A DNA stretch of 64,000 bases from Brachybacterium paraconglomeratum. GTDB taxonomy: Bacteria > Actinomycetota > Actinomycetes > Actinomycetales > Dermabacteraceae. How positions within the stretch are numbered: the stretch's first letter is position 1; the number at the start of each line of letters is the position of its first letter. The position numbers and the translations under genes are program-made. The stretch covers positions 186,001-250,000 of the forward strand of contig NZ_ML133851.1 of assembly GCF_003994255.1 (NCBI RefSeq). Direction: 5' to 3'. The notes under the pieces were generated by a model. It saw only the letters and a list, made by a program, of their open reading frames with translations. It had not been told where the DNA came from and searched no databases. Below are positions 1 to 64,000 of this stretch, piece after piece.

Positions 1-3
1 GGA

Positions 4-1260
4 TCAGCCGACGCTCGCGCGCGGCGCGCCGATGCCCGGATCGATCCTCGGCACCTCGCCCGACCCGGGGCGGATGTCGATGTCGAAGATGTCCAGCGGC
101 AGGTAGACCGTCGCGCAGGCGTTGGGGATGTCGACCACGCCGGAGAACCGGCCCTCGATCGGCGCGGCACCGAGCAGCAGGTAGGCCTGCTCGGCGGACC
201 AGCCGAAGGTGGTCAGGTACTCGATCGCGTGCAGGCACGCCCGCTGGTAGGCGAGGTGCGAGTCGAGATAGCGCTGCTCGCCGTCGAGGGTGACGGAGGT
301 GCCGGAGAAGCTCAGCCACTGCGAGTGCTGCGGGGCGGTGTTCCCGGGCATGAAGATCGCGTTCTCGGCGACGTTGTACTTCTCCATCCCGCCGGGGATC
401 ACGTCGACGTGCAGGTCGATGAACCCGCCCATCTCGATGCCGCCGCAGAAGGTGATCTCGCCGTCACCCTGGCTGAAGTGCAGGTCGCCGACGGAGAAGT
501 TCGCCCCGTCCACGAACACCGGGTAGAAGATCCTGGTGCCGCGGGTGAGGTTCTTGATGTCCTGGTTGCCGCCGTTCTCGCGCGGCGGCGCGGTGCGGGC
601 GCCCTCCCCCGCGACCCGGTCGAACTCGCCGTCGGGGACCCCGCCGAGGATCGCGCCGTCCGGCTCGGGCGGCAGGGCGAGTGCCGGCACGCGGTCCGGG
701 TCGGTCGCGATCAGCGCCGCCTCGCGGGAGTTCCACCTCCCCAGCAGCTCCGGCGAGGGGGCGGTGCCCATGAGGCCGGGGTGGATCATGCCGGTGAACT
801 CGACGCCGGGGACGTGGCGGGAGGTCGCCCTCTCGCCGCGGAAGTCCCACACGGCCTTGTAGGCGTCGGGGAACTGGTCGGTGAGGAAGCTGCCGCCGTT
901 GCGCTTGGCGAAGATGCCGGTGTAGCCCCAGCCCTGCCCCGCGAGCGGGCCGTCGTCCTCCTGCGGGATCGGGCCGACGTCGAGGATGTCCACGATCAGC
1001 AGGTCGCCGGGCTTCGCCCCCTCGATGCGGAAGGGGCCGGAGAGGGTGTGGACGGTGTGCAGGGGCGCGGTGGCGATGTCCTCGGCGGAGTCGTCGTTCT
1101 TGATGTAGCCGTCGAACCACTCGCGGCAGTCCACGCGGAAGGTGTCGCCGGGCTTGACGCTGACGGCCGGCGGGATGTCCGGGTGCCAGCGGTTGTGACC
1201 GAGGATCTTCTGCTCGGTGAAGGGCTTCGCGGAGTCGAGGGGGAACACGTTCTGGGGCAT
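4..1260 (-). CDS. fmdA: Formamidase (acetamidase/formamidase family)
   Basis: Cytoplasmic amidase that hydrolyses formamide, or short aliphatic amides, to the acid and ammonia, a nitrogen-scavenging role. The 418 residues match the FmdA_AmdA family in length and motifs: SVKPGDTFRVDCREWFDG near the N-terminus, GPFRIEGAKPGDLLIVDI, then FCGGIEMGGFIDLHVDV in the metal-dependent core. A Shine-Dalgarno AAGGAG lies 6 nt before the ATG, fixing the start. It follows the FmdB-like gene on the same strand, the classical pairing from the methylotroph formamidase locus. Formamide versus acetamide preference cannot be read from the sequence. Confidence 0.92.
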   Translation of the reverse strand: MPQNVFPLDSAKPFTEQKILGHNRWHPDIPPAVSVKPGDTFRVDCREWFDGYIKNDDSAEDIATAPLHTVHTLSGPFRIEGAKPGDLLIVDILDVGPIPQEDDGPLAGQGWGYTGIFAKRNGGSFLTDQFPDAYKAVWDFRGERATSRHVPGVEFTGMIHPGLMGTAPSPELLGRWNSREAALIATDPDRVPALALPPEPDGAILGGVPDGEFDRVAGEGARTAPPRENGGNQDIKNLTRGTRIFYPVFVDGANFSVGDLHFSQGDGEITFCGGIEMGGFIDLHVDVIPGGMEKYNVAENAIFMPGNTAPQHSQWLSFSGTSVTLDGEQRYLDSHLAYQRACLHAIEYLTTFGWSAEQAYLLLGAAPIEGRFSGVVDIPNACATVYLPLDIFDIDIRPGSGEVPRIDPGIGAPRASVG

Positions 1261-1318
1261 GCTTCTCCTTCCACAGCGACGGGTCCGCGGATCGGCCCCG
1301 CCGGGTCCTGGGCCGGTC

Positions 1319-1603
1319 TCAGGGACGCGGCAGCCGCGCGTGGCGCGGGTCCGTCGAGGTGCGGGTCGCGGCGGGGCGGGCCCCGGGGACGCGGTCGACG
1401 ACGGCGGGTTCGTGGGCGCTGCTCGCGGCGCGGTCCAGCAGCTGTCCGGCGGTCGAGCCGAGCCGGCCGAGGCGCGGGGCGCTCATCCGCCGACGGGCCG
1501 GCGCACCGCAGTCGGGGCAGAGGAGGTCCTCGTCGCGGGCGCTGATGGGCACCGAGCGCTCGTACTCGTGCGCGCTCTGGCAGCGGAACTCGTAGATCGG
1601 CAT
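1319..1603 (-). CDS. FmdB-family zinc-ribbon protein
   Basis: A 94-residue protein starting MPIYEFRC, the signature of the FmdB zinc-ribbon family that often precedes formamidase genes and was proposed to regulate them. The second knuckle is intact (CPDC near residue 30), but the first reads C-Q-S-A-H, so the usual second cysteine is missing and a histidine follows. The C-terminal half is a basic, Pro/Arg-rich, probably disordered tail. AGGAGG precedes the ATG. A -10-like TATGGT (rc of 1646-1651) upstream may drive the fmdB-fmdA pair. Family assignment is firm; function is unproven. Confidence 0.85.
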   Translation of the reverse strand: MPIYEFRCQSAHEYERSVPISARDEDLLCPDCGAPARRRMSAPRLGRLGSTAGQLLDRAASSAHEPAVVDRVPGARPAATRTSTDPRHARLPRP

Positions 1604-1700
1604 CGGACCCTCCTGTCGCCTGCGTCACATCTCCGGGATGGGCCCACCATAGGCAACTCGCGGCGGTTCCGCGACGACTTCGACGACCGGGCGGTCGCCG

Positions 1701-1744
1701 GGCGGGAGCGCGGCGGGAGCGCGGCGGGAGTCGGGTGGGAGCGG
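1701..1744. repeat. 11-bp tandem repeat, four copies
   Basis: GGCGGGAGCGC at 1701-1711 and 1712-1722 is exact; copies at 1723 and 1734 are diverged (GGCGGGAGTCG, GGTGGGAGCGG). It lies in the gap between the FmdB start and the downstream end of the GNAT gene. Probably a slippage-prone G-rich tract; no function is evident. Confidence 0.6.
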
Positions 1745-1786
1745 GGCCGGTGCCGGGCTCGGAGCAGGGACCGGGCGGGAGCCGGC

Positions 1787-2269
1787 TCAGAGCGGGAGCT
1801 TGAACCCGAGGTGGCTCGGGGCGTACCCGAGCCGGGTGTAGAAGCGGTGGGCGTCCGTGCGAGCCGCATCGGTGGTGAGCTGGGCGAGCGCGGCGCCGCG
1901 CTCGCGCCCCCAGCCATGGACCCACTGCATCAGCGCGGACCCGAGGCCGCTCCCCCGCGCGTCGGCGGCCACGCGCACCGACTCGATCTGCAGGCGCAGC
2001 GACCCTCCGCGGGAGAGGGACGGCAGCAGGGTGAGCTGCAGCGTGGCGAGCAGCGCGCCCGCCTCGTCGCGCGCCGCGAGCAGGAGATGCGCGGGATCCT
2101 GGTCGATCGCCGCGAAGGCCCGGCGATAGGGGCCGAGCTCCGGGGCCTCCCGCTCCCGGCCCAGCACGTCGTCGGCGAGCAGGGCGACGAGCTCGGGCAG
2201 GTCCGCCTCGCGCGCGCGGTGCAGGGCGACGGGGCCGGTGGGGAGGTCCAGGATGTCCAGAGCGGTCAT
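1787..2269 (-). CDS. GNAT family N-acetyltransferase
   Basis: A 160-residue GCN5-related acetyltransferase that transfers an acetyl group from acetyl-CoA to an unknown amine. The acetyl-CoA loop RGSGLGSA is at residues 105-112 after the beta-strand SVRVAAD, and the C-terminus RFYTRLGYAPSHLGFKLPL is typical of the fold. The start is set by CACAAT ending 6 nt before the ATG, implying a leaderless mRNA. It is divergent from the spermidine-synthase-like gene across a 72-bp gap holding a perfect 10-bp inverted repeat, so the two are probably co-regulated. Confidence 0.87.
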   Translation of the reverse strand: MTALDILDLPTGPVALHRAREADLPELVALLADDVLGREREAPELGPYRRAFAAIDQDPAHLLLAARDEAGALLATLQLTLLPSLSRGGSLRLQIESVRVAADARGSGLGSALMQWVHGWGRERGAALAQLTTDAARTDAHRFYTRLGYAPSHLGFKLPL

Positions 2270-2280
2270 GACGCCATTGT

Positions 2281-2310
2281 GCGTGTGCCCATCAGGAGGT
2301 GGGCACACGC
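2281..2310. promoter_or_regulatory. Perfect 10-bp inverted repeat between divergent promoters
   Basis: GCGTGTGCCC, a 10-nt centre, then GGGCACACGC. Both flanking genes have a CACAAT hexamer 6 nt before their ATG (rc of 2276-2281 and 2330-2335). The repeat covers the region upstream of the minus-strand -10 and ends 19 nt before the plus-strand -10, a natural place for a shared operator. The binding protein is unknown. Confidence 0.6.
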
Positions 2311-2341
2311 TCCGGGTACCCGTCCTCGGCACAATGGCCCC

Positions 2342-3190
2342 ATGAACGCGTCTCCGTCCTCCGCCACGCCCTTCTCCCCCGGCGCGCCCCGCAGCGCGCA
2401 GCTGTCCTTCTCGGACCAGCCGGCCTGGATCGTCGCCGACGAGGTGGTGGGCGGCTGGACCCTCCTGATCGGCGGCGTGGAGCAGTCCCACGTGGACCTC
2501 GAGGATCCGACGCGGCTCGTCCACGAATACCTGCACCGGATGGGCAACGTACTGGACCTGGTGCGGCCGGCCGGGGCGCCGCTGCGCATCGCGCACCTCG
2601 GCGGCGGGGCGCTGACCCTGGTCCGCTACGTGCAGGCGACCAGGCCCGGCTCCGCGCAGCTGGTGATCGAGATCGAGCGGGAGCTGCCCACCCTCGTCAC
2701 CACCGCGCTGCCGCTGCCGGAGGGCACGGAGCTCGAGGTGGTCATCGGGGACGCGCGCGAGGAGCTCGCCGCGCTCGGGGAGCGGGAGTTCGACGTGATC
2801 GTGCTCGACGTCTTCTCCGGCCGGGACTCCCCCGCGCATCTCGCCGAGGCCGCGTTCCACCGCGAGGCCCTCTCCCGCCTGGGGGCCGACGGGCTGCTGA
2901 TGGTGAACGTCGGCGACGACGCGGGGCAGCTCTTCCTCGCCGCGCAGGTGCGGGAGCTCGAGGCCGCCGCGGCGGTGGTGGGCGTGCCGGGGGTGTGGAC
3001 GCTCACCGATGCGCAGCTGCTGACCCGCCCGGCCGACGGGAACATGGTGCTTCTGGCCGGCGGCGCGCTCGCCTCCCCGGCGGTCGAGGACTGGCGCGCA
3101 GCCTGGCTCGCGGCCGGGCCGCACCCGGCCGCGGTGCTCGACCCGACCGAGACCGACCGGGCCTTCGGCGCCTCGCGCCCCCGCTCCTGA
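2342..3190 (+). CDS. Spermidine synthase-like SAM-fold protein
   Basis: A 282-residue Rossmann-fold protein of the spermidine synthase/methyltransferase superfamily. IAHLGGGALTLVRY (from residue 83) is motif I, VIEIERELPTLV the acidic loop and FDVIVLDVFSGRDSPAHL the active-site strand. Soluble actinobacterial homologues of this size are often annotated as fused-MFS/spermidine synthase without the MFS part. No polyamine genes lie nearby, so the substrate is unknown and it could be a different aminopropyl- or methyltransferase. Start by CACAAT 6 nt upstream of ATG (leaderless). It ends at a shared hairpin with the convergent PTS gene. Confidence 0.78.
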   Translation: MNASPSSATPFSPGAPRSAQLSFSDQPAWIVADEVVGGWTLLIGGVEQSHVDLEDPTRLVHEYLHRMGNVLDLVRPAGAPLRIAHLGGGALTLVRYVQATRPGSAQLVIEIERELPTLVTTALPLPEGTELEVVIGDAREELAALGEREFDVIVLDVFSGRDSPAHLAEAAFHREALSRLGADGLLMVNVGDDAGQLFLAAQVRELEAAAAVVGVPGVWTLTDAQLLTRPADGNMVLLAGGALASPAVEDWRAAWLAAGPHPAAVLDPTETDRAFGASRPRS

Positions 3191-3217
3191 CGGGACGGGA
3201 CCACCCGGCCCGGGACG

Positions 3218-3257
3218 ACGACGGCCGCCGCCCCGGTGACGGGGCGACGGCCGTCGT
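3218..3257. terminator. Bidirectional hairpin terminator
   Basis: Outer arms ACGACGGCCG (3218-3227) and CGGCCGTCGT (3248-3257) pair perfectly and enclose a second stem CGCCCC/GGGGCG. It sits between two convergent stop codons, so it probably ends both transcripts. There is no U-tract, as is usual in actinobacteria. Confidence 0.75.
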
Positions 3258-3269
3258 GGCGAGGGCGGC

Positions 3270-5210
3270 TCAGACCAGCTCGATGCGGGCGCCGGGGTCG
3301 TTCATCACGATCACCGGGGTCACGGTCGGGTGCCCGGCCGCACGGATCGCGGCGAGGTCGGCGCGCAGCAGCGGCGTGCCGGCGACGACGCGATCACCGG
3401 TCGCGACGAGGGTCTCGAAGCCGTGCCCCTTCATCTCCACAGTGTCCAGGCCCACGTGGATCAGCACCTCGACGCCGTCCTCGAGGGTCAGCGCGACGGC
3501 GTGACCGGTGGGGAACACGTGGGCGACGGTGCCCTCGGCCGGGGCGAGCACGAGCCCGTCGCTCGGCTCGATCGCGATGCCGGGACCCATGACCCCCTGG
3601 GCGAAGGTCGGGTCCGGCACCTGGTCGAGCGGCACCGAGGTGCCCTCGACGGGCCGGCGCAGGCGCACGAGGGAGGAGGCCCGCAGCGCCGTGGCGCTCC
3701 CGCCTCCCGCCTCGTCGGCGTCCTGCTCCTCGAGGGCGCGGACGTCCTCCTCGGCGACGGGCCGGTCCGTGCCGCTCATGATCCGCTCCATCGCGTCCTT
3801 CACGAACTGGACGGAGGTCCCGTAGATCACCTGGACGGAGTGCCCGCCGGGCTTCATGGTCCCGGCGGCGCCCGCGCGCTTCAGCGCCGCCTCGTCGACC
3901 TTGGAGACGTCCGCGAGCTCCATCCGCAGGCGCGTCGCGCAGTTCTCGAGGTCGGTGATGTTCGAGGCGCCGCCGAGGGCGGCGAGGAAGGCGGTCGCGG
4001 TCGCGGCGTACCTGCCGTCGCTCGCGGCGTCCTCCCCCTCGACCCGGCCGTCGAAGGAGTCGTCGCGGCCGGGGGTCTTCAGGTCGAACCTGAGGATGAT
4101 CCAGCGGAAGGCGAGGAAGTAGACGGCGAACCAGAAGATTCCCATCAGCGGGATCGCCCACGGGTTCTGCGCCATGGGGTTCACCCAGCCGAGGACCAGG
4201 TCGATGAACCCGCCGGAGAAGCCGAAGCCCATCCGCACCGGCAGCAGCGCGCTGATCGCCATGGAGATGCCGGTGAACAGCGCGTGGAGCACGTACAGGC
4301 CGGGGGCGAGGAACATGAACGCGAACTCGAGCGGCTCGGTCACGCCCACGAAGAACGCGGCGACGGCGCTGGAGAAGAGCACGCCCGCGGCGACCTTGCG
4401 CCGCGAGGTCCTCGCGGTGACGTACATGGCCAGGGCCGCACCGGGCAGTCCGAACATCATGATCGGGAAGAAGCCGGTCATGTACTGGCCGGTGACGCCG
4501 TAGGTGCCGGAGCCGTCCAGGAAGTTGCCCAGGTCGTTGATGCCGGCCACGTCGAACCAGAACACGGAGTTCAGCGCGTGGTGCAGTCCCAGCGGGATCA
4601 GCAGGCGGTTCAGGAAGCCGTAGAGGCCCACGCCCACCGGCCCGAGCGTCAGGATGAACTCGCCGAAGGCGACCAGCCCGCCGAAGGCCAGCGGCCAGAC
4701 GAAGAACAGCACGAGCGCGAGCACGAGCGAGAGGCCCGCGGAGACGATCGCGACGGAGCGGCGACCGGAGAAGAAGGCGAGGGCGTCCGGCAGCTCGGTC
4801 TCCTTGAAGCGGTCGTAGGACCAGGCGCCGATGAGGCCGCACAGGATGCCCACGAAGACGTTCTCGAGGTTCGAGAAGGCGAGGTCCACCTCCGCCTCGT
4901 CGATGCCCTGGAACAGGGCGACGTTCTCAGCGGACAGGAGCGTGGTCACCACCAGCCAGGAGACGAGGCCGGCGAGGGCGGAGGTGCCGTCGGGCTTGGT
5001 GGCCATGCCGAGCGAGACGCCGATCGCGAACAGCAGCGGCAGGTTGTCCAGGAGCGCGCCGCCGGCGGTCTGGAAGAACACGCCGACGAGGTTCGCGTCG
5101 TTCCCGGTGGCGGTGAGGATCCAGTAGCCGATGCCGCTGAGGATCGCGGCGACGGGGAGGACGGCCACGGGCAGCATCAGCGATCTGCCCAGGCGCTGGA
5201 AGAACTTCAT
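3270..5210 (-). CDS. PTS glucose/N-acetylglucosamine-type EIICBA permease
   Basis: A 646-residue membrane phosphotransferase permease that imports and phosphorylates a hexose or amino sugar. Order: EIIC membrane domain (about 1-400, starting FFQRLGRSLMLPVAVLPVAA), EIIB with the phospho-cysteine in ENCATRLRMEL (C424), and a C-terminal EIIA with HVFPTGHAV and the active histidine in VEVLIHVGLDTV (H585). All three domains look intact, so only EI and HPr from elsewhere are needed. The ATG is preceded by GAGAGG; upstream in-frame codons are non-coding in character. Exact sugar (glucose, GlcNAc, maltose) is undetermined. Confidence 0.9.
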   Translation of the reverse strand: MKFFQRLGRSLMLPVAVLPVAAILSGIGYWILTATGNDANLVGVFFQTAGGALLDNLPLLFAIGVSLGMATKPDGTSALAGLVSWLVVTTLLSAENVALFQGIDEAEVDLAFSNLENVFVGILCGLIGAWSYDRFKETELPDALAFFSGRRSVAIVSAGLSLVLALVLFFVWPLAFGGLVAFGEFILTLGPVGVGLYGFLNRLLIPLGLHHALNSVFWFDVAGINDLGNFLDGSGTYGVTGQYMTGFFPIMMFGLPGAALAMYVTARTSRRKVAAGVLFSSAVAAFFVGVTEPLEFAFMFLAPGLYVLHALFTGISMAISALLPVRMGFGFSGGFIDLVLGWVNPMAQNPWAIPLMGIFWFAVYFLAFRWIILRFDLKTPGRDDSFDGRVEGEDAASDGRYAATATAFLAALGGASNITDLENCATRLRMELADVSKVDEAALKRAGAAGTMKPGGHSVQVIYGTSVQFVKDAMERIMSGTDRPVAEEDVRALEEQDADEAGGGSATALRASSLVRLRRPVEGTSVPLDQVPDPTFAQGVMGPGIAIEPSDGLVLAPAEGTVAHVFPTGHAVALTLEDGVEVLIHVGLDTVEMKGHGFETLVATGDRVVAGTPLLRADLAAIRAAGHPTVTPVIVMNDPGARIELV

Positions 5211-5596
5211 CGTTGCCTCTCGGAGGTGGGGCACGACGGAGCCCGCGGCGGGGCCGCGGGGCGGGGCGCGCCCGGTGTTGTCAGGGTCGGTGCGGGGCGC
5301 GGTGGGTCCCGCTCCCGGGTCCGGGATCGCGCCGACGTGCGATGGCGGCGCGGCAGGACCTGCCAGGTGCCCGTCGGACCGGCGGCGTCGCCGAGCAGGG
5401 TCCCGGTGCGGGGGCCGACGGCATTCTCGGGCCGCGTGGACGCTATCACGCCGGCGTCCCCGGCCCCGACGGCCGGCTCCGGGGCCGGCACGCACTCGCC
5501 GGCTCCCTCTCTTGATGTGCATACAACTGCAGTCCGTCAGCACGGAGATCCTCGCGACCCTCGCCGGAACGCCCCCTCTCTGCATACACTCATGCC
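5211..5596. other. 386-bp divergent intergenic region (PTS / prp regulator)
   Basis: Holds the 5' region of the PTS gene on the minus strand and the promoter of the GntR gene on the plus strand. Two TGCATACA copies and a -10 TACACT lie at the right end. GC-rich inverted segments such as GCCGGC near 5471 may fold in the PTS leader. A TAGCGT (rc of 5447-5452 region) could be a distant PTS -10, giving a long leader. No convincing small gene seen. Confidence 0.5.
5518..5590 (+). promoter_or_regulatory. Putative GntR autoregulatory sites and leaderless promoter
   Basis: TGCATACA occurs exactly at 5518-5525 and again at 5581-5588, 63 bp apart. The second copy overlaps the -10 hexamer TACACT (5585-5590), which ends 6 nt before the regulator ATG at 5597. 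A repressor bound there would occlude RNA polymerase, so autoregulation of the regulator-prpDBC operon by its first gene is inferred. Confidence 0.55.
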
Positions 5597-6322
5597 ATGC
5601 GGGCCAGTGACCGCGCCTACACGGCGCTGCGCGAGGAGATCATCGACGGCTCCCTCGCGCCCGGCGCCGTGCTGGGCGAGGTCGAGCAGTCCCGGCGCCT
5701 GGGCCTGTCCCGCACCCCGCTGCGCGAGGCCCTGGCCCGGCTGGTCTCCGACGGGCTCGCCGAGCCCGCCGCGGGCCGGGGGATCGTCGTCACCGCCGTC
5801 TCCCTCGAGGAGGCCGCTCCGCTGTTCGACCTCCGCATCGCGCTGGAGACCCTCGCCGCCCGTCGAACGGCGGAGCGCATAGCACGGTCCGACGGGACGT
5901 CCGGTGCGCGGGGCGGGGCCGACGCCTTCGCCGCTCTCGCCGACCGCTTCGCGCAGGCGCGCGGCCTCCTCGCCGCCGGCACCGACCCCACGGCCTACTA
6001 CGCCCTGACCCGCGAGCTCGACGCCGCGCTGGACACCGCCTGCGGGAACGCCTATCTCGCCGAGTCCCTGCGCGGTCTCCGCCTGCACCTGGGCCGGCTG
6101 CGACGGCTGGCGCGCAACTCCCCGGACCGCCTCGCCGACTCCGCCCGCGAGCACGCCGACATCGCCCGCGCGATCGCCTCGGGGGATCCCGAGCTCGCCG
6201 CGGCGAGCACCCTCGTCCACCTCCGCCGCGCCCTCGCCCACCTGCAGGGCGCCGGCATCCCCACCGACTCCACCGCACTCGCCGCATCCGCCGAACCCGC
6301 CCACCAGGAGGCCACCGCATGA
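5597..6322 (+). CDS. GntR-family (FCD) regulator of the methylcitrate operon
   Basis: A 241-residue transcription factor: N-terminal winged helix (about 1-70, with [20 protein letters not shown] as the recognition helix region) and a C-terminal alpha-helical FCD ligand domain. It is the first gene of an operon; its stop overlaps the prpD start (ATGA). The likely role is sensing a propionate-pathway acid such as 2-methylcitrate and controlling prpDBC and itself; the ligand is inferred from context. The start is supported by TACACT 6 nt upstream. Confidence 0.86.
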
Positions 6323-7836
6323 TCGACCACGACGTCCGCGTCCACCGCTCCGAGGAGAACCTCGCCCACGAGGACCAGCTGGCCTGGAAGATGGCGCAGG
6401 TCGCCGTCGACCCGGCCGAGGTCGAGCCCGAGGTCGCCGAGATGGTGATCAACCGCGTCATCGACAACGCCGCCGTCGCCGTCGCCTCCCTCGCCCGCGC
6501 CCCGATCGTCTCCGCCCGCGCCCAGGCGCTCAGCCATCCCGTCCCCGCCGGCGGCACCGGCTCGAGCGTCTTCGGCCTCGAGACGCGCACCTCCCCCGAA
6601 TGGGCCGCCTGGGCCAACGGCGTCGCCGTGCGCGAGCTCGACTACCACGACACCTTCCTGGCCGCGGACTACTCCCACCCCGGCGACAACATCCCGCCGC
6701 TGCTGGCCGTCGCCGAGCACGCCGGCCGCACCGGCGCCGAGCTGCTGCGCGGCATCGCCACCGGCTACGAGCTGCAGGTGGACCTGGTGCGCGCGATCTG
6801 CCTGCACGAGCACAAGATCGATCACGTCGCCCACCTCGGCCCGTCGGCCGCCGCCGGGATCGGCACGCTGCTGGGCCTTCCCGCGGAGACGATCTTCCAG
6901 GCGATCGGGCAGGCGCTGCACACCACCACTGCCACCCGCCAGTCCCGCAAGGGCGAGATCTCCACCTGGAAGGCGCACGCCCCCGCCTTCGCCGGGAAGA
7001 TGGCCGTGGAGGCGGTGGACCGCGCGATGCGCGGCCAGACCTCCCCGGTCCCGATCTACGAGGGCGAGGACGGGGTGATCGCCTGGCTGCTGGGCGGCCC
7101 GGACGCCCGCTACATGGTGCCGCTGCCCGGGCCCGGCGAGGCCAAGCGCTCGATCCTGGACACCTACACCAAGGAGCACTCGGCCGAGTACCAGGCGCAG
7201 GCCTGGATCGACCTGGCACGGCGCCTGCATGCCGAGCACCCCGAGCTCGCCGACCCCGCGAACGTCGACTCGATCCTGCTGCGCACCTCTCACCACACCC
7301 ACTTCGTGATCGGCTCGGGCGCGAACGACCCACAGAAGTACGACCCGACCGCATCCCGCGAGACGCTCGACCACTCGATCCCGTACATCTTCACGGTCGC
7401 CCTGCAGGACGGGACCTGGCACCACGTCGATTCCTACGCCCCCGAGCGCGCCGCCCGCGAGGACACCGTCGCGCTGTGGCAGAAGGTCACCACCGAGGAG
7501 GACGCGGAGTGGACCCGCCGCTACCACTCCCTGGACCTCACCGAGAAGGCCTTCGGCGGCGAGGTCGTGATCACACTGGCCGACGGCACGACGCTGCGCG
7601 ACGAGATCGCGGTGGCCGATGCGCACCCCCAGGGCGCCCGCCCCTTCGCCCGCGCGCAGTACGTCGACAAGTTCCGCAGCCTCGCCGACGGCGTGCTCGA
7701 GGAGCGCGAGATCGCCCGCTTCCTCGACGCCGCGGAGAACCTCGCCGAGCTGCCCGCCGGGGAGCTGCACCGCCTGAACGTCCTGGCCGCGCCCGGCGTG
7801 CTCGACCCGTCGGCCGCCCCGAAGGGACTGTTCTGA
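6319..7836 (+). CDS. prpD: 2-methylcitrate dehydratase
   Basis: PrpD (MmgE/PrpD family, 505 residues) dehydrates 2-methylcitrate in the 2-methylcitrate cycle that oxidises propionyl-CoA to pyruvate. Family signatures visible: [61 protein letters not shown]. Translationally coupled on both sides: ATGA with the regulator upstream and TGATG with prpB downstream. Gene order prpD-prpB-prpC is as in corynebacterial clusters. No separate AcnD/PrpF system is seen here. Confidence 0.96.
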
Positions 7837-8789
7837 TGCTGTCCTCGACCCGCACCCCCGCCCAGAAGCGCCAGGACTTGCGCTCCCTGCTCACCCCCGG
7901 TGCGGCCGCCCCGTTCCCCGGCGCGTTCACGCCGTTGTCCGCGAAGCTCATCGAGGAGAAGGGCTTCCCAGGCGCATACATCTCAGGAGCCGTGATCGCG
8001 AACGAGCTGGGCCTGCCGGACACCGGCCTGACCACCCTCAGCGAGGTCGCCGCGCGCGGCGCCCAGATCGCCCGCGCCACCGACCTTCCCTGCCTGATCG
8101 ACGCCGACACCGGCTTCGGCGAGCCGATGAACGTGGCCCGCACGAGCCAGGAGCTCGAGGACGCGGGGCTCGCGGGCTGCCACATCGAGGACCAGGTCAA
8201 CCCCAAGCGCTGCGGGCACCTGGACGGCAAGACCATGGTCGACCTCGACACGGCGACCAAGCGGATCCGCGCCGCCGCCGACGGCAGGCGCGACCCCGGC
8301 TTCCTGGTCATGGCCCGCACCGATCTGCGTGCGACCGACGGCCTGCCCGCCGCGATCGACCGGATGAAGGCGCTGGTGGACGCGGGAGCCGAGGCGATCT
8401 TCCCCGAGGCGCTGGCGGACCTCGGCGAGTTCGAGCAGGTCTGCGCGGCGCTGGACGTCCCGGTGCTGGCGAACATGACCGAGTTCGGGAAGTCCCAGCT
8501 GCTCACCCGCGAGCAGCTCGCCGAGGCGGGCGTCGCGATGGTGATCTATCCGGTCACCCTGCTGCGCGCCGCGATGGGCGCGGCCGAGCGGGTGCTGGAG
8601 ACGATCCTGGAGACCGGCACGCAGGAATCCCGTGTCCCGGAGATGCTCACGCGTGCGCGGCTGTACGAACTGGTGGACTATGAGTCCTACAGCCGCTTCG
8701 ACGCCTCGGTCTTCAACTTCGAGGTCCCCGCCGCGCACGGCACCGACCCGCACGCCCCCGACCGGACACCGCCGTCGACGAAGGAGTGA
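7836..8789 (+). CDS. prpB: Methylisocitrate lyase
   Basis: A 317-residue isocitrate lyase/PEP-mutase-fold enzyme that cleaves 2-methylisocitrate to pyruvate and succinate. Motifs: AYISGAVIANELGLPD, CLIDADTGFGEPMNVART (Mg-binding Asp), HIEDQVNPKRCGHLDGK with the catalytic cysteine, and FPEALADLGEF. Start ATG overlaps the prpD stop by one base, implying coupled translation. The last ~20 residues are a Pro/Asp-rich extension just before prpC. Confidence 0.95.
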   Translation: MLSSTRTPAQKRQDLRSLLTPGAAAPFPGAFTPLSAKLIEEKGFPGAYISGAVIANELGLPDTGLTTLSEVAARGAQIARATDLPCLIDADTGFGEPMNVARTSQELEDAGLAGCHIEDQVNPKRCGHLDGKTMVDLDTATKRIRAAADGRRDPGFLVMARTDLRATDGLPAAIDRMKALVDAGAEAIFPEALADLGEFEQVCAALDVPVLANMTEFGKSQLLTREQLAEAGVAMVIYPVTLLRAAMGAAERVLETILETGTQESRVPEMLTRARLYELVDYESYSRFDASVFNFEVPAAHGTDPHAPDRTPPSTKE

Positions 8790-8794
8790 GCCCC

Positions 8795-9961
8795 ATGAAC
8801 CACGCCACCGACACCTCCGAGATCAGGAAGGGCCTGAACGGCGTCGTCGCCGACGTCTCCGCGATCTCGAAGGTGAACCCCGAGACCAACTCGCTGCTCT
8901 ACCGCGGCTATCCCGTCCCGCAGCTCGCCGCGACGCAGTCCTTCGAGGCGGTCGCCCATCTGCTGTGGACCGGGGAGCTGCCCGACGCGGACGAGCTCAC
9001 CGCGCTGCAGGGACGTTTCCGCGCCCACCGCGACCTCGACCCGACGGTCAAGCAGGCCCTCGATGCGCTGCCGACGACCTGCCACCCGATGGACTCGGTG
9101 CGCACGGCCGTCTCGGTCCTCGGGGCACGAGATCCCGAGGCCGACGACTCCTCTCCCGGGAGCGAGCTCGCCAAGGCCGAACGGCTCACTGCGCAGCTGC
9201 CGGCCGTGATCGCCTACGAGCAGCGTCGGCGCCGCGCCGGCGGACCGACCGAGCCGGTCCCGGCCCGCGAGGACCTCGACCACTCCCGGAACTTCCTGTG
9301 GATGACCTTCGGCGAGGAGGCGGCGCCGGAGGTGGTCGACGCCTTCCGCGTCTCGCTGATCCTCTACGCCGAGCACTCCTTCAATGCCTCGACCTTCACC
9401 GCGCGCGTGATCACCTCGACCCTCGCCGACCTCCACTCGGCCGTGACCGGGGCGATCGGCGCGCTCAAGGGCCCGCTGCACGGCGGGGCGAACGAGGCGG
9501 TCATGCACACCTTCGACGAGATCGGGATCCGGCCCGAGGAGTCCGGCGCCGAAGCGAAGGAGCGGGCGAAGGCCTGGATGGAGGACGCGCTCGCGCAGAA
9601 GAAGAAGGTGATGGGCTTCGGCCACCGCGTCTACAAGCACGGCGACTCGCGCGTGCCCACCATGAAGCAGGCGCTGGACGCGATGATCGCCCACACCGGC
9701 CGCGACGAGATCCTGGGCCTGTACGACGGGCTCGAGCAGGCGATGGACGAGGCCAAGGGCATCAAGCCGAACCTCGACTATCCCGCCGGTCCCGTCTACC
9801 ACCTGATGGGCTTCGACACCGAGCTGTTCACGCCGCTGTTCATCGCGGCGCGGGTGACCGGGTGGACGGCCCATGTGATGGAGCAGCGGGCGTCGAACGC
9901 GCTGATCCGTCCGCTGTCGCAGTACGACGGGGTGGATGAGCGGCCGGTCCCCGGCGCCTGA
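8795..9961 (+). CDS. prpC: 2-methylcitrate synthase
   Basis: A 388-residue type II citrate synthase-family enzyme condensing propionyl-CoA with oxaloacetate. Catalytic histidines are in LKGPLHGGANEAVM and MGFGHRVYKHGDSRV. Membership of prpDBC argues for methylcitrate rather than housekeeping citrate synthase. A GTG at 8786 is in frame, but AAGGAG at 8781-8786 is ideally spaced for the ATG at 8795, which I chose. The C-terminal codons form one arm of a 13-bp inverted repeat shared with the convergent regulator. Confidence 0.93.
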   Translation: MNHATDTSEIRKGLNGVVADVSAISKVNPETNSLLYRGYPVPQLAATQSFEAVAHLLWTGELPDADELTALQGRFRAHRDLDPTVKQALDALPTTCHPMDSVRTAVSVLGARDPEADDSSPGSELAKAERLTAQLPAVIAYEQRRRRAGGPTEPVPAREDLDHSRNFLWMTFGEEAAPEVVDAFRVSLILYAEHSFNASTFTARVITSTLADLHSAVTGAIGALKGPLHGGANEAVMHTFDEIGIRPEESGAEAKERAKAWMEDALAQKKKVMGFGHRVYKHGDSRVPTMKQALDAMIAHTGRDEILGLYDGLEQAMDEAKGIKPNLDYPAGPVYHLMGFDTELFTPLFIAARVTGWTAHVMEQRASNALIRPLSQYDGVDERPVPGA

Positions 9962-10001
9962 TCCGGCCTGCGCCGCGAGGCGTGGCGCTCAGGCGCCGGG
10001 G
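9949..10001. terminator. 13-bp inverted repeat spanning both convergent stop codons
   Basis: CCCCGGCGCCTGA (9949-9961) and TCAGGCGCCGGGG (9989-10001) pair perfectly around a 27-nt loop. Each arm contains the stop codon and last codons of one gene. Likely a shared terminator. Confidence 0.7.
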
Positions 10002-10774
10002 AGGTCGGGCAGGGCCGCGGCGGCTGCGCGGATGTGCTCCGCCGTCAGTCTCGCGGCCTCCTCCGACTCCCCCGCCCGGAGCGCGTCGAGGATCTGCCGG
10101 TGCTGGGCGCGGAGCATGCCGGCCATCGCGTCCCAGTCCTCGACCTTGGTGAAGGCCTCGAGGATCGGCGCGCGCAGCGAGGCGCGGATCGCCCCGGTCA
10201 TCTCCGCGAACAGCGCATTGCCCCCGGCGCGGGCGATCGCGACGTGGAACTCGGTGTCCGCGTCGTTGAAGTCCTCTCGGCTCGCACCGGGGCGGTCCAT
10301 CCTCGCCAGGAGCTGCTCGAGCTCCGCGAGCGCCTCCGCGTCCGCGCGCTCCGCGGCGAGCGCGGCGCTGGCCCGTTCGAGCAGGACCCTCGTCTCGACC
10401 ACGTCGTGAACGGGGAAGTTCGCGAGGGCGACGTGCAGTCGCAGGAAGCGCTCGAGGGCGGCGCGGGGCAGCGCGGCGACGAAGGTGCCGGCCCCGCGTC
10501 CGGAGCCGACCTCGGAGCGGAGCACCCCGTGGGCCTCGAGCACCCGGATCGCCTCGCGCACCCCGGTGCGGCTCACCTGCAGCCGGGAGGCGAGCTCCCG
10601 CTCGGGCGGGAGCAGGTCCCCGACGGCCAGCGCACCGCTCATGATCTGGTCCTCGATCGCGTCGATCACCAGCTCGTGGGTGCTGCGACGGGACACGGGT
10701 CCCCAGGCCGCGCCGCCGGCTCCGGCCGTGCTCCGATGCGGTCCGACCTCCGAGTGGTGCGCGTTCTCGACCAT
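9989..10774 (-). CDS. lldR: LldR-type FadR/GntR repressor of lactate genes
   Basis: A 261-residue GntR-family regulator: winged helix at about 30-95 (PPERELASRLQVSRTGVREA then VLEAHGVLRSEVGSGRG), followed by an FCD domain with metal-ligand-type residues (DADTEFHVAIARAGGN). It is divergent from lactate permease and lactate dehydrogenase; a site matching the corynebacterial LldR consensus TNGTNNNACNA sits on the permease promoter. The inferred role is repression relieved by L-lactate. TAGAAC ends 6 nt before the ATG, so the mRNA may be leaderless. The first ~30 residues are a low-complexity extension. Confidence 0.85.
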   Translation of the reverse strand: MVENAHHSEVGPHRSTAGAGGAAWGPVSRRSTHELVIDAIEDQIMSGALAVGDLLPPERELASRLQVSRTGVREAIRVLEAHGVLRSEVGSGRGAGTFVAALPRAALERFLRLHVALANFPVHDVVETRVLLERASAALAAERADAEALAELEQLLARMDRPGASREDFNDADTEFHVAIARAGGNALFAEMTGAIRASLRAPILEAFTKVEDWDAMAGMLRAQHRQILDALRAGESEEAARLTAEHIRAAAAALPDLPGA

Positions 10775-10882
10775 GGGCCCGTTCTAGCACAGCCGGCTCT
10801 GCGCGCGCACGGCCCCTCTCTCCGACGGCCCGCGCTCGACGAGTCCCGCCCCGAGCCCGTCCCGTCCGGGACTCCCCGGGGC

Positions 10883-10911
10883 TTGCCTCGCCGCCGCCCT
10901 GGCCCTACCAT
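10883..10911 (+). promoter_or_regulatory. Promoter of the lactate operon
   Basis: -35 TTGCCT (10883-10888), 17-bp spacer, -10 TACCAT (10906-10911). Transcription would begin near 10918, inside the adjoining palindrome, leaving about 110 nt of leader with SD CGGAGG before the permease ATG. Confidence 0.65.
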
Positions 10912-10915
10912 CGCA

Positions 10916-10940
10916 GTGTGGTCGGACCACACCGTGGTCC
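10916..10940. promoter_or_regulatory. LldR operator: two overlapping palindromes
   Basis: GTGTGGTC-G-GACCACAC (10916-10932) is a perfect palindrome containing TGGTCGGACCA (10919-10929), which fits TNGTNNNACNA exactly. A second perfect repeat GGACCAC-ACC-GTGGTCC (10924-10940) shares its centre arm. The site begins 4 nt after the -10 element, a position expected for repression. Confidence 0.8.
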
Positions 10941-11028
10941 CCCGCTCCCACTCCCCTCACGACTCACCAGGCACGACATCGACGACGATGCAGTGCAGCA
11001 CCGCCGCTGACGTGCCTCGGAGGTTCCC

Positions 11029-12714
11029 ATGTACACCCCAGACCTCGCACCGCTGGCCGGCAGCCTGATGCTGTCCTCGCTCGTCGCGATCCTCCCCCTG
11101 CTGACGATCTTCGTGACCCTCGGCGTGCTGCGCTGGAAGGCCCACTGGGCGGGCCTGTCCGCGCTCGCCGTCGCCGGCCTCGTCGCCGCGCTCGTCTACG
11201 GCATGCCCCTGGACCTCGTCGCCCTCTCCGCCTCTCAGGGCTTCGCCTTCGGCCTCTTCCCGATCATGTGGATCGTGCTCAACGCGATCTGGCTGTACGA
11301 GCTCACCGTCCGCAGCGGACGCTTCGAGGACCTCCGCCTGGTCATCGACAAGATCTCCGACGACCCCCGGGTCCAGGCCATCATCATCGCCTTCTGCTTC
11401 GGCGGCCTGCTCGAGGCCCTCGCCGGCTTCGGCGCCCCCGTCGCGATCACCGGCGTGATGCTGATGGCCGTCGGCTTCACGGCGATGCGCGCCGCGACCG
11501 TGGTGCTCATCGCCAACACCGCCCCGGTCGCCTTCGGCGCGATCGCGATCCCGATCATCACCGCCGGCAACCTCACCGGCATCCCCTACCAGCACATCGG
11601 CGCGATCATCGGACACCAGGCGCCGTTCCTCGCCGCCGTGGTGCCGCTGTTCCTGGTGCTGCTGGTCGACGGCCGACGCGGGGTGCGCCAGCTGTGGCCG
11701 CTCGCGCTCGTGGTCGGCCTCGTCTTCGCGATCAGCCAGTACCTCTCCTCGAACTTCATCTCCGTCGAGCTCACCGACATCATCGCCTCCCTCGCCGGGC
11801 TCGGCGCCGCGGTGCTCATGCTGCGCGTGTGGACGCCCGTCGGCGGCGCGGATGCGCTGGCGAACATGCACCGCGAGCGCGAGACCGAGCAGGCCGACGC
11901 CCCGCAGGACGCGACCGGCGGCGGCGCGGTCGCCACCCGCACCCGACCCGACACCGCCCTGACCCCGGGCCGCGTGCTGATGGCCCTGTTCCCCTACCTG
12001 CTGGTGATCCTGGTCTTCTCCGCCTCGAAGCTGGTGCCCGCGCTGAACGCCTTCCTCGCCTCGACGGATCTGAAGATCCACTGGCCCGGCTTGGACGGCC
12101 GGGTGCTCACCGCCGCCGGGGAGGTCTCCACCAGCACCGTGTACACCCTCCAGTGGCTCTCCTCGCCGGGCACCCTGCTGCTGCTCACCGGGATCGTGGT
12201 GGCGCTCGTCTACCGACTCAGCGCGCGGGACGCCGTCGACGTGTACGCCACCAACCTCGTGAAGATGCGCTGGTCGATCCTCACCGTCGCCGCGGTGCTC
12301 GCGCTCGCCTACGTCATGAACCAGTCGGGCCAGACGATCACCATCGGCACATGGATCGCCGGCACCGGCGCCGCCTTCGCCTTCCTCTCCCCGATCCTGG
12401 GCTGGCTCGGCACCGCGGTCACCGGCTCGGACACGAGCGCCAACGCCCTGTTCGCGACGCTCCAGCAGACCGCCGCCGAGAAGGCCGGCCTCGATCCGGC
12501 GCTGCTGGTGGCCGCGAACACCTCCGGCGGCGTGGTCGGCAAGATGATCAGCCCCCAGAACCTCACCATCGCGGCCACGGCCGTGGGCCTGGTCGGTCAG
12601 GAGTCCGCGATCTTCCGCCGTGTGATCTGGTGGAGCCTCGGCATGCTCGTCGCGCTGTGCCTGCTGGTCGGGCTGCAGTCGAACGTGCTGTCCTGGATGA
12701 TCCCCGCCCCCTGA
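11029..12714 (+). CDS. lldP: L-lactate permease
   Basis: A 561-residue LctP-family proton/lactate symporter in the cytoplasmic membrane with about 12-14 transmembrane segments. Family hallmarks: [51 protein letters not shown] and the C-terminal [14 protein letters not shown] and [16 protein letters not shown]. It is followed by lactate dehydrogenase in the same operon and preceded by an SD CGGAGG. Glycolate could also be a substrate. Confidence 0.95.
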
Positions 12715-12761
12715 CCCGCTCCCGCACGCCCGATACGACCGTCCGACACGAAGGAGGACCC

Positions 12762-14021
12762 ATGGTCCAGCGTCAGATCCCCCGCCCCTCCGAGCTCCTC
12801 GAGCTCATGAAGTTCAAGAAGATCGACCTCGACCCCAAGCGGCGACGGCTCTCCTCGGCGCTCACGATCGAGGACCTGCGCACGATCGCGAAGCGTCGCA
12901 CTCCCGCCGCGGCCTTCGACTACACCGACGGCGCCGCCGAGCGGGAGATCTCGATGCGCCGTTCCGTCGAGGCCTTCGAGGACATCGAGTTCCACCCCTC
13001 GATCCTGAACGACGTCTCCTCGGTGGACACCACCACCCAGATCCTCGGCGGAAGCTCCGCGCAGCCCTTCGGCATCGCCCCCACCGGCTTCACCCGCCTG
13101 ATGCAGACCGAGGGCGAGATCGCAGGTGCCTCGGCGGCCGGCGAGGCCGGTATCCCCTTCACCCTCTCGACGCTGGGCACGACTTCGATCGAGCACGTCA
13201 AGGAGGCGAACCCGCTGGGTCGCAACTGGTTCCAGCTCTACGTGATGCGCCAGCGGGAGATCTCCTACGGCCTGGTCGAGCGCGCGGCCGAGGCGGGCTT
13301 CGACACCCTCTTCTTCACGGTGGACACCCCCGTGGCCGGTGCGCGGCTGCGCGACTCCCGCAACGGGTTCTCGATCCCGCCGCAGCTCAGCCTCGGCACC
13401 GTCGTCAACGCGATCCCGCGCCCCTGGTGGTGGTGGGACTTCCTGACCACGGCGAAGCTCGAGTTCGCCTCCCTCTCGGAGACCGGCGGCACCGTCGGGG
13501 AGCTGCTGAACTCCGCGATGGATCCCTCGATCGACTTCGAGGACCTCGCCGAGATCCGGAAGATGTGGCCCGGGAAGTTCGCGGTCAAGGGGGTCCAGAC
13601 CCTCGAGGACGCGAAGAAGCTCGCCGACCTCGGCGTCGACGCGGTCGTGCTCTCCAACCACGGCGGCCGCCAGCTGGACCGCGCCCCCGTGCCCTTCCAT
13701 CTTCTGCCCGAGGTGTCCCGCGAGATCGGCAAGGACGTCGAGATCATCCTGGACACCGGCATCCGCAGCGGTGCCGACATCGTCGCCGCGATCGCGCTCG
13801 GCGCCGACTTCACGATGATCGGCCGCGCCTACCTCTACGGGCTCATGGCCGGCGGCAAGGAGGGCGTGGACCGCACCATCGAGATCCTCGCGAGCCAGGT
13901 CGAGCAGACCATGAAGCTGCTGCAGGTCCCCACCCTCGCCGATCTCGGCCCCCAGCACGTCACGCAGCTCAGCCGTCTCACCCGCCTGGGCGAGGAGGAG
14001 AGCCGCCCCCGGGTGCTCTGA
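12762..14021 (+). CDS. lldD: L-lactate dehydrogenase (FMN-dependent)
   Basis: A 419-residue FMN alpha-hydroxyacid dehydrogenase that oxidises L-lactate to pyruvate, probably passing electrons to menaquinone. Visible elements: [17 protein letters not shown] at the N-terminus, [29 protein letters not shown] with the catalytic histidine, and [19 protein letters not shown] for FMN phosphate binding. A strong SD AAGGAGG lies 5 nt upstream. The WWWWDF stretch near residue 225 is in the mobile loop region. A related 2-hydroxyacid oxidase is possible but the permease context favours lactate. Confidence 0.95.
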
Positions 14022-14036
14022 CCGCCCCGCCGCCCG

Positions 14037-14065
14037 TGTACATCTGCGGCGCGGAGTCCTAGGGT
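14037..14065 (+). promoter_or_regulatory. Leaderless promoter of ilvD
   Basis: -35-like TGTACA (14037-14042), 17-bp spacer, -10 TAGGGT (14060-14065), then 6 nt to the ATG. It argues that ilvD is transcribed separately from the lactate operon. Confidence 0.55.
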
Positions 14066-14071
14066 CGGGCC

Positions 14072-15811
14072 ATGACCGACGACGCCGCCCCTGCCGCTCC
14101 CTCCCCCGCCGACCAGCACGCCCCGGACATCAAGCCGCGCAGCCGCACGGTCACCGACGGCCTCTCCGCCACCACCTCCCGCGGCATGCTGCGCGCGGTG
14201 GGGATGGGCGATGCGGACTGGGACAAGCCCCAGATCGGCATCGCGAGCTCCTGGAACGAGATCACCCCCTGCAACCTGTCGCTGGACCGGCTGGCCCGGG
14301 CCGCGAAGGAGGGCGTGCACTCCGGCGGCGGGTACCCGCTCCAGTTCGGCACCATCTCGGTCTCCGACGGGATCTCGATGGGGCACGAGGGCATGCACTA
14401 TTCCCTCGTCTCCCGCGACATCATCGCCGACAGCGTCGAGACCGTGATGCTCGCCGAGCGGCTCGACGGCTCGGTGCTGCTGGCCGGCTGCGACAAGTCC
14501 CTGCCGGGGATGCTGATGGCCGCGGCGCGGCTCGACCTCGCGAGCGTCTTCGTCTACGCGGGCACGATCATGCCCGGGCGTGCCTCGCTCTCCGACGGCA
14601 CCGAGAAGGACGTGACGATCATCGACGGCTTCGAGGCCGTCGGCGCCTGCGCCCGCGGGCTGATGAGCAGGGAGGACGTCGGCCGGATCGAGCGCTCCAT
14701 CTGCCCGGGCGAGGGCGCCTGCGGCGGCTTCTACACCGCGAACACCATGGCGACTGTCGCGGAGTCGATCGGCATGTCGATCCCCGGCTCGGCCACTCCC
14801 CCGTCGGCCGATCGTCGCCGCGACGCCGACGCGCGCCGGGCGGGCGAGGCCGTGGTGGGGATGCTGAGGCAGGGCATCACGACCTCCGACATCATGACCA
14901 AGGCCGCCTTCGAGAACGCGATCAGCGTGGTGCAGGCCTTCGGCGGCTCGACCAACGCGGTGCTGCACCTTCTCGCGATCGCGCACGAGGCGGGCGTGGA
15001 CCTCACCCTCGAGGACTTCGCCCGGATCGGCGCGAAGGTGCCGCACCTCGCGGACCTCAAGCCCTACGGCCGCTACGTCATGAACGACGTCGACCACGTG
15101 GGCGGCATCCAGGTCGTGATGAAGACGCTGCTGGACGAGGGCCTGCTTGACGGGGACTGCCTGACCGTCACCGGCCGCACGATCGGCGAGAACCTCGAGG
15201 TCCTCTCGCCCCGCCCGGCCGACGGGACCGTGCTGCGCCCGGCGTCCGCGCCGATCGCCCCGACCGGCGGGATCACGATCCTGCACGGCTCGCTCGCCCC
15301 GGAGGGCGCGGTGGTGAAGTCCGCCGGCTTCGAGGAGGACGTCTTCGAGGGGACCGCGCGCGTGTTCGAGCGGGAGCAGCAGGCGCTGGACGCGCTGAAC
15401 GACGGCACGATCGACCACGGCGACGTGGTGGTGATCCGCTACGAGGGCCCCAAGGGCGGGCCGGGCATGCGCGAGATGCTCGCGATCACCGGCGCGATCA
15501 AGGGCGCCGGGCTCGGCAAGGACGTGCTGCTGATGACCGACGGCCGCTTCTCCGGCGGGACGACGGGCCTGTGCGTCGGCCACATCGCCCCGGAGGCGGT
15601 GGACGGCGGCCCGATCGCCTTCGTGCGCGACGGGGACCGGATCCGTCTGGACGTCGGCGCGGGCACCCTCGACCTGCTGGTCGACGAGGCGGAGCTCGCC
15701 GCGCGCCGGGAGGGCTGGGAGCCGCTGCCGCCTAAGTTCACCAAGGGCGTGCTGGGCAAGTACGTGAAGCTCGTGAAGTCCGCCTCCCGCGGCGCGATCC
15801 TCGGGGACTGA
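14072..15811 (+). CDS. ilvD: Dihydroxy-acid dehydratase
   Basis: A 579-residue Fe-S dehydratase for valine, leucine and isoleucine synthesis, converting 2,3-dihydroxy-3-methyl acids to 2-oxo acids. Cluster cysteines are in [24 protein letters not shown] and [15 protein letters not shown]; the C-terminus [18 protein letters not shown]-type segment is intact. The ATG is fixed by TAGGGT 6 nt upstream (leaderless). No other ilv gene is in the window. The sugar-acid dehydratases EDD/xylonate belong to the same superfamily but differ in length. Confidence 0.95.
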
Positions 15812-15831
15812 GCGGGGCGAGGACGGCTCAG
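15808..15831. terminator. Short hairpin over convergent stop codons
   Basis: CTGAGC (15808-15813) and GCTCAG (15826-15831) pair around a 12-nt loop and contain the stops of ilvD and the convergent methyltransferase. Weak but suitably placed. Confidence 0.45.
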
Positions 15832-16604
15832 GGCTCGGCGACGAGCAGCACGAGGGACCCCTCGTAGCGCGGCAGGGTGCGCAGCGCGCCATGACGGGCG
15901 TCCCAGGTCCCGTCGAGCAGGTCCCCGGCGAGCTCCCGGGTGAAGCGGTCGATCACCGCGGGCTCGACGAGGCTCCAGGCCGAGCAGGCGCGCTGCGCCT
16001 CGGCATCGAGCAGGTGCTCGGGCCGTCCGAAGTAGGCCTCGGTGAACCCGTCGGTGCAGCCCTGCGGGATGAGCACGGTGCTGACCGAGATGCTGCCGCC
16101 GAGCCCGTCGGCGAGCGCGTCCGGCGACGGGTAGCGGCGCGCCTCGACCTCGAGCACCTCCGGCGCGTACTCCCGCACCCAGAACTCCTCGACGCGGGTC
16201 GGGTCACAGGTGAGGATCACGACCGGGCCGCGCGTCACGCGGCGCAGCTCGGCGAGGCCCGCAGGAAGGTCCCGCCACTGGTGGACGCTGAAGGTGGTCA
16301 TGGCGGCGTCGAAGGAGTCGTCGGCGAAGGGCAGCTGCTCGGCGGTCGCGTCCACGGCCGGGGACAGGTGGGCGGGGCGCTGGGCGCGCATCATCGCGGA
16401 GGGCTCGACGGCGGTGACCTCTCGGTCCGTCGGCTCGTAGGAGCCCGCCCCGGCGCCGACGTTCAGCACGGTGCGCGCCTCGCCGAGCGCCTGGGTGATC
16501 ACGGACGCGAGCCGCGGGTCGGGGCGTCGGTAGCGGGAGTAGGTGGACCCGAGGGCGCCGTAGTCCGCGTCTCCCGCGCTGCCGTCCTGCATGCGCTGCG
16601 TCAT
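15828..16604 (-). CDS. Class I SAM-dependent methyltransferase
   Basis: A 258-residue Methyltransf_11-type enzyme. VLNVGAGAGSYEPTD is motif I, TAVEPSAMM holds the acidic residue binding the SAM ribose, FDAAMTTFSVHQWRDLPAG is motif II/III. Substrate unknown; similar proteins act on small molecules such as quinones or lipids. Of several in-frame ATGs, the one at 16604 lies 7 nt after TAGGCT, so I chose it (leaderless). It is adjacent to a second, unrelated-sequence methyltransferase just upstream. Confidence 0.85.
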   Translation of the reverse strand: MTQRMQDGSAGDADYGALGSTYSRYRRPDPRLASVITQALGEARTVLNVGAGAGSYEPTDREVTAVEPSAMMRAQRPAHLSPAVDATAEQLPFADDSFDAAMTTFSVHQWRDLPAGLAELRRVTRGPVVILTCDPTRVEEFWVREYAPEVLEVEARRYPSPDALADGLGGSISVSTVLIPQGCTDGFTEAYFGRPEHLLDAEAQRACSAWSLVEPAVIDRFTRELAGDLLDGTWDARHGALRTLPRYEGSLVLLVAEP

Positions 16605-16614
16605 GGGTGTCAGC

Positions 16615-17208
16615 CTAGTGAGGGGAGCGGGCGTGCACGGCGGCATGGGGTCGCGCGCCCGGGTCCGTGCGCGTCTCGACGTCGAGGACCTCGAGCCCTG
16701 CCTCCTCCACGAGCTCGGTCATCCGGCCGGCGGGCCAGTGCTGCGCCGGCGCGACGGCGTGGTCGAAGGGCTCCTGCCGCGCCCCGTCGAAGAACCCCAG
16801 CAGCAGGGTCCCGCCGGGACGCAGGGCCCGGTGCAGCGCACCGAGGGCGCCGGGCATCTCCGCGGGCTCGAGATGGATCAGCGAGTACCAGGCGAGGATC
16901 CCGCCCCAGGCGCCCGGATGCCCATCGAGGTCGGCGAGCGCGGCGCGGCGGAAGACGGTGCCTGGATGGCGGTCCCGGGCGCTCCGCACGAACTCCGCCA
17001 CCGGGTCCCAGCCCTCGACCTCGAGGCCGAGCGCCGCGAGGTGCGCGGTCCAGTGTCCGGGGCCGCAGCCGAGATCGAGCAGCGGCCCACAGGCCGTGCG
17101 GGCCCAGGTCTCGATCCGTCGGACGTCCGCAGGGGCCATCGCCTCGACGCTGCCGAGCAGCGCGGTGTACTCCTCGGCGCGGCGGGCGTAGGCCTCGAGC
17201 ACTGTCAT
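16615..17208 (-). CDS. Class I SAM-dependent methyltransferase
   Basis: A 197-residue methyltransferase with motif I LLDLGCGPGHWT (near residue 45), acidic EGWDPVAEFV, and post-motif AWYSLIHLEPAEMPGAL. It ends 10 bp before the start of the next methyltransferase on the same strand. TACGCT ends 7 nt before the ATG, predicting a leaderless mRNA and its own promoter. The substrate cannot be inferred. Confidence 0.85.
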   Translation of the reverse strand: MTVLEAYARRAEEYTALLGSVEAMAPADVRRIETWARTACGPLLDLGCGPGHWTAHLAALGLEVEGWDPVAEFVRSARDRHPGTVFRRAALADLDGHPGAWGGILAWYSLIHLEPAEMPGALGALHRALRPGGTLLLGFFDGARQEPFDHAVAPAQHWPAGRMTELVEEAGLEVLDVETRTDPGARPHAAVHARSPH

Positions 17209-17237
17209 CCCGACGAGCGTAGGTGAGGCGCGGCCCC

Positions 17238-18461
17238 TCACCTCGGCGCCACGACGGTGATGGTCCCGCGCTCCCCGTCGACGCGCACCTCGGCACCCTC
17301 CTCGAGCCGCTCCATCGCCTCCGGCACGGCGAGCACGGCGGGGATGCCGACCTCCCGGGCCACGATCGCCGCGTGGGAGAGCATCCCTCCGGTCTCGGTG
17401 ATCACGGCGGCGATCAGCGGGAAGAGCGGGGTCCAGGCCGGATCGGTGCTGCGGGCGAGCAGCACGTCGCCGGGACGGACCCGGGAGAGCTCCGCGACGG
17501 AGCGCAGCAGTCGCACCGTGCCGGTCGCCGACCCGCCGCTCGCCCCGACCCCGCGGAGCACGGTGCCCGTCCCGTCGCCGCGCGGCCGCTCGTCCGTCGG
17601 CTCGGGGAGGGCGGCGGTGAGCGGACGGGCCTGGAGCAGGTGCACGCCCGCTGCGTCGACGGCCCATTCGAGGTCGACGGGGCCGCCCAGGTGCTCCTCG
17701 ACGCGTCGGCCGAGCGCGTCGATCTCGAGCACGCGGTCCTCGCCGAGCGGTGCCCGGTCCCGGAGCGCGGCGGGCAGCGGCTCGCGGAGCACCCGGGCCT
17801 CTCGCCGCACCGCGAGGAGGTCGCGTGATCCCGGGCGGTGGGTGCGGGACCCGTCGTCGCGGAGCTCCCACCTGTCCGGGGTGACGGCGCCGCCGACGAG
17901 GCTATCCCCGAGTCCGTGGACGGCCTCGAGCACGCGGCGCTCCCCGGTGAACAGCACGCCGGCGGCGTCGGCGTCGACGAGCACCTGGACGAGCACGGCC
18001 ATGCCGTCGGCGTCGTCCTCTCCGGTGTCGGGACGTGGGTCGAGACGTCGTGGCGACCACCAGGACGCCCAGCAGCGCACCACCGCCTCCGCCACCGCCT
18101 CGGGACCGCGGACGCCCAGGACGGTCTCGTGCAGGCCGGCGCCGGCGGTCTCGGGCGAGTCCTCGGTCGTGGCGGAGGAGCGCACGGCGACCGGGGTGTC
18201 GCGTCCGCCCGGGAGCGCGTCCAGCGCATCGGCGAGCTCGGCGCGCAGCACGGCGTCCGCGCCCTGGGCGACGAGTCGATCGCGGATCTCCGTCCCGCTC
18301 GCACCGGGTGCTCCGCAGACCGCGAGGTGGCGCTCGACCTCGGACAGCGTCACCACGAATCCCGCGGGCACCGGGAATCCGGCCCGACGGAGCCCTGCGA
18401 GCGGCGCGGCCTTGCCGCCGAGCTCCGCCCGTGTCTCCTCCCCGAGCATCGGCAGCCTCAT
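17238..18461 (-). CDS. Compact PEP-utilising enzyme (ATP-grasp plus phospho-His domain)
   Basis: A 407-residue member of the PEP synthase/PPDK/rifampicin phosphotransferase superfamily. The N-terminal ATP-binding part shows GGKAAPLAGLRRAGFPVPAG, AVRSSATTEDSPETAGAGLH and VDLEWAVDAAGVHLLQARPL; the C-terminal swivelling domain has ITETGGMLSHAAIVAREVGI with the phospho-acceptor histidine. The large substrate-binding domain between them, found in ~860-residue PEP synthase and Rph, is absent. It is the last gene of a tightly coupled four-gene operon (ATGA overlap with the phosphatase). The phospho-acceptor is unknown; direct rifampicin inactivation seems unlikely without the missing domain. Confidence 0.8.
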   Translation of the reverse strand: MRLPMLGEETRAELGGKAAPLAGLRRAGFPVPAGFVVTLSEVERHLAVCGAPGASGTEIRDRLVAQGADAVLRAELADALDALPGGRDTPVAVRSSATTEDSPETAGAGLHETVLGVRGPEAVAEAVVRCWASWWSPRRLDPRPDTGEDDADGMAVLVQVLVDADAAGVLFTGERRVLEAVHGLGDSLVGGAVTPDRWELRDDGSRTHRPGSRDLLAVRREARVLREPLPAALRDRAPLGEDRVLEIDALGRRVEEHLGGPVDLEWAVDAAGVHLLQARPLTAALPEPTDERPRGDGTGTVLRGVGASGGSATGTVRLLRSVAELSRVRPGDVLLARSTDPAWTPLFPLIAAVITETGGMLSHAAIVAREVGIPAVLAVPEAMERLEEGAEVRVDGERGTITVVAPR

Positions 18462-19033
18462 GCGGTGTCGTCCTCGAGATGGGAGCGGTCGTTGACGCAG
18501 AGGAGCATGGGCAGCTCGTCCTGCTCGAGCACGATCGTGGTCAGCGCGGTGTTCTCGATCCTCCCCAGCGACATCCAGCTCACCGGGGGCGCCCCGAGGG
18601 CCTCGCGCACCAGCCACGAGACCTGGAACGCGTGCGTGACCAGGAGCTCCTCGGTGGAGCGTGCCCCGGGCGGGTGAGGGCGCAGGAAGCGGTCCGCGAG
18701 CTGTCCGGCGAGCTCGTGCCCGGCCGCTGCCTCCTCCTCGTCGATGCCGTCGAAGAAGGCCGCGCGGCGCGGGCTCAGCGAGTCGAGGTCGGGCACGAAG
18801 GGCACCGCGTCGACGAGCTCGGGGGCCTCGTCGACCAGCAGACCTCGGCGCCCCTCGGCGAGCACGGCGGCGCTGTCGACGGCGCGCGGCAGCGGCGAGT
18901 GCCAGATGACGTCGAGCGGGACGTCGGCGAGCCGCCGACCGAGGGCGCGGCACTGGGAGCGTCCCTCCTCGGTCAGCGCTCCGAGGGCGTCGGCCCGGCC
19001 GTGGCGGACGATGTGCAGGGTGCGGGTGGGCAT
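18458..19033 (-). CDS. Histidine phosphatase family protein
   Basis: A 191-residue phosphoglycerate-mutase-like phosphatase. LHIVRHGRADALG (R10-H11-G12) carries the phospho-histidine, IWHSPLPRAVDSA the second arginine, and LLVTHAFQVSWLV the C-terminal His. The stop overlaps the PEP-utilising enzyme start (ATGA) and the start lies 1 bp after the upstream stop, so it works in that operon. It may reverse or complement a phosphotransfer by its neighbour; this is inference. Confidence 0.85.
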   Translation of the reverse strand: MPTRTLHIVRHGRADALGALTEEGRSQCRALGRRLADVPLDVIWHSPLPRAVDSAAVLAEGRRGLLVDEAPELVDAVPFVPDLDSLSPRRAAFFDGIDEEEAAAGHELAGQLADRFLRPHPPGARSTEELLVTHAFQVSWLVREALGAPPVSWMSLGRIENTALTTIVLEQDELPMLLCVNDRSHLEDDTA

Positions 19034-19034
19034 C

Positions 19035-19646
19035 TCAGCGCTCCTCGGGACGGGATTCGGGCAGTCGCTCGCGGCCGAGGGTGGACAGCAGGTCCTGATG
19101 CAGCTCCGCCCAGACCGTGTGGCACGAGAGGATCCCGATGCCGGCGATCCAGCGGAGGTCCCCGTCGCGGGCACGGCGCAGAGCGAGGCCGTACTGCGCG
19201 GGGAAGCGTCCGAATCGCGGCAGCCTCGCGGCGAGCGGCGCGATGACCTCCTGCAGCGCGGAGCCGAGGCGCTCCAGCGTGTCCAGCAGCTCCTGCGGCG
19301 GGGCCGTCGACGGTGCGGCGCGCTGCCAGTCGGAGACGACGCGGACCATCTCGTCGTTGATGCCCTGCTCGAAGTCCTCCAGCACGGTGCGGAGCGTCTC
19401 CTGAGCGTCCGCGGCTTCGAGGTCGTCGGCGAGGAGCTCGCGGAGGCGGGCGTGCCCCGCGGCGGTCAGCACCAGGGATCGGCTCGACCCGAACTCGACG
19501 GTCTCCACCTGCCCGGAGGCCTGCGCGGTGCGCACCAGGTCCTCGATGAGGTCGGTCGGGAGGAGGATCCTCTCGGCGTCGGCGGTGCCTGCCAGGCGCA
19601 GGGACTGCAGCGTGAGCAGCTCGGGCACGGAGCGGTGCCGGGTCAT
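19035..19646 (-). CDS. Winged-helix-like regulatory protein, unknown
   Basis: A 203-residue protein. Residues about 5-75 (LLTLQSLRLAGTADAERILL then LVLTAAGHARLRELLADDL) look like a winged helix of the MarR/PadR kind; the remainder is alpha-helical with conserved-looking WIAGIGILSCHTVWAELHQD. ATGA overlaps link it to its neighbours on both sides or within 1 bp. Possibly a regulator or partner of the PEP-utilising enzyme. I do not recognise a named family. Confidence 0.65.
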   Translation of the reverse strand: MTRHRSVPELLTLQSLRLAGTADAERILLPTDLIEDLVRTAQASGQVETVEFGSSRSLVLTAAGHARLRELLADDLEAADAQETLRTVLEDFEQGINDEMVRVVSDWQRAAPSTAPPQELLDTLERLGSALQEVIAPLAARLPRFGRFPAQYGLALRRARDGDLRWIAGIGILSCHTVWAELHQDLLSTLGRERLPESRPEER

Positions 19647-20002
19647 GCTCGCCTCTCCTCGAGCCGCCGGCTGCGCTGCTGCGCCGCCTGGGCGGAGCGC
19701 AGCCCGAGATCCTCCGCGATCTCCGTCCAGGTCATGCCCTCGGCACGGGCGCTGAGCAGGAGGGCGGTCTCGAGCGTGTCGAGGTCGGAGCGTGCGGCGT
19801 CCAGCAGCCGGAGCGCGGCGCGCAGCTCGTCGGTGCGGTCGCTGCCGGCCCGGCCGCCCGCTCGATGCAGCGCGTGCCGCAGGAGCAGCGCATCCTCGGC
19901 AGGGGCCGACGAGTGCTGCCAGGGCATACGAGGCAGGTCGGCGCCGCCGGCGTCGAGCAGGGCGCGGCGGGCCTCGCCCTCGGGATCAGGTGACTGTCGC
20001 AT
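19643..20002 (-). CDS. Small helix-turn-helix protein
   Basis: A 119-residue protein whose C-terminus contains a sigma-like helix-turn-helix (GMTWTEIAEDLGLRSAQAAQ) followed by RSRRLEERRA; the rest is helical and Ala/Leu-rich. First gene of the operon leading to the PEP-utilising enzyme; its stop overlaps the next start (ATGA). Start choice: -35 TTGACA, 17-bp spacer, GAGCAT, 6 nt, ATG at 20002. An in-frame ATG at 20041 overlaps the upstream gene by 8 bp and cannot be excluded. Confidence 0.65.
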   Translation of the reverse strand: MRQSPDPEGEARRALLDAGGADLPRMPWQHSSAPAEDALLLRHALHRAGGRAGSDRTDELRAALRLLDAARSDLDTLETALLLSARAEGMTWTEIAEDLGLRSAQAAQQRSRRLEERRA

Positions 20003-20008
20003 GGTGCC

Positions 20009-20037
20009 ATGCTCGGAGTTCAACACTTCGTTGTCAA
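20009..20037 (-). promoter_or_regulatory. Promoter of the PEP-utilising-enzyme operon
   Basis: On the minus strand TTGACA (20037-20032), 17-bp spacer, GAGCAT (20014-20009), then 6 nt to the ATG at 20002. A perfect -35 consensus is rare in this window. The -35 overlaps the stop of the upstream membrane-protein gene. Confidence 0.55.
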
Positions 20038-20459
20038 CCATCTGTTGATGCGCGGCATCCCCGAGCGGCGGCGAGGACGAGCAGCGCGGCAGGGACCAGG
20101 ACGAACAGGAACCCGCTGGGTCCGAGGATCCACACGCAGCCCAGGGCCCAGAGCCCGAGCACGGGCCCGAACGCGGCGGGCGCTCGCCCTCCCTGCCTCC
20201 CCAGACGGATCAGCAGCAGGGCGAGCAGGACGCCGGGGAGGACGAACCCGCCGGGCAGCCCCCAGAACTGGGCCGCTTCGTCGAGACTCGCCTCGGTGGT
20301 GCGCAGCGGTCCGGCGAGCCAGTCGGCCCAGTACGGATGGAGCGAGAAGGCGAGCGTGTGCAGGGCGCAGATCGCGAGGAGGCTCCAGCCGGCGGCCGTC
20401 GTGAGGCGGTCGGGACGGGGGCGGGTGCGGAGTGCGGGGGTGTCGGTGGTGGTGCTCAT
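20034..20459 (-). CDS. Small integral membrane protein
   Basis: A 141-residue protein with about four transmembrane segments: AAGWSLLAICALHTLAFSLH, a loop with W-A-D-W, FVLPGVLLALLLIRLG, then AFGPVLGLWALGCVWILG and FLFVLVPAALLVLAA. The arrangement resembles DUF6463-type small membrane proteins, though I cannot verify this. It lies just upstream of the helix-turn-helix operon and may be co-transcribed. Function unknown. Confidence 0.7.
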   Translation of the reverse strand: MSTTTDTPALRTRPRPDRLTTAAGWSLLAICALHTLAFSLHPYWADWLAGPLRTTEASLDEAAQFWGLPGGFVLPGVLLALLLIRLGRQGGRAPAAFGPVLGLWALGCVWILGPSGFLFVLVPAALLVLAAARGCRASTDG

Positions 20460-20551
20460 GGGACGAGCCTCGCCCTCGCCCGTCCCGCCCGCCTCCCTCC
20501 CGCGAGCGACTGCGCTCCCCCGTGAGGGGGAGATGCCGCTACGGTGTCACG

Positions 20552-21307
20552 ATGGTGCACGAGGAGCCGCTGGAGGGCGGGAACGCGACCGCCGGCGTGG
20601 TGCGCGTCGGCGACACGGTGCGCAAGCCCTGGGAGCGAGCCACTCCCGCGGTGCACGAGCTCATGCGCACCGTCTCCGCGGCCGGGATCGACGTCCCCAG
20701 CCCGCTCGGACGGGACGAGCAGGGCAGGCAGATCCTGGAGTTCGTCCCCGGGACGCTCGCCCTGGAGGCGCCGAGGCTCTCCGTCGACGAGCTCGCACGC
20801 GTCGGGGCGATGATCCGCGCCGTCCATGACGCCTGCGAGTCGTTCCGCCCCACGGAGGAGCCGGGCTGGGTCCCGCTGATCCCGTCACCGGGAGCCGAGG
20901 CGGACCTGATCTGCCACGGGGACCTCACCCCGTGGAACCTGCTGATCGGCGAACGATGGGTGTTCATCGACTGGGACGGTGCGGCGCCGAGCACCCGGCT
21001 GTGGGACCTCGCGTACTCCGCCCAGGCCTTCACCCTGAACGACGTCCGGGAGGATCCGGCCTCCGCGGCGCCGCGCCTGGCCGCCCTGGTCGACGGCTAC
21101 GGGGCGGGCCCCGAGCTGCGCGGCGACCTCCCGGAGGCGATGGCGGAGCGCACCGAGGCGATGCACGCGCTGCTGCGCCGGTCCCATGCCGAGGGCCGCG
21201 AGCCGTGGGGGACGATGTTCGTCTCGGGGCACGGCGCGCACTGGCGTGCCGCGGCCGATCATGTCGCCCGGCATCGCGAGGTCTGGGCCCGGGCGCTGCG
21301 ACGCTGA
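20552..21307 (+). CDS. APH-type phosphotransferase family protein
   Basis: A 251-residue protein kinase-like fold enzyme of the aminoglycoside phosphotransferase/choline kinase superfamily. ICHGDLTPWNLLIGERWVFI is the catalytic loop (D and N ligands) and DWDGAAPSTRLWDLAY the DxD-like metal motif. The N-lobe is short. Such enzymes phosphorylate small hydroxylated molecules or are inactive; there is no reason to call resistance. TACGGT ends 6 nt before the ATG (leaderless). Confidence 0.82.
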   Translation: MVHEEPLEGGNATAGVVRVGDTVRKPWERATPAVHELMRTVSAAGIDVPSPLGRDEQGRQILEFVPGTLALEAPRLSVDELARVGAMIRAVHDACESFRPTEEPGWVPLIPSPGAEADLICHGDLTPWNLLIGERWVFIDWDGAAPSTRLWDLAYSAQAFTLNDVREDPASAAPRLAALVDGYGAGPELRGDLPEAMAERTEAMHALLRRSHAEGREPWGTMFVSGHGAHWRAAADHVARHREVWARALRR

Positions 21308-21364
21308 GCGAACGGCCCGCGTCGCTCCGCTCCTCTGTCGCACCCCGCTCCTAGGCTCGTGAGC

Positions 21365-21703
21365 ATGTCGCCGTCGGGCCGCCCCGCTGCGCACTCCGTC
21401 CCCGCCGATGCGGTGCGGGCCGAGCGCGAGCGGATCCGTGCGCTCCTGCTCGCGCAGCGTCCCGAGCTGGGCGCTCGCCTCGCCGTCGGCCCGAGCGGTG
21501 CGCTCGTGATCCCGCTGCGCAGGGGCGGGAGCGTCGAGATCGGCAGGATGCGCCGACGAGGCACGCCCCGCTGGGTCGTGGTCGCACCGTCGGCGGCGGG
21601 CGCGCGGGTGCGAGAGCCCGCGACGCCGAGCGCGATCGTCCGGGTCGTCCTGGCCGCGCTCGACGAGGACGCGACGGGCAGGTCGCTCAGCGCGGTGCGA
21701 TGA
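21365..21703 (+). CDS. Hypothetical protein (112 aa)
   Basis: A short basic protein with a helical N-terminus (AVRAERERIRALLLAQRPEL) and a beta-rich middle (ALVIPLRRGGSVEIGRMRRR, RWVVVAPS). No family recognised. A GTG at 21359 is in frame, but TAGGCT ends 7 nt before the ATG at 21365, which I chose. Its 3' end overlaps the convergent TetR gene by 17 bp. Codon use is like its neighbours, so it is probably real. Confidence 0.6.
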   Translation: MSPSGRPAAHSVPADAVRAERERIRALLLAQRPELGARLAVGPSGALVIPLRRGGSVEIGRMRRRGTPRWVVVAPSAAGARVREPATPSAIVRVVLAALDEDATGRSLSAVR

Positions 21704-22382
21704 GGTCCGCGAGGATCTCGATCTGGGGGCGGAGGATGTCCTCGCCGAGGGCGACCGCATCGGGGCCGAGCTGGCCGAACAGGTGGGCGCTGATCACGCC
21801 GACGAGTCCCGACCAGGCCGTGACGGCGCGGGCGGCGGTCGCGGCGTCCGCCTCGATCGCGAACTCCGTCAGATGCCGGTCCAGCAGCTCCGAGACCGCA
21901 GGGGCGAGCGCCGACGACTCGCCGAGCGGTCGATCCCCCCGGGCCGCGTCGGCCGCGATCGCGAGCACCTCGCGGGTCACCTGCGTGCCGGGCGCGTTCG
22001 TGGTCTCCGACGGCGCCGCGTAGCCCGGGACCGGGGTGCCGTACAGCAGCGACCAGCGCTCCGGGGCGGCGAGCGCCCAGCTCGACATCGCCCCTCCGAG
22101 GGCGAGGAAGCGCTCGCGCGGCTCGTCGCCGGCGCCCGCGAGACGCTCCTCGACCGCGGCGGCGAGGTCCTCGTAGGCGTCGACGATCAGCAGCGTCAGC
22201 AGCTCGTCGCGGCTGGCCACGTAGCGGTAGACCGCCGAGGAGACCATGCCGAGGCCGCGGGCGATCTCGCGGACGCTGAGGCCGGCGACGCCGCTCTCGG
22301 CGAGCTGGGCGTTCCCGAGCTCGACGATGCGGGCCATGGTGCGCTCCCGGGCGAGGGCGCGGGATGTCGGTGCGGCGTTCAT
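21687..22382 (-). CDS. TetR-family repressor
   Basis: A 231-residue TetR regulator. The N-terminal helix-turn-helix is in GVAGLSVREIARGLGMVSSA followed by VYRYVASRDELLTLL; the C-terminal domain resembles TetR_C_25-type ligand domains (WSLLYGTPVPGYAAP). It is divergent from an NAD(P)-binding oxidoreductase gene, and three AGAGCA/TGCTCT palindromic elements fill the gap, so it very likely represses that gene and itself. ATG at 22382 has GGGAGG 9 nt upstream; another in-frame ATG is at 22391. Confidence 0.88.
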   Translation of the reverse strand: MNAAPTSRALARERTMARIVELGNAQLAESGVAGLSVREIARGLGMVSSAVYRYVASRDELLTLLIVDAYEDLAAAVEERLAGAGDEPRERFLALGGAMSSWALAAPERWSLLYGTPVPGYAAPSETTNAPGTQVTREVLAIAADAARGDRPLGESSALAPAVSELLDRHLTEFAIEADAATAARAVTAWSGLVGVISAHLFGQLGPDAVALGEDILRPQIEILADLIAPR

Positions 22383-22405
22383 GCTCCGCATCCTCCCACA
22401 CTCCG

Positions 22406-22475
22406 AGAGCACTGCTCTTGACGTCGGACCGAGAGCGGTGTTCACTGCTCTCGACAGATCAGAGAGCAGTGCTCA
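22406..22475. promoter_or_regulatory. Three TetR operator-like sites and divergent promoter
   Basis: Site 1 AGAGCA-C-TGCTCT (22406-22418) is a perfect palindrome. Site 2 GAGAGC (22431-22436) and GCTCTC (22447-22452) are arms 10 bp apart. Site 3 AGAGCA-G-TGCTCA (22463-22475) matches in 5 of 6 arm pairs. Site 3 occupies the spacer between TCGACA (22451-22456) and CACATT (22474-22479), a likely promoter for the oxidoreductase gene. Confidence 0.75.
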
Positions 22476-22491
22476 CATTCGGGAGGCAGTC

Positions 22492-23460
22492 ATGCATCAC
22501 CTCGTCATCGGAGAAGGACAGATCGGCCGCGCGATCATCGAGCGGGCGCTCGCGGACGGCGACACCGTCACCGTGCTGCGCCGCACCGCGAAGGACCCCT
22601 CCCCCGGGATCCGGCGCATCGCCGGGGACGTGCTCGACCCGGCGGCGCTCGGGGCCGCGATCGACGGCGCCGACGCCGTCATGGCCACCTTCCACGCCCC
22701 CTACGACGCCCGGCTCTGGCGCGAGCAGCTCCCGCCCCGCGAGCTCGCCGTGCTCGACGCGGCCGCCGAGCGCGGGATCCCGGTGACCTTCCCGGAGTCC
22801 TTCTACGGCTTCCAGGGCGGTGCCGCCTCCCTCACGGAGGACGCCCCGCCCAGTCCGCAGGACGAGAAGGGACGGGTGCGGCTGGAGCTGCTGGCCGCAC
22901 GCCGCGCGCACCGGGCCCGCACCCTCAGCGTCATCGCCTCGGACCTGATCGGGCCGAGCACCGTCGGCACCGGGGCGGCGGTCGCGACCGCGATGGTGAT
23001 CGAGCCTGCGCTCGCCGGGCGTCGCGCGATCCTGTTCGGCCGGGCCGACGCACCGCACACCCTCACCCACGTGCCGGATCTCGCGGCGGCGATGCTCCAC
23101 GCCGCCCGTCGCGCCGAGCACCTGACCGGGGCCGCGGGCGATGCGGTGCTGAACGCCCCTGCCGCCCCCGCCCGCACCCAGCGGGAGCTGATCGCGGAGG
23201 TGTCCCGGCTCGTGGGCGCGCCCGCCCGTCGGCCGATCCCGATCCCTCGGGCGGCACTGACCCTGCTCGCGCCGTTCAACACCTTCGCCCGTGAGCTCCA
23301 CGGGATCTCCGGGCTCTGGTACGGGCCGTGCGTGCAGGTGCCGGGGCGTCTCGAGCGGGAGGAGGGGCTCGTCGCGACGAGCTGGGAGGACGCGGTCGGC
23401 GCGACGGTCAGGGCGGCGCAGGGCGCTCGCGACACGGGGGCTGTTAGCGTCGCCCCATGA
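22492..23460 (+). CDS. NAD(P)-binding oxidoreductase, NmrA/epimerase-like
   Basis: A 322-residue atypical short-chain dehydrogenase. The N-terminal dinucleotide-binding loop is HLVIGEGQIGRAIIERAL, with VTVLRRTAKD for adenosine-ribose recognition and ADAVMATFHAPYD further on. It lacks a clear YxxxK dyad (FYGFQGGAASL lies near), as in NmrA-like or isoflavone-reductase-like proteins. Probably TetR-controlled and inducible by a small molecule or electrophile. SD GGGAGG precedes the ATG. It overlaps the SRPBCC gene by ATGA. Confidence 0.8.
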   Translation: MHHLVIGEGQIGRAIIERALADGDTVTVLRRTAKDPSPGIRRIAGDVLDPAALGAAIDGADAVMATFHAPYDARLWREQLPPRELAVLDAAAERGIPVTFPESFYGFQGGAASLTEDAPPSPQDEKGRVRLELLAARRAHRARTLSVIASDLIGPSTVGTGAAVATAMVIEPALAGRRAILFGRADAPHTLTHVPDLAAAMLHAARRAEHLTGAAGDAVLNAPAAPARTQRELIAEVSRLVGAPARRPIPIPRAALTLLAPFNTFARELHGISGLWYGPCVQVPGRLEREEGLVATSWEDAVGATVRAAQGARDTGAVSVAP

Positions 23461-23876
23461 GCGACTCCGCTGCCCCCGTCGGCCCCTCCCTCCATCTCTC
23501 CGTCGTGATCGACCGCCCCTGGCGTCGCGTGTACGAGTACGTGAGCGATCCGCGGAACCTGCCTCGCTGGGCGGCGGGGCTCGCCGGCAGCGAGGTGCAG
23601 CGCGAGGTCTCCCAGTGGTCGATGAGCTCGCCGATGGGGCGGGTGCTGGTCAGCTTCGTCCCCGAGAACGATCTGGGCGTGGTGGACCACACCGTCACCC
23701 TGCCCACCGGCGAGTCCGTGCTGAACCCGCTGCGGGTGCTGCCGCTGACGGAGGAGAGCTGCGAGGTGGTGTTCACCCTGCGCCGCGGCGCGATGAGCGA
23801 GGCGGAGTTCGCGGAGGACGCCGAGGCCGTCGGCGCGGACCTGGCAACGCTGAAGGAGATCTGCGAGCAGGGCTGA
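23457..23876 (+). CDS. SRPBCC-family protein
   Basis: A 139-residue START/Bet v1-like hydrophobic-cavity protein: SVVIDRPWRRVYEYVSDPRN is the typical N-terminal strand-helix, then LPRWAAGLAG, and the C-terminal helix DLATLKEICEQ. Its ATGA overlap with the oxidoreductase suggests co-translation, but TAGCGT also ends 6 nt before the ATG, so an internal leaderless promoter is possible. Ligand unknown. Confidence 0.8.
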   Translation: MSDSAAPVGPSLHLSVVIDRPWRRVYEYVSDPRNLPRWAAGLAGSEVQREVSQWSMSSPMGRVLVSFVPENDLGVVDHTVTLPTGESVLNPLRVLPLTEESCEVVFTLRRGAMSEAEFAEDAEAVGADLATLKEICEQG

Positions 23877-23982
23877 GGCTCGGGCAGGAACGCATGGATG
23901 CCCAGCGGTGTCGGGCCAGCCCGACACCGACCGTCCCGGTGACAGGATGGGCCTTCCGGCGATCCGGCCCGAGAGTGGAGGC

Positions 23983-25302
23983 ATGACCACGATGACCCTG
24001 CCCCGCACGGCCGACGAGACCCCCGCCCAGGCCCGGGGCGTCGGCGCCTGGGCGTCCCGGATCGGCCGCTTCCTCGGCTACTCGTTCCTCGCCCTGGTGC
24101 TCGGCGCGATCGGCTTCTCCCTCGTCATCGCCCTGCTCTCGGCGGGCGCGGCGACGGTGGTGGTGTGGGTCGGGCTGCCGATCCTGGTGGGCGGGGTGCT
24201 CGTCGCCCACGGCTTCGCCGCCGCGGAGCGGGCCCTGCAGTCCGCGATCCTCGGCACGCACCTGCCCACGCCGCTGCCGAAGCAGCCGCGCGCCGGCGCG
24301 GGGTGGGTGCGGCGGATGCTCACCCCGCTCACCGATCCGCAGCGCTGGCTGGACTCGCTGTGGGTGCTGGTGAACTTCCTGCTCGCCCTGATCACCTTCC
24401 CGCTCGCGATCACCTGGACGCTCGGAGCGATCGGGACCGTCGGCGGACCGCTCGCCACGCTCATCCTGGAGAACGTGCTGCCGGACGCGGACCGCAGCGC
24501 ATTCGCGGACCTGCTGGGCTTCACCGGGCCGACGGCCCTGGCCATCGACATCGCGCTCCAGGTCGCCGTGGGGCTGCTGTTCCTGCTCACCGTCGGCCCC
24601 GTGGTGCGGGGGCTGACCGCCCTGCACCGCGGGGTCGGGCGGGGTCTGCTCAGCTCTCGGTACGAGGAGCAGCAGCGCCTGGCGCGCACCGAGGAGTCCC
24701 GTGCTGCGGGCCGCTCCGCGGAGTCCGCGGCGCTGCGCCGCCTCGAGCGGGACCTGCACGACGGTCCGCAGCAGCGGCTCGTGCGCGCCTCGATGGACCT
24801 CGCCCGGATCGAGTCGCTCACCGAGAAGGATCCCGAGCGGGCACAGGCCGTGCTGCGCGAGGCGCGGGAGCAGCTGGGTCTCACCCTCGACGAGCTGCGT
24901 CGGCTCTCGCGCGGGATCGCCCCGCCGATCCTGGTGGACCGCGGCCTGCCGGCGGCGCTCGCCGAGCTCGCGGCGATCTCCCCGCTGCCCACGACGGTGG
25001 AGGCCCCGGAGCTGGACCTGCCCGAGCATGTCGAGATCGGCGTCTACTACGTCGTCTCGGAGGCGCTGACCAATGCCGCGAAGCACTCCGGGGCGGGGTC
25101 CGTCGTGGTGGAGGTGGCACGGATCGGCGAGGATGTGCGGGTGAGGATCGAGGACGACGGACGCGGCGGCGCCGAGATGCGGACCGGCGGCGGGCTCGCC
25201 GGGCTCGCGGGACGGGTCGCCTCTCTCGAGGGCCGGCTGAGCGTGCACTCCCCCGAGGGCGACGGCACCCGGGTGGAGGCGGTGATCCCGTGCGCGTCCT
25301 GA
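23983..25302 (+). CDS. Sensor histidine kinase with membrane sensor domain
   Basis: A 439-residue NarL-class kinase. The N-terminal half has four to five membrane segments of the putative-sensor type seen in actinobacterial kinases (FLGYSFLALVLGAIGFSLVI, VVVWVGLPILVGGVLVAHGF). The HisKA_3 dimerisation helix has RDLHDGPQQRLVRA with phospho-H259; the HATPase has EALTNAAKHSGAG and GGGLAGLAGRVASLEG. GGAGG precedes two in-frame ATGs (23983, 23992). The response regulator start overlaps its end. The signal is unknown, perhaps envelope stress. Confidence 0.88.
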   Translation: MTTMTLPRTADETPAQARGVGAWASRIGRFLGYSFLALVLGAIGFSLVIALLSAGAATVVVWVGLPILVGGVLVAHGFAAAERALQSAILGTHLPTPLPKQPRAGAGWVRRMLTPLTDPQRWLDSLWVLVNFLLALITFPLAITWTLGAIGTVGGPLATLILENVLPDADRSAFADLLGFTGPTALAIDIALQVAVGLLFLLTVGPVVRGLTALHRGVGRGLLSSRYEEQQRLARTEESRAAGRSAESAALRRLERDLHDGPQQRLVRASMDLARIESLTEKDPERAQAVLREAREQLGLTLDELRRLSRGIAPPILVDRGLPAALAELAAISPLPTTVEAPELDLPEHVEIGVYYVVSEALTNAAKHSGAGSVVVEVARIGEDVRVRIEDDGRGGAEMRTGGGLAGLAGRVASLEGRLSVHSPEGDGTRVEAVIPCAS

Positions 25303-25931
25303 TCGCCGACGACTCGGCGCTGCTGCGCGAGGGGCTGCGCCTACTGCTGGAGGATGCGGAGCACGAGGTGGTGGGCACCGCCGCGACGGGCACGGAGCTC
25401 GTGGCCCGGGCGCTCGAGCTGCGGCCCGACCTGGTGATCTCGGACATCCGCATGCCTCCCTCCCACAGCGACGAGGGACTGCGGGCCGCGAAGGAGATCC
25501 GGGTGGCGTGGCCCCAGGCGCCGATCGTCCTGCTGAGCCAGTACGTGGTGGTGGGCTACGCGACCGAGCTCATCGAGTCCGGGGCGGAGGCGACGGGCTA
25601 TCTGCTCAAGGACCGGGTGTTCGACATCCGCTCCTTCCTCGAGTCGATCGAGCGGGTCGCCGCGGGCGGGGTCGCGATCGATCCTGATGTGGTCGCTCAG
25701 GTGATCGCCTCCCGGCGTCGCTCGCCGCTGGACGACCTCACCCCGCGCGAGCGGGAGGTGCTCGAGCTGATGGGCGAGGGACTGACGAACGCCGCAATCT
25801 CCGAGCGGCTGTTCCTCAGCACCGGAGCGATCGAGAAGCACACCCAGCGGCTCTTCGCGAAGCTCGGGCTGAGCGACGACGCGAGCGTGCACCGGCGGGT
25901 GACGGCGGTGCTGACGCTGCTGGGGAAATAG
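25290..25931 (+). CDS. LuxR/NarL-type response regulator
   Basis: A 213-residue regulator starting with GTG 13 bp inside the kinase gene, a coupled arrangement with GGAGG upstream. The receiver has D7-D8 and phospho-acceptor D52 (LVISDIRMPP); the conserved Thr/Ser and Lys follow in LLSQYVV and YLLKDRV. The C-terminal helix-turn-helix is LTPREREVLELMGEGLTN to TQRLFAKLGLSDD. It is the cognate partner of the upstream kinase. Targets are unknown. Confidence 0.92.
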   Translation: MRVLIADDSALLREGLRLLLEDAEHEVVGTAATGTELVARALELRPDLVISDIRMPPSHSDEGLRAAKEIRVAWPQAPIVLLSQYVVVGYATELIESGAEATGYLLKDRVFDIRSFLESIERVAAGGVAIDPDVVAQVIASRRRSPLDDLTPREREVLELMGEGLTNAAISERLFLSTGAIEKHTQRLFAKLGLSDDASVHRRVTAVLTLLGK

Positions 25932-25959
25932 TCGATCCGTCGCGTCCCAAGTCGAATCA

Positions 25960-26169
25960 TTCCTCCACAGTCGGCGGTCGTGCACAATTCCGTTCACGAC
26001 ATTGACGCAGGAGCCATCTCGCTATTCCGGGGGATCGACTTCTCGGAGACGCATCACGGGCGACACCTCCGCACCGGCATCGCAGAAACCGCGCCGACCA
26101 TTCCTCCACACACCCACCTTTTCCACACTTTTATCCACATATCTCAGCGCGTCGACCGCGTCATCCACA
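25960..26169 (+). promoter_or_regulatory. Cluster of DnaA-box-like sites upstream of HNH gene
   Basis: TTATCCACA (26131-26139) is an exact DnaA-box consensus. Same-orientation relatives are TTTTCCACA (26119-26127), TCATCCACA (26161-26169), TCCTCCACA (26102-26110) and TCCTCCACA (25961-25969). The 288-bp stretch after the response regulator is clearly AT-richer than its surroundings. No dnaA or dnaN is near, so this is not the chromosomal origin. Confidence 0.6.
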
Positions 26170-26175
26170 GAATCC

Positions 26176-26196
26176 TTCCTGGCCTGTCGCCAGGAA
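26176..26196. promoter_or_regulatory. 8-bp inverted repeat over the HNH promoter
   Basis: TTCCTGGC, 5-nt loop, GCCAGGAA is perfect. It overlaps the -35 position of the promoter whose -10 TACGCT (26208-26213) ends 6 nt before the HNH ATG. Operator or RNA-independent recognition site; binder unknown. Confidence 0.55.
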
Positions 26197-26219
26197 TCGA
26201 CGCTCATTACGCTGGAGGA

Positions 26220-28157
26220 ATGGAGAACACGACACCGCAGGATGACGGGGACCGCCCCGGTGGGGACGCTCCCCACCCCGGCGCGGCACCCTCGTCGGCC
26301 GACGTGTCAGGGCCGCCAGGCGCGTCCGGGGCTGCCGGCGCGTCCGGGGCGTCCGGCGCGTCCGGCCCTGCCGACCGTGCTGCGGCGGCCGGCAGCTCCG
26401 GAACGGCCGACAGCAGTGGAACGGTCGATGCGCTGGACCAGGCCGCCGCGCAGCTCGCAGACCTCGTCGCCGCCCCGTCGGCCCGCGCGGTCCTCGCCGA
26501 GATCGTCACCTCCACCCTCCACGCTTTCACCCGCACGCGCTCCACGCGCGACCCCTTGCCGGACACCGCTCCGGGCAGTGGGGAGGAGGCCCTGGCCGTG
26601 CTCGCCGGACTCGACCACCTGCGCTCCGCGCTCGCCGCCATCGACTCGACCTGGCAGGTGCGGGCCGAGCAGCGGATCGCACGCGATGACGAGGCCCGCG
26701 ACGTCCCCGCCTCCCGACGCGGCAAGGGCGCGTCCCACGAAATCTCGCTCGCCCGTCGCGTCTCGCCCTCCTCCGGCTCCTACTCCCTCGCCGCGGCGCG
26801 GAGACTCGTCCAGCAACTGCCCGGCACTGCCTCGGTGCTGCGCCGCGGACGACTCACCGCGGAGCAGGCCTCGACCGTCGCGACCACGCTCGACGGCGCG
26901 TCCCCGGAGACCTGTGCACAGATCGACCGGCTGATCGCCGAGGACCCTGACGCGCTGCAGGGACGCGGGCGCAGGCGCCTGGCCTCCGACCTGCGCGGCA
27001 TGATCCAGCAGCTCGAACCCGAGGGCTCACGGGACCGGGCCGAGCGCGCCGCGAGGGCCCGGCACCTGACGATGACACCGCTGGCCGACGGGATGGCGCG
27101 GATCAGCGCGGTGCTGCCGGGGCTCGACGCGACCTCCGTGATGCAGACCCTCCACGCCCGCTCCGAGTCGCTCCGCGCCGGCGGCGCCCGTACATCTGCA
27201 CGCGCCCTCGAGGCGGACCTGCTGGTGGACGCCGTGCTGCGCGCCGCCCCCATGAGCGGCGCCCTCGCACCCACCGCCTCCCGACCGCGACTGGACCTCG
27301 GCGTCGTGATCACGGACCGGGCTCTGCTCGGGCGGGGCGACGAGGACGAGTGCGCGCTGCTCGAGGGCTACGGCACGATCCCCGCTCACGTCATCACCGA
27401 CACCCTGCAGGGGTGTCCGCCGGGGCGCATCCGCGAGGCGGGGCCTGATGGCCCGCAGGACGACGTCGGCCCTCCTCCGGCCGCCGATCGGATCGGGGAC
27501 GCGGAGCCGGCCTGCCCGATCGAGGGCGCGGAGCCGGTCGACGCGGTCCACGACGGGCAGGTCGAGCCGCCCGCACCGGAGCCACCGCCGCCCGGGCCGC
27601 CCGCCCCGCTCGAGCATCCCGACCACGAGGCCGCCGCCGTCTTCCGTCGGCTGTACGCGAGCCCGCGCCCCGGGGAGCTGGTGGCGATGGAGTCACGGGC
27701 GCGCGCCTTCCCCGTCGGCCTCTCCCGGCTGATCCGTCTGCGGGACGTCACCTGCCGCACGCCCTGGTGCAATGCGGTGATCCGCCACATCGACCACGTC
27801 CTGCCGCACCACCGCGGCGGGCCGACCAGCTACGAGAACGGTCAGGGGCTGTGCGTGCGCTGCAACCTGGCCAAGGAGCACGGGACGTGGGAGGTCACGG
27901 CGGTCGGCGGCGACGGGCGCGATGCCGGGAGTGCTCCTGCGACCGACACAGGGAGCGATCCCACGACCGACACCGCGACCAGCGGCTCGACCCGTCACCG
28001 CTGGACCAGCCCGCACGGCGCGGTCGGCTACTCGTCACCGCCGAGAGTGATCCCTCCGCCCCTCCGCCCCGCAGATGCCTCCCGCCCCTCCGAGAGCGAA
28101 TCATCCGGGGCAGAGGACGGGATCGCACCGCCCGGGGACGGCGCGGATTCCCCGTGA
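26220..28157 (+). CDS. DUF222-HNH endonuclease-type protein
   Basis: A 645-residue protein of the 13E12-repeat/DUF222 family common in actinobacteria. An Ala/Gly/Ser-Pro low-complexity N-terminus (~1-70) is followed by DUF222 helices (QLPGTASVLRRGRLTAEQAS) and a C-terminal HNH nuclease motif from residue ~511, CRTPWCNAVIRHIDHVLPHH, then GPTSYENGQGLCVRCN. Metal and catalytic residues look intact. The family is multicopy and linked to mobile or repetitive elements; function is unproven. The start is fixed by TACGCT 6 nt upstream. Acidic/Pro linkers and a disordered tail surround the HNH core. Confidence 0.88.
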   Translation: MENTTPQDDGDRPGGDAPHPGAAPSSADVSGPPGASGAAGASGASGASGPADRAAAAGSSGTADSSGTVDALDQAAAQLADLVAAPSARAVLAEIVTSTLHAFTRTRSTRDPLPDTAPGSGEEALAVLAGLDHLRSALAAIDSTWQVRAEQRIARDDEARDVPASRRGKGASHEISLARRVSPSSGSYSLAAARRLVQQLPGTASVLRRGRLTAEQASTVATTLDGASPETCAQIDRLIAEDPDALQGRGRRRLASDLRGMIQQLEPEGSRDRAERAARARHLTMTPLADGMARISAVLPGLDATSVMQTLHARSESLRAGGARTSARALEADLLVDAVLRAAPMSGALAPTASRPRLDLGVVITDRALLGRGDEDECALLEGYGTIPAHVITDTLQGCPPGRIREAGPDGPQDDVGPPPAADRIGDAEPACPIEGAEPVDAVHDGQVEPPAPEPPPPGPPAPLEHPDHEAAAVFRRLYASPRPGELVAMESRARAFPVGLSRLIRLRDVTCRTPWCNAVIRHIDHVLPHHRGGPTSYENGQGLCVRCNLAKEHGTWEVTAVGGDGRDAGSAPATDTGSDPTTDTATSGSTRHRWTSPHGAVGYSSPPRVIPPPLRPADASRPSESESSGAEDGIAPPGDGADSP

Positions 28158-28273
28158 CTCCCACCGCTCGCGCCGCCTACGCTCGCACTGACCGGTCGGC
28201 GCTCCGCGTCGGCCCCGCCCCGGCGTGACGGGCGCGCCGCGGACCCCGCCGGACAGCCCGCGAGGACGATGCG

Positions 28274-29395
28274 ATGCACGGATCTCCCCCGCCCACGACC
28301 ACCCGCCCGCTGCGCCTCACGATCCTCGGCGCCGGCGTCGCCGGGCTCGCCGCCGCGACCCTGCTCTCCCGCGACGGCCACCACGTCGAGCTGCTCGACG
28401 AGGGCTTCTCGATCCCCGCCGTCGGGACCTCGCTCGGACTGTTCGGCCCGGCGCAGCGGGTGCTGGACAGGATCGGGGTGCTCGAGGCGGTGCGCGAGCT
28501 CTCCGCCGCCCCGGAGCGGGGCACCCTGCGCGCCGCCGACGGGCGGGTGCTCGCCGAGGTCCCCGCGGGCGGCGCCCTGCTGCTCCCGCGCTCCGCGCTC
28601 GTCCGTCTGCTGCAGGAGGCGCTGCCCGCCGAGGTCCGCACCGTCAGGCGGCGGGTCGAGGACGTCCGCCCGCTGCGCACCCGCGCCGACCTGCTGATCG
28701 GCGCCGACGGCGTCCACTCGCTCGTGCGGCGCTCGGGCTGGCCGGGCCGGCCCGCCGCCCGCTCCCACGGCATGACGGTGCTGCGCGGCACCGCCGAGGG
28801 GACGCCGCCGGAGATCTCCGAGACCTGGGGCGGGAGCTGGCTGTTCGGGATCACCCCGCTGGCCGGAGAGGGCACGAACTGGTTCGCATGCCTGCCCGAG
28901 CACCGTGCTCCGAGCACTCGCGCGAGCCTCGAGCACCTGCGCTCCGTGGTGGGCGGCCGGCGTGCCGCGATCGACGAGGTGCTCGCCGCGGCCGCTCCCG
29001 AGCGGACCCTCGTCCACGGCATCCGCACCGTCCCCGCCCTGGTGCCGGTGCGGGACCGGGCCGTGCTCCTCGGGGACGCCGCCCACGCGATGGCGCCCAA
29101 CCTGGGCCACGGGGCGAACACCGCCCTCGCCGACGCCGCCGCGCTCGCGGACGTGCTGGCACAGGACCGGACGGAGGGAACCGGGCGGGGGCGCGACGGG
29201 CTCGGCGAGCCGGGGCGGGATCTCACCGCCGCTCTGAGGGCCTACGCCCTGCGCCGCACGCTGCCGGGCCAGGCCTGGCGGATCGGGTCGGGGATGATGC
29301 TGCGCCTGGCGATGATGGACGGCGCCGCTCCCCTGCGGGACCGCCTGCTCGGCGGGGCGCCGCTCACGACGCCTCCGGCGCCGCTCGCAGGATGA
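28274..29395 (+). CDS. FAD-dependent monooxygenase
   Basis: A 373-residue PHBH-type flavoprotein hydroxylase. LTILGAGVAGLAAATLLSRD is the FAD-binding GxGxxG, ADLLIGADGVHSLVRRS the DG motif, and VLLGDAAHAMAPNLGHGANT the GD motif. GAGG precedes the ATG by 8 nt. There is no clear catabolic neighbour, so the aromatic substrate is unknown. It converges on a methyltransferase gene with a 16-bp gap. Confidence 0.87.
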   Translation: MHGSPPPTTTRPLRLTILGAGVAGLAAATLLSRDGHHVELLDEGFSIPAVGTSLGLFGPAQRVLDRIGVLEAVRELSAAPERGTLRAADGRVLAEVPAGGALLLPRSALVRLLQEALPAEVRTVRRRVEDVRPLRTRADLLIGADGVHSLVRRSGWPGRPAARSHGMTVLRGTAEGTPPEISETWGGSWLFGITPLAGEGTNWFACLPEHRAPSTRASLEHLRSVVGGRRAAIDEVLAAAAPERTLVHGIRTVPALVPVRDRAVLLGDAAHAMAPNLGHGANTALADAAALADVLAQDRTEGTGRGRDGLGEPGRDLTAALRAYALRRTLPGQAWRIGSGMMLRLAMMDGAAPLRDRLLGGAPLTTPPAPLAG

Positions 29396-29411
29396 CCGGC
29401 AGGATCCCGGC

Positions 29412-30011
29412 TCAGCGCACCTTCCGGGCCAGCGTCGTGATGACGTGCCAGTGCTTCTTCTCCGCGAGGAAGCGGCCGTCCTCGTCGCGCACCGAGCGGT
29501 CGATCACGTGGAAGTCGCGGAACATCGCGTCGATCTCGTGGAGCGGGAGCGTGGCGACATCGCGCAGCTCCGCCCAGGAGTCGTTGGGGCCGAAGAAGTC
29601 CACCGCCATCACGCCGCCGCGCGGGAGGGCGCCGACGAGCTTCGCCCACACCTCCGGCAGCGCCTCCGGGCCGAGCAGGCCCAGGGTGTAGGTCGAGTAG
29701 ACGATCTGCGCGGACGGGAACTCCGCCACGTCCTGGATATCGGTGTGGTGGAAGGTCACCGAGCCGCTCATGCGCTCGTTCTCCACCAGGCGGGCAGCGA
29801 GGGTGTCGTCGCTGTCGTAGGCATGGACCTGCCAGCCGCGCCGGGCGAACTGGAGGGAGTCGGCACCGGCGCCGGCCCCCAGATCGAGCACGACCCCGGG
29901 ACGGCGGTCACCTCCGGCCGCAGAGATCGCCTTCCCCACGAGCCGACGGGCGGGACGGCCCGCGGCGTGGGCGTTCAGCGCCGCCCAATCAACCTTCTCC
30001 GCCGTGTCCAT
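29412..30011 (-). CDS. Class I SAM-dependent methyltransferase
   Basis: A 199-residue methyltransferase: VVLDLGAGAGADSLQFARRG is motif I, VHAYDSDDTLAARLV the acidic loop, and IVYSTYTLGLLGPEALPEVW follows. A promoter TTGAAC-17-GAGCCT ends 7 nt before the ATG. TehB-like or generic small-molecule methyltransferase; substrate not inferable. Confidence 0.83.
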   Translation of the reverse strand: MDTAEKVDWAALNAHAAGRPARRLVGKAISAAGGDRRPGVVLDLGAGAGADSLQFARRGWQVHAYDSDDTLAARLVENERMSGSVTFHHTDIQDVAEFPSAQIVYSTYTLGLLGPEALPEVWAKLVGALPRGGVMAVDFFGPNDSWAELRDVATLPLHEIDAMFRDFHVIDRSVRDEDGRFLAEKKHWHVITTLARKVR

Positions 30012-30136
30012 GCCTGTCAGGCTCCACCATGCTCATTCCCAGTTCAACTTCCCGTGACCCAGGCCGCGTCCTATTTCGTCACGGGCGAACAGCGGCCCCT
30101 CGGAGCGCCGCCGCGCGGCCCCTCTAGGATGGCGGG

Positions 30137-31345
30137 ATGACGGCCACCTCCCTGCGGATCGCCGCGGTCTGCCTGCACACCTCACCGCTCACCGAGCCCG
30201 GAGGCGCGGACGCGGGCGGCATGAACGTCGTGGTGCTCGAGCAGTCCCTCGCCCTCGCCCGGCTGGGCCACCGCGTCGACCTCTTCACCCGACGCTCCGA
30301 CCCCGACGCCCCGGCCGTGGTCGAGGTCGCCGACGGGGTGCGCCTGCTGCACCTCGACGCCGGGCCCGCCGTCCACGTCGCCAAGGGCGACATGGACGCG
30401 ATGATCCGGCCCTTCCGCGAGCAGCTGCGGCCGCACCTCGCCGACGGCGACTACGACCTCGTCCACTCCCACCACTGGTTCAGCGGCGTCTCCGCCCTGC
30501 CCCTCGCCCGGGAGCTGGGCCTCCCCCACCTGCAGTCCTTCCACTCGGTCGCGGCGCCCGAGGGCTCCTCGACGCTCGAGGCCGGGGAGCCGGCCGAGTC
30601 CGAGGGCCGCATCCCCGGCGAGCAGTTCGCCGCGACCGGCTCCGACCTGGTCATCGCCGTCTCCGACGCGGAGGCGCGCACCGTCGTGGAGCGCTACGGC
30701 GTTCCCGGCGAGCGCCTCGCCGTGGTCCGCCCCGGCGTGGACGTGGACCGCTTCCACCCCTGCGAGGACGTGCAGGCCCGGCGCCACCGCCCCACCCTCC
30801 TGTTCACCGCGCGGATCGAGCCGCTGAAGGGTCCCGACCTGGCGCTCGAGGTCCTCGCTCAGCTCGACCCCGCACGGGGCGCACGGCTCGTGCTGGCCGG
30901 CTCCGCCGCCCCCGCCTTCGCCGAGTACCTCGAGTCGCTGCGGGCCCTCGCGAAGGAGCTCGGCGTCGAGGACCGGGTCGAGATGGTCGGCACCCTGGAC
31001 CGCGATCAGCTCGCCGAGGCGATGCGCTGCGCCGGCGCGCTGCTGCTGACCAGCTGGTCGGAGACCTTCGGCCTCGTCGCCCTCGAGGCGCAGGCCAGCG
31101 GCACCCCCGTCCTCGCCTGGCGCGCGGCCGGCGGGGTGCGGGAGGCCGTCGCGCCCGACGGCCTGGTGCAGAGCAGCCGCGACCCCGACGTCTGGGCCGA
31201 GACCCTCGAGGCGCTCCTCGACGACGAGGACCGCTACGCGGCGGCGGTCCGCGCCGCCCGCGAGTTCGCCGCCTCCCGCACCTGGGAGGCGACCGCCGAG
31301 GCGCTCGCCTCCCAGTACACCCGTCTCGTGGAGGAGCGCGCATGA
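30137..31345 (+). CDS. mshA: GT4 glycosyltransferase, MshA-like
   Basis: A 402-residue GT-B glycosyltransferase. The N-terminal HTSPLTEPGGADAGGMNVVV closely follows the MshA donor/acceptor loop SPxxxPGxGDxGGMNVYV, and SWSETFGLVALEAQASGTPV is the GT4 E-x7-E motif. MshA joins UDP-GlcNAc to inositol-3-phosphate, the first step of mycothiol synthesis. The next gene, overlapping by ATGA, is an AHPDDE deacetylase, the chemistry of the MshB step. It is shorter than typical MshA (~430-480). TAGGAT ends 6 nt before the ATG. A different GT4 role is possible if another mshA exists. Confidence 0.75.
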   Translation: MTATSLRIAAVCLHTSPLTEPGGADAGGMNVVVLEQSLALARLGHRVDLFTRRSDPDAPAVVEVADGVRLLHLDAGPAVHVAKGDMDAMIRPFREQLRPHLADGDYDLVHSHHWFSGVSALPLARELGLPHLQSFHSVAAPEGSSTLEAGEPAESEGRIPGEQFAATGSDLVIAVSDAEARTVVERYGVPGERLAVVRPGVDVDRFHPCEDVQARRHRPTLLFTARIEPLKGPDLALEVLAQLDPARGARLVLAGSAAPAFAEYLESLRALAKELGVEDRVEMVGTLDRDQLAEAMRCAGALLLTSWSETFGLVALEAQASGTPVLAWRAAGGVREAVAPDGLVQSSRDPDVWAETLEALLDDEDRYAAAVRAAREFAASRTWEATAEALASQYTRLVEERA

Positions 31346-32100
31346 GCACCGACCCCTGGCAGCTGCTCGGGACCGCACGCACCGTGCTCGCCGTCCACGC
31401 CCATCCCGACGACGAGTCGCTCTCCACCGGCGCGCTGCTCGCCGCGCTCACCGCCGACGGCACCCGCGTCGTGCTCGTGACCGCGACCCGCGGCGAGGAG
31501 GGCGAGATCGTCCCCGGCGCGATCGCCGACGGGGACGAGCGCCCCCTCGAGGAGATCCGGGAGCAGGAGATCGATGCCGCGACCGCCGCGCTCGGGATCG
31601 CCGAACGGCACTGGCTGGGCACCGCTCCTGCTCTCGCGGCCGGCGCCGCCCCGCGCCGCTACCGCGACTCCGGCATGGCCTGGGTGCGCGAGGGGCTCGC
31701 CGGCCCCTCCCCCGACGCCGGCCCCGACAGCTTCTCCCTCGCCCCGCTCGAGCAGGCCACGGACGACCTCGTCGCCCTGGTGGAGCAGTCCCGCCCGGAC
31801 GTGCTGATCGGCTACGACGACGAGGGCACCTACGGGCATCCCGACCATGTGCGCGCCCACCACCTCGCCGTCGCGGCGGCCGAGCGGACCGGGGTGCCGC
31901 TGGTGCAGATCGCGAGCGACGCCGCGGCACCGGGCACCGTGGTGCGCGAGCTCCCGCAGGTTGCGGACGCGGTGGAGCGGGCGGTGGACTCCTACCGGAC
32001 CCAGCTCACGCTGCGCGGACCGGTCGAGGGCGGGTTCGCGATCCGTCACGTCGGCGGGCAGGACGACACGGTCGCCCTGCGCGCCGGGCTCCGGGGCTGA
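31342..32100 (+). CDS. mshB: PIG-L family deacetylase, MshB-like
   Basis: A 252-residue zinc deacetylase of the LmbE/PIG-L family. VHAHPDDESLSTGALLAALT contains the Zn/catalytic AHPDDE motif and GTYGHPDHVRAHHLA the third ligand. MshB removes the acetyl group from GlcNAc-inositol in mycothiol synthesis; the homologous Mca amidase is the alternative. Coupling to the MshA-like gene (ATGA) favours the MshB role, while the length is below typical MshB (~290-300). The stop is followed by a small hairpin. Confidence 0.72.
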   Translation: MSTDPWQLLGTARTVLAVHAHPDDESLSTGALLAALTADGTRVVLVTATRGEEGEIVPGAIADGDERPLEEIREQEIDAATAALGIAERHWLGTAPALAAGAAPRRYRDSGMAWVREGLAGPSPDAGPDSFSLAPLEQATDDLVALVEQSRPDVLIGYDDEGTYGHPDHVRAHHLAVAAAERTGVPLVQIASDAAAPGTVVRELPQVADAVERAVDSYRTQLTLRGPVEGGFAIRHVGGQDDTVALRAGLRG

Positions 32101-32103
32101 GCA

Positions 32104-32116
32104 CCCCGCTCCGGGG
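32104..32116. terminator. Small hairpin in convergent gap
   Basis: CCCCG-CTC-CGGGG fills most of the 18-bp gap between the convergent mshB-like and EEP genes. A minimal terminator candidate. Confidence 0.4.
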
Positions 32117-32118
32117 CG

Positions 32119-32856
32119 TCAGAGGCTGACGTCCAGCAGCGTCGGCAGGTGATCGCTGGCGCCCGAGAGCCGCTCCTCGCCGACCCGCGCGGTGGAGCGG
32201 ACGGCCCGTGCGTCGCGCACCTGCACGCCCTCGCCGGCGAGGATCGCGTCGATCCGGCGCACCGGTCCGGCCGCCGGGAAGGTGTGCTCGGACTGTGCGG
32301 CCGGGTCCCGCATCAGCGGATCGAGCAGACGCCGCGCCGCGCCGTCGGCGGTCTCGTTGAGGTCGCCGCCGACGATCACCGGCACCCCCGCCCCGCGCAC
32401 CAGCGCCGCGACGTGCTCGGCATGGCGCCGACGGTTGTCCTCCTGCAGCGCGAAGTGGAGCGAGGAGACGACGACCTCGCCGCCGCCGGGCACCGACAGC
32501 CGTACCGCGGCGACCCCGCGCGGGTAGGTCGAGTTCAGGTCCGTGACGCTCTGCGCGACCGGGTGCATGCCGCGGCGGATCACCTGCGCGGCGACGTCCT
32601 CGGTCGCGAGGATCGCGAGGCCCCGCCCGCCGAGCCCGCCGACCAGGACCCGTCGGCCGATGCGCCGGGCGAACCAGGCCAGCCGCGTCGTGGGCAGCAC
32701 GAAGCGGGGCGCCTCCTGGACCAGCAGCAGGTCGGGGTCGAGATCCTCGACCGCCTCGATCAGCGCGTGCAGGTCGCCGCGCAGCTCCCACAGGTTCCAG
32801 GACAGGATCCGCAGGTCCCGGCCGCCGCGCCCCGCACCGACCCGGGCGGCGCTCAC
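32119..32856 (-). CDS. Endonuclease/exonuclease/phosphatase family protein
   Basis: A 245-residue EEP-fold hydrolase. Conserved elements: LRILSWNLWELRG, LLLVQEAPRFV (Mg ligand Glu), VVVSSLHFALQEDN, VIVGGDLNETADG (catalytic Asp/Asn) and C-terminal LSGASDHLPTLLDV (D-H). GTG start within GTGA overlaps the stop of the ADP-ribosylglycohydrolase, so they are translated as a pair. Substrate could be a nucleic acid, nucleotide sugar or phosphodiester. Confidence 0.82.
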   Translation of the reverse strand: MSAARVGAGRGGRDLRILSWNLWELRGDLHALIEAVEDLDPDLLLVQEAPRFVLPTTRLAWFARRIGRRVLVGGLGGRGLAILATEDVAAQVIRRGMHPVAQSVTDLNSTYPRGVAAVRLSVPGGGEVVVSSLHFALQEDNRRRHAEHVAALVRGAGVPVIVGGDLNETADGAARRLLDPLMRDPAAQSEHTFPAAGPVRRIDAILAGEGVQVRDARAVRSTARVGEERLSGASDHLPTLLDVSL

Positions 32857-33908
32857 GGGCACGGCTCCTCGGCCACCTGCGGGGCGATCACCCGCTCGAC
32901 GAGGTTCGTGAGCTCCTCGACCTCGTAGCCGGGCCAGCCGAACAGGACCCGTCGCCACTCGGGCGGGACGGCTTTGTGGCCGAGCGCCGCCCCCATCAGG
33001 GAGCCGGTGATGCAGGCGACGGTGTCGGTGTCGTAGCCGGCCCGGGCCGCGGCCTCGAGCGCCGCGACCAGTGCGTCGCGCTGGGCGAACTTCCCCTCGG
33101 GGATCGGGCCGACGCCGGCGATCGCCGCCCATGCCGCCTGGAAGGCGCCGACGACCCAGCCGTTGCGGCGGAACATGACCGGGGTCGACTCCTCCGCCTC
33201 CTCGATCCGGTCCTGCCAGACCGTGCGGCGCTCGGGCTCGAGCTGGTCGAGGCCGACGCGCACGTCGAGCTCGCCGGTGAGGATCGCGTGGCGCACGGCG
33301 AAGCCCCACAGGATGCAGGCCTCGATCGTGTCCGGATGCACGTGTGTCAAGCGGCACACCGAGGCGATCGCCTCGGCCGCGTCCGCGTCCGGGGAGAGCA
33401 GATAGGGCAGCACCGAGGCGTGGGCGCGCATCAGGGAGCCGTTGCCCGCGGAGGTCGGGTGGTCCTCGTGCGCCTTCGCGGCCGCGGCCCGGAAGTCGAC
33501 CGCGCGGGGCGCGTAGTGGCCGGCCTCGCGGCCGATGTCCGCCGCGGAGCGCAGCACGTGGGAGGTGAGGTTCCCGATGTCCGGGGTGCCCAGCGACCAC
33601 GAGTACCACTCGCGGGCGATGTGGTCCTGGGCCGACTCGAGCCGCAGGTCATGGTGGTCGGAGGCGGCTAGAGCGGCTTCGAGCACGACGATCGCCATCG
33701 AGGTGTCGTCGGTCCACTCCCCCGGCTGCCAGCCGAGCACGCCGCCGCCGATCATGGCGATCTCCTCGGAGTCGACGACGGGGGCCTGGAACTCGTAGGG
33801 CGCTCCGAGCGCGTCCCCGGTCGCCGCGGCCACGACGGCGCCGACCGCCCGCTGCCGCTGTGCCGCGGTCAGCCCGGGGGCCTGGGAAAGCTTCTCGTGG
33901 GTCCTCAC
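32853..33908 (-). CDS. ADP-ribosylglycohydrolase family protein
   Basis: A 351-residue DraG/ARH-type hydrolase that removes ADP-ribose from proteins or nucleic acids. Metal-ligand motifs: GDALGAPYEF, GEWTDDTSMAIVVLEAAL, TSAGNGSLMRA and GYDTDTVACITGSLMGAALG. No nitrogenase genes are present, so dinitrogenase reductase is not the target. The GTG at 33908 is the most plausible start; no in-frame ATG lies between it and the divergent gene. Coupled (GTGA) to the EEP gene downstream, suggesting a joint nucleotide-processing role. Confidence 0.85.
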   Translation of the reverse strand: MRTHEKLSQAPGLTAAQRQRAVGAVVAAATGDALGAPYEFQAPVVDSEEIAMIGGGVLGWQPGEWTDDTSMAIVVLEAALAASDHHDLRLESAQDHIAREWYSWSLGTPDIGNLTSHVLRSAADIGREAGHYAPRAVDFRAAAAKAHEDHPTSAGNGSLMRAHASVLPYLLSPDADAAEAIASVCRLTHVHPDTIEACILWGFAVRHAILTGELDVRVGLDQLEPERRTVWQDRIEEAEESTPVMFRRNGWVVGAFQAAWAAIAGVGPIPEGKFAQRDALVAALEAAARAGYDTDTVACITGSLMGAALGHKAVPPEWRRVLFGWPGYEVEELTNLVERVIAPQVAEEPCP

Positions 33909-33978
33909 GAGCCCATGGTTCCACAGGTCAGGCCCGGGCCGGGCCCCGTTACCCTGGTGGGGACCGAGAAGGAGCCCC

Positions 33979-34782
33979 ATGACCGACACCCCCGCGGAGC
34001 CCCGCCCGCACTGCGACGACCCCGACGATCCCCATGACCACACCGGTCATGACCATCCCCCCACCGGGGCGGATCTCGTCCGGGACCTCGTCAAGGGCCT
34101 GTCGATCCAGGCCCTGCTGATCCCCGCCCTCGCGATCGTCATGCTGGTGGCGATCCTGCCCTTCGCCCCCACCACGCCGGTGCCGCTGCTGCTGGGCATC
34201 GGACTGGGCGCCCTGCAGCTCGTCTCCCTCGTCGCGACGAGCCTCTTCGTCGCCCGCACCCGCCGCCAGCTCGCCGTGAACCCAGGGCTGGTCGCGGTGC
34301 GCAGCGTGCTCGAGGAGGTGCTGCGCATCGCCGCGGTGCTGCTCGCTCTCGTGCTGTGGCCGGCCGACATCCGCTCCGAGCTCGGAGTGTGGGTGGGCGC
34401 CGGCTGCGCGCTGGTGTGGATCGTGCTGGCGACCGCGCAGACCGTCGCGACCCGGCGCCGCATCGCCGAGCCCGGCGACTGGTCCGAGGAGGCGATCTCG
34501 ACCCTGCTCTCCCAGCGCGTCGGCGCCCGTGAGGCCGTCGTGATGCGCCTGCTGGACGTGCTCGGCACCGTGATGTTCCAGCTCGGCGCGACCGTGCTCG
34601 TGATCCTCTCGCCCGTGCTCGCCGTCGGCACCGCCGTGCTCTCGATCGGCACCGGGCTGTCGACCCTCGTCCTCCAGCGCAGGCCGCCGGCGGAGCGCTC
34701 CCGCACCCCCTGGGCGTACATGCCCGTCGCCCTCGGTGCGCTGACCCTCGCCCTGGCCGTGCTCGGACTGCTGAGCCTCTGA
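33979..34782 (+). CDS. Polytopic membrane protein with His/Asp-rich N-terminus
   Basis: A 267-residue protein with about six to seven transmembrane segments (ALLIPALAIVMLVAILPFAP, LLGIGLGALQLVSLVATSLF, VLRIAAVLLALVLWPAD, FQLGATVLVILSPVLAVGTA). The cytosolic N-terminus HCDDPDDPHDHTGHDHPP is rich in His and Asp and may bind metal. SD AAGGAG; an upstream TACCCT (33950-33955) could be the -10. No recognised family or transporter motif. Confidence 0.72.
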   Translation: MTDTPAEPRPHCDDPDDPHDHTGHDHPPTGADLVRDLVKGLSIQALLIPALAIVMLVAILPFAPTTPVPLLLGIGLGALQLVSLVATSLFVARTRRQLAVNPGLVAVRSVLEEVLRIAAVLLALVLWPADIRSELGVWVGAGCALVWIVLATAQTVATRRRIAEPGDWSEEAISTLLSQRVGAREAVVMRLLDVLGTVMFQLGATVLVILSPVLAVGTAVLSIGTGLSTLVLQRRPPAERSRTPWAYMPVALGALTLALAVLGLLSL

Positions 34783-34813
34783 CCGACCGACCCCACCACC
34801 CCCGCAGGAGCCG

Positions 34814-36838
34814 ATGATGACCGCTGCCCTCCCCTCCGGACTCGACCTCGATCAGGTCGACGCCGCCGCCCGCCCCCAGGACGACCTCTTCGGCCACGTC
34901 AACGGCCGCTGGCTCGCCGAGCACGTGATGCCCGCCGACCGGTCCAGCGACGGCGCCTTCCACGCGTTGCGCGACCTGTCCGAGGAGCGGGTGCGGGAGA
35001 TCGTCGAGGAGGCGGCCGACGACGTCGCGCGCACCGCGGACGAGGCGGGGAGCCTGCCGGTCCCGACCACCGACCATGCCCGGATCGGCACGCTGTACCG
35101 CATGTTCATGGACACCGAGGCGATCGAGGCCGCGGGCCTGTCCGGCCTCGCCGACCTGCTCGATGAGATCGGGGCGACCCGGGACCTCGAGGGCCTCGTG
35201 CGCCGGATGGCGGCGCCCGACTCGGGGGCCTCGGCGGTGCTCGCCTATGTGTGGACCGACGACCACGACTCCTCCCAGTACCAGGTCAAGATCCATCAGG
35301 GGGGCCTCGGCCTGCCCGACGAGTCCTACTACCGCGAGGAGCACCACGCCGAGACCCGCGAGGCCTATGCCGCGCACCTGGCGAACCTCGCCCGCCTCGC
35401 CGAGCTGCCCGGCCGTGCGGGGCTCGCCGCCGGCGGCCCGGAGGAGCTCGCCCGCGCCGTGCTCGACTTCGAGACCCGCCTCGCCGCCTGCCACGTCGAC
35501 GTGGTCCGCCTGCGCGACCGGGAGAAGTCCGACAACCCCATGGACGCCGCGCAGCGCCGCGAGCTCGCCCCCGCCTTCCCCTGGGACGCGTACATCGAGG
35601 GCACCGGCGCGCCGGCCGCGGCCTTCGACGTGGTCTCCGTCGGCCAGCCCGAGTTCGTCTCCGCCGCCGCCGAGCTGCTGGCCGGGGAGGACCTCGCCGT
35701 GCTGCGCACGTGGCTCGCGATGCACACCGTCTCCTCCTACGCGCCCTATCTCCCCGCCGCGCTGGTCGAGGAGGACTTCGACTTCTCCGGCCGCGTCCTC
35801 TCCGGTGCGGAGGAGCTGAAGGAGCGGTGGAAGCGGGGCGTGGCCCTGGTCGAGGGCGCGGTCGGCTTCGCCGTCGGCCGTGAGTACGTCGCCCGCCACT
35901 TCCCCGCCGCCCACAAGGAGCGCATGACCGCGCTGGTCGACGCCCTGATGGACGCCTACCGCGACTCGATCAGCTCGTTGGACTGGATGACCCCGGCCAC
36001 CCGCGAGAAGGCGCTCGCGAAGCTCGAGAGGTTCACCCCGAAGATCGGGTACCCCGAGAAGTGGCGCGACTACGACGGCCTCGAGCTCGTCCCCGGCGAC
36101 CTCGTCGCGTCCGTCCGCGCCTCCCGTCGCTTCGAGGCGGACTTCGAGTTCTCGAAGGTCGGCGGGCCGATGGACGAGACCGAGTGGCACATGACCCCGC
36201 AGACGGTCAACGCCTACTACAACCCCGGCCGGAACGAGATCGTCTTCCCCGCCGCGATCCTCCAGCCCCCGTTCTTCGACGCGGAGGCCGACGACGCCGT
36301 GAATTTCGGCGGGATCGGCGCGGTGATCGGCCACGAGGTCGGCCACGGCTTCGACGACCAGGGCTCGAAGTACGACGGGGACGGCAACCTCGTCTCCTGG
36401 TGGACGGCGGAGGATCGCGAGGCCTTCGACGCCCGCGCCGCCCGTCTCATCGCGCAGTACTCGGAGCTCTCCCCGCGCGAGCTCGACGACTCCCACCGCG
36501 TCAACGGCGCCCTGACCATCGGCGAGAACATCGGCGACCTCGGCGGGCTCTCCATCGCGGTGAAGGCCTATCTCGCCAGCCGCTCCGAGGAGCAGGCCGC
36601 GGCCGAGCTCGACGGGCTCACCGGCCTGCAGCGCGTGTTCTGGTCCTGGGCGACCGTGTGGCGGGGCCGGAACCGGCCCCAGGAGGCGATCCGCCGCCTG
36701 GCCGTGGACCCCCACGCGCCGATGGAGTTCCGCTGCAACACGGTCGCCGGGCACCTCGACGAGTTCCACGAGGCCTTCGACGTGCGCGAGGGCGACGGCA
36801 TGTACCGCGCTCCCGAGGAGCGGGTGAGCATCTGGTGA
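34814..36838 (+). CDS. pepO: M13 family (neprilysin-like) zinc metallopeptidase
   Basis: A 674-residue PepO/neprilysin-family endopeptidase. The zinc site is VIGHEVGHGFDDQGSKYDG (H507, E508, H511) with the third ligand in TIGENIGDLGGLSIA; the NAYYNPGRNEIVFPAAILQP substrate-binding segment and the C-terminal FRCNTVAGHLDEFHEAF are present. There is no signal peptide, so it is probably cytoplasmic as in other actinobacteria. Two tandem ATGs follow CAGGAG. Its stop overlaps the next start (GTGA). Confidence 0.93.
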   Translation: MMTAALPSGLDLDQVDAAARPQDDLFGHVNGRWLAEHVMPADRSSDGAFHALRDLSEERVREIVEEAADDVARTADEAGSLPVPTTDHARIGTLYRMFMDTEAIEAAGLSGLADLLDEIGATRDLEGLVRRMAAPDSGASAVLAYVWTDDHDSSQYQVKIHQGGLGLPDESYYREEHHAETREAYAAHLANLARLAELPGRAGLAAGGPEELARAVLDFETRLAACHVDVVRLRDREKSDNPMDAAQRRELAPAFPWDAYIEGTGAPAAAFDVVSVGQPEFVSAAAELLAGEDLAVLRTWLAMHTVSSYAPYLPAALVEEDFDFSGRVLSGAEELKERWKRGVALVEGAVGFAVGREYVARHFPAAHKERMTALVDALMDAYRDSISSLDWMTPATREKALAKLERFTPKIGYPEKWRDYDGLELVPGDLVASVRASRRFEADFEFSKVGGPMDETEWHMTPQTVNAYYNPGRNEIVFPAAILQPPFFDAEADDAVNFGGIGAVIGHEVGHGFDDQGSKYDGDGNLVSWWTAEDREAFDARAARLIAQYSELSPRELDDSHRVNGALTIGENIGDLGGLSIAVKAYLASRSEEQAAAELDGLTGLQRVFWSWATVWRGRNRPQEAIRRLAVDPHAPMEFRCNTVAGHLDEFHEAFDVREGDGMYRAPEERVSIW

Positions 36839-37401
36839 GGCCCGATGCGCCCTTCCACGTCGGGCGGACGGTGCCCTCCTCCGTGGGCTGGACCCGCGTC
36901 GTCGTCACCGTGGTGGCGGGCCTGATCGTGTCGGGCCTGCTGCTGCAGCGCGGCTCGGCTCCGGGTGCGATCGCGGTGCTCGCCGCCTTCGCGCTGCTGG
37001 CGCTGTGGACGTGGATGGGCCAGGCCACCCGCTTCGTGGTCGACGAGCACGGGGTCACCGTCAGCCTCGGCGGCTTCCTCCCCCGCCGGGTCTGGCCGAT
37101 CGAGGACTTCCGCACCGTGCAGCTGCGGGAGATTCCCACCGGCACCGTGGGCGTCGCCCTCGGCGGCTACGGCTGGCGGCGCGGGAGGGCGATGACCCCG
37201 AAGCCCGAGGAGCTCACCCCCGTCGGCCGGCGGAAGATCTTCACCCTCGCCGAGCAGCAGCGGCCCTACCGGATGCTGGTCACCCGGCCGGGCACGAGCG
37301 TGGAGATCATCGGGACGAAGGACACCTGCTACATCCTCTCCCCCGTCGACCCCCAGGCGGCCGCCGATGCGATCGACCAGGCCATCCGTGCCCGCCGCTG
37401 A
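36835..37401 (+). CDS. Membrane-anchored PH-like protein, unknown
   Basis: A 188-residue protein starting with GTG in a GTGA overlap with the peptidase gene. Two membrane helices (VVVTVVAGLIVSGLLLQ, AIAVLAAFALLALWTWMG) precede a beta-rich domain with FVVDEHGVTVSLGGFLPRRV and a C-terminal helix (PQAAADAIDQAIRARR), which resembles the bacterial PH fold. Function unknown; probably co-translated with the peptidase. Confidence 0.68.
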   Translation: MRPDAPFHVGRTVPSSVGWTRVVVTVVAGLIVSGLLLQRGSAPGAIAVLAAFALLALWTWMGQATRFVVDEHGVTVSLGGFLPRRVWPIEDFRTVQLREIPTGTVGVALGGYGWRRGRAMTPKPEELTPVGRRKIFTLAEQQRPYRMLVTRPGTSVEIIGTKDTCYILSPVDPQAAADAIDQAIRARR

Positions 37402-37415
37402 GGGTGCTCCTGGGC

Positions 37416-37421
37416 TAGACT
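37416..37421 (+). promoter_or_regulatory. -10 element for the thiamine-transport operon
   Basis: TAGACT ends about 7 nt before a predicted start near 37428, just ahead of the TPP aptamer. No consensus -35 is seen 17 bp upstream. Confidence 0.45.
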
Positions 37422-37436
37422 GTCTGCTCGTCATCC

Positions 37437-37527
37437 ACTGACAGGGGAGCACCGTCCGGTGCTGAGAGTGCGCCGACGGCGCAGACCCTCGAACCTGATC
37501 CGGCTCGCACCGGCGTAGGGAGTCGGG
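37437..37527 (+). ncRNA. TPP riboswitch (THI element)
   Basis: All THI-box landmarks are in order: GGGGAGCACC, CTGAGAG (37462-37468), GACCCTCGAACCTGATCCGG (37484-37503) and GGCGTAGGGAGTC (37512-37524). The P1 arms are near CTGAC and GTCGG at the ends. It precedes a YkoE-type thiamine/HMP S-component, so TPP should shut off uptake genes. A downstream hairpin at 37536-37554 is the likely expression platform. Confidence 0.95.
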
Positions 37528-37535
37528 ATTTCCGT

Positions 37536-37554
37536 GGAGCACCGCCGGTGCTCC
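37536..37554 (+). promoter_or_regulatory. Riboswitch expression-platform hairpin
   Basis: GGAGCACC-GCC-GGTGCTCC, a perfect 8-bp stem. Its 5' arm plus one base repeats aptamer bases 37446-37454 exactly, so the 3' arm could alternatively pair with the aptamer. It could act as a terminator stem or control access to the SD GGGAGGAG at 37573-37580, next to a second short palindrome CCAGG-A-CCTGG (37564-37574). Confidence 0.65.
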
Positions 37555-37585
37555 GCGCCCCTTCCAGGACCTGGGAGGAGACGTG

Positions 37586-38167
37586 ATGACCCGTTATCGC
37601 ACCGTCGATCTGCTGGTGACCGTGCTGATCGGGGCGGCCTTCGGGGTCGCCTTCCTCGGCTACGGCCAGCTCTACACCCTGATCGGCCCGCTGACCGCGG
37701 CGTTCAAGCCTGCCGAGGGGCTGCTGGCGGGGATCTGGTTCCTGCCGGCCGTGCTCGCCGCGCTGCTGGTGCGCAAGCCCGGCGCCGCCCTGCTCGCGGA
37801 GATGGTCGCCGCCGTGCTCTCGATGCTGCTGGGCAGCCAGTGGGGCTGGGGCACCGCCGTGTCCGGTCTCATGCAGGGCGGTGGGGTCGAGCTCGCCTTC
37901 CTGCTCACCCGCTACCGGCGCTTCACCCTGCCCGTGGCGGTGCTCGGCGGCGTGCTCTCTGCCTTGCTCGAATGGGGATGGGAGAAGGTCGCCTACTACC
38001 AGGAGATGAGCTGGGCCTTCTCCGGCACGATGCTCGCCTTCTTCCTGCTCTCGGGGGCGCTGCTGTGCGGGGTGCTGGGCTGGGCGGCGAGCCGGGCGCT
38101 GATCGCGACCGGCGCGGTGGACTCCCTGGCCTCCGGCCGGGAGGCGGCCCGCGCGGTGGAGGCCTGA
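37586..38167 (+). CDS. ykoE: ECF transporter S-component for thiamine/HMP (YkoE family)
   Basis: A 193-residue membrane protein with five to six helices (VTVLIGAAFGVAFLGYGQLY, WFLPAVLAALLVRKPGAALL, LEWGWEKVAYYQEMSW). YkoE is the substrate-binding subunit of the YkoEDC uptake system for thiamine or its pyrimidine HMP. The TPP riboswitch just upstream confirms pathway. ATG at 37586 with SD GGAGGAG; a GTG directly before it is too close to the SD. The following gene supplies ATPases and T subunit. Confidence 0.92.
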   Translation: MTRYRTVDLLVTVLIGAAFGVAFLGYGQLYTLIGPLTAAFKPAEGLLAGIWFLPAVLAALLVRKPGAALLAEMVAAVLSMLLGSQWGWGTAVSGLMQGGGVELAFLLTRYRRFTLPVAVLGGVLSALLEWGWEKVAYYQEMSWAFSGTMLAFFLLSGALLCGVLGWAASRALIATGAVDSLASGREAARAVEA

Positions 38168-38193
38168 GCACCGGGACCGTCCCGGCGGCGCCC

Positions 38194-40251
38194 GTGCACG
38201 TCGACGGGCTGCGCTGGCGGCCGCTCAGCCGGCGCGAGCCGACCATCGAGGGGCTCGACCTCGCGATCCCGCCCGGGCAGCGAGTGCTGCTGGCCGGGGC
38301 GAGCGGCAGCGGGAAGTCCACGGTGCTGCGGGCGCTGGCCGGGCTGCTGGACCCCGAGGACGGGGACGGCGAGGGGCTCGTCCCCGCGCCCAGCCGGCCC
38401 GGGGAGCGGGGCCTGCTGCTGCAGAACCCGGTGCACGCCCTCGTCGGCGCGACCGTCGCCCGCGACGCCGCCTTCGGACCGGAGAACGCGGGACTGCCCC
38501 GGCCGGAGCTCACCGAGCGCGCCGCCCGGGCGCTCGAGGCAGCGCGAGTCGACCTCGACCCCGAGCGGGCGCCGCTGGACGCCTCGGGCGGCCAGCAGCA
38601 GCGGATCGCGCTGGCCGGCGCACTGGCCCTGCGCCCCGACCTGCTGCTCCTGGACGAGCCGACCTCCATGCTCGATGCCCCGACAGCCGAGGGGGTGCGC
38701 CGGGCGATCCTCGCGGTCACGGGCCGCCGCACCCTCGTCGTCGCCGAGCACCGGATCGGGCCCTGGCTGCCGCACGTGGACCGGCTGATCGTGCTCGGCC
38801 CTCGCGCCCGGGTGCTCGCCGACGGGCATCCGGACCAGCTCTTCTCCCACCGTCGCGAAGTGCTGATCGAGGCGGGAGTGCTCGAGGAGGAGGCCGCCGC
38901 CGAGGAGGCACCGGGCCCCGTCGGGCCCAGCGAGACCGTCGCCGCGCTGCGCGGCGTCACCGTGCCCGCCCGGGGACTCACCGCGCCGCAGGACCTCGAG
39001 CTGCGCGCTGGGCGGCTGACCGCGCTGACCGGCCCGTCCGGTGCGGGCAAGACCTCCCTGCTGCGCGTCCTCGTCGGCGCGACGGAGCCGGGCGCGGGCG
39101 CCGTGTCCCGCCCCGAACCCTCCCAAATCGCCCTCGTCCCCCAGGACCCCGAGCACTCCTTCGTCGCGACGACCGTGCGGGAGGAGGTCCTCGCCTCCCC
39201 CTGGGCCACGGACGAGGACCTCGCCGACGAGCTCCTTCAGCGGGCGGGCCTCGCCCCGCTCGCCGGCGCCCATCCCCACCGCCTCTCCGGCGGCGAGCAG
39301 CGCCGTCTCGCGATCGTCGCGGCCCTCGCCCAGCGCCCCGACCTGCTCGTCCTGGACGAGCCGACCGTGGGCCTGGACGCCCGGCGGCGCCGCGAGGTGC
39401 TGGAGCTGCTGCGCGAGGCGACGGCCCGCGGCACGGCGGTGCTCGCCGCGAGCCACGACGAGCTCCTCGTCGCCGCGGCCGACGCGCGCCACGACCTGCC
39501 TGCCCCGGCGCCGGGCGCGGTCCCCACGCCCGCGCCCCGCCGGGTCCCGGCCGACGCGCTGAACCCGCTGACGCTGAGCCTGATCGGGATTCTCGCCGCG
39601 ATCGGCTCCTTCGCCGTGCAGAGCTGGCAGGGCGGGCTGCTCGCCCTCGCCCCGACCGTGCTGCTCGCCCCGCTGGCGGTGCGGAGCCTGCGCGGCGCGG
39701 CCCTGCGCCTGCTCCCGATCCTGCTCTCCGCGGCGGGGCTCGCCTGGACCACGGCGCTGCTGGGCGAGGCGCCTGCGCTGTCCGGGGAGGCATGGCTCGT
39801 CGGCCTGAAGGAGGCCGCGCGGATCACCGCCTTCGTCGCCCCCGGGGTGCTGGCCCTCGCCTCCGTGCGCCCCACCCCGCTCGGGGACGCGCTCGGCCAG
39901 CGCCTGCACCTGCCCGGACGGCCCGTCGCCGCCTCCGTGATCGCGCTGGTGCGGGTAGGGCATCTGGGCCGGCAGTGGGCGGCGATCCTCGAGGCCCGCA
40001 CTCGCCGCGGCCTCGGCGGTCCCCGCTCCCCCCGGGTGCTCGCGGGCGCAACCCTCGCCCTGCTCGTGGACACGCTGCGCGGCGCCGAGCAGCAGGCCCT
40101 GGCGATGGACTCCCGCGGCTTCGCGACCGCGACCCGTCGCACCTGGGCGGCGCCGAGCCCCGTCGGCCCCGCGGACCTGCTGGGGGTCGGGATCGCGGCG
40201 GGGCTGCTGGTGTGGCCGCTGCTCGCGGAGATGCTCGTCGGTGCTGCGTAA
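38194..40251 (+). CDS. ECF transporter energising module, fused double ATPase plus EcfT (YkoD-YkoC)
   Basis: A 685-residue fusion. Two ABC ATPase domains: Walker A GASGSGKST (35-43), signature ASGGQQQR, Walker B LLLLDEPTS; then GPSGAGKTS (280-288), LSGGEQRR, LLVLDEPTVGLD. From ~455 the chain becomes a membrane EcfT domain (ALNPLTLSLIGILAAIGSFA) with the coupling motif ALAMDSRGFATATRR near 635. In Bacillus YkoD and YkoC are separate, so one chain here provides the whole energy-coupling module for YkoE. No ATG is suitable; GTG at 38194 begins right at the conserved N-terminus (CTG at 38164 is an alternative). Confidence 0.88.
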   Translation: MHVDGLRWRPLSRREPTIEGLDLAIPPGQRVLLAGASGSGKSTVLRALAGLLDPEDGDGEGLVPAPSRPGERGLLLQNPVHALVGATVARDAAFGPENAGLPRPELTERAARALEAARVDLDPERAPLDASGGQQQRIALAGALALRPDLLLLDEPTSMLDAPTAEGVRRAILAVTGRRTLVVAEHRIGPWLPHVDRLIVLGPRARVLADGHPDQLFSHRREVLIEAGVLEEEAAAEEAPGPVGPSETVAALRGVTVPARGLTAPQDLELRAGRLTALTGPSGAGKTSLLRVLVGATEPGAGAVSRPEPSQIALVPQDPEHSFVATTVREEVLASPWATDEDLADELLQRAGLAPLAGAHPHRLSGGEQRRLAIVAALAQRPDLLVLDEPTVGLDARRRREVLELLREATARGTAVLAASHDELLVAAADARHDLPAPAPGAVPTPAPRRVPADALNPLTLSLIGILAAIGSFAVQSWQGGLLALAPTVLLAPLAVRSLRGAALRLLPILLSAAGLAWTTALLGEAPALSGEAWLVGLKEAARITAFVAPGVLALASVRPTPLGDALGQRLHLPGRPVAASVIALVRVGHLGRQWAAILEARTRRGLGGPRSPRVLAGATLALLVDTLRGAEQQALAMDSRGFATATRRTWAAPSPVGPADLLGVGIAAGLLVWPLLAEMLVGAA

Positions 40252-40263
40252 TACGCTGGGGCG

Positions 40264-40665
40264 ATGACCGACGACTCCCTGGATCCCGAGCTCATCGAGC
40301 TCGCCAATGCCCTGCTGGACGCCGCCCGGACGGGCGACGCCGAGACCGTGCGCGCCTTCCTCGACAACGGCGCGCCGGCGAACCTGCGCGACGCCTCCGG
40401 GAACTCCCCGCTCATGCTCGCCGCCTATCACGGGCACGCCGCGCTGGTGACCGAGCTCGCCGCCCGCGGCGCCGACGTGGACCTGCTCAACGACCGCGGC
40501 CAGTCCCCGCTCGCGGGCGCCGCCTTCAAGGGCTTCACCGAGGTGGCGACGGCGCTGCTCGAGGCCGGGGCGGACCCGGACCTCGGCGAGCCGAGCGGCC
40601 TGGCGACGGCGCGCTACTTCGAGCGGGCCGAGATCGTGGAGCTGATCGAGGCGCGCCGGGCCTGA
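40264..40665 (+). CDS. Ankyrin-repeat protein
   Basis: A 133-residue soluble protein with three ankyrin repeats (AARTGDAETVRAFLDNGAPA, SGNSPLMLAAYHGHAALVTE, RGQSPLAGAAFKGFTEVATA) and a partial fourth. Short ankyrin proteins of this type are common in actinobacteria, sometimes near catalase; no partner is evident here. TACGCT ends 6 nt before the ATG, so it has its own leaderless promoter despite following the transporter closely. Confidence 0.85.
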   Translation: MTDDSLDPELIELANALLDAARTGDAETVRAFLDNGAPANLRDASGNSPLMLAAYHGHAALVTELAARGADVDLLNDRGQSPLAGAAFKGFTEVATALLEAGADPDLGEPSGLATARYFERAEIVELIEARRA

Positions 40666-40687
40666 GCCGACGGGGACGGGCTCAGGC
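40660..40687. terminator. Hairpin containing both convergent stop codons
   Basis: GCCTGAGCC (40660-40668) and GGCTCAGGC (40679-40687) pair perfectly with a 10-nt loop. Both TGA stops, of the ankyrin and GNAT genes, lie in the arms. Confidence 0.65.
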
Positions 40688-41158
40688 GCTCGCGGGACGC
40701 AGCACCATCGCGACGTGCTCGATCCCGGCCTCGAGGAACACGTCGCTCACCGTCTCGAAGCCCATCGAGGCGTACCACGTCTCGAGATACGCCTGGGCGT
40801 CGAGGTGCACCTCGGCGCTCGGGGCGAGCTCCCCGGCCCGCTCGAGCGCGGCGACCATGAGGCGCCTGCCGTGGCCGCCGCGGCGGCGGTCCGCGCGCAC
40901 CGCGACGCGGCCGATGCGGAGCGTGCCGTCGGCCTCCCGCAGCAGGCGCAGGTGCGCGATCGGCGCGCCCTCCTCCTCGAGCCACAGCAGCTCCGTGGTG
41001 GGCTCGAGCTCGCGCCCGTCGAGGTCCGCGTCGGTCGCGCCCTGCTCCATCGTGAACACGTCCTGGCGGAGCGTCGCCAGGAGGTAGAGGGTGCGGGCGG
41101 AGAGGTCGTCGAGGACGGCGCGGTGCAGGTCGGGCGCGGCGGCGGGCTGGTCGGGCAT
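40682..41158 (-). CDS. ElaA-type GNAT acetyltransferase
   Basis: A 158-residue GNAT protein of the ElaA subfamily: TLRQDVFTMEQGATDADLDG and RELEPTTELLWLEEEGAPIA near the N-terminus, then the acetyl-CoA loop RADRRRGGHGRRLMVAALE and the C-terminal AYLETWYASMGFETVS. Substrate unknown. TAACCT ends 7 nt before the ATG (leaderless). Confidence 0.85.
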   Translation of the reverse strand: MPDQPAAAPDLHRAVLDDLSARTLYLLATLRQDVFTMEQGATDADLDGRELEPTTELLWLEEEGAPIAHLRLLREADGTLRIGRVAVRADRRRGGHGRRLMVAALERAGELAPSAEVHLDAQAYLETWYASMGFETVSDVFLEAGIEHVAMVLRPASA

Positions 41159-41163
41159 GGGCG

Positions 41164-42225
41164 TCAGGTTACTGCCGGACGGGCGCGGCGCGCGCCGCCG
41201 ACCAGCCTCTCCATGGCCTCGCGCCAGTGCTCCACCATGATCGGCCCGCCGTGCCCCTCCTCCTCGACGACGATCAGCTCGCTGCCGGGCCAGGCGCGGT
41301 GCAGCTCCCAGGCGGTCAGCGCAGGTCCCGAGACGTCGCGGCGGCCGTGAATCAGCACGCCCGGAATGCCCTGCAGGCGGTGCATCCCTCCGAGCAGCCC
41401 CGAGCCCGGTGCCGCACCGAAGGGCACCGCCCAGTCGGCGACGAAGCCGTCGTGCGCCCAGACGTGGGTGACCTGCCGGGCGAAGCCGCGCTCGTACTCC
41501 GTGATCGGGGCGTCGCTCGGGGGCGCGGAGGGCTCGGACGGGCCGCCTCCGCCGATCGCGATGTGCGTGTCCTCCCAGGTCGTCCAGGCACGCACGGCGG
41601 CGTCGACGAGGTGGGGGTCCTCGGCGACGAGCATCCGCCGGTAGGCCTCGACCAGTCGCAGCCGCTGCGGGGAGCGGTCGCAGCGGTCGAAGCCTGCCCT
41701 CTCCTCGGCGAACGTGGCGAAGGCGTCCCATGCCTCAGGGTAGAGCGCGCCGACGCCCTCGGTGATCCAGTCGACCTCACGCCGGGAGGTGCTCGTGACC
41801 GCGAACAGGACGACGCCGAGGACCCGCTCGGGATGCGCCTGGGCGTAGGCGAGCGCGAGGGTGCTGCCCCAGGAGACGCCCTGCACGATCCAGGCGTCCA
41901 CTCCGAGATGCTCGCGCAGCGCCTCGAGGTCGGCGACCAGGTGCGCGGTGGTCAGCGCGGAGAGGTCGACCGGGCCCGGAGCCCCGGCCGACGGGGTCGA
42001 GCGCCCCGACCCGCGCTGCGACAGGGCGATGATCCGGGCGCGATCCTCGGGCACGTTCCGGCGGTGTCCCGGCGTGAGCCGTCCCCCCGGTCCGCCGTGC
42101 AGGTAGAGGGTGGGCACACCGTCCGCGGTCCCTGCCTCGTCCCAGAAGATCCTGCTCCCGTCCTCCCGCTCGAGCATCCCTTCGGCAATCGTCAGAGGGA
42201 GCGGAGGAAGCGCGCAGCGGCTCAT
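41164..42225 (-). CDS. pip: Prolyl aminopeptidase (proline iminopeptidase)
   Basis: A 353-residue alpha/beta hydrolase of peptidase family S33 that releases N-terminal proline. LYLHGGPGGRLTPGHRRN carries the oxyanion HGGPGG, GVSWGSTLALAYAQ the nucleophile serine, with acid and His in HGRRDVSGP and EEGHGG. The cap domain contains the expected WxxWE-like AWTTWEDTHI. TAGGAT ends 7 nt before the ATG and overlaps the stop of the upstream gene. An insertion GGGGPSEPSAPPSDAPI follows the cap region. Confidence 0.9.
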   Translation of the reverse strand: MSRCALPPLPLTIAEGMLEREDGSRIFWDEAGTADGVPTLYLHGGPGGRLTPGHRRNVPEDRARIIALSQRGSGRSTPSAGAPGPVDLSALTTAHLVADLEALREHLGVDAWIVQGVSWGSTLALAYAQAHPERVLGVVLFAVTSTSRREVDWITEGVGALYPEAWDAFATFAEERAGFDRCDRSPQRLRLVEAYRRMLVAEDPHLVDAAVRAWTTWEDTHIAIGGGGPSEPSAPPSDAPITEYERGFARQVTHVWAHDGFVADWAVPFGAAPGSGLLGGMHRLQGIPGVLIHGRRDVSGPALTAWELHRAWPGSELIVVEEEGHGGPIMVEHWREAMERLVGGARRARPAVT

Positions 42226-42235
42226 GGGGCCGATC

Positions 42236-43153
42236 CTAGTTCAGCTCGTCCCGCAGTCCCTGCAGAGCGATCTCGTCGTCCTCGGTGCCCATGTGCGGGG
42301 CGCTGAACCAGCGCATGTACTCCTCGACCTCGCTGAGCGTCCACTCGAGATCGAACAGCTCGCTCATCGCGGGGTCCGCTCCCCGCGCGTCGCGGAGCTT
42401 CGAGGACAGGGCGGCGAGGTCGCGCTCCAGGGGTGCCAGGGCGAGGGTCTCCCAGTCGACGAGGAGCAGCTCGTCGTCCGCCGTGAGCAGCTGATTGGCG
42501 TGATGGGGCTCCCCGTGGGTGGGAACCCTGCGGTGGGCGCGGGTGCTCTCGAGGGCGACGAGCTCGCGGTAGCGCACCTCGATCTCACGGATCCGCGGCG
42601 CCGCGCCGCGGAGCAGCGCGCGGGCCGTCTCCCCCATCGGTCCCGTGGTCCAGGCCGAGCCGGTCCGCTCCTCGAGCCGGGCGGCGAGACCGGGGCTTAC
42701 GCGCGCGGCCCACGGACGGAGCACCTCCGGTGCCCGGGCCTCGTGGAGGCCGTCGAGCAGCGCGGAGACGCGCTGCGCATGCCCGGCGCCGCCGGCCTCG
42801 GCCTCCGTCGGCGTGCGGCCCTCGCGCCAGGGCGTGACGCTGAGCAGGGCTCCGTCGAGGCGGATCGTCACGCGTCCCTCCGCTCCGGCGCACGGAGCGA
42901 GCACCCCGGGCAGTCCTCCCGCCCGGAGCTCACGTGCGCCGAGATACGCGGCGGTGAAGCTGCCTGCCGAGCGTGTGGGGGATGGACGGTCGAGCGTCGC
43001 GAACAGCGTCGGTCCCTCGGGGCCGTCGATCCTCCAGTGGTGCGCCCCGAACCCGAGGGGCAGGTGGATCGCCTGCTCGGCCTCCGGCAGCCAGGTCCGA
43101 CGCACGGCCTCCAGCACCTGGGCGGCGGTCGGACTCGCGGGGGCGGTGCGCAT
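42236..43153 (-). CDS. Aminoglycoside phosphotransferase-fold protein
   Basis: A 305-residue kinase-fold protein. The catalytic loop appears as VPTHGEPHHANQLLTADDEL, with the usual Asp of HGD replaced by Glu, and the metal motif as LLVDWETLALAPLERDLAAL. Members include macrolide and hydroxyurea/homoserine kinases; the HGE variant occurs in some spectinomycin/viomycin-type APH relatives. No resistance claim is justified. It starts 11 bp after the Nei gene stop, so is co-transcribed with it. Confidence 0.8.
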   Translation of the reverse strand: MRTAPASPTAAQVLEAVRRTWLPEAEQAIHLPLGFGAHHWRIDGPEGPTLFATLDRPSPTRSAGSFTAAYLGARELRAGGLPGVLAPCAGAEGRVTIRLDGALLSVTPWREGRTPTEAEAGGAGHAQRVSALLDGLHEARAPEVLRPWAARVSPGLAARLEERTGSAWTTGPMGETARALLRGAAPRIREIEVRYRELVALESTRAHRRVPTHGEPHHANQLLTADDELLLVDWETLALAPLERDLAALSSKLRDARGADPAMSELFDLEWTLSEVEEYMRWFSAPHMGTEDDEIALQGLRDELN

Positions 43154-43164
43154 CGCGGTCCGCC

Positions 43165-44196
43165 TCAGACCGCGAGCGCCCAGGGCGCGGCGGGGTGCTC
43201 GCGGGTCCAGCCCGCGCGGCGGCTGCGGACCCGCTGGCAGCGCGGGCACCAGAACACCGTGCGCGCGGCGATCTCGCCCGAGCGCACCGTCGTCCCGCAC
43301 AGCCGACAGGGCAGGGTCTGGCGGTGGTAGACGTAGAAGGACTCCTCGCGCGGCACGACGTCCGGGTCCTCGTCCCCGTTCTGGCGGGTGCCGCGGGAGC
43401 GCTCGACGATCCGCGCCTCGATCTGCCGGTGCTCGGGCTGGGTGGTGACGATCCGCCCCGTCCGCGCGCCGTAGGCCATCAGCGCGACCAGGTCCTCCCA
43501 CATCTCCTCGCACATCCCGGCGGTGAGATCGCGGCCGGGCACGAAGGGATCCAGCCTCGCCCGGAACAGCAGCTCGGCGCGGTAGATGTTCCCGATCCCG
43601 GCGACGACCTTCTGGTCCATCAGCAGAGCGCCGATCGTGGTGCGGGAGCGCCGGATCCCCTCGACGAAGCGGCGTCGCGCGGAGCCGTCGGGGTCCGGGC
43701 GCAGCGGGTCCGGGCCGAGCCGGTCCAGCACCCGCTGCCGGCCCTCGGCGTCCAGCACCTCGCAGGCGGTGGGGCCGGTGAGGTCGGCGAGGCCGCGGGG
43801 GCCGGCGATCCGCAGCCGCACCGTCTCCCGCGGCACGATCCGCCGCCAGTCGACGGTGCCCTCGCTCTCCTCCTCCCGCTCGCCGACGCGCAGGCGCGGG
43901 GCGCCGATCGCGTGGGCGCCTGCGAAGCCGGGGTCGCCCGCGAAAGTCCAGGACCCGTACAGGCCCAGGTGCACGTGGACGTGCCGCACCGAGGGGTCCG
44001 CCGGGTCGACCTCGGCCGACGGCGCGAAGGGCAGGAAGAGGTGCTTGCCCACCGCCTCGGCGCCGAGCAGCACCTGGCCGTCGAGCCGTGCGGCGTCGGA
44101 GAAGCGTCCCTGGGGGCTGGAGGTGCGCACCCGCTGCCCGCCGAAGCCGCGCGCGAAGACGGCGGCGAGCCGATGGACGGTATGGCCCTCCGGCAT
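43165..44196 (-). CDS. nei: Fpg/Nei-family DNA glycosylase/AP lyase
   Basis: A 343-residue bifunctional glycosylase removing oxidised pyrimidines or purines. The catalytic N-terminus MPEGHTVHRLA (P2, E3) is exposed after Met removal; the helix-two-turn-helix is in DQKVVAGIGNIYRAELLFRA; the zinc finger is CRLCGTTVRSG to FWCPRCQRVR. This N-terminus and length match actinobacterial Nei2-type enzymes. TGATG overlaps the rpiB stop, giving coupling. Confidence 0.92.
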   Translation of the reverse strand: MPEGHTVHRLAAVFARGFGGQRVRTSSPQGRFSDAARLDGQVLLGAEAVGKHLFLPFAPSAEVDPADPSVRHVHVHLGLYGSWTFAGDPGFAGAHAIGAPRLRVGEREEESEGTVDWRRIVPRETVRLRIAGPRGLADLTGPTACEVLDAEGRQRVLDRLGPDPLRPDPDGSARRRFVEGIRRSRTTIGALLMDQKVVAGIGNIYRAELLFRARLDPFVPGRDLTAGMCEEMWEDLVALMAYGARTGRIVTTQPEHRQIEARIVERSRGTRQNGDEDPDVVPREESFYVYHRQTLPCRLCGTTVRSGEIAARTVFWCPRCQRVRSRRAGWTREHPAAPWALAV

Positions 44197-44684
44197 CAGC
44201 GCGCGTCGGCGCCGGCGCCCTGATCCTCGCTGTAGCCGCCGGTGGTCTCGTAGCGGGCCACCAGGTCGATCCGGCGCTGGTGGCGCTCCTCGCCGGAGAA
44301 CGGCTCGGCCAGGAACAGGTCGATCAGCGCCTCGAGCTCCTCCTCGGAGTGCTGGCGCGCGCCGACGGAGATCACGTTCGCATCGTTGTGCTCGCGGGCC
44401 AGGCGCGCGGTCTCCTCGTTCCACACCAGCGCGGCGCGGACGCCCTCGACCTTGTTCGCGGCGATCTGCTCGCCGTTGCCGGAGCCGCCGATGACGATGC
44501 CGAGGGAGCCGGGCTGCGCGACGACGGCCTCGCCCACGTCGGTGCAGAAGGGCGGGTAGTCGTCCAGGGCGTCGTACTCGTGGGCGCCATGGTCGGTGAC
44601 CTCGTGCCCCTTCTTCTCCAGCTGGGCCACCAGACGGTTCTTCAGCTCGAAGCCGGCGTGGTCGGTACCGATGTGCACGCGCAT
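44196..44684 (-). CDS. rpiB: Ribose-5-phosphate isomerase B
   Basis: A 162-residue RpiB interconverting ribose 5-phosphate and ribulose 5-phosphate in the pentose phosphate pathway. HIGTDHAGFELKNRLVAQLE binds phosphate; VIGGSGNGEQIAANKVEGVR carries the actinobacterial catalytic Glu in place of the E. coli Cys; NDANVISVGARQHSE follows. The C-terminal ~15 residues are a polar extension. It is downstream of the DsbA-like gene with a hairpin in between. Confidence 0.94.
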   Translation of the reverse strand: MRVHIGTDHAGFELKNRLVAQLEKKGHEVTDHGAHEYDALDDYPPFCTDVGEAVVAQPGSLGIVIGGSGNGEQIAANKVEGVRAALVWNEETARLAREHNDANVISVGARQHSEEELEALIDLFLAEPFSGEERHQRRIDLVARYETTGGYSEDQGAGADAR

Positions 44685-44722
44685 GTCGTGGATGTCTTCC
44701 TGTCGTGGGGAGGGGCGAGGAG

Positions 44723-44739
44723 GCCCGTCGGGGACGGGC
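44723..44739 (-). terminator. Hairpin between dsbA-like gene and rpiB
   Basis: GCCCGTC-GGG-GACGGGC in the 62-bp gap. It may terminate or attenuate transcription after the DsbA-like gene. Confidence 0.4.
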
Positions 44740-44746
44740 TGTGCAG

Positions 44747-45367
44747 TCAGCTGAGGTCGACGCCGCCGGAGCGGGAGCGCTTGAGCTCGTAGAAGCCGTC
44801 GATCGAGGCGAGCGTCGCGAGCGCGTCCAGCAGCTTCCCGGCGTCCTCGCCCCTCGGGGCCGGGGAGACGACAGGGCCGAAGTAGGCGGTGCCCTCGCCG
44901 AAGGAGATCACCGGGGTGCCCACGTCGTCGCCGACGCGGGAGGTGGCGCCCTCGTGCGAGGCGCGCAGCGCCGTGTCGATCTCGTCTCCGGCGACCGGCT
45001 CGTAGGTCTCGATCAGCTCGGCGGGCAGATCCGCGTCGGCGAGCGCGGCGACCGCGGTGGCGCGACGGTCCTCGTTCTGACCGCCCACGTGGTAGCGCTC
45101 GCCCCAGGCGGTGTACCAGCGGGAGAAGGCCTCGTTCCCCTCGGCCTCGCGGATCGCGATCGCCAGCCGGGCCGGGCCCCAGGAGTCATCGAGCATGGCG
45201 CGGTAGCCGGGATCGAGCTCGCGACCCTCGTTGAGGACGGACAGCGACATCACCGAATAGACCGGCTCGATCTCGCGCACCTCGGCGGCGTGCAGCAGCC
45301 AGCGGCTGGTCATCCAGGCGAAGGGGCAGACGGGGTCGACGAACAGCTCCACACGACGGGCGCTCAC
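44747..45367 (-). CDS. DsbA-fold mycothiol-dependent nitroreductase-like protein
   Basis: A 206-residue thioredoxin-fold protein. VELFVDPVCPFAWMTSRWLL contains C14-P-F-A17, the single-Cys-type active site of the Mycobacterium Rv2466c family, which reduces substrates with mycothiol. GDDVGTPVISFGEGTAYFGP is the cis-Pro loop region. The mshA/mshB-like pair in the same window supports a mycothiol-using organism. GTG start with GGAG 6 nt upstream. Substrate and mycothiol dependence are inferred by family. Confidence 0.82.
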   Translation of the reverse strand: MSARRVELFVDPVCPFAWMTSRWLLHAAEVREIEPVYSVMSLSVLNEGRELDPGYRAMLDDSWGPARLAIAIREAEGNEAFSRWYTAWGERYHVGGQNEDRRATAVAALADADLPAELIETYEPVAGDEIDTALRASHEGATSRVGDDVGTPVISFGEGTAYFGPVVSPAPRGEDAGKLLDALATLASIDGFYELKRSRSGGVDLS

Positions 45368-45459
45368 GGATTCTCCTCGGGTCGGGGACTGGCGAGCCCC
45401 CATTGTCGCACCGGCGCGCCCGCCGTGCGTCGACCGGCTCACGGGCGGGGGAAAACGCC

Positions 45460-45488
45460 TTGCCCCGCAGGGCCCGGACGGGTTGGAT
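45460..45488 (+). promoter_or_regulatory. Promoter of the ABC exporter operon
   Basis: TTGCCC (45460-45465), 17-bp spacer, TTGGAT (45483-45488), then 7 nt to the GTG at 45496. It supports a leaderless GTG start rather than upstream TTG codons. Confidence 0.55.
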
Positions 45489-45495
45489 CGGACGA

Positions 45496-47262
45496 GTGCT
45501 CGACTCCTCCCCCGCCGCGGCCGCGGCGACCTCCTCCCCGGCGCGCCCCGTCCCCGGCGTGCTGCGCTCCATCGTGCGCACCCACCGTCGCACCCTCGCG
45601 CTCATCCTGCCGCTGGCGACCGTGTCCGAGGGCGTCGAGATGCTCATGCCGATCGTGCTGGGCCTCCTCATCGACCACGGCATCCTCGCCGGCGATCTGC
45701 GGCTGACGGTGCTGGGCGCGGCGGGGCTGATCCTGCTGCGCGTGCTGGGCGTGCTGCTGTGGGTGTGGACCTTCCTGCTCTCGCAGAAGGCGGTCATGTA
45801 CGAGCGGCACCGGCTGCGGGTGGGCCTGACCGGTGCGGTGCTCGACCCGCGCTCGCGCACGGTGCGCCGCCCCGCCGGCGAGGTGCTCTCGATCGCGACG
45901 TCGGATGCAGACAAGGCCTCCGACGTGATGGACATGATCCCGTGGGTGGTCCCCTCGACCCTCGCGGTGCTGGGCGCGACCGTCTATCTCGCCGCGATGG
46001 ACCTGTGGCTGGGACTCGCGATGGGGCTGGGCATCGTGGTGATGGTCGTGGTGATCCGCGTGATCACCCCGACCCTGTCCGCCCGCTACGACGACCAGCA
46101 GTCCCAGGCCGCGGAGGCCGCCGCGACCGCGACGGACCTCGTGCACGGGCTGCGGGTGCTGCAGGGCCTGGGCGTGCAGAGCCGGGCGCGGGCGACCTAC
46201 CGCCGTCGCTCCCGCATCGCGCTGGACGCGGCGCTGGTCAACGCCCGCTACTCGGGTCTCTCCTCGGGTCTGACGACCCTGGTGACCGGGACGATGCTCG
46301 CGGCGGTCGTGATCCTCGCCTCGCTGCGCACCCTCGACGGCGCGCTGACCCTCGGCGTGCTGATCGCCGTGGTGGGCCTGGCCCGCTACGTGATGGGGAT
46401 GCTGCAGGGCCTCTCCGGCGCCCCGGTGTGGTGGGCCGGCATGTCCACCTCCGCGCGCCGCGTGCGGGACCTGTACACGGACCTCGGCCGCACGGTCGAC
46501 GACCCGGAGCTGACGCTGGACGTGCTCACCACGCAGCGCGACGAGCGCGGCAGCCGCGGAACGGGCCGGCGCGGCGCCGCGGGCGGCCTCCACCTGCCGC
46601 TGCTGTCCGTCGCCGACGGCGAGGTGGTGGCGCTGGCCTGCGCGGATCCGGCCGACGCCGCGGACGTGATCGACGCGGTCAGCGGCCGCGTCGACGGCGG
46701 CGCCCGCGTGGGCGAGGTGGCGATCACGCCCGAGGACCGGCTGGGCCTGCGGGCGGACCTGCTCGTCGAGCCGCACGTCGTGGACCTCTTCGACGGCACC
46801 CTGCGCGAGCAGCTCGCGACCCGTGCCCCCGAGCAGGGCCCCTCGCCCGAGACCGGCGACGACGGCTGGGCCGACGCGGCGCTGCACGCCGCCGGCGCCG
46901 AGGACCTGCTGCGGATCCTGCCCGAGGGCTACGACACCCGCATCCTGGACCGCGGCGCGAACCTCTCCGGCGGGCAGCGGCAGCGGATCGCGCTCGCCCG
47001 CGCCGTCGCCGCGGACGCGCCGGTGCTCGTGCTGCACGACCCGACCACCGCGGTCGACGCCGTCACCGAGCAGAACATCGCCGAGGCGCTGGTCGCCGCA
47101 CGGCACCGCACCGACCGGGCGACCCTGCTGGTCACCCGCGCCCCGGCGCTGCTGCAGGCGGCGGACCGCGTCGTCTTCGTCCGCGACGGGCGGATCACCG
47201 CCGAGGGCGAGCACACGGATCTGATGGGACACGAGACGTACCGGGAGGTGGTGCGGCGATGA
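45496..47262 (+). CDS. ABC exporter half-transporter with degenerate NBD
   Basis: A 588-residue protein with six-helix ABC_membrane domain (~20-330) and a C-terminal nucleotide-binding domain. The NBD has a canonical signature LSGGQRQR (490-497), but the Walker A position reads GEVVALACADPADAADV (from 375) with no GxxGxGK(S/T), the Walker B D515 is followed by Pro516 instead of catalytic Glu, and the switch His is missing in LLVTRAPALLQ. It therefore can bind little or no ATP itself and must donate only its signature loop to its partner, encoded downstream with an ATGA overlap. Transported substrate unknown. Confidence 0.88.
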   Translation: MLDSSPAAAAATSSPARPVPGVLRSIVRTHRRTLALILPLATVSEGVEMLMPIVLGLLIDHGILAGDLRLTVLGAAGLILLRVLGVLLWVWTFLLSQKAVMYERHRLRVGLTGAVLDPRSRTVRRPAGEVLSIATSDADKASDVMDMIPWVVPSTLAVLGATVYLAAMDLWLGLAMGLGIVVMVVVIRVITPTLSARYDDQQSQAAEAAATATDLVHGLRVLQGLGVQSRARATYRRRSRIALDAALVNARYSGLSSGLTTLVTGTMLAAVVILASLRTLDGALTLGVLIAVVGLARYVMGMLQGLSGAPVWWAGMSTSARRVRDLYTDLGRTVDDPELTLDVLTTQRDERGSRGTGRRGAAGGLHLPLLSVADGEVVALACADPADAADVIDAVSGRVDGGARVGEVAITPEDRLGLRADLLVEPHVVDLFDGTLREQLATRAPEQGPSPETGDDGWADAALHAAGAEDLLRILPEGYDTRILDRGANLSGGQRQRIALARAVAADAPVLVLHDPTTAVDAVTEQNIAEALVAARHRTDRATLLVTRAPALLQAADRVVFVRDGRITAEGEHTDLMGHETYREVVRR

Positions 47263-49106
47263 GCGCACCTCAGAAGGCCGGCCTGGACTGGGACCGGCCG
47301 CTCGAGGAGGTCCTCGGCGAGGACGCGACCGCGCGCCGTCAGCTGGCCGAGCATGCGCAGCTGCTGCCCATCGCGGGCCCCGGCGCCTCGATGCGCTTCA
47401 TGCTCGCGCGGCTGCGGGAGCACTGGCTCTCGGCCACGGCCACGCTGCTGATCACCGTCGGCGGCGCGGTCGCCGCCGCGATCCTCCCCCGTCTGATCGG
47501 CTCCGCCGTGGACGTGGTCGCCGACGGCGGCTCGTCCGCCGAGGTGTGGTCGCTGGGGCTGCGGATCCTCGGGGTCGGGGTGCTCCAGGCGGTGCTGATG
47601 GCGGCGGGCTGGTCGATGATCTCCGCGCTCGGCCAGCGGATCCTCGCCGGGATGCGCGAGGACGTGATCGACCGCGCCCTGGACCTGCCCGCGCAGACCA
47701 TGGAGCGCACCGGCATCGGCGACGCCCTCTCCCGCGTCGCCGACGACGTGGACGTCGCCGCCCGTGCGGTAAACAACCTCGTCCCGAACCTCATCCAGCT
47801 CGGATTCCTGGTGCTGATCACCCTGGGCGGCATGGCGATGCTCTCGCCGTGGCTGCTGCTCATGGTCATGATCATCGTGCCGATGTACGTGCTGGCCGCG
47901 ACCTGGTACCTGCGCCGCACCGGCCCGATCTACCGCCGCGAGCGGATCGCGATGGGCGCCCGCGCCCAGGGCCTGCTCTCCGCCATCCACGGCATCCCCA
48001 CCGTGCACGCCTACGGCATCGAGCGGCGCGAGACCCGCCACGTGGCCGTGCTCTCGGAGACCGCCGCGCTGCTGAACATGCGCGTGATGCACCTGGTGAG
48101 CCGGCTGGTGCTGGGCCTGAACGTGCCCGAGAACCTGGCGCTGGCGATGGTGATCGGGGTCGGCTTCGTGCTGGTGCAGACCGGTGCGGCGCCCGTCGGC
48201 CTGGTCACCGCGGCGGCCGTGTACCTGGTGACCCTGTTCTGGCCGATGATGGCGGTGATCTTCAACCTCGACGAGGTCCAGTCGGCGCTGGCGAGCCTGG
48301 CGAGGATGGTCGGGGTGATCACCTCGATCGACCCGGCGGTCTCGCCCGGCACCGAGGTGCCCCGCGACGCCTCGATCCGCCTCGAGCAGGTCTCCCACGC
48401 CTACGGCGAGGACGAGGACGGCAACGAGCGGATCGTGCTGCGGCCGCTGGACCTCGAGATCGCCCCCGGCGAGACCGTCTCGCTGGTGGGCGCCTCCGGC
48501 GCGGGCAAGTCGACCCTCGCCGCGATCATGGCCGGCACTCTCGTCCCCCGCCACGGCCGGGTGCTGCACGGCGGTGCGGATCTCGCGAGCGCGGATCTCG
48601 AGGCCGTCCGACGCCATGCCTCGATCGTCTCCCAGGACGTGCACGTCTTCCGCGGCACGCTGCGGGAGGACCTGCAGCTGGCCGCCCCCGACGCCTCCGA
48701 CGAGCTGCTGCGCGTGGCGCTGGCCAGGGTGGAGGCGCTCACCTGGGTGGACCGGCTGCCGCAGGGCCTGGACACCGAGGTGGGCGAGAAGGGCGAGCGG
48801 CTCACCGCCGAGCAGTCCCAGCAGCTGGCCCTCGCCCGCGTCTCGCTGCAGGATCCCGCGGTGCTGATCCTCGACGAGGCCACGGCCGACGAGGGCTCCT
48901 CCGGGGCGCGGGTGCTCGAGCGCGCGGCGCTCGAGGTCGCCCGCGGCCGGACCACGATCATCGTCGCCCACCGCCTCTCGCAGGCGAAGGTCGCCGACCG
49001 GATCCTGGTGATGGCCGACGGCGCGGTCGTCGAGCAGGGCACCCACGACGAGCTCGTCGCCCGCGGCGGGGACTACGCCCGGCTGTGGGAGGCCTGGGCG
49101 GGCTGA
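47259..49106 (+). CDS. ABC exporter half-transporter, catalytic partner
   Basis: A 615-residue ABC exporter half with an N-terminal soluble extension (~1-55), membrane domain and NBD. Walker A GASGAGKST (411-419), Q-loop SIVSQDVHVF, Walker B VLILDEATAD (D539, catalytic E540) and H-loop IIVAHRLSQ are intact, but the signature is LTAEQSQQ (515-522) instead of LSGGQ. Together with the upstream protein it forms one competent and one dead ATP site. The stop is followed by a hairpin at 49117. Possible roles are lipid, peptide or drug export. Confidence 0.9.
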   Translation: MSAPQKAGLDWDRPLEEVLGEDATARRQLAEHAQLLPIAGPGASMRFMLARLREHWLSATATLLITVGGAVAAAILPRLIGSAVDVVADGGSSAEVWSLGLRILGVGVLQAVLMAAGWSMISALGQRILAGMREDVIDRALDLPAQTMERTGIGDALSRVADDVDVAARAVNNLVPNLIQLGFLVLITLGGMAMLSPWLLLMVMIIVPMYVLAATWYLRRTGPIYRRERIAMGARAQGLLSAIHGIPTVHAYGIERRETRHVAVLSETAALLNMRVMHLVSRLVLGLNVPENLALAMVIGVGFVLVQTGAAPVGLVTAAAVYLVTLFWPMMAVIFNLDEVQSALASLARMVGVITSIDPAVSPGTEVPRDASIRLEQVSHAYGEDEDGNERIVLRPLDLEIAPGETVSLVGASGAGKSTLAAIMAGTLVPRHGRVLHGGADLASADLEAVRRHASIVSQDVHVFRGTLREDLQLAAPDASDELLRVALARVEALTWVDRLPQGLDTEVGEKGERLTAEQSQQLALARVSLQDPAVLILDEATADEGSSGARVLERAALEVARGRTTIIVAHRLSQAKVADRILVMADGAVVEQGTHDELVARGGDYARLWEAWAG

Positions 49107-49476
49107 GCCCTCCCGCGCCGGTCCTGCCGGGCATCCCCTGTCGGGACCGGCCCGGTCAGCGGCGACGCAGGACCAGCGCGCCCGCGGCGGCGAGGCCGAG
49201 ACCGCCGACGCCCAGCACCCCGGGGCCGGCGAGGCGGCGCGCTGCTCGTCCTCGCGCTGCTGTGCCTCCTCGGCGCGGCGGGCCTGGCCTGGACCGCGCT
49301 GACCTGAGCCGACGCTCCGACTCGGCGCCCTCCGCGACGGCGTGCCGCCACCGGCTGAGATGACTACGAGGTAGGGTCGCCCCATACGCCTACCCCTCCA
49401 CGGGCAGCGCAGCCCCGGCCCGGTGGCCGGTCGGTACGGGGCGTCCGCGGAGGCCGATCCGGCCGGGACCTCCACC
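49107..49476. other. 370-bp region with degraded coding remnant
   Basis: No intact gene. On the minus strand an open frame without any start codon ends in LAGPGVLGVGGLGLAAAGAL-type membrane helix plus V-L-R-R-R and stop (49158-49156), the look of a secreted or anchored protein tail. Another frame of the same strand reads RRAEEAQQREDEQRAA, so a frame break near 49206-49213 is plausible. The right end holds TAGGGT (49372-49377), possibly the DUF402 promoter. Confidence 0.4.
49117..49151 (+). terminator. Hairpin after the ABC exporter operon
   Basis: GCCGGTCC (49117-49124) and GGACCGGC (49144-49151) pair perfectly with a 19-nt loop, 10 bp after the exporter stop codon. Confidence 0.6.
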
Positions 49477-50130
49477 ATGTCTTCCACCCCGCGCTGGTCG
49501 CCCGGCGACCAGGTGACCTGGACCTACTACACCCCGCAGCACCCCACCCGCACCGTCCGCCCCGGCACCGTCGTGCTCGACGACGACCGCGGCGTGGTGG
49601 TGTGGATCGCCCCCGGCACCGAGGTGCTGCTGCCCGTGCTCGAGTCCGGGGCGGCGCTGCGCCGCGCCGGCGACGAGGGCATGTTCACCGCACCCCGCGT
49701 GCAGTCCAAGCAGCTCTGGACCGGCAACGGGATCCTCATGATCGGCCTGCCCGACAAGCCCTACTCGATCTGGCTGTTCTACAAGGACGACGGCTCGCTG
49801 GGCTGCTACTACGTCAACCTCGAGACCCCCTACGAGCGGACCGAGGAGGGCGTGCGCACCCGTGACCTGGTGCTCGACCTCGTGGTCCTGCCGCGCCGCG
49901 ACTGGCACTACAAGGACGAGGACGAGCTCGAGGGCGCCGAGCGCACCGGCTACTTCAGCCCCGAGGAGGTCGAGGGGATCCGCGCCGCCGGCCGCGACGC
50001 CGAGCAGCACATCGCCGAGTGGACCTACCCCTTCTCCGCCGGCTACGAGTACTTCTTCCCGGACCCCACCTGGGAGCTGCCGCGGCTGCCCGAGCACTAC
50101 AGCTGGGACCTGGACCTGACCCGACGCTGA
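49477..50130 (+). CDS. DUF402 family protein (nucleoside di/triphosphatase-like)
   Basis: A 217-residue protein containing the DUF402 barrel: TGNGILMIGLPDKPYSIWLF, CYYVNLETPYERTEEGVRTR, DLVLDLVVLPRRDWHYKDED with conserved acidic metal ligands. Staphylococcal relatives hydrolyse nucleoside tri/diphosphates. The ATG at 49477 has no SD; TAGGGT at 49372-49377 ends 6 nt before an in-frame ATA (49384), which may be the true leaderless start, adding 31 residues. I kept the ATG. Confidence 0.8.
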   Translation: MSSTPRWSPGDQVTWTYYTPQHPTRTVRPGTVVLDDDRGVVVWIAPGTEVLLPVLESGAALRRAGDEGMFTAPRVQSKQLWTGNGILMIGLPDKPYSIWLFYKDDGSLGCYYVNLETPYERTEEGVRTRDLVLDLVVLPRRDWHYKDEDELEGAERTGYFSPEEVEGIRAAGRDAEQHIAEWTYPFSAGYEYFFPDPTWELPRLPEHYSWDLDLTRR

Positions 50131-50164
50131 GCGCAGGGGCCGGGCCCGGTGGCAGGATGGCCCC

Positions 50165-52714
<2,550 letters not shown>

Positions 52715-52784
52715 GCCGACGGTGACGAGCCTCGCCCCGTCCGGGCCATGACGGCCCCGGCGGGGCGAGGATATCGTCGAGGAC

Positions 52785-53735
52785 ATGCCTGACGACTTCC
52801 CTCCCGATCTCGGTCCCCTGCTCGCGACACCCTCCACCGACGAGGCGCTGGGCCTCGCCGATCAGCTGCTCCAGTGGCTCGCCACCAGCGGCGTGAAGAT
52901 CGTCGTGATCCTCGTGGCGGCCACCGTCCTCAGTCTGGTGGCCGGCTGGCTGCTGCGCCGCTTCTTCACCACGATGGTGCAGTCCGGCTCCAAGATCTCC
53001 ACCGTGGCGGGCACCGTGATCAAGCGCGATCCCCGCTCGCAGAAGGCTGCCCAGGCACGTCGCGAGCAGCGCGCCGAGACCCTCTCGAACGTGGCCCGGA
53101 ACGTGGCCCGCGCCGTGATCTGGGCGATCGCGTTCATGATGATCCTCTCCGAGATCGGCGTGAACATCGCCCCGGTCATCGCGAGCCTCGGCGTGGTCGG
53201 CCTCGCCGCCGGCATCGGCGCGCAGACGATCATCAAGGACGTCGTCGCGGGCATCGTGATGCTCTTCGAGGACATCGTCGCCGTCGGCGACTGGGTGGAC
53301 CTCGAGTACGCCGAGGGCACCGTCGAGTCGATCAACCTGCGCGCCACCCAGGTGCGCGGCGTGGACGGCGTGCTGTGGACGGTGCGCAACGGCGAGATCA
53401 TCCGCGTGGGCAACTACGCGCGCGGCTTCTCCAACGCCGTGGTCACCCTCGACATCGACGCCGGCGCCGACGACGAGACGGTCACGAGGATCCTCGAGCA
53501 GGTCACCGCCGATCTCAAGTCCGACCCGAAGTGGAAGGAGCTGATCCTCGCCCCGGCGGACATCAGCGGCATCCTCGACGTCGACGGCAACCGCTACCAG
53601 CGCCGCGTCGTGGTGCAGACCGTCCCCGGTCAGCAGTGGGGCGTCGAACGGGAGCTGCGGGCACGGATCCGTGCCGGCTTCGCCTCCGCCCACGTCGCCT
53701 TCGCCCTGCCTCGCTTCGTCGAAGCGGGTAAGTGA
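52785..53735 (+). CDS. Small-conductance mechanosensitive channel (MscS family)
   Basis: A 316-residue channel with about three membrane helices: [40 protein letters not shown] and pore helix [20 protein letters not shown], followed by the beta domain [20 protein letters not shown] and the cytosolic alpha/beta domain. It releases solutes on hypo-osmotic shock. TATCGT ends 7 nt before the ATG (leaderless). It is followed closely by the truncated haemoglobin. Confidence 0.92.
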
Positions 53736-53763
53736 CCCCCACCCGCCCCCGAAGAGACGGAGC

Positions 53764-54222
53764 ATGACCATGACCACTCCCGCAGGCCACTCGCCCGAGC
53801 AGCAGAGCTTCTACGACGCCGTCGGCGGCGCGCCGACCTTCGCCCGGCTCGTCGAGCGGTTCTACGAGGGCGTCGCCGAGGACCCGCTGCTGCGCCCGAT
53901 GTACCCCGAGGAGGACCTCACCGGAGCGAAGCACCGCCTGGAGACCTTCCTCGCCCAGTACTGGGGCGGGCCGAAGACCTACGGCGCCGAGCGCGGGCAT
54001 CCGCGGCTGCGGATCCGCCACGCCCCCTTCCCCGTCTCGCCCTCGGCGCGGGACGCCTGGCTCCGCCACATGCGCGTGGCCGTCGACGAGCTCGAGCTCG
54101 CGCCGCTGCACGAGCAGACCCTGTGGGACTACCTCGAACGGGCCGCCCACTCGATGCTCAACACCGTCGACGGCGGCGAGGCGCCCGCGGCCGGGCAGCA
54201 GGTCCCCGACCGGCTCGCCTGA
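53764..54222 (+). CDS. glbO: Group II truncated haemoglobin
   Basis: A 152-residue 2/2 globin of the TrHbO type: [80 protein letters not shown]. The proximal His lies in IRHAPFPV and the conserved Trp in the G helix region is AWLRHM. Binds O2/NO; role in oxidative or nitrosative defence is by family. The last conserved gene before a lower-GC segment. Two tandem ATGs follow GGAG. Confidence 0.92.
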
Positions 54223-54304
54223 GAACGGTCGATGGTTTGCTTTCCCCCCCCCGGCCTATGAGAGCGTCTGGGAACAGCATTCTTCATGAGAATCAGAGGG
54301 CCAC

Positions 54305-54568
54305 TTGAACACCCGCAATGCTGCAAAAGCGACCACACTGGTTGCGACCGCAATTCTTGCAATGACCGTCGGTCTCACGTCAGCCCATGCCGACACCAGC
54401 AAAGCTGCAACAGCGAATCCCATCGAGTCGACGTCGGCAACTGATTCATATCAGCAGTCTCTTACCGCAGAAGATGGCACCGTGGTCACCTTCACGCTCG
54501 ACCCAGCCGCACAGACATTGACCGTCACCAATACTCGGGGAGATCGAGAAGTGGTGACAGTCCCCTAA
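54305..54568 (+). CDS. Small secreted protein, N-terminal part
   Basis: An 87-residue product starting at TTG with SD AGAGGG 5-6 nt upstream. A clear Sec signal peptide ends TTLVATAILAMTVGLTSAHA, probably cleaved before Asp30; the mature part has a Ser/Thr-rich linker and a beta-hairpin-like EDGTVVTFTLDP / TLTVTNTRGDREVVTVP. Translation stops at TAA 54566-54568, but the same frame stays open and protein-like to 54808. GC content is about 55% here, far below the window average, and a C9 run (54244-54252) marks the left edge. Not recognised; likely acquired DNA. Confidence 0.6.
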   Translation: MNTRNAAKATTLVATAILAMTVGLTSAHADTSKAATANPIESTSATDSYQQSLTAEDGTVVTFTLDPAAQTLTVTNTRGDREVVTVP

Positions 54569-54808
54569 GACGTCCTGAGGGACCTCGCCTCGGACGCGGC
54601 CGCTGCCACGCCGGGCGCGATCTCACCCCAGCGAGTGAGCGTCGAGACATGCAAGAACATTCTCTCCGACGCAGGGTATGCCAATGGCATCGTGTGGACA
54701 CTTGCGACGATCGCTGCCGCACCGACTCTTGCAGGATCGCTCGTCGGGGCGGGAGCGCGCGTCATCACCTCAGCGATGATCACGGAAGCGGGACGTCTCT
54801 GCAAATGA
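54569..54808 (+). pseudogene. In-frame continuation past a stop codon (possible interrupted gene)
   Basis: In the frame of the preceding secreted protein, after TAA, the sequence reads on for 79 codons: DVLRDLASDAAAATPGAISP, then VSVETCKNILSDAGYANGIV, hydrophobic WTLATIAAAPTLAGSLVGAG and ITSAMITEAGRLCK, stop. Two cysteines bracket a hydrophobic helical segment. A separate start at GTG 54635 (57 residues) has no SD. Its stop forms an ATGA overlap with the next gene, which argues the frame was once translated. Either a nonsense-interrupted 167-residue gene or a separate small peptide gene. Confidence 0.5.
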
Positions 54809-55203
54809 ATGAATCCACCCCTGCCCGACAGGGTCAGCATACCGATAGGCGCCACCGTCTCGAACGGTGGTGGGCCGGACTCTCTCGGGCCAAAAGATTC
54901 CCGGTGATCGCGGCGTTGATCTTCATCCCTCTGGGACTGATCTCCACCGTGAGCTTCTGCCAGCTGATCCGCGATCCGAGCCTGGCGCCCGGATTTCAGT
55001 GGTCCGCGGCACTCCAGCTGGCGACGGGCGTGGCGTGCATCTTCTGGTACCGCTCGCCTGCCAAGAGCAGGCGAGCGGTGCTCGCACATACCGCACTCGG
55101 CGTGGCACTTCTTCTGAGCACCGGCTTCGCGCTGTACATAGGGATGCAGGCGCTGCGCGCGCAGGTTCTCGGTGTGGGCCTGCTGCAGGCTGCGGGGCTC
55201 TGA
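54805..55203 (+). CDS. Small three-helix membrane protein
   Basis: A 132-residue protein. A basic N-terminus (RRHRLERWWAGLSRAKR) precedes membrane helices FPVIAALIFIPLGLISTVSF, SAALQLATGVACIFWY and AVLAHTALGVALLLSTGFAL. It is coupled by ATGA to the secreted-protein frame and shares its lower GC, so the two look like a cassette. A membrane partner or self-protection protein for the secreted product is conceivable but unproven. Confidence 0.65.
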   Translation: MNESTPARQGQHTDRRHRLERWWAGLSRAKRFPVIAALIFIPLGLISTVSFCQLIRDPSLAPGFQWSAALQLATGVACIFWYRSPAKSRRAVLAHTALGVALLLSTGFALYIGMQALRAQVLGVGLLQAAGL

Positions 55204-55222
55204 TAGGTGGCCTCCACCGAAG

Positions 55223-55753
55223 TCAGTCCCGGAAGGTCAGCGGCTCGTCCGTGAAGGCGCGCAGCGACTCGCGGGCCTCCTGCTCGAGGCGGACCGGGGA
55301 GCCGGTCTCCGCGTCCACCAGCACCATGACGGTGCGGGCGCGGGCGTAGGGCGCCCTCCCCTCGGGGTCGTCGCGGGTGAGGACGAGATAGTCCGCGGTC
55401 AGGCTCGCCCCGCCGATCCGGGAGAGCCACAGCCGCACCACCACGCCGTCGCGGCGGTGGCCGAGCTGACGGACGTACTCGATGCGCTGAGAAGCGATGA
55501 CCGTGGCGATGTCCGTGTCCTCGGTACCGGCGCCGCTGACCGGCAGGGCGGCTGGCGGCTGCTGCGCCCCGAGCGCGAGCTGATCGGGCGCGGGCTGCCA
55601 GAAGGCCGCGATGCGGGCCTCCTCGAGCAGGCGCACCATGGCGGCGTTGTTCACGTGCCCGTAGGCGTCGAGGTCGGTCCAGCGCACGGGGACGGGCACG
55701 TCCAGCGGTGCGGGGTGCTCGGGTGTGGCGTCGGTGGTGATCGAGAACTGCAT
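55223..55753 (-). CDS. Acyl-CoA thioesterase, single-hotdog (4HBT) family
   Basis: A 176-residue hotdog-fold thioesterase. VPVRWTDLDAYGHVNNAAMV is the catalytic signature (Asp and HVNN) and ASQRIEYVRQLGHRRDG the second strand. The chosen ATG at 55753 lies 7 nt after TAGCAT; an in-frame ATG at 55762 is upstream. It is divergent from tesB with only 53 bp between starts. Hydrolyses acyl-CoA; chain length unknown. Confidence 0.87.
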   Translation of the reverse strand: MQFSITTDATPEHPAPLDVPVPVRWTDLDAYGHVNNAAMVRLLEEARIAAFWQPAPDQLALGAQQPPAALPVSGAGTEDTDIATVIASQRIEYVRQLGHRRDGVVVRLWLSRIGGASLTADYLVLTRDDPEGRAPYARARTVMVLVDAETGSPVRLEQEARESLRAFTDEPLTFRD

Positions 55754-55806
55754 GATGCTCATGCTAGTTCGCCGGACCGGCACGGCCTGACCAGTACGAT
55801 CGGGGC

Positions 55807-56742
55807 ATGACCGCCTCGAACCCCGACCACGCGCGCATCGCCGCGGGCCTCGTCGACCTGCTGGACCTCCGTCCCGTCGATGCCGCGGGGGCGGCATCCT
55901 CCCCCACCGCCATCGCCGTCTACGAGGGGGACTCCTCCCCGCAGCCCGGCGGTCACGTCTTCGGCGGCCAGGTGATGGGCCAGGCCGTCACTGCGGTGGG
56001 CCGCACCGTCCCGGAGGGCCGTCGGATCCATTCGATGTACTCCTACTTCCTCGCCCCGGGCGATCCCGCGCACCCGATCCGCTTCGAGGTCGACGCGCTG
56101 CGCGACGGCGGCTCCTTCTCCGTCCGGCGCGTGCTCGCGACCCAGCCCGGCCGCACCGAGGAGGAGGGCGAGCGCACGATCCTCGCCATGACCGCCTCGT
56201 TCCAGGAGGAGCAGGAGGGGCTCGAGCACGCCGAGCACGCCCCCGAGGCCCCGGACCCCGAGGGGCTGCCGACGACCGCCGAGGTGCTCGCGGGCATCGA
56301 GCACCCGGTCGCCGAGTACTGGTCCACGCAGCGGCCGATCGACATCCGCCACGTCACCGACCCGATCTACCTGCGGCCCGACGCGAACGCCGGCACGATC
56401 GACGCGCAGATGGTGTGGATGCGCACCCTCGCCCCGGTGGACGCGGACCCGCTGCTGCACGACGCGATCCTCGCCTTCGCCAGCGACTACACACCCTTCG
56501 AGCCGATCCTGCGCAAGCAGGGCCTGAGCTGGATGACGCCCGGCCTGAAGATGGCGACCATCGATCACGCGATCTGGTGGCACCGCCACGTGCGGGCCGA
56601 CGAGTGGCTGCTGTACGTCCAGCGCTCCCCCTCCGCCTCGGGCGGGCGCGGTCTCACCCACGGGCAGATCTTCGACCGGTCCGGGGAGCTCGTCGCGACG
56701 GTCACGCAGGAGGGCATGATCCGCGCGCCGCGCCGCGGCTGA
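55807..56742 (+). CDS. tesB: Acyl-CoA thioesterase II (double hotdog)
   Basis: A 311-residue TesB-family thioesterase. HVFGGQVMGQAVTAVGRTV and SMYSYFLAPGDPAHPIRFEV are the first hotdog; ILAFASDYTPFEPIL with catalytic Asp-Thr and MATIDHAIWWHRHVRADEWL the second. The TACGAT hexamer ends 6 nt before the ATG. Broad-range medium/long-chain acyl-CoA hydrolysis is the family role. Divergent from the 4HBT gene. Confidence 0.92.
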   Translation: MTASNPDHARIAAGLVDLLDLRPVDAAGAASSPTAIAVYEGDSSPQPGGHVFGGQVMGQAVTAVGRTVPEGRRIHSMYSYFLAPGDPAHPIRFEVDALRDGGSFSVRRVLATQPGRTEEEGERTILAMTASFQEEQEGLEHAEHAPEAPDPEGLPTTAEVLAGIEHPVAEYWSTQRPIDIRHVTDPIYLRPDANAGTIDAQMVWMRTLAPVDADPLLHDAILAFASDYTPFEPILRKQGLSWMTPGLKMATIDHAIWWHRHVRADEWLLYVQRSPSASGGRGLTHGQIFDRSGELVATVTQEGMIRAPRRG

Positions 56743-56798
56743 TCCGCCGGGGCTGATCGGGCGGGGTCGTGATCCGGCGGGACTGTGATCCGGCGCGG
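56739..56798. repeat. Four short imperfect direct repeats
   Basis: TGATC followed by a G/C tract recurs at 56740, 56754, 56770 and 56786 (for example TGATCCGGCGGGACTG). It lies in the convergent gap between tesB and the binding-protein gene, and probably arose by duplication of the tesB 3' end. Confidence 0.5.
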
Positions 56799-56808
56799 CC
56801 GCCGCCGG

Positions 56809-58128
56809 TCAGGACATGACCGTGCGGGCGGCCTCCTGGGCGCGGGGCAGCGCCTCCTCCGCCGTGGTGTCGCCACGGAACACCTCGGCGATGATCGCGA
56901 GGGCCTCGCCGGTCGCCTCCGCGGAGCGGGCCCCGTGCTCGGGGAGGGCCGGGTCCTGCGGCACCTCCACCGCGGAGACGTCCACGCCGACGCCCGCCCA
57001 GCTCTCCTCCCACGCGCCGCGCAGGTCGCGGTGCGCGGGGATCCCGAGGCGGTTCTCGGCCAGCGGGCGCTGGCCCTCGACCGAGCCGAGCCAGCCCAGC
57101 AGCCTCCCGATCGCCGCGGCGCGGTCCTCGTCGTCGGGATCGACGCCGGCGGCCGCGACGGAGTGCACCAGCGGACGGGCGCCCTCGGGCCCCGCGACCA
57201 CCGGGTGCAGGGTCCACTCGAAGGCGCCGTCGATCTCCTCGGCCAGGGTGTGGAGGTCGTAGGTGCCGGTCTGCAGCAGCCCCAGCCGCCCGCCGACGAA
57301 GAGGTCCAGGCAGCGGCCGGGCTCCTCGACGGTCTCGGCCGCGGCGGGCGCGAGATGGGAGGAGGCGAGGTCGGCGAGGTACTGGATCGCGGCGACGCCC
57401 TGCTCGGTGGCGAGGGTGACGGCGCCCTCCTCGTCCTGCCAGGCCCCGCCCTGCCCGGCGAGGAACGGGCCGAGCACCGAGGAGCGGTCGGGATGGGCGC
57501 TGAAGCCGTGGGTGGTGCGGGCGGCGGGGTCGAAGCCCTCGTCGCCGGGATGGCGGCCCTCCCCGTCGGCGGTGAGGGCGGTGGCGAGCTCCCGCAGCGG
57601 ATCGGAGCCCGCGCCGGGGTCGAAGACCAGCGCGGAGGCGTCCCCGCCCGCGGCGGCGACGAGGCCCTGGTTCGCGATCAGCAGGCTCTGGTCGTAGTAC
57701 TGGGGCACGCCCCACAGCGTCTCGTCGATCCGGTGGAGGTCGGTGGCGACCTGCTCCCAGGCGGAGCTGTCGCCCCCGACGATCTCGCCGACGTCCAGCA
57801 GCACCTCTGCGGCCTGGGTCTCGGCGAGATGGGCGGTGTTCATCCACAGCACGTCGGGCAGGGTGCCGCCGGCGACGTCGAGCGGCAGCTGGGTCCAGTA
57901 GTCGTCCCAGCTCAGCACCTCGAGCTCGACCTCGATGCCGCTGTCCGCGGTAAACGCGGCCAGCGACTCCTCGTAGGCGGCGCCGGCCGCCTCGCTCCAC
58001 ACGCGCATCCGCAGCCGGTCGCCGTCCTCGAGCTCGGCAGGGGCGCCGCGGGAGCAGCCGGAGAGGGCCCCGACCCCGACCAGTCCCGTCGCGGCGGCGG
58101 TGAGCAGGAGCTGTCGACGGGTCGGCAC
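56809..58128 (-). CDS. Extracellular solute-binding lipoprotein (sugar ABC type)
   Basis: A 439-residue family 1 binding protein. The lipoprotein signal MPTRRQLLLTAAATGLVGVG continues to the lipobox ALSGC (C25); the RR pair hints at Tat export. The mature part has the SBP pattern (LRMRVWSEAAGAAYEESLAAF, GTLPDVLWMNTAHLAE, WGVPQYYDQSLLIANQG). No permease or ATPase genes adjoin it, so it is an orphan binding protein. GTG start at 58128. It lies downstream of glycogen phosphorylase on the same strand, so a maltodextrin or glucan ligand is possible. Confidence 0.85.
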   Translation of the reverse strand: MPTRRQLLLTAAATGLVGVGALSGCSRGAPAELEDGDRLRMRVWSEAAGAAYEESLAAFTADSGIEVELEVLSWDDYWTQLPLDVAGGTLPDVLWMNTAHLAETQAAEVLLDVGEIVGGDSSAWEQVATDLHRIDETLWGVPQYYDQSLLIANQGLVAAAGGDASALVFDPGAGSDPLRELATALTADGEGRHPGDEGFDPAARTTHGFSAHPDRSSVLGPFLAGQGGAWQDEEGAVTLATEQGVAAIQYLADLASSHLAPAAAETVEEPGRCLDLFVGGRLGLLQTGTYDLHTLAEEIDGAFEWTLHPVVAGPEGARPLVHSVAAAGVDPDDEDRAAAIGRLLGWLGSVEGQRPLAENRLGIPAHRDLRGAWEESWAGVGVDVSAVEVPQDPALPEHGARSAEATGEALAIIAEVFRGDTTAEEALPRAQEAARTVMS

Positions 58129-58169
58129 GGGTTCGAGGCCTCTCTGACGGGTGCGTCGGGCGGTGAGCC

Positions 58170-60734
58170 TCAGGCGGTGGTCACCAGCCCGAGCTCGGCG
58201 CGGGAGGACAGCACCGGATGCTGCGGGGTGACCCGCACGGTGCAGCCCACCCGGCCGGGGACGGCGAGGGCGAAGCGAGCGGCGAAGCGCCCGTCGTCCC
58301 CGCGTCGCAGCGGGATCAGCTGCGGATCGATGATCTCATCCCCGTCGGCGACCTCTCCCAGGACCGCCTCGACCAGCACGTCCTCGTCCGCGAGGCCGGC
58401 GAGGTCGACCTCGGCCGAGAGGGTGACCTCGGCGCCGGTCGCCACCCGGTCCTCGGTCGTGCCCTCGAGGCGCACATCGCGCACGGCGATCTGCGACCAC
58501 ACCTGGCCCACACGGGCCTTCCACTCGGTGAACGCCCCGGCCAGCACGGGATCCGCAGCGAAGGCGCCCGCGGCGCGGGAGGCCGGGAGGTAGAGCTCGG
58601 TGACGTAGTCGCGCACCATGCGGGCGGCGGTGATCTGCGGGGCGATCCGCACCAGGGAGGAGCGGACCTTCGTCATCCAGCCGCGCTGCATCCCGCGCGC
58701 GTCGCGCTCGTAGAACAGCGGCGCGATCTCCTGCTCGAGGATCTCGTACAGCGCCCCGGCCTCGATCCGGTCGCGCTCGACCTGGTCGGCGACGTCCGCG
58801 GTCGGGATCGTCCACCCGGCCGCGTCGTCCTTCATCTCGTCCCACCAGCCGTCGGAGATCGAGAAGGTCAGACCGCCGTTGAGCACGGCCTTCATGCCCG
58901 AGGTGCCGGAGGCCTCCTCGGGACGGACGGGGTTGTTCAGCCACACGTCGGCGCCGGCGATCAGCACCGAGGCCATGCGGATGTCGTAGTCGGGCAGGAA
59001 GACGATCCGGTGGCGCACGCCGTGGTCGTCGGCGAACTGCACCAGCTGCTGGAGGAACTCCTTGCCGGGGCGGTCGGCCGGGTGGGACTTGCCGGCCACG
59101 ACGATCTGGACCGGGCGCTCCTCGTCCAGCAGGATCCGCTTGAGACGCTCGGGATCGGAGAGCATCAGCGTCAGCCGCTTGTAGGTCGAGACGCGGCGGG
59201 CGAAGCCGATGGTCAGGACGCCCGGGTCGAGGATGTGGTCGGTCCAGGCGAGCTCGGCCTCGTCGGCCCCGCGGCGCAGCCAGGAGTCCTTCACGTGCTT
59301 GCGCGCCATCGCCACGAGGTCTGCGCGCAGCGCGTCCCGGGTGGAGGTGAGCTCGTGGTCGGTGAGGGCCGACAGCGCGCTCCAGTCCGACATGGAGGAG
59401 ATGTCGACGTCGCCGAGCGCCTTCTTGTACAGGTCGTCCATGTGGGCGGAGGTCCAGGTGCGGCGGTGCACGCCGTTGGTGACCGAGCCGATCGGGACCT
59501 CGGGCACGTCGAAGCCCGGATACAGGTTCTGGAACATCCCGCGGGAGACGGCGCCGTGGAGCTTCGCGACGCCGTTGGAGCGCTGGGCGATGCGGAAGCC
59601 GAGCTGGGCCATGTTGAAGATGTCGCCGCCCTCCTCGATGCCGAGCGCGAGCGCGGCCTCGACCGGGAGGGAGGGGATCAGGCGGGAGAGCCCGTTCTCG
59701 TCGGCGTCGAGGTAGCCGCGCAGCTGCGAGGCGTCGAAGCGGTCGATGCCGGCGGGGACCGGGGTGTGGGTGGTGAAGACGGTGCCGGCGCGCACCTCGG
59801 CGACGGCCTCGGAGAACCCGGCGCCGCCCTCGATCAGGCGACCCACGCGCTCCAGCCCGGAGAACCCGGCGTGGCCCTCGTTGAGGTGGAAGACGGTGGG
59901 GGCCGGTCCGCCGGTGACGCGGGCGTACTCCTGCACGGCGCGGACGCCGCCGATGCCCAGGACGATCTCCTGGACGATGCGGTGCTCGTGGTCGCCGCCG
60001 TAGAGGCGGTCGGTGATCTGGCGGGCGGACTCGTCGTTGCCCTCGACGTTCGTGTCCAGCAGCAGCAGCGCGACCCGGCCCACCTGGGCCTTCCACACGG
60101 CGATCTCGACGTCACGGCCGCCCGGGAGGGTGACGCGGACGGTGAGCTGGGTGCCGTCCTGCTCGAGGACGGGCTCGACGGGGAGGTCGGCGGGGTCGTT
60201 GAGGCGGTACTCCTCCTGCTGCCAGCCGCTGCGGTCCAGGGACTGGGAGAAGTAGCCCCACTGGTAGAGCAGGCCGATGGCGGTCAGGGGGACGCCGAGG
60301 TCCGAGGCGGACTTCAGGTGGTCGCCGGCGAGGATGCCGAGGCCGCCGGAGTAGATCGGCAGGGTGGGGGTGATCCCGAACTCCATGGAGAAGTACGCGA
60401 TCGAGGAGCCCTGGCCGGTGCCCTGCTCGCCCGGGACGGTGCGCTGGAACCAACGACCGGAGTCGAGATAGGTGCGCAGGTCCCCGACCTCGGAGCGCAT
60501 CCGTGCGAGGAAGGACTCGTCCCGCGCCGCCTCGGCCAGGCGCCCGGCGGGCACCATGGGCAGCATCGCGAAGGGGTTCTCGCCGCTGTCGACGAAGACC
60601 TGCGGATCCAGGCTGCGGAACAGGTCGACGGTCTGTCGACGCCAGGACCAGCGCAGGTTCAGCGCGAGATCGCGCAGGGGGGCGAGGGCGTCCGGGAGCT
60701 CGGAGGCGACGGTGATCGTGGAGATCGGCTTCAT
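58170..60734 (-). CDS. glgP: Alpha-glucan (glycogen) phosphorylase
   Basis: An 854-residue PLP enzyme that phosphorolyses glycogen or maltodextrin to glucose 1-phosphate. It starts MKPISTITVASELP with the actinobacterial N-terminal domain, IAYFSMEFGITPTLPIYSGG, TVFHLNEGHAGFSGLERVGR, and the PLP-binding EEASGTSGMKAVLNGGLTFS. It belongs to the shorter GlgP/MalP2-like family rather than the E. coli type. Longer upstream frame rejected: TATCTT ends 7 nt before the ATG at 60734. CTTGCAG-type sites overlap its -35 region. The C-terminal ~110 residues form a beta-sandwich extension. Confidence 0.94.
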   Translation of the reverse strand: MKPISTITVASELPDALAPLRDLALNLRWSWRRQTVDLFRSLDPQVFVDSGENPFAMLPMVPAGRLAEAARDESFLARMRSEVGDLRTYLDSGRWFQRTVPGEQGTGQGSSIAYFSMEFGITPTLPIYSGGLGILAGDHLKSASDLGVPLTAIGLLYQWGYFSQSLDRSGWQQEEYRLNDPADLPVEPVLEQDGTQLTVRVTLPGGRDVEIAVWKAQVGRVALLLLDTNVEGNDESARQITDRLYGGDHEHRIVQEIVLGIGGVRAVQEYARVTGGPAPTVFHLNEGHAGFSGLERVGRLIEGGAGFSEAVAEVRAGTVFTTHTPVPAGIDRFDASQLRGYLDADENGLSRLIPSLPVEAALALGIEEGGDIFNMAQLGFRIAQRSNGVAKLHGAVSRGMFQNLYPGFDVPEVPIGSVTNGVHRRTWTSAHMDDLYKKALGDVDISSMSDWSALSALTDHELTSTRDALRADLVAMARKHVKDSWLRRGADEAELAWTDHILDPGVLTIGFARRVSTYKRLTLMLSDPERLKRILLDEERPVQIVVAGKSHPADRPGKEFLQQLVQFADDHGVRHRIVFLPDYDIRMASVLIAGADVWLNNPVRPEEASGTSGMKAVLNGGLTFSISDGWWDEMKDDAAGWTIPTADVADQVERDRIEAGALYEILEQEIAPLFYERDARGMQRGWMTKVRSSLVRIAPQITAARMVRDYVTELYLPASRAAGAFAADPVLAGAFTEWKARVGQVWSQIAVRDVRLEGTTEDRVATGAEVTLSAEVDLAGLADEDVLVEAVLGEVADGDEIIDPQLIPLRRGDDGRFAARFALAVPGRVGCTVRVTPQHPVLSSRAELGLVTTA

Positions 60735-60765
60735 GGCCCCCAAGATACCTGAGCCGGGCCTTCTT

Positions 60766-60782
60766 CTTGCAGTGGACTTGCG
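60766..60782. promoter_or_regulatory. CTTGCAG/CTTGCG direct repeat at glgP promoter
   Basis: CTTGCAG (60766-60772), 4 nt, CTTGCG (60777-60782). It overlaps the -35 position of glgP. Similar CTTGCAG heptamers are known at Streptomyces maltose/amylase promoters controlled by LacI-family MalR/Reg1, which suggests a sugar-responsive operator. Confidence 0.45.
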
Positions 60783-60884
60783 TGTCGGATCACCGAAGTC
60801 CGAGGGAATTTCTGGACCTTCACCAGCGCTGTTGGAACATCTCCCGTTCATCCGCGCGAGTGGCCGTCACGATCCGTCAACCCT

Positions 60885-60901
60885 CTTGCAAGAACTTTCA
60901 G
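60885..60901. promoter_or_regulatory. Second CTTGCAAG-type site
   Basis: CTTGCAAG (palindromic, 60885-60892) followed 2 nt later by CTTTCAG (60895-60901). About 120 bp from the first site, spacing that would allow looping or separate control of the plus-strand gene. Confidence 0.4.
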
Positions 60902-61044
60902 CGAGCGCCGCTCCCCCCTTCCTCCCCCACTCGTCCCCGTTCCGTGCGCTCTGCGCCCGAGGCGGCGCTCCTGCCTGCCACAATGGGGAGCGGCACCGTG
61001 GGGGCGGTGCCGTCGACGAGAGCACAGCGCATGGAGGGGCCCGG

Positions 61045-62568
61045 ATGGTCAGCGAGGCAGCGACCGGGGACGTCATGGATCTTCCCGGGATCCCGGAGGA
61101 CACGATCGACCTCGGGGAGCGGCTCGATCCGGTGCGGACCCTCCTGCGGCGCACCGCGGGTGGGGACCGTCGCGCAGCCGGTGCGCTGCTGGACGTGCTC
61201 GGTCCGCGGATCCACGGTCTCGCGGTCCACGTGACCGGCTCCGCCGCCCGCGCCTCGGCGCTCACCGTCAGCGTGCTGCGCTCGTGCCTGCGCGATGCCG
61301 CCGAGCTCGCCGCGAGCGGGCTGCCCGGCGAGGCGGCGGTGCTGGACAGGGCCCGACGCGCGGCGCTCGCGACCCGTCCCAGCGGCGACGTCCGCTCGCT
61401 GGTCTCCCCCGCCGCCGCGAACGACCGCACCCGCGACCGACGGGAGGTGGACGTTCTGCGGGTCCTGCTCGGCCTCCCGCTGCCGCAGCGCGCCCTCGTC
61501 GAGTCCGCAGCGCAGGGCCGCTTCGCGGCGACGGGGGCCGAGCGGCCGGGTGCCGCGACCGCCCTCTCCCAGGTCCTCGACGCGCTCGTGCCCCTCGGCG
61601 GCCCGGAGGACCCGGAGCTGCGGGCCCTGGCCGCCCTGGACGCCCTGGCCCTCGCGGACCCCTCGGAGCGGGCACGGCTGAAGGAGATCGCGCGAGGTCC
61701 CGAGACCGCGGGCGTGCACCGCCACGCGATCGAGGCGGCGGCGCGGCTGACGCTCCTGACCGCCGTCCCGCCCTCGCGGGACCTGCACGTGGCCGTCCTC
61801 GAGGGCTTCGCCCCGGAGCCGGTCCCCGCCCCGGAGCCCGAGGTGGCCTACAGCGGCGACTACGCGACCCCGGTGCTGGGCACGGACTCGCAGCGCCGCG
61901 TGGTGGGGCCGCCCGCCCGTCCCGGCGCCGCACCGGCCGCGGCGCCCGGGGCCGGGGTGTCGGCCCCGTCGGCCCCGACCCCCGTCCCCTCCGGCGGTGA
62001 GCAGGCCGCCCCGGACGCCGCCCCCTCCTTCGCCTTCCGTCCCGGCGACGAGGCGGAGCGCGGACGTCGTGCACGCCGCCGGCGCCGACAGCAGGCCCGC
62101 GCCGGGACGCGCCGCATCCCCTGGATCTCCCGCACGCTCGCCGCGCTCCTGGCGGTGACCGCCCTGGTGCTGGGCGGGCTGCTGGTGACCACCCGCGGCG
62201 ATCTCGCCGAGGCCGAGGAGTTCACCGACACCTGGGCGACGCTCTCCCTCTCCCCCGAGGCGCAGCTCGTGCCCGGGCTGAGCGACAACGGCACCTGGCA
62301 GGCGGTGATCGCGGAGGACGGCGTGGCGCTGCGCGCCGAGGGCGTCGCCGGCTGGGAGGGCGAGGTGCTCGAGCTGTGGGGCGAGACCGACGGGGTCGCG
62401 CGGAGCCTGGGCGTGCTGGACCTCTCCCGCGACGGCGAGGTCGCGTTCACCACCGACGGGACCGCCGATCGTTTGCTGGTCACGCGGGAGATGGCGCCGG
62501 GCAGCGGCTCCGGTTCCCCCTCCCCGCGAGTGGTGGCGACGCTCGACCCCGGGATCAGCGGCATCTGA
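61045..62568 (+). CDS. Sigma-like domain fused to membrane anti-sigma-K-like domain
   Basis: A 507-residue protein. Residues ~25-100 (TLLRRTAGGDRRAAGALLDV) resemble ECF sigma region 2, and VDVLRVLLGLPLPQRALVES near 135-155 resembles the start of region 4, but no clear helix-turn-helix follows. An Ala/Pro-rich linker leads to one membrane helix (~364-384, LAALLAVTALVLGGLLVTT) and a C-terminal domain matching anti-sigma-K/RskA proteins (LELWGETDGVARSLGVLDLS, VTREMAPGSGSGSPSP). ATG with GGAGGGG. Probably a membrane-anchored regulator; the sigma-like part is inferred. Confidence 0.65.
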   Translation: MVSEAATGDVMDLPGIPEDTIDLGERLDPVRTLLRRTAGGDRRAAGALLDVLGPRIHGLAVHVTGSAARASALTVSVLRSCLRDAAELAASGLPGEAAVLDRARRAALATRPSGDVRSLVSPAAANDRTRDRREVDVLRVLLGLPLPQRALVESAAQGRFAATGAERPGAATALSQVLDALVPLGGPEDPELRALAALDALALADPSERARLKEIARGPETAGVHRHAIEAAARLTLLTAVPPSRDLHVAVLEGFAPEPVPAPEPEVAYSGDYATPVLGTDSQRRVVGPPARPGAAPAAAPGAGVSAPSAPTPVPSGGEQAAPDAAPSFAFRPGDEAERGRRARRRRRQQARAGTRRIPWISRTLAALLAVTALVLGGLLVTTRGDLAEAEEFTDTWATLSLSPEAQLVPGLSDNGTWQAVIAEDGVALRAEGVAGWEGEVLELWGETDGVARSLGVLDLSRDGEVAFTTDGTADRLLVTREMAPGSGSGSPSPRVVATLDPGISGI

Positions 62569-62642
62569 GCGAGGCGCTCGTCGGGCGCGGACCGCGGCCC
62601 GGCGTCGGCGCCCGCTCTTCCGGCCGGCAGGGACGATGCCGG

Positions 62643-62692
62643 GACGACGCAAGGGGCCGATCACCTCGCGGTGATCGGCCCCTTGCGTCGTC
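62643..62692. terminator. Perfect 23-bp bidirectional terminator hairpin
   Basis: Arms 62643-62665 (GACGACGCAAGGGGCCGATC and on) and 62670-62692 pair over all 23 bases around a TCGC loop. It lies between convergent genes. This is by far the strongest hairpin in the window. Confidence 0.9.
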
Positions 62693-62717
62693 TGGACCGG
62701 TGCTCCCGGCCCGGACC

Positions 62718-64000
62718 TCAGTCGCGGGTCAGGCGGCGGTAGGTCACGCGGTGCGGGCGCGCGGCCTCCTCGCCCAGACGGGCGACCTTGTTCTCCTGGT
62801 AGGACTCGAAGTTGCCCTCGAACCAGTACCAGTTCGCCGGGTTCTCCTCGGTGCCCTCGTAGGCGAGGATGTGGGTCGCCACGCGGTCCAGGAACCAGCG
62901 GTCGTGCGAGACGACCACGGCGCAGCCGGGGAACTCCAGCAGCGCGTTCTCGAGCGAGCCGAGGGTCTGCACGTCCAGGTCGTTCGTCGGCTCGTCCAGG
63001 AGCAGCACGTTGCCGCCCTGCTTGAGGGTGAGCGCGAGGTTCAGGCGGTTGCGCTCGCCGCCGGAGAGCACTCCGGCCTTCTTCTGCTGGTCAGGGCCCT
63101 TGAAGCCGAACTGGCTGACGTAGGCGCGCGAGGGGATCTCGACCTTGCCGACCTGGATGAAGTCGAGGCCGTCGGAGACCACCTCCCACAGGTTCTTGTT
63201 CGGGTCGATGTTCTCGCGGTTCTGGTCGACGTAGCTGATCTTGACGCTCTGGCCGATCTTCAGATCGCCGCCGTCCAGCGGCTCCAGGCCCACGATGGTC
63301 TTGAACAGCGTGGTCTTGCCGACGCCGTTGGGGCCGATGACGCCCACGATGCCGTTCGGCGGCAGGGAGAAGGAGAGCCCGTCGATGAGCAGACGGTCCC
63401 CGAAGCCCTTCTTGAGGTCCTTCGCCTCGATCACTTGGTTGCCCAGCCGCGGGCCCGGCGGGATCGTGATCTCCTCGAAGTCGAGCTTGCGGGTCTTCTC
63501 GGCCTCCGCGGCCATCTCCTCGTAGCGGGCAAGACGCGCCTTGGACTTCGCCTGGCGGCCCTTGGCGTTGGAGCGGACCCAGTCCAGCTCCTCCTTGAGG
63601 CGCCTGGCGAGCTTCTGGTCCTTCTTGCCCTGGACCTGGAGGCGCTCCTCCTTCTTCTGCAGATAGGTGGAGTAGTTGCCCTCGTAGGGGTAGAGGTGGC
63701 CGCGGTCGACCTCGGCGATCCACTCGGCGACGTGGTCGAGGAAGTAGCGGTCGTGGGTGACGGCGATGACGGCGCCCTCGTACTGCTGGAGGTGCTGCTC
63801 GAGCCAGAGCACGCTCTCGGCGTCGAGGTGGTTGGTGGGCTCGTCCAGCAGCAGCAGGTCGGGCTTCTCCAGCAGCAGCTTGCACAGCGCCACGCGACGG
63901 CGCTCGCCGCCGGAGAGGTGGGTGACGGGCTCGTCGCCGGGCGGGCAGCGCAGCGCGTCCATCGCCTGCTCGAGCTGCGAGTCGAGGTCCCAGCCGTTCT
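62718..64000 (-). CDS. ettA: ABC-F translation factor EttA (5' end beyond window)
   Basis: The C-terminal 427 residues of an ABC-F ATPase that regulates the translating ribosome. Signature THLSGGERRRVALCKLLLEK, Walker B LLLLDEPTNHLD, the linker (KKDQKLARRLKEELDWVRSN to RKLDFEEITIPPGPRLGNQV), second Walker A GPNGVGKTT, LSGGERNRLN and LLLDEPTNDLD are visible; the C-terminus RPHRVTYRRLTRD is typical of EttA. The N-terminal first Walker A lies beyond position 64000, so the gene is partial and an internal ATG at 63962 is not the start. Confidence 0.93.
   Translation of the reverse strand, partial: NGWDLDSQLEQAMDALRCPPGDEPVTHLSGGERRRVALCKLLLEKPDLLLLDEPTNHLDAESVLWLEQHLQQYEGAVIAVTHDRYFLDHVAEWIAEVDRGHLYPYEGNYSTYLQKKEERLQVQGKKDQKLARRLKEELDWVRSNAKGRQAKSKARLARYEEMAAEAEKTRKLDFEEITIPPGPRLGNQVIEAKDLKKGFGDRLLIDGLSFSLPPNGIVGVIGPNGVGKTTLFKTIVGLEPLDGGDLKIGQSVKISYVDQNRENIDPNKNLWEVVSDGLDFIQVGKVEIPSRAYVSQFGFKGPDQQKKAGVLSGGERNRLNLALTLKQGGNVLLLDEPTNDLDVQTLGSLENALLEFPGCAVVVSHDRWFLDRVATHILAYEGTEENPANWYWFEGNFESYQENKVARLGEEAARPHRVTYRRLTRD

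Follow-up and report, generated by a model that had tools for sequence, protein, structure and literature searches.

Class II bacteriocins with a double-glycine leader are small hydrophobic peptides, and a small immunity gene lies behind the gene for the peptide. Another arrangement is that of the SDP system of Bacillus subtilis, in which an exported precursor, SdpC, has an N-terminal secretion signal and a C-terminal hydrophobic toxin segment, and self-protection is provided by a separate integral membrane protein, SdpI (PMC6818787, available portions). The same portions of that paper describe related precursors, SdpC and its paralogue YitM, that are served by unrelated protectors (SdpI and YitQ, respectively), as well as strains that have homologues of sdpRI only (PMC6818787). 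The SDP type is known in actinobacteria too, because three Brevibacterium aurantiacum strains contain genes with weak homology to sdpABC (PMC5719810, available portions). Finally, immunity genes persist on colicin and microcin plasmids of E. coli from which the toxin gene is absent or on which it survives in a severely shortened form (PMC12546727, available portions).

Here we describe a two-gene locus of Brachybacterium paraconglomeratum, found in a 64-kb stretch of DNA that was analysed as a whole and that we call the window. Like SDP, it has a precursor with an N-terminal secretion signal and a hydrophobic C-terminal segment, both present in one frame by sequence and hydropathy, and a separate membrane protein; like SdpC and YitM, the related precursors that we found elsewhere have membrane partners that are not recognisably homologous between groups. 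Unlike SDP, the pair has no sequence match to any family model, the presumed peptide is bracketed by Cys and ends the protein (one residue short in the window), and in the window the partner gene starts within the end of the precursor gene, no regulator being interposed. No SdpA or SdpB model of NCBIfam was matched among four neighbours in the window and three ORFs around the intact pair described below. The likeness to the orphan immunity genes of colicin and microcin plasmids is that a putative partner is kept and the precursor is broken or missing, but here the bacteria and the protein families are other ones, the contigs look chromosomal, and the immunity function is a predicted one. As in class II bacteriocins, a small hydrophobic peptide would be followed by a small putative immunity gene; unlike them, the precursor has a Sec-type signal peptide and a long pro-region, and no ABC exporter was found among the scanned neighbours in the window. 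The accessible portions of the literature that we searched contain no description of this precursor/membrane pair.

Results

A low-GC insert behind a globin gene

The locus (54223-55203) has on one side a globin gene that ends at 54222 (PF01152 by Pfam) and on the other, from 55223, a convergent thioesterase gene (4HBT_2 by Pfam). Its GC content is 61.9%, against 73.3% for the 64-kb window, and no other stretch of its length is as low (0 of 1261 stretches of 981 bp taken in 50-bp steps, with a minimum of 0.62). An earlier note on this DNA had put the GC after the globin gene at about 55%, which holds for the first ORF (55.7%) and its leader (57.3%) but not for the insert as a whole, the second part of the precursor being at 64.6% and the membrane gene at 64.9%. 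The GC3 of the parts of the insert is 0.56-0.76, compared with 0.94-0.98 in five neighbouring genes. The leader (54223..54304, + strand) begins directly 3' of the globin stop and carries an AGAGGG ribosome-site-like stretch (by reading) and, as the earlier note had remarked, a C9 run, located at 54244-54252, which is the sole homopolymer of eight or more nucleotides in the window. This run stands ~50 bp upstream of the precursor start, and its length could vary. No sigma-70-type promoter or terminator was matched within 54100-55350.

The globin gene is present in 37 of the 38 genomes of the genus, and we compared 30 loci, including that of the window. In 27 of the 29 other loci, the alignment to the globin and that to the thioesterase end 10-133 bp from each other, whereas 1007 bp separate them in the window. 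The window pair is therefore an inserted segment a little shorter than 1 kb, and it was probably acquired. One of the other two loci has no thioesterase within the stretch examined. By eye, no target-site repeat was seen around the insert. The last of the 29 loci, from another species of the genus (G018, L058:about 1962-2954), has an aldo/keto-reductase-like gene (by reading) at the globin-thioesterase junction.

A precursor frame with a stop and an open membrane gene

Positions 54305-54808 form a single frame of 167 codons before the final TGA, and codon 88 of this frame is TAA. The first part of the broken precursor gene (54305..54568, + strand) has a TTG start and encodes 87 residues, comprising a signal peptide (about 54305-54391, ending in ...TSAHA/D, with the cleavage site assigned by reading) and a pro-region cut by the in-frame TAA at 54566-54568; residues 9-27 form a hydrophobic segment by hydropathy. 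The remainder behind the TAA (54569..54808, + strand) continues in the same frame for 79 codons to the TGA at 54806-54808, in agreement with the earlier description of a signal-peptide protein that runs on past its stop. It contains a hydrophobic stretch between the Cys codons at 54650-54652 and 54800-54802, the second Cys being the penultimate residue of the frame, and we presume that this stretch is the active peptide. A low-confidence single-sequence model of the part behind the TAA has three helices, two of which lie between the Cys. A GTG at 54635 is a possible internal start that could give a 57-aa Cys-bracketed peptide, but by reading there is no purine-rich ribosome site directly upstream of it.

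The gene that follows (54805..55203, + strand) is open and encodes a hydrophobic small membrane protein of 132 residues, with homologues at two of the related loci (G020 and G033) and a fragment at a third (G008). Its ATG at 54805 overlaps the precursor TGA as ATGA, also as described earlier. That its product is a three-helix membrane protein, as had been proposed, is plausible only: a single-sequence model has an N-terminal helix and three long helices (pLDDT 67, pTM 0.35; low confidence), and hydropathy gives two clear hydrophobic regions. We regard this gene as the probable immunity-type partner of the precursor.

Seven related loci, one with an intact precursor

Searches with the precursor and the membrane protein gave seven related loci (G020, G157, G909, G895, G033, G988 and G008), which with that of the window (G000) make eight; the genome sets searched overlap, and the counts include the query genomes where these were drawn. 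The precursor had matches in 2 of 38 genomes of the genus, 2 of 47 of the family, 5 of 396 of the order (three by chance) and 1 of 396 of the phylum (the window's own), in 3 of 35 genomes of the genus of G157 and 3 of 245 of the family of G157 (one by chance), and in 1 of 30 of the genus of G988, judged to be chance. Matches to the membrane protein were found in 4 of 38 genomes of the genus, 4 of 392 of the order (one by chance) and 5 of 240 of the family of G157 (one by chance). The rejected candidates, all judged by the ORFs around the match, were G362, G395 and G117 (precursor search in the order), G929 (precursor search in the family of G157), G978 (precursor search in the genus of G988), and G990 and G259 (membrane-protein searches). 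Because profile A7 missed the remnant in G988, decayed copies elsewhere may have escaped these searches. Scans of genome contigs and viral contigs gave no relative, although the genome searches gave some.

The sole intact precursor is that of G157, in which one frame of 158 residues contains the signal peptide, the pro-region and the Cys...Cys C-terminus. An open small membrane ORF lies 22 bp downstream of its stop, with an AGGAGG site before it; the end of this ORF enters a palindrome with 22-bp arms and differs there from its relatives. The other loci have lesions that differ from one to the next, as decay would produce. In G020 the frame of the precursor is shifted at a G7 run that lies in the signal-peptide region; in G909 it carries a TAA, a frameshift and a TAG, the latter standing upstream of the last Cys; in G895 it is without a start and without the region of the first Cys, and its match, weak alone (E 5e-4), lies directly upstream of a membrane homologue. 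At all three of these loci the membrane ORF is open (93 aa in G909). G033 has a membrane homologue behind a superoxide-dismutase-like gene (by reading), with no precursor seen. Both genes are broken in G988, which keeps a C-terminal precursor remnant and a frameshifted membrane gene, and of the pair G008 retains just the 3' end of the membrane gene, interrupted by a TAG; the gene upstream of this remnant reads the same as a gene in G020, where Pfam assigns it a SWIM domain. The order of precursor gene and then small membrane gene is common to the window, G020, G157, G909 and G895, and is found as remnants in G988.

In G909 (L015:2553-5007) the decayed pair is located between inverted repeats of 213 nt (96%) and 69 nt (97%), beside a transposase-like ORF (L015:2549-3346, by reading), and sits between parB-like and thioredoxin-like genes (by reading). 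The repeats and the transposase-like ORF are a possible route of movement.

Homology of the precursors and of their partners

The part of the window frame behind the TAA is not a chance ORF, since it has 62% identity over 66 residues (E 8e-26) to G020, of the same genus, and the homologue behind the G020 precursor indicates the same for the window membrane ORF. The first parts of these two precursors share 29% over 41 residues, which is not significant (E 0.27), and conservation between them is highest in the C-terminal peptide. Plain BLASTP gave no match between the second part of the window frame and G157. However, the precursors of the window's genus and of the G157 group could be aligned by profile comparison (hhalign 91%, E 1e-6, 147 columns), which together with the same layout points to homology across both precursor halves. 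The bracketing Cys and an AG-AN-W core are common to the aligned window, G157, G909 and G020 sequences; the C-terminal peptides of the window and of G020 exceed a hydropathy threshold of 1.6, which those of G157 and G909 do not reach. Members of the window's genus have membrane proteins that are related to one another, and so do members of the G157 group, but between the two groups there is no recognisable homology (hhalign 0.2%), and we therefore speak of the same partner within groups only.

Where the window has its TAA, sense codons stand in the three alignable relatives (G020, G157 and G909), so that this stop is private to the window copy among the four compared. In three of these four copies, all of them broken (the window with GTG, G020 with ATG, and G909), an in-frame start is found 5-8 codons before the first Cys, which makes a leaderless peptide still conceivable, but in the intact G157 no start codon is found among the twelve codons that lead to the first Cys.

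Broken precursors and open partners

The precursor is intact at one of the eight loci and broken or missing at seven, whereas the membrane gene is open at six (Fisher two-sided p 0.041), eight loci being small numbers and those found through the membrane gene being biased towards its retention. Five loci (G000, G020, G157, G909 and G895) came from searches with the precursor and were not chosen for the membrane gene; among these the precursor is intact at one and the membrane gene open at all five (p 0.048). Five discordant loci have an open membrane gene with the precursor broken or absent, against none with the reverse (sign test p 0.0625). The frameshift in the G7 run of G020 may be a sequencing error, in which case two of the eight precursors would be intact. 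A codon-position test gave no separation between the broken precursors (position-3 share 0.42-0.52) and the membrane genes (0.32-0.47).

A second precursor pair in G157

Beside the intact G157 pair, and convergent with it, lies a second pair. It comprises an exported precursor (L016:2806-3549, + strand) of 247 residues, with a signal peptide and 8 Cys, of which the last 75 residues contain 6, and, 6 bp 3' of it, a hydrophobic membrane ORF of 58 aa (L016:3556-3732, + strand). No Pfam family matched this second precursor, and the best NCBIfam match was far below cut-off (E 0.008); we take it to resemble halocin C8 in style. Between the two precursor pairs there are two small helix-turn-helix-like ORFs (L016:3836-3988 and 4259-4411, by reading) in an inverted repeat (84%). 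The leaders of the precursors of the G157 group, and also that of the second G157 precursor, have in common AATCA...(hairpin)...CGAAAGG-like stretches before the start (about L016:5268-5427, complement; L016:2646-2805; L015:4311-4470, complement; and L020:1602-1761, complement). A leader hairpin before the ribosome site looked shared, but we do not claim it, as folding against shuffled sequences gave a mean z of -0.83 over six leaders, with two of the six at about 5% or below.

Searches of families, structures and mobile elements

With the window frame as query and E values of up to 10 admitted, neither Pfam nor NCBIfam, the latter including a model of SdpC, gave a family. The precursors of G157 and G020 had only matches far below cut-off in these two libraries, and none of the pair proteins scanned reached a curated Pfam or NCBIfam cut-off; the nearest models for the G020 membrane protein, both below cut-off, were DUF5985 (E 0.005) and a hydrolase model (E 0.002). 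PHROGs gave nothing below E 0.05 for four proteins other than the window precursor (best E 0.06), the G909 membrane protein matching a holin family at 0.92, and PADLOC nothing below E 0.05 for three, again other than the window precursor. No relative of the pair was found in plasmid collections or viral contigs, nor in a phage collection with the G157 precursor as query; one plasmid record at E 0.03 was judged chance, the match falling under a transporter gene. Profiles of both proteins had no convincing match among solved structures, one search giving a best E of 0.051 and the other no match.

Discussion

We favour, as a probable reading that leaves real room for others, that the window pair is a horizontally acquired two-gene antagonism locus in decay, in which a Sec-exported bacteriocin-like precursor has been lost and its immunity-type partner has been kept. 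Four results argue for a precursor and a partner of these types: the membrane gene is retained; it follows the precursor in the same order at five loci; conservation is concentrated in the Cys-closed C-terminus; and a second Cys-rich precursor with its 58-aa membrane ORF stands beside the G157 pair. The resemblance to bacteriocin/self-protection pairs that the earlier note had seen is strengthened by the intact G157 frame, which adjoins a membrane gene, and by membrane genes that are open elsewhere. Of the two possibilities that it had raised, decay is borne out by precursors of other relatives that are broken in other ways while the membrane gene stays open, and the production of two products from the interrupted frame is not. 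G157 does have the joined frame as one intact homologous gene adjoining a membrane gene, but no other such homologue was found, and the membrane partner there shows no recognisable relationship to that of the window.

According to the reading that we favour, the two genes would have arrived together, probably by horizontal transfer. The product of the first would be a precursor exported by the general (Sec) route. Once the signal peptide and the weakly conserved pro-region had been removed, its hydrophobic C-terminus would be set free as a peptide of ~50 residues, flanked by Cys and perhaps folded into a helical hairpin that a disulphide closes. This peptide would attack the membranes of competing bacteria, and the small membrane protein encoded by the second gene would protect its carrier. 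In the window strain the TAA cuts the precursor in the pro-region, and the full precursor is not expected; the membrane gene, being open, may still give resistance to producers, and selection for such resistance could explain why the partner is retained.

It is unlikely, in our view, that the pair is not antagonistic at all, the exported peptide serving instead at the cell surface or in signalling and the membrane protein being its receptor, a processing helper or an anchor, with random loss in relatives. Such a pair would sit well with the lack of a match to any known toxin or immunity family at its cut-off, and with the differing sequences of the membrane partners in the two groups. A receptor or helper should however decay together with its peptide, yet the membrane gene is open at five loci where the precursor is broken or absent, the reverse (precursor intact and membrane gene broken) is not seen among the eight, and the intact pair adjoins a second exported Cys-rich precursor pair.

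An error of sequencing or assembly, or an on/off state peculiar to this strain through phase variation at a homopolymer, with the gene functional in other cells of the population or species, appears somewhat less probable again. The G020 shift is located at a G7 run, the window leader has its C9 run, and the window genome is a draft (3.78 Mb, 30 contigs). But the window lesion is a stop and not a change of repeat length, and neither a switch nor a single error explains the three lesions of G909, the deletions of G895 and the remnant of G988.

We consider it very improbable that the stop is tolerated or meant, giving a short secreted protein and a C-terminal peptide made by re-initiation, read-through or in leaderless form. 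In favour are the single stop in a frame that is otherwise open, the good conservation of the C-terminal part, and the GTG at 54635, which has counterparts at nearly the same place in the broken G020 and G909. Against this, the TAA is private to the window copy, the relatives are broken elsewhere by other lesions, and G909 has its further TAG upstream of the last Cys.

A decayed antagonism locus could have a wider meaning, which we put forward tentatively. These loci may represent an undescribed actinobacterial family of Sec-exported bacteriocins, with a Cys-closed hydrophobic C-terminal peptide and exchangeable membrane immunity proteins, whose weapon has been lost repeatedly, so that most carriers would be resistant non-producers. 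If this is true, it adds a bacteriocin-like family that is absent from the four family libraries searched, and one found through its wreckage, as broken copies and their spared partners lead to the intact G157 pair. For the colicin and microcin plasmids the question has been posed whether it is the loss of a toxin or the gain of immunity that gives rise to orphan immunity genes (PMC12546727, available portions). For G000, G020, G909 and G895 toxin loss is indicated, because degraded precursors are still visible beside open partners, while for G033, where no precursor was seen, toxin loss and immunity gain are both conceivable. The loci described here would thus provide a small natural data set on toxin loss versus immunity gain.
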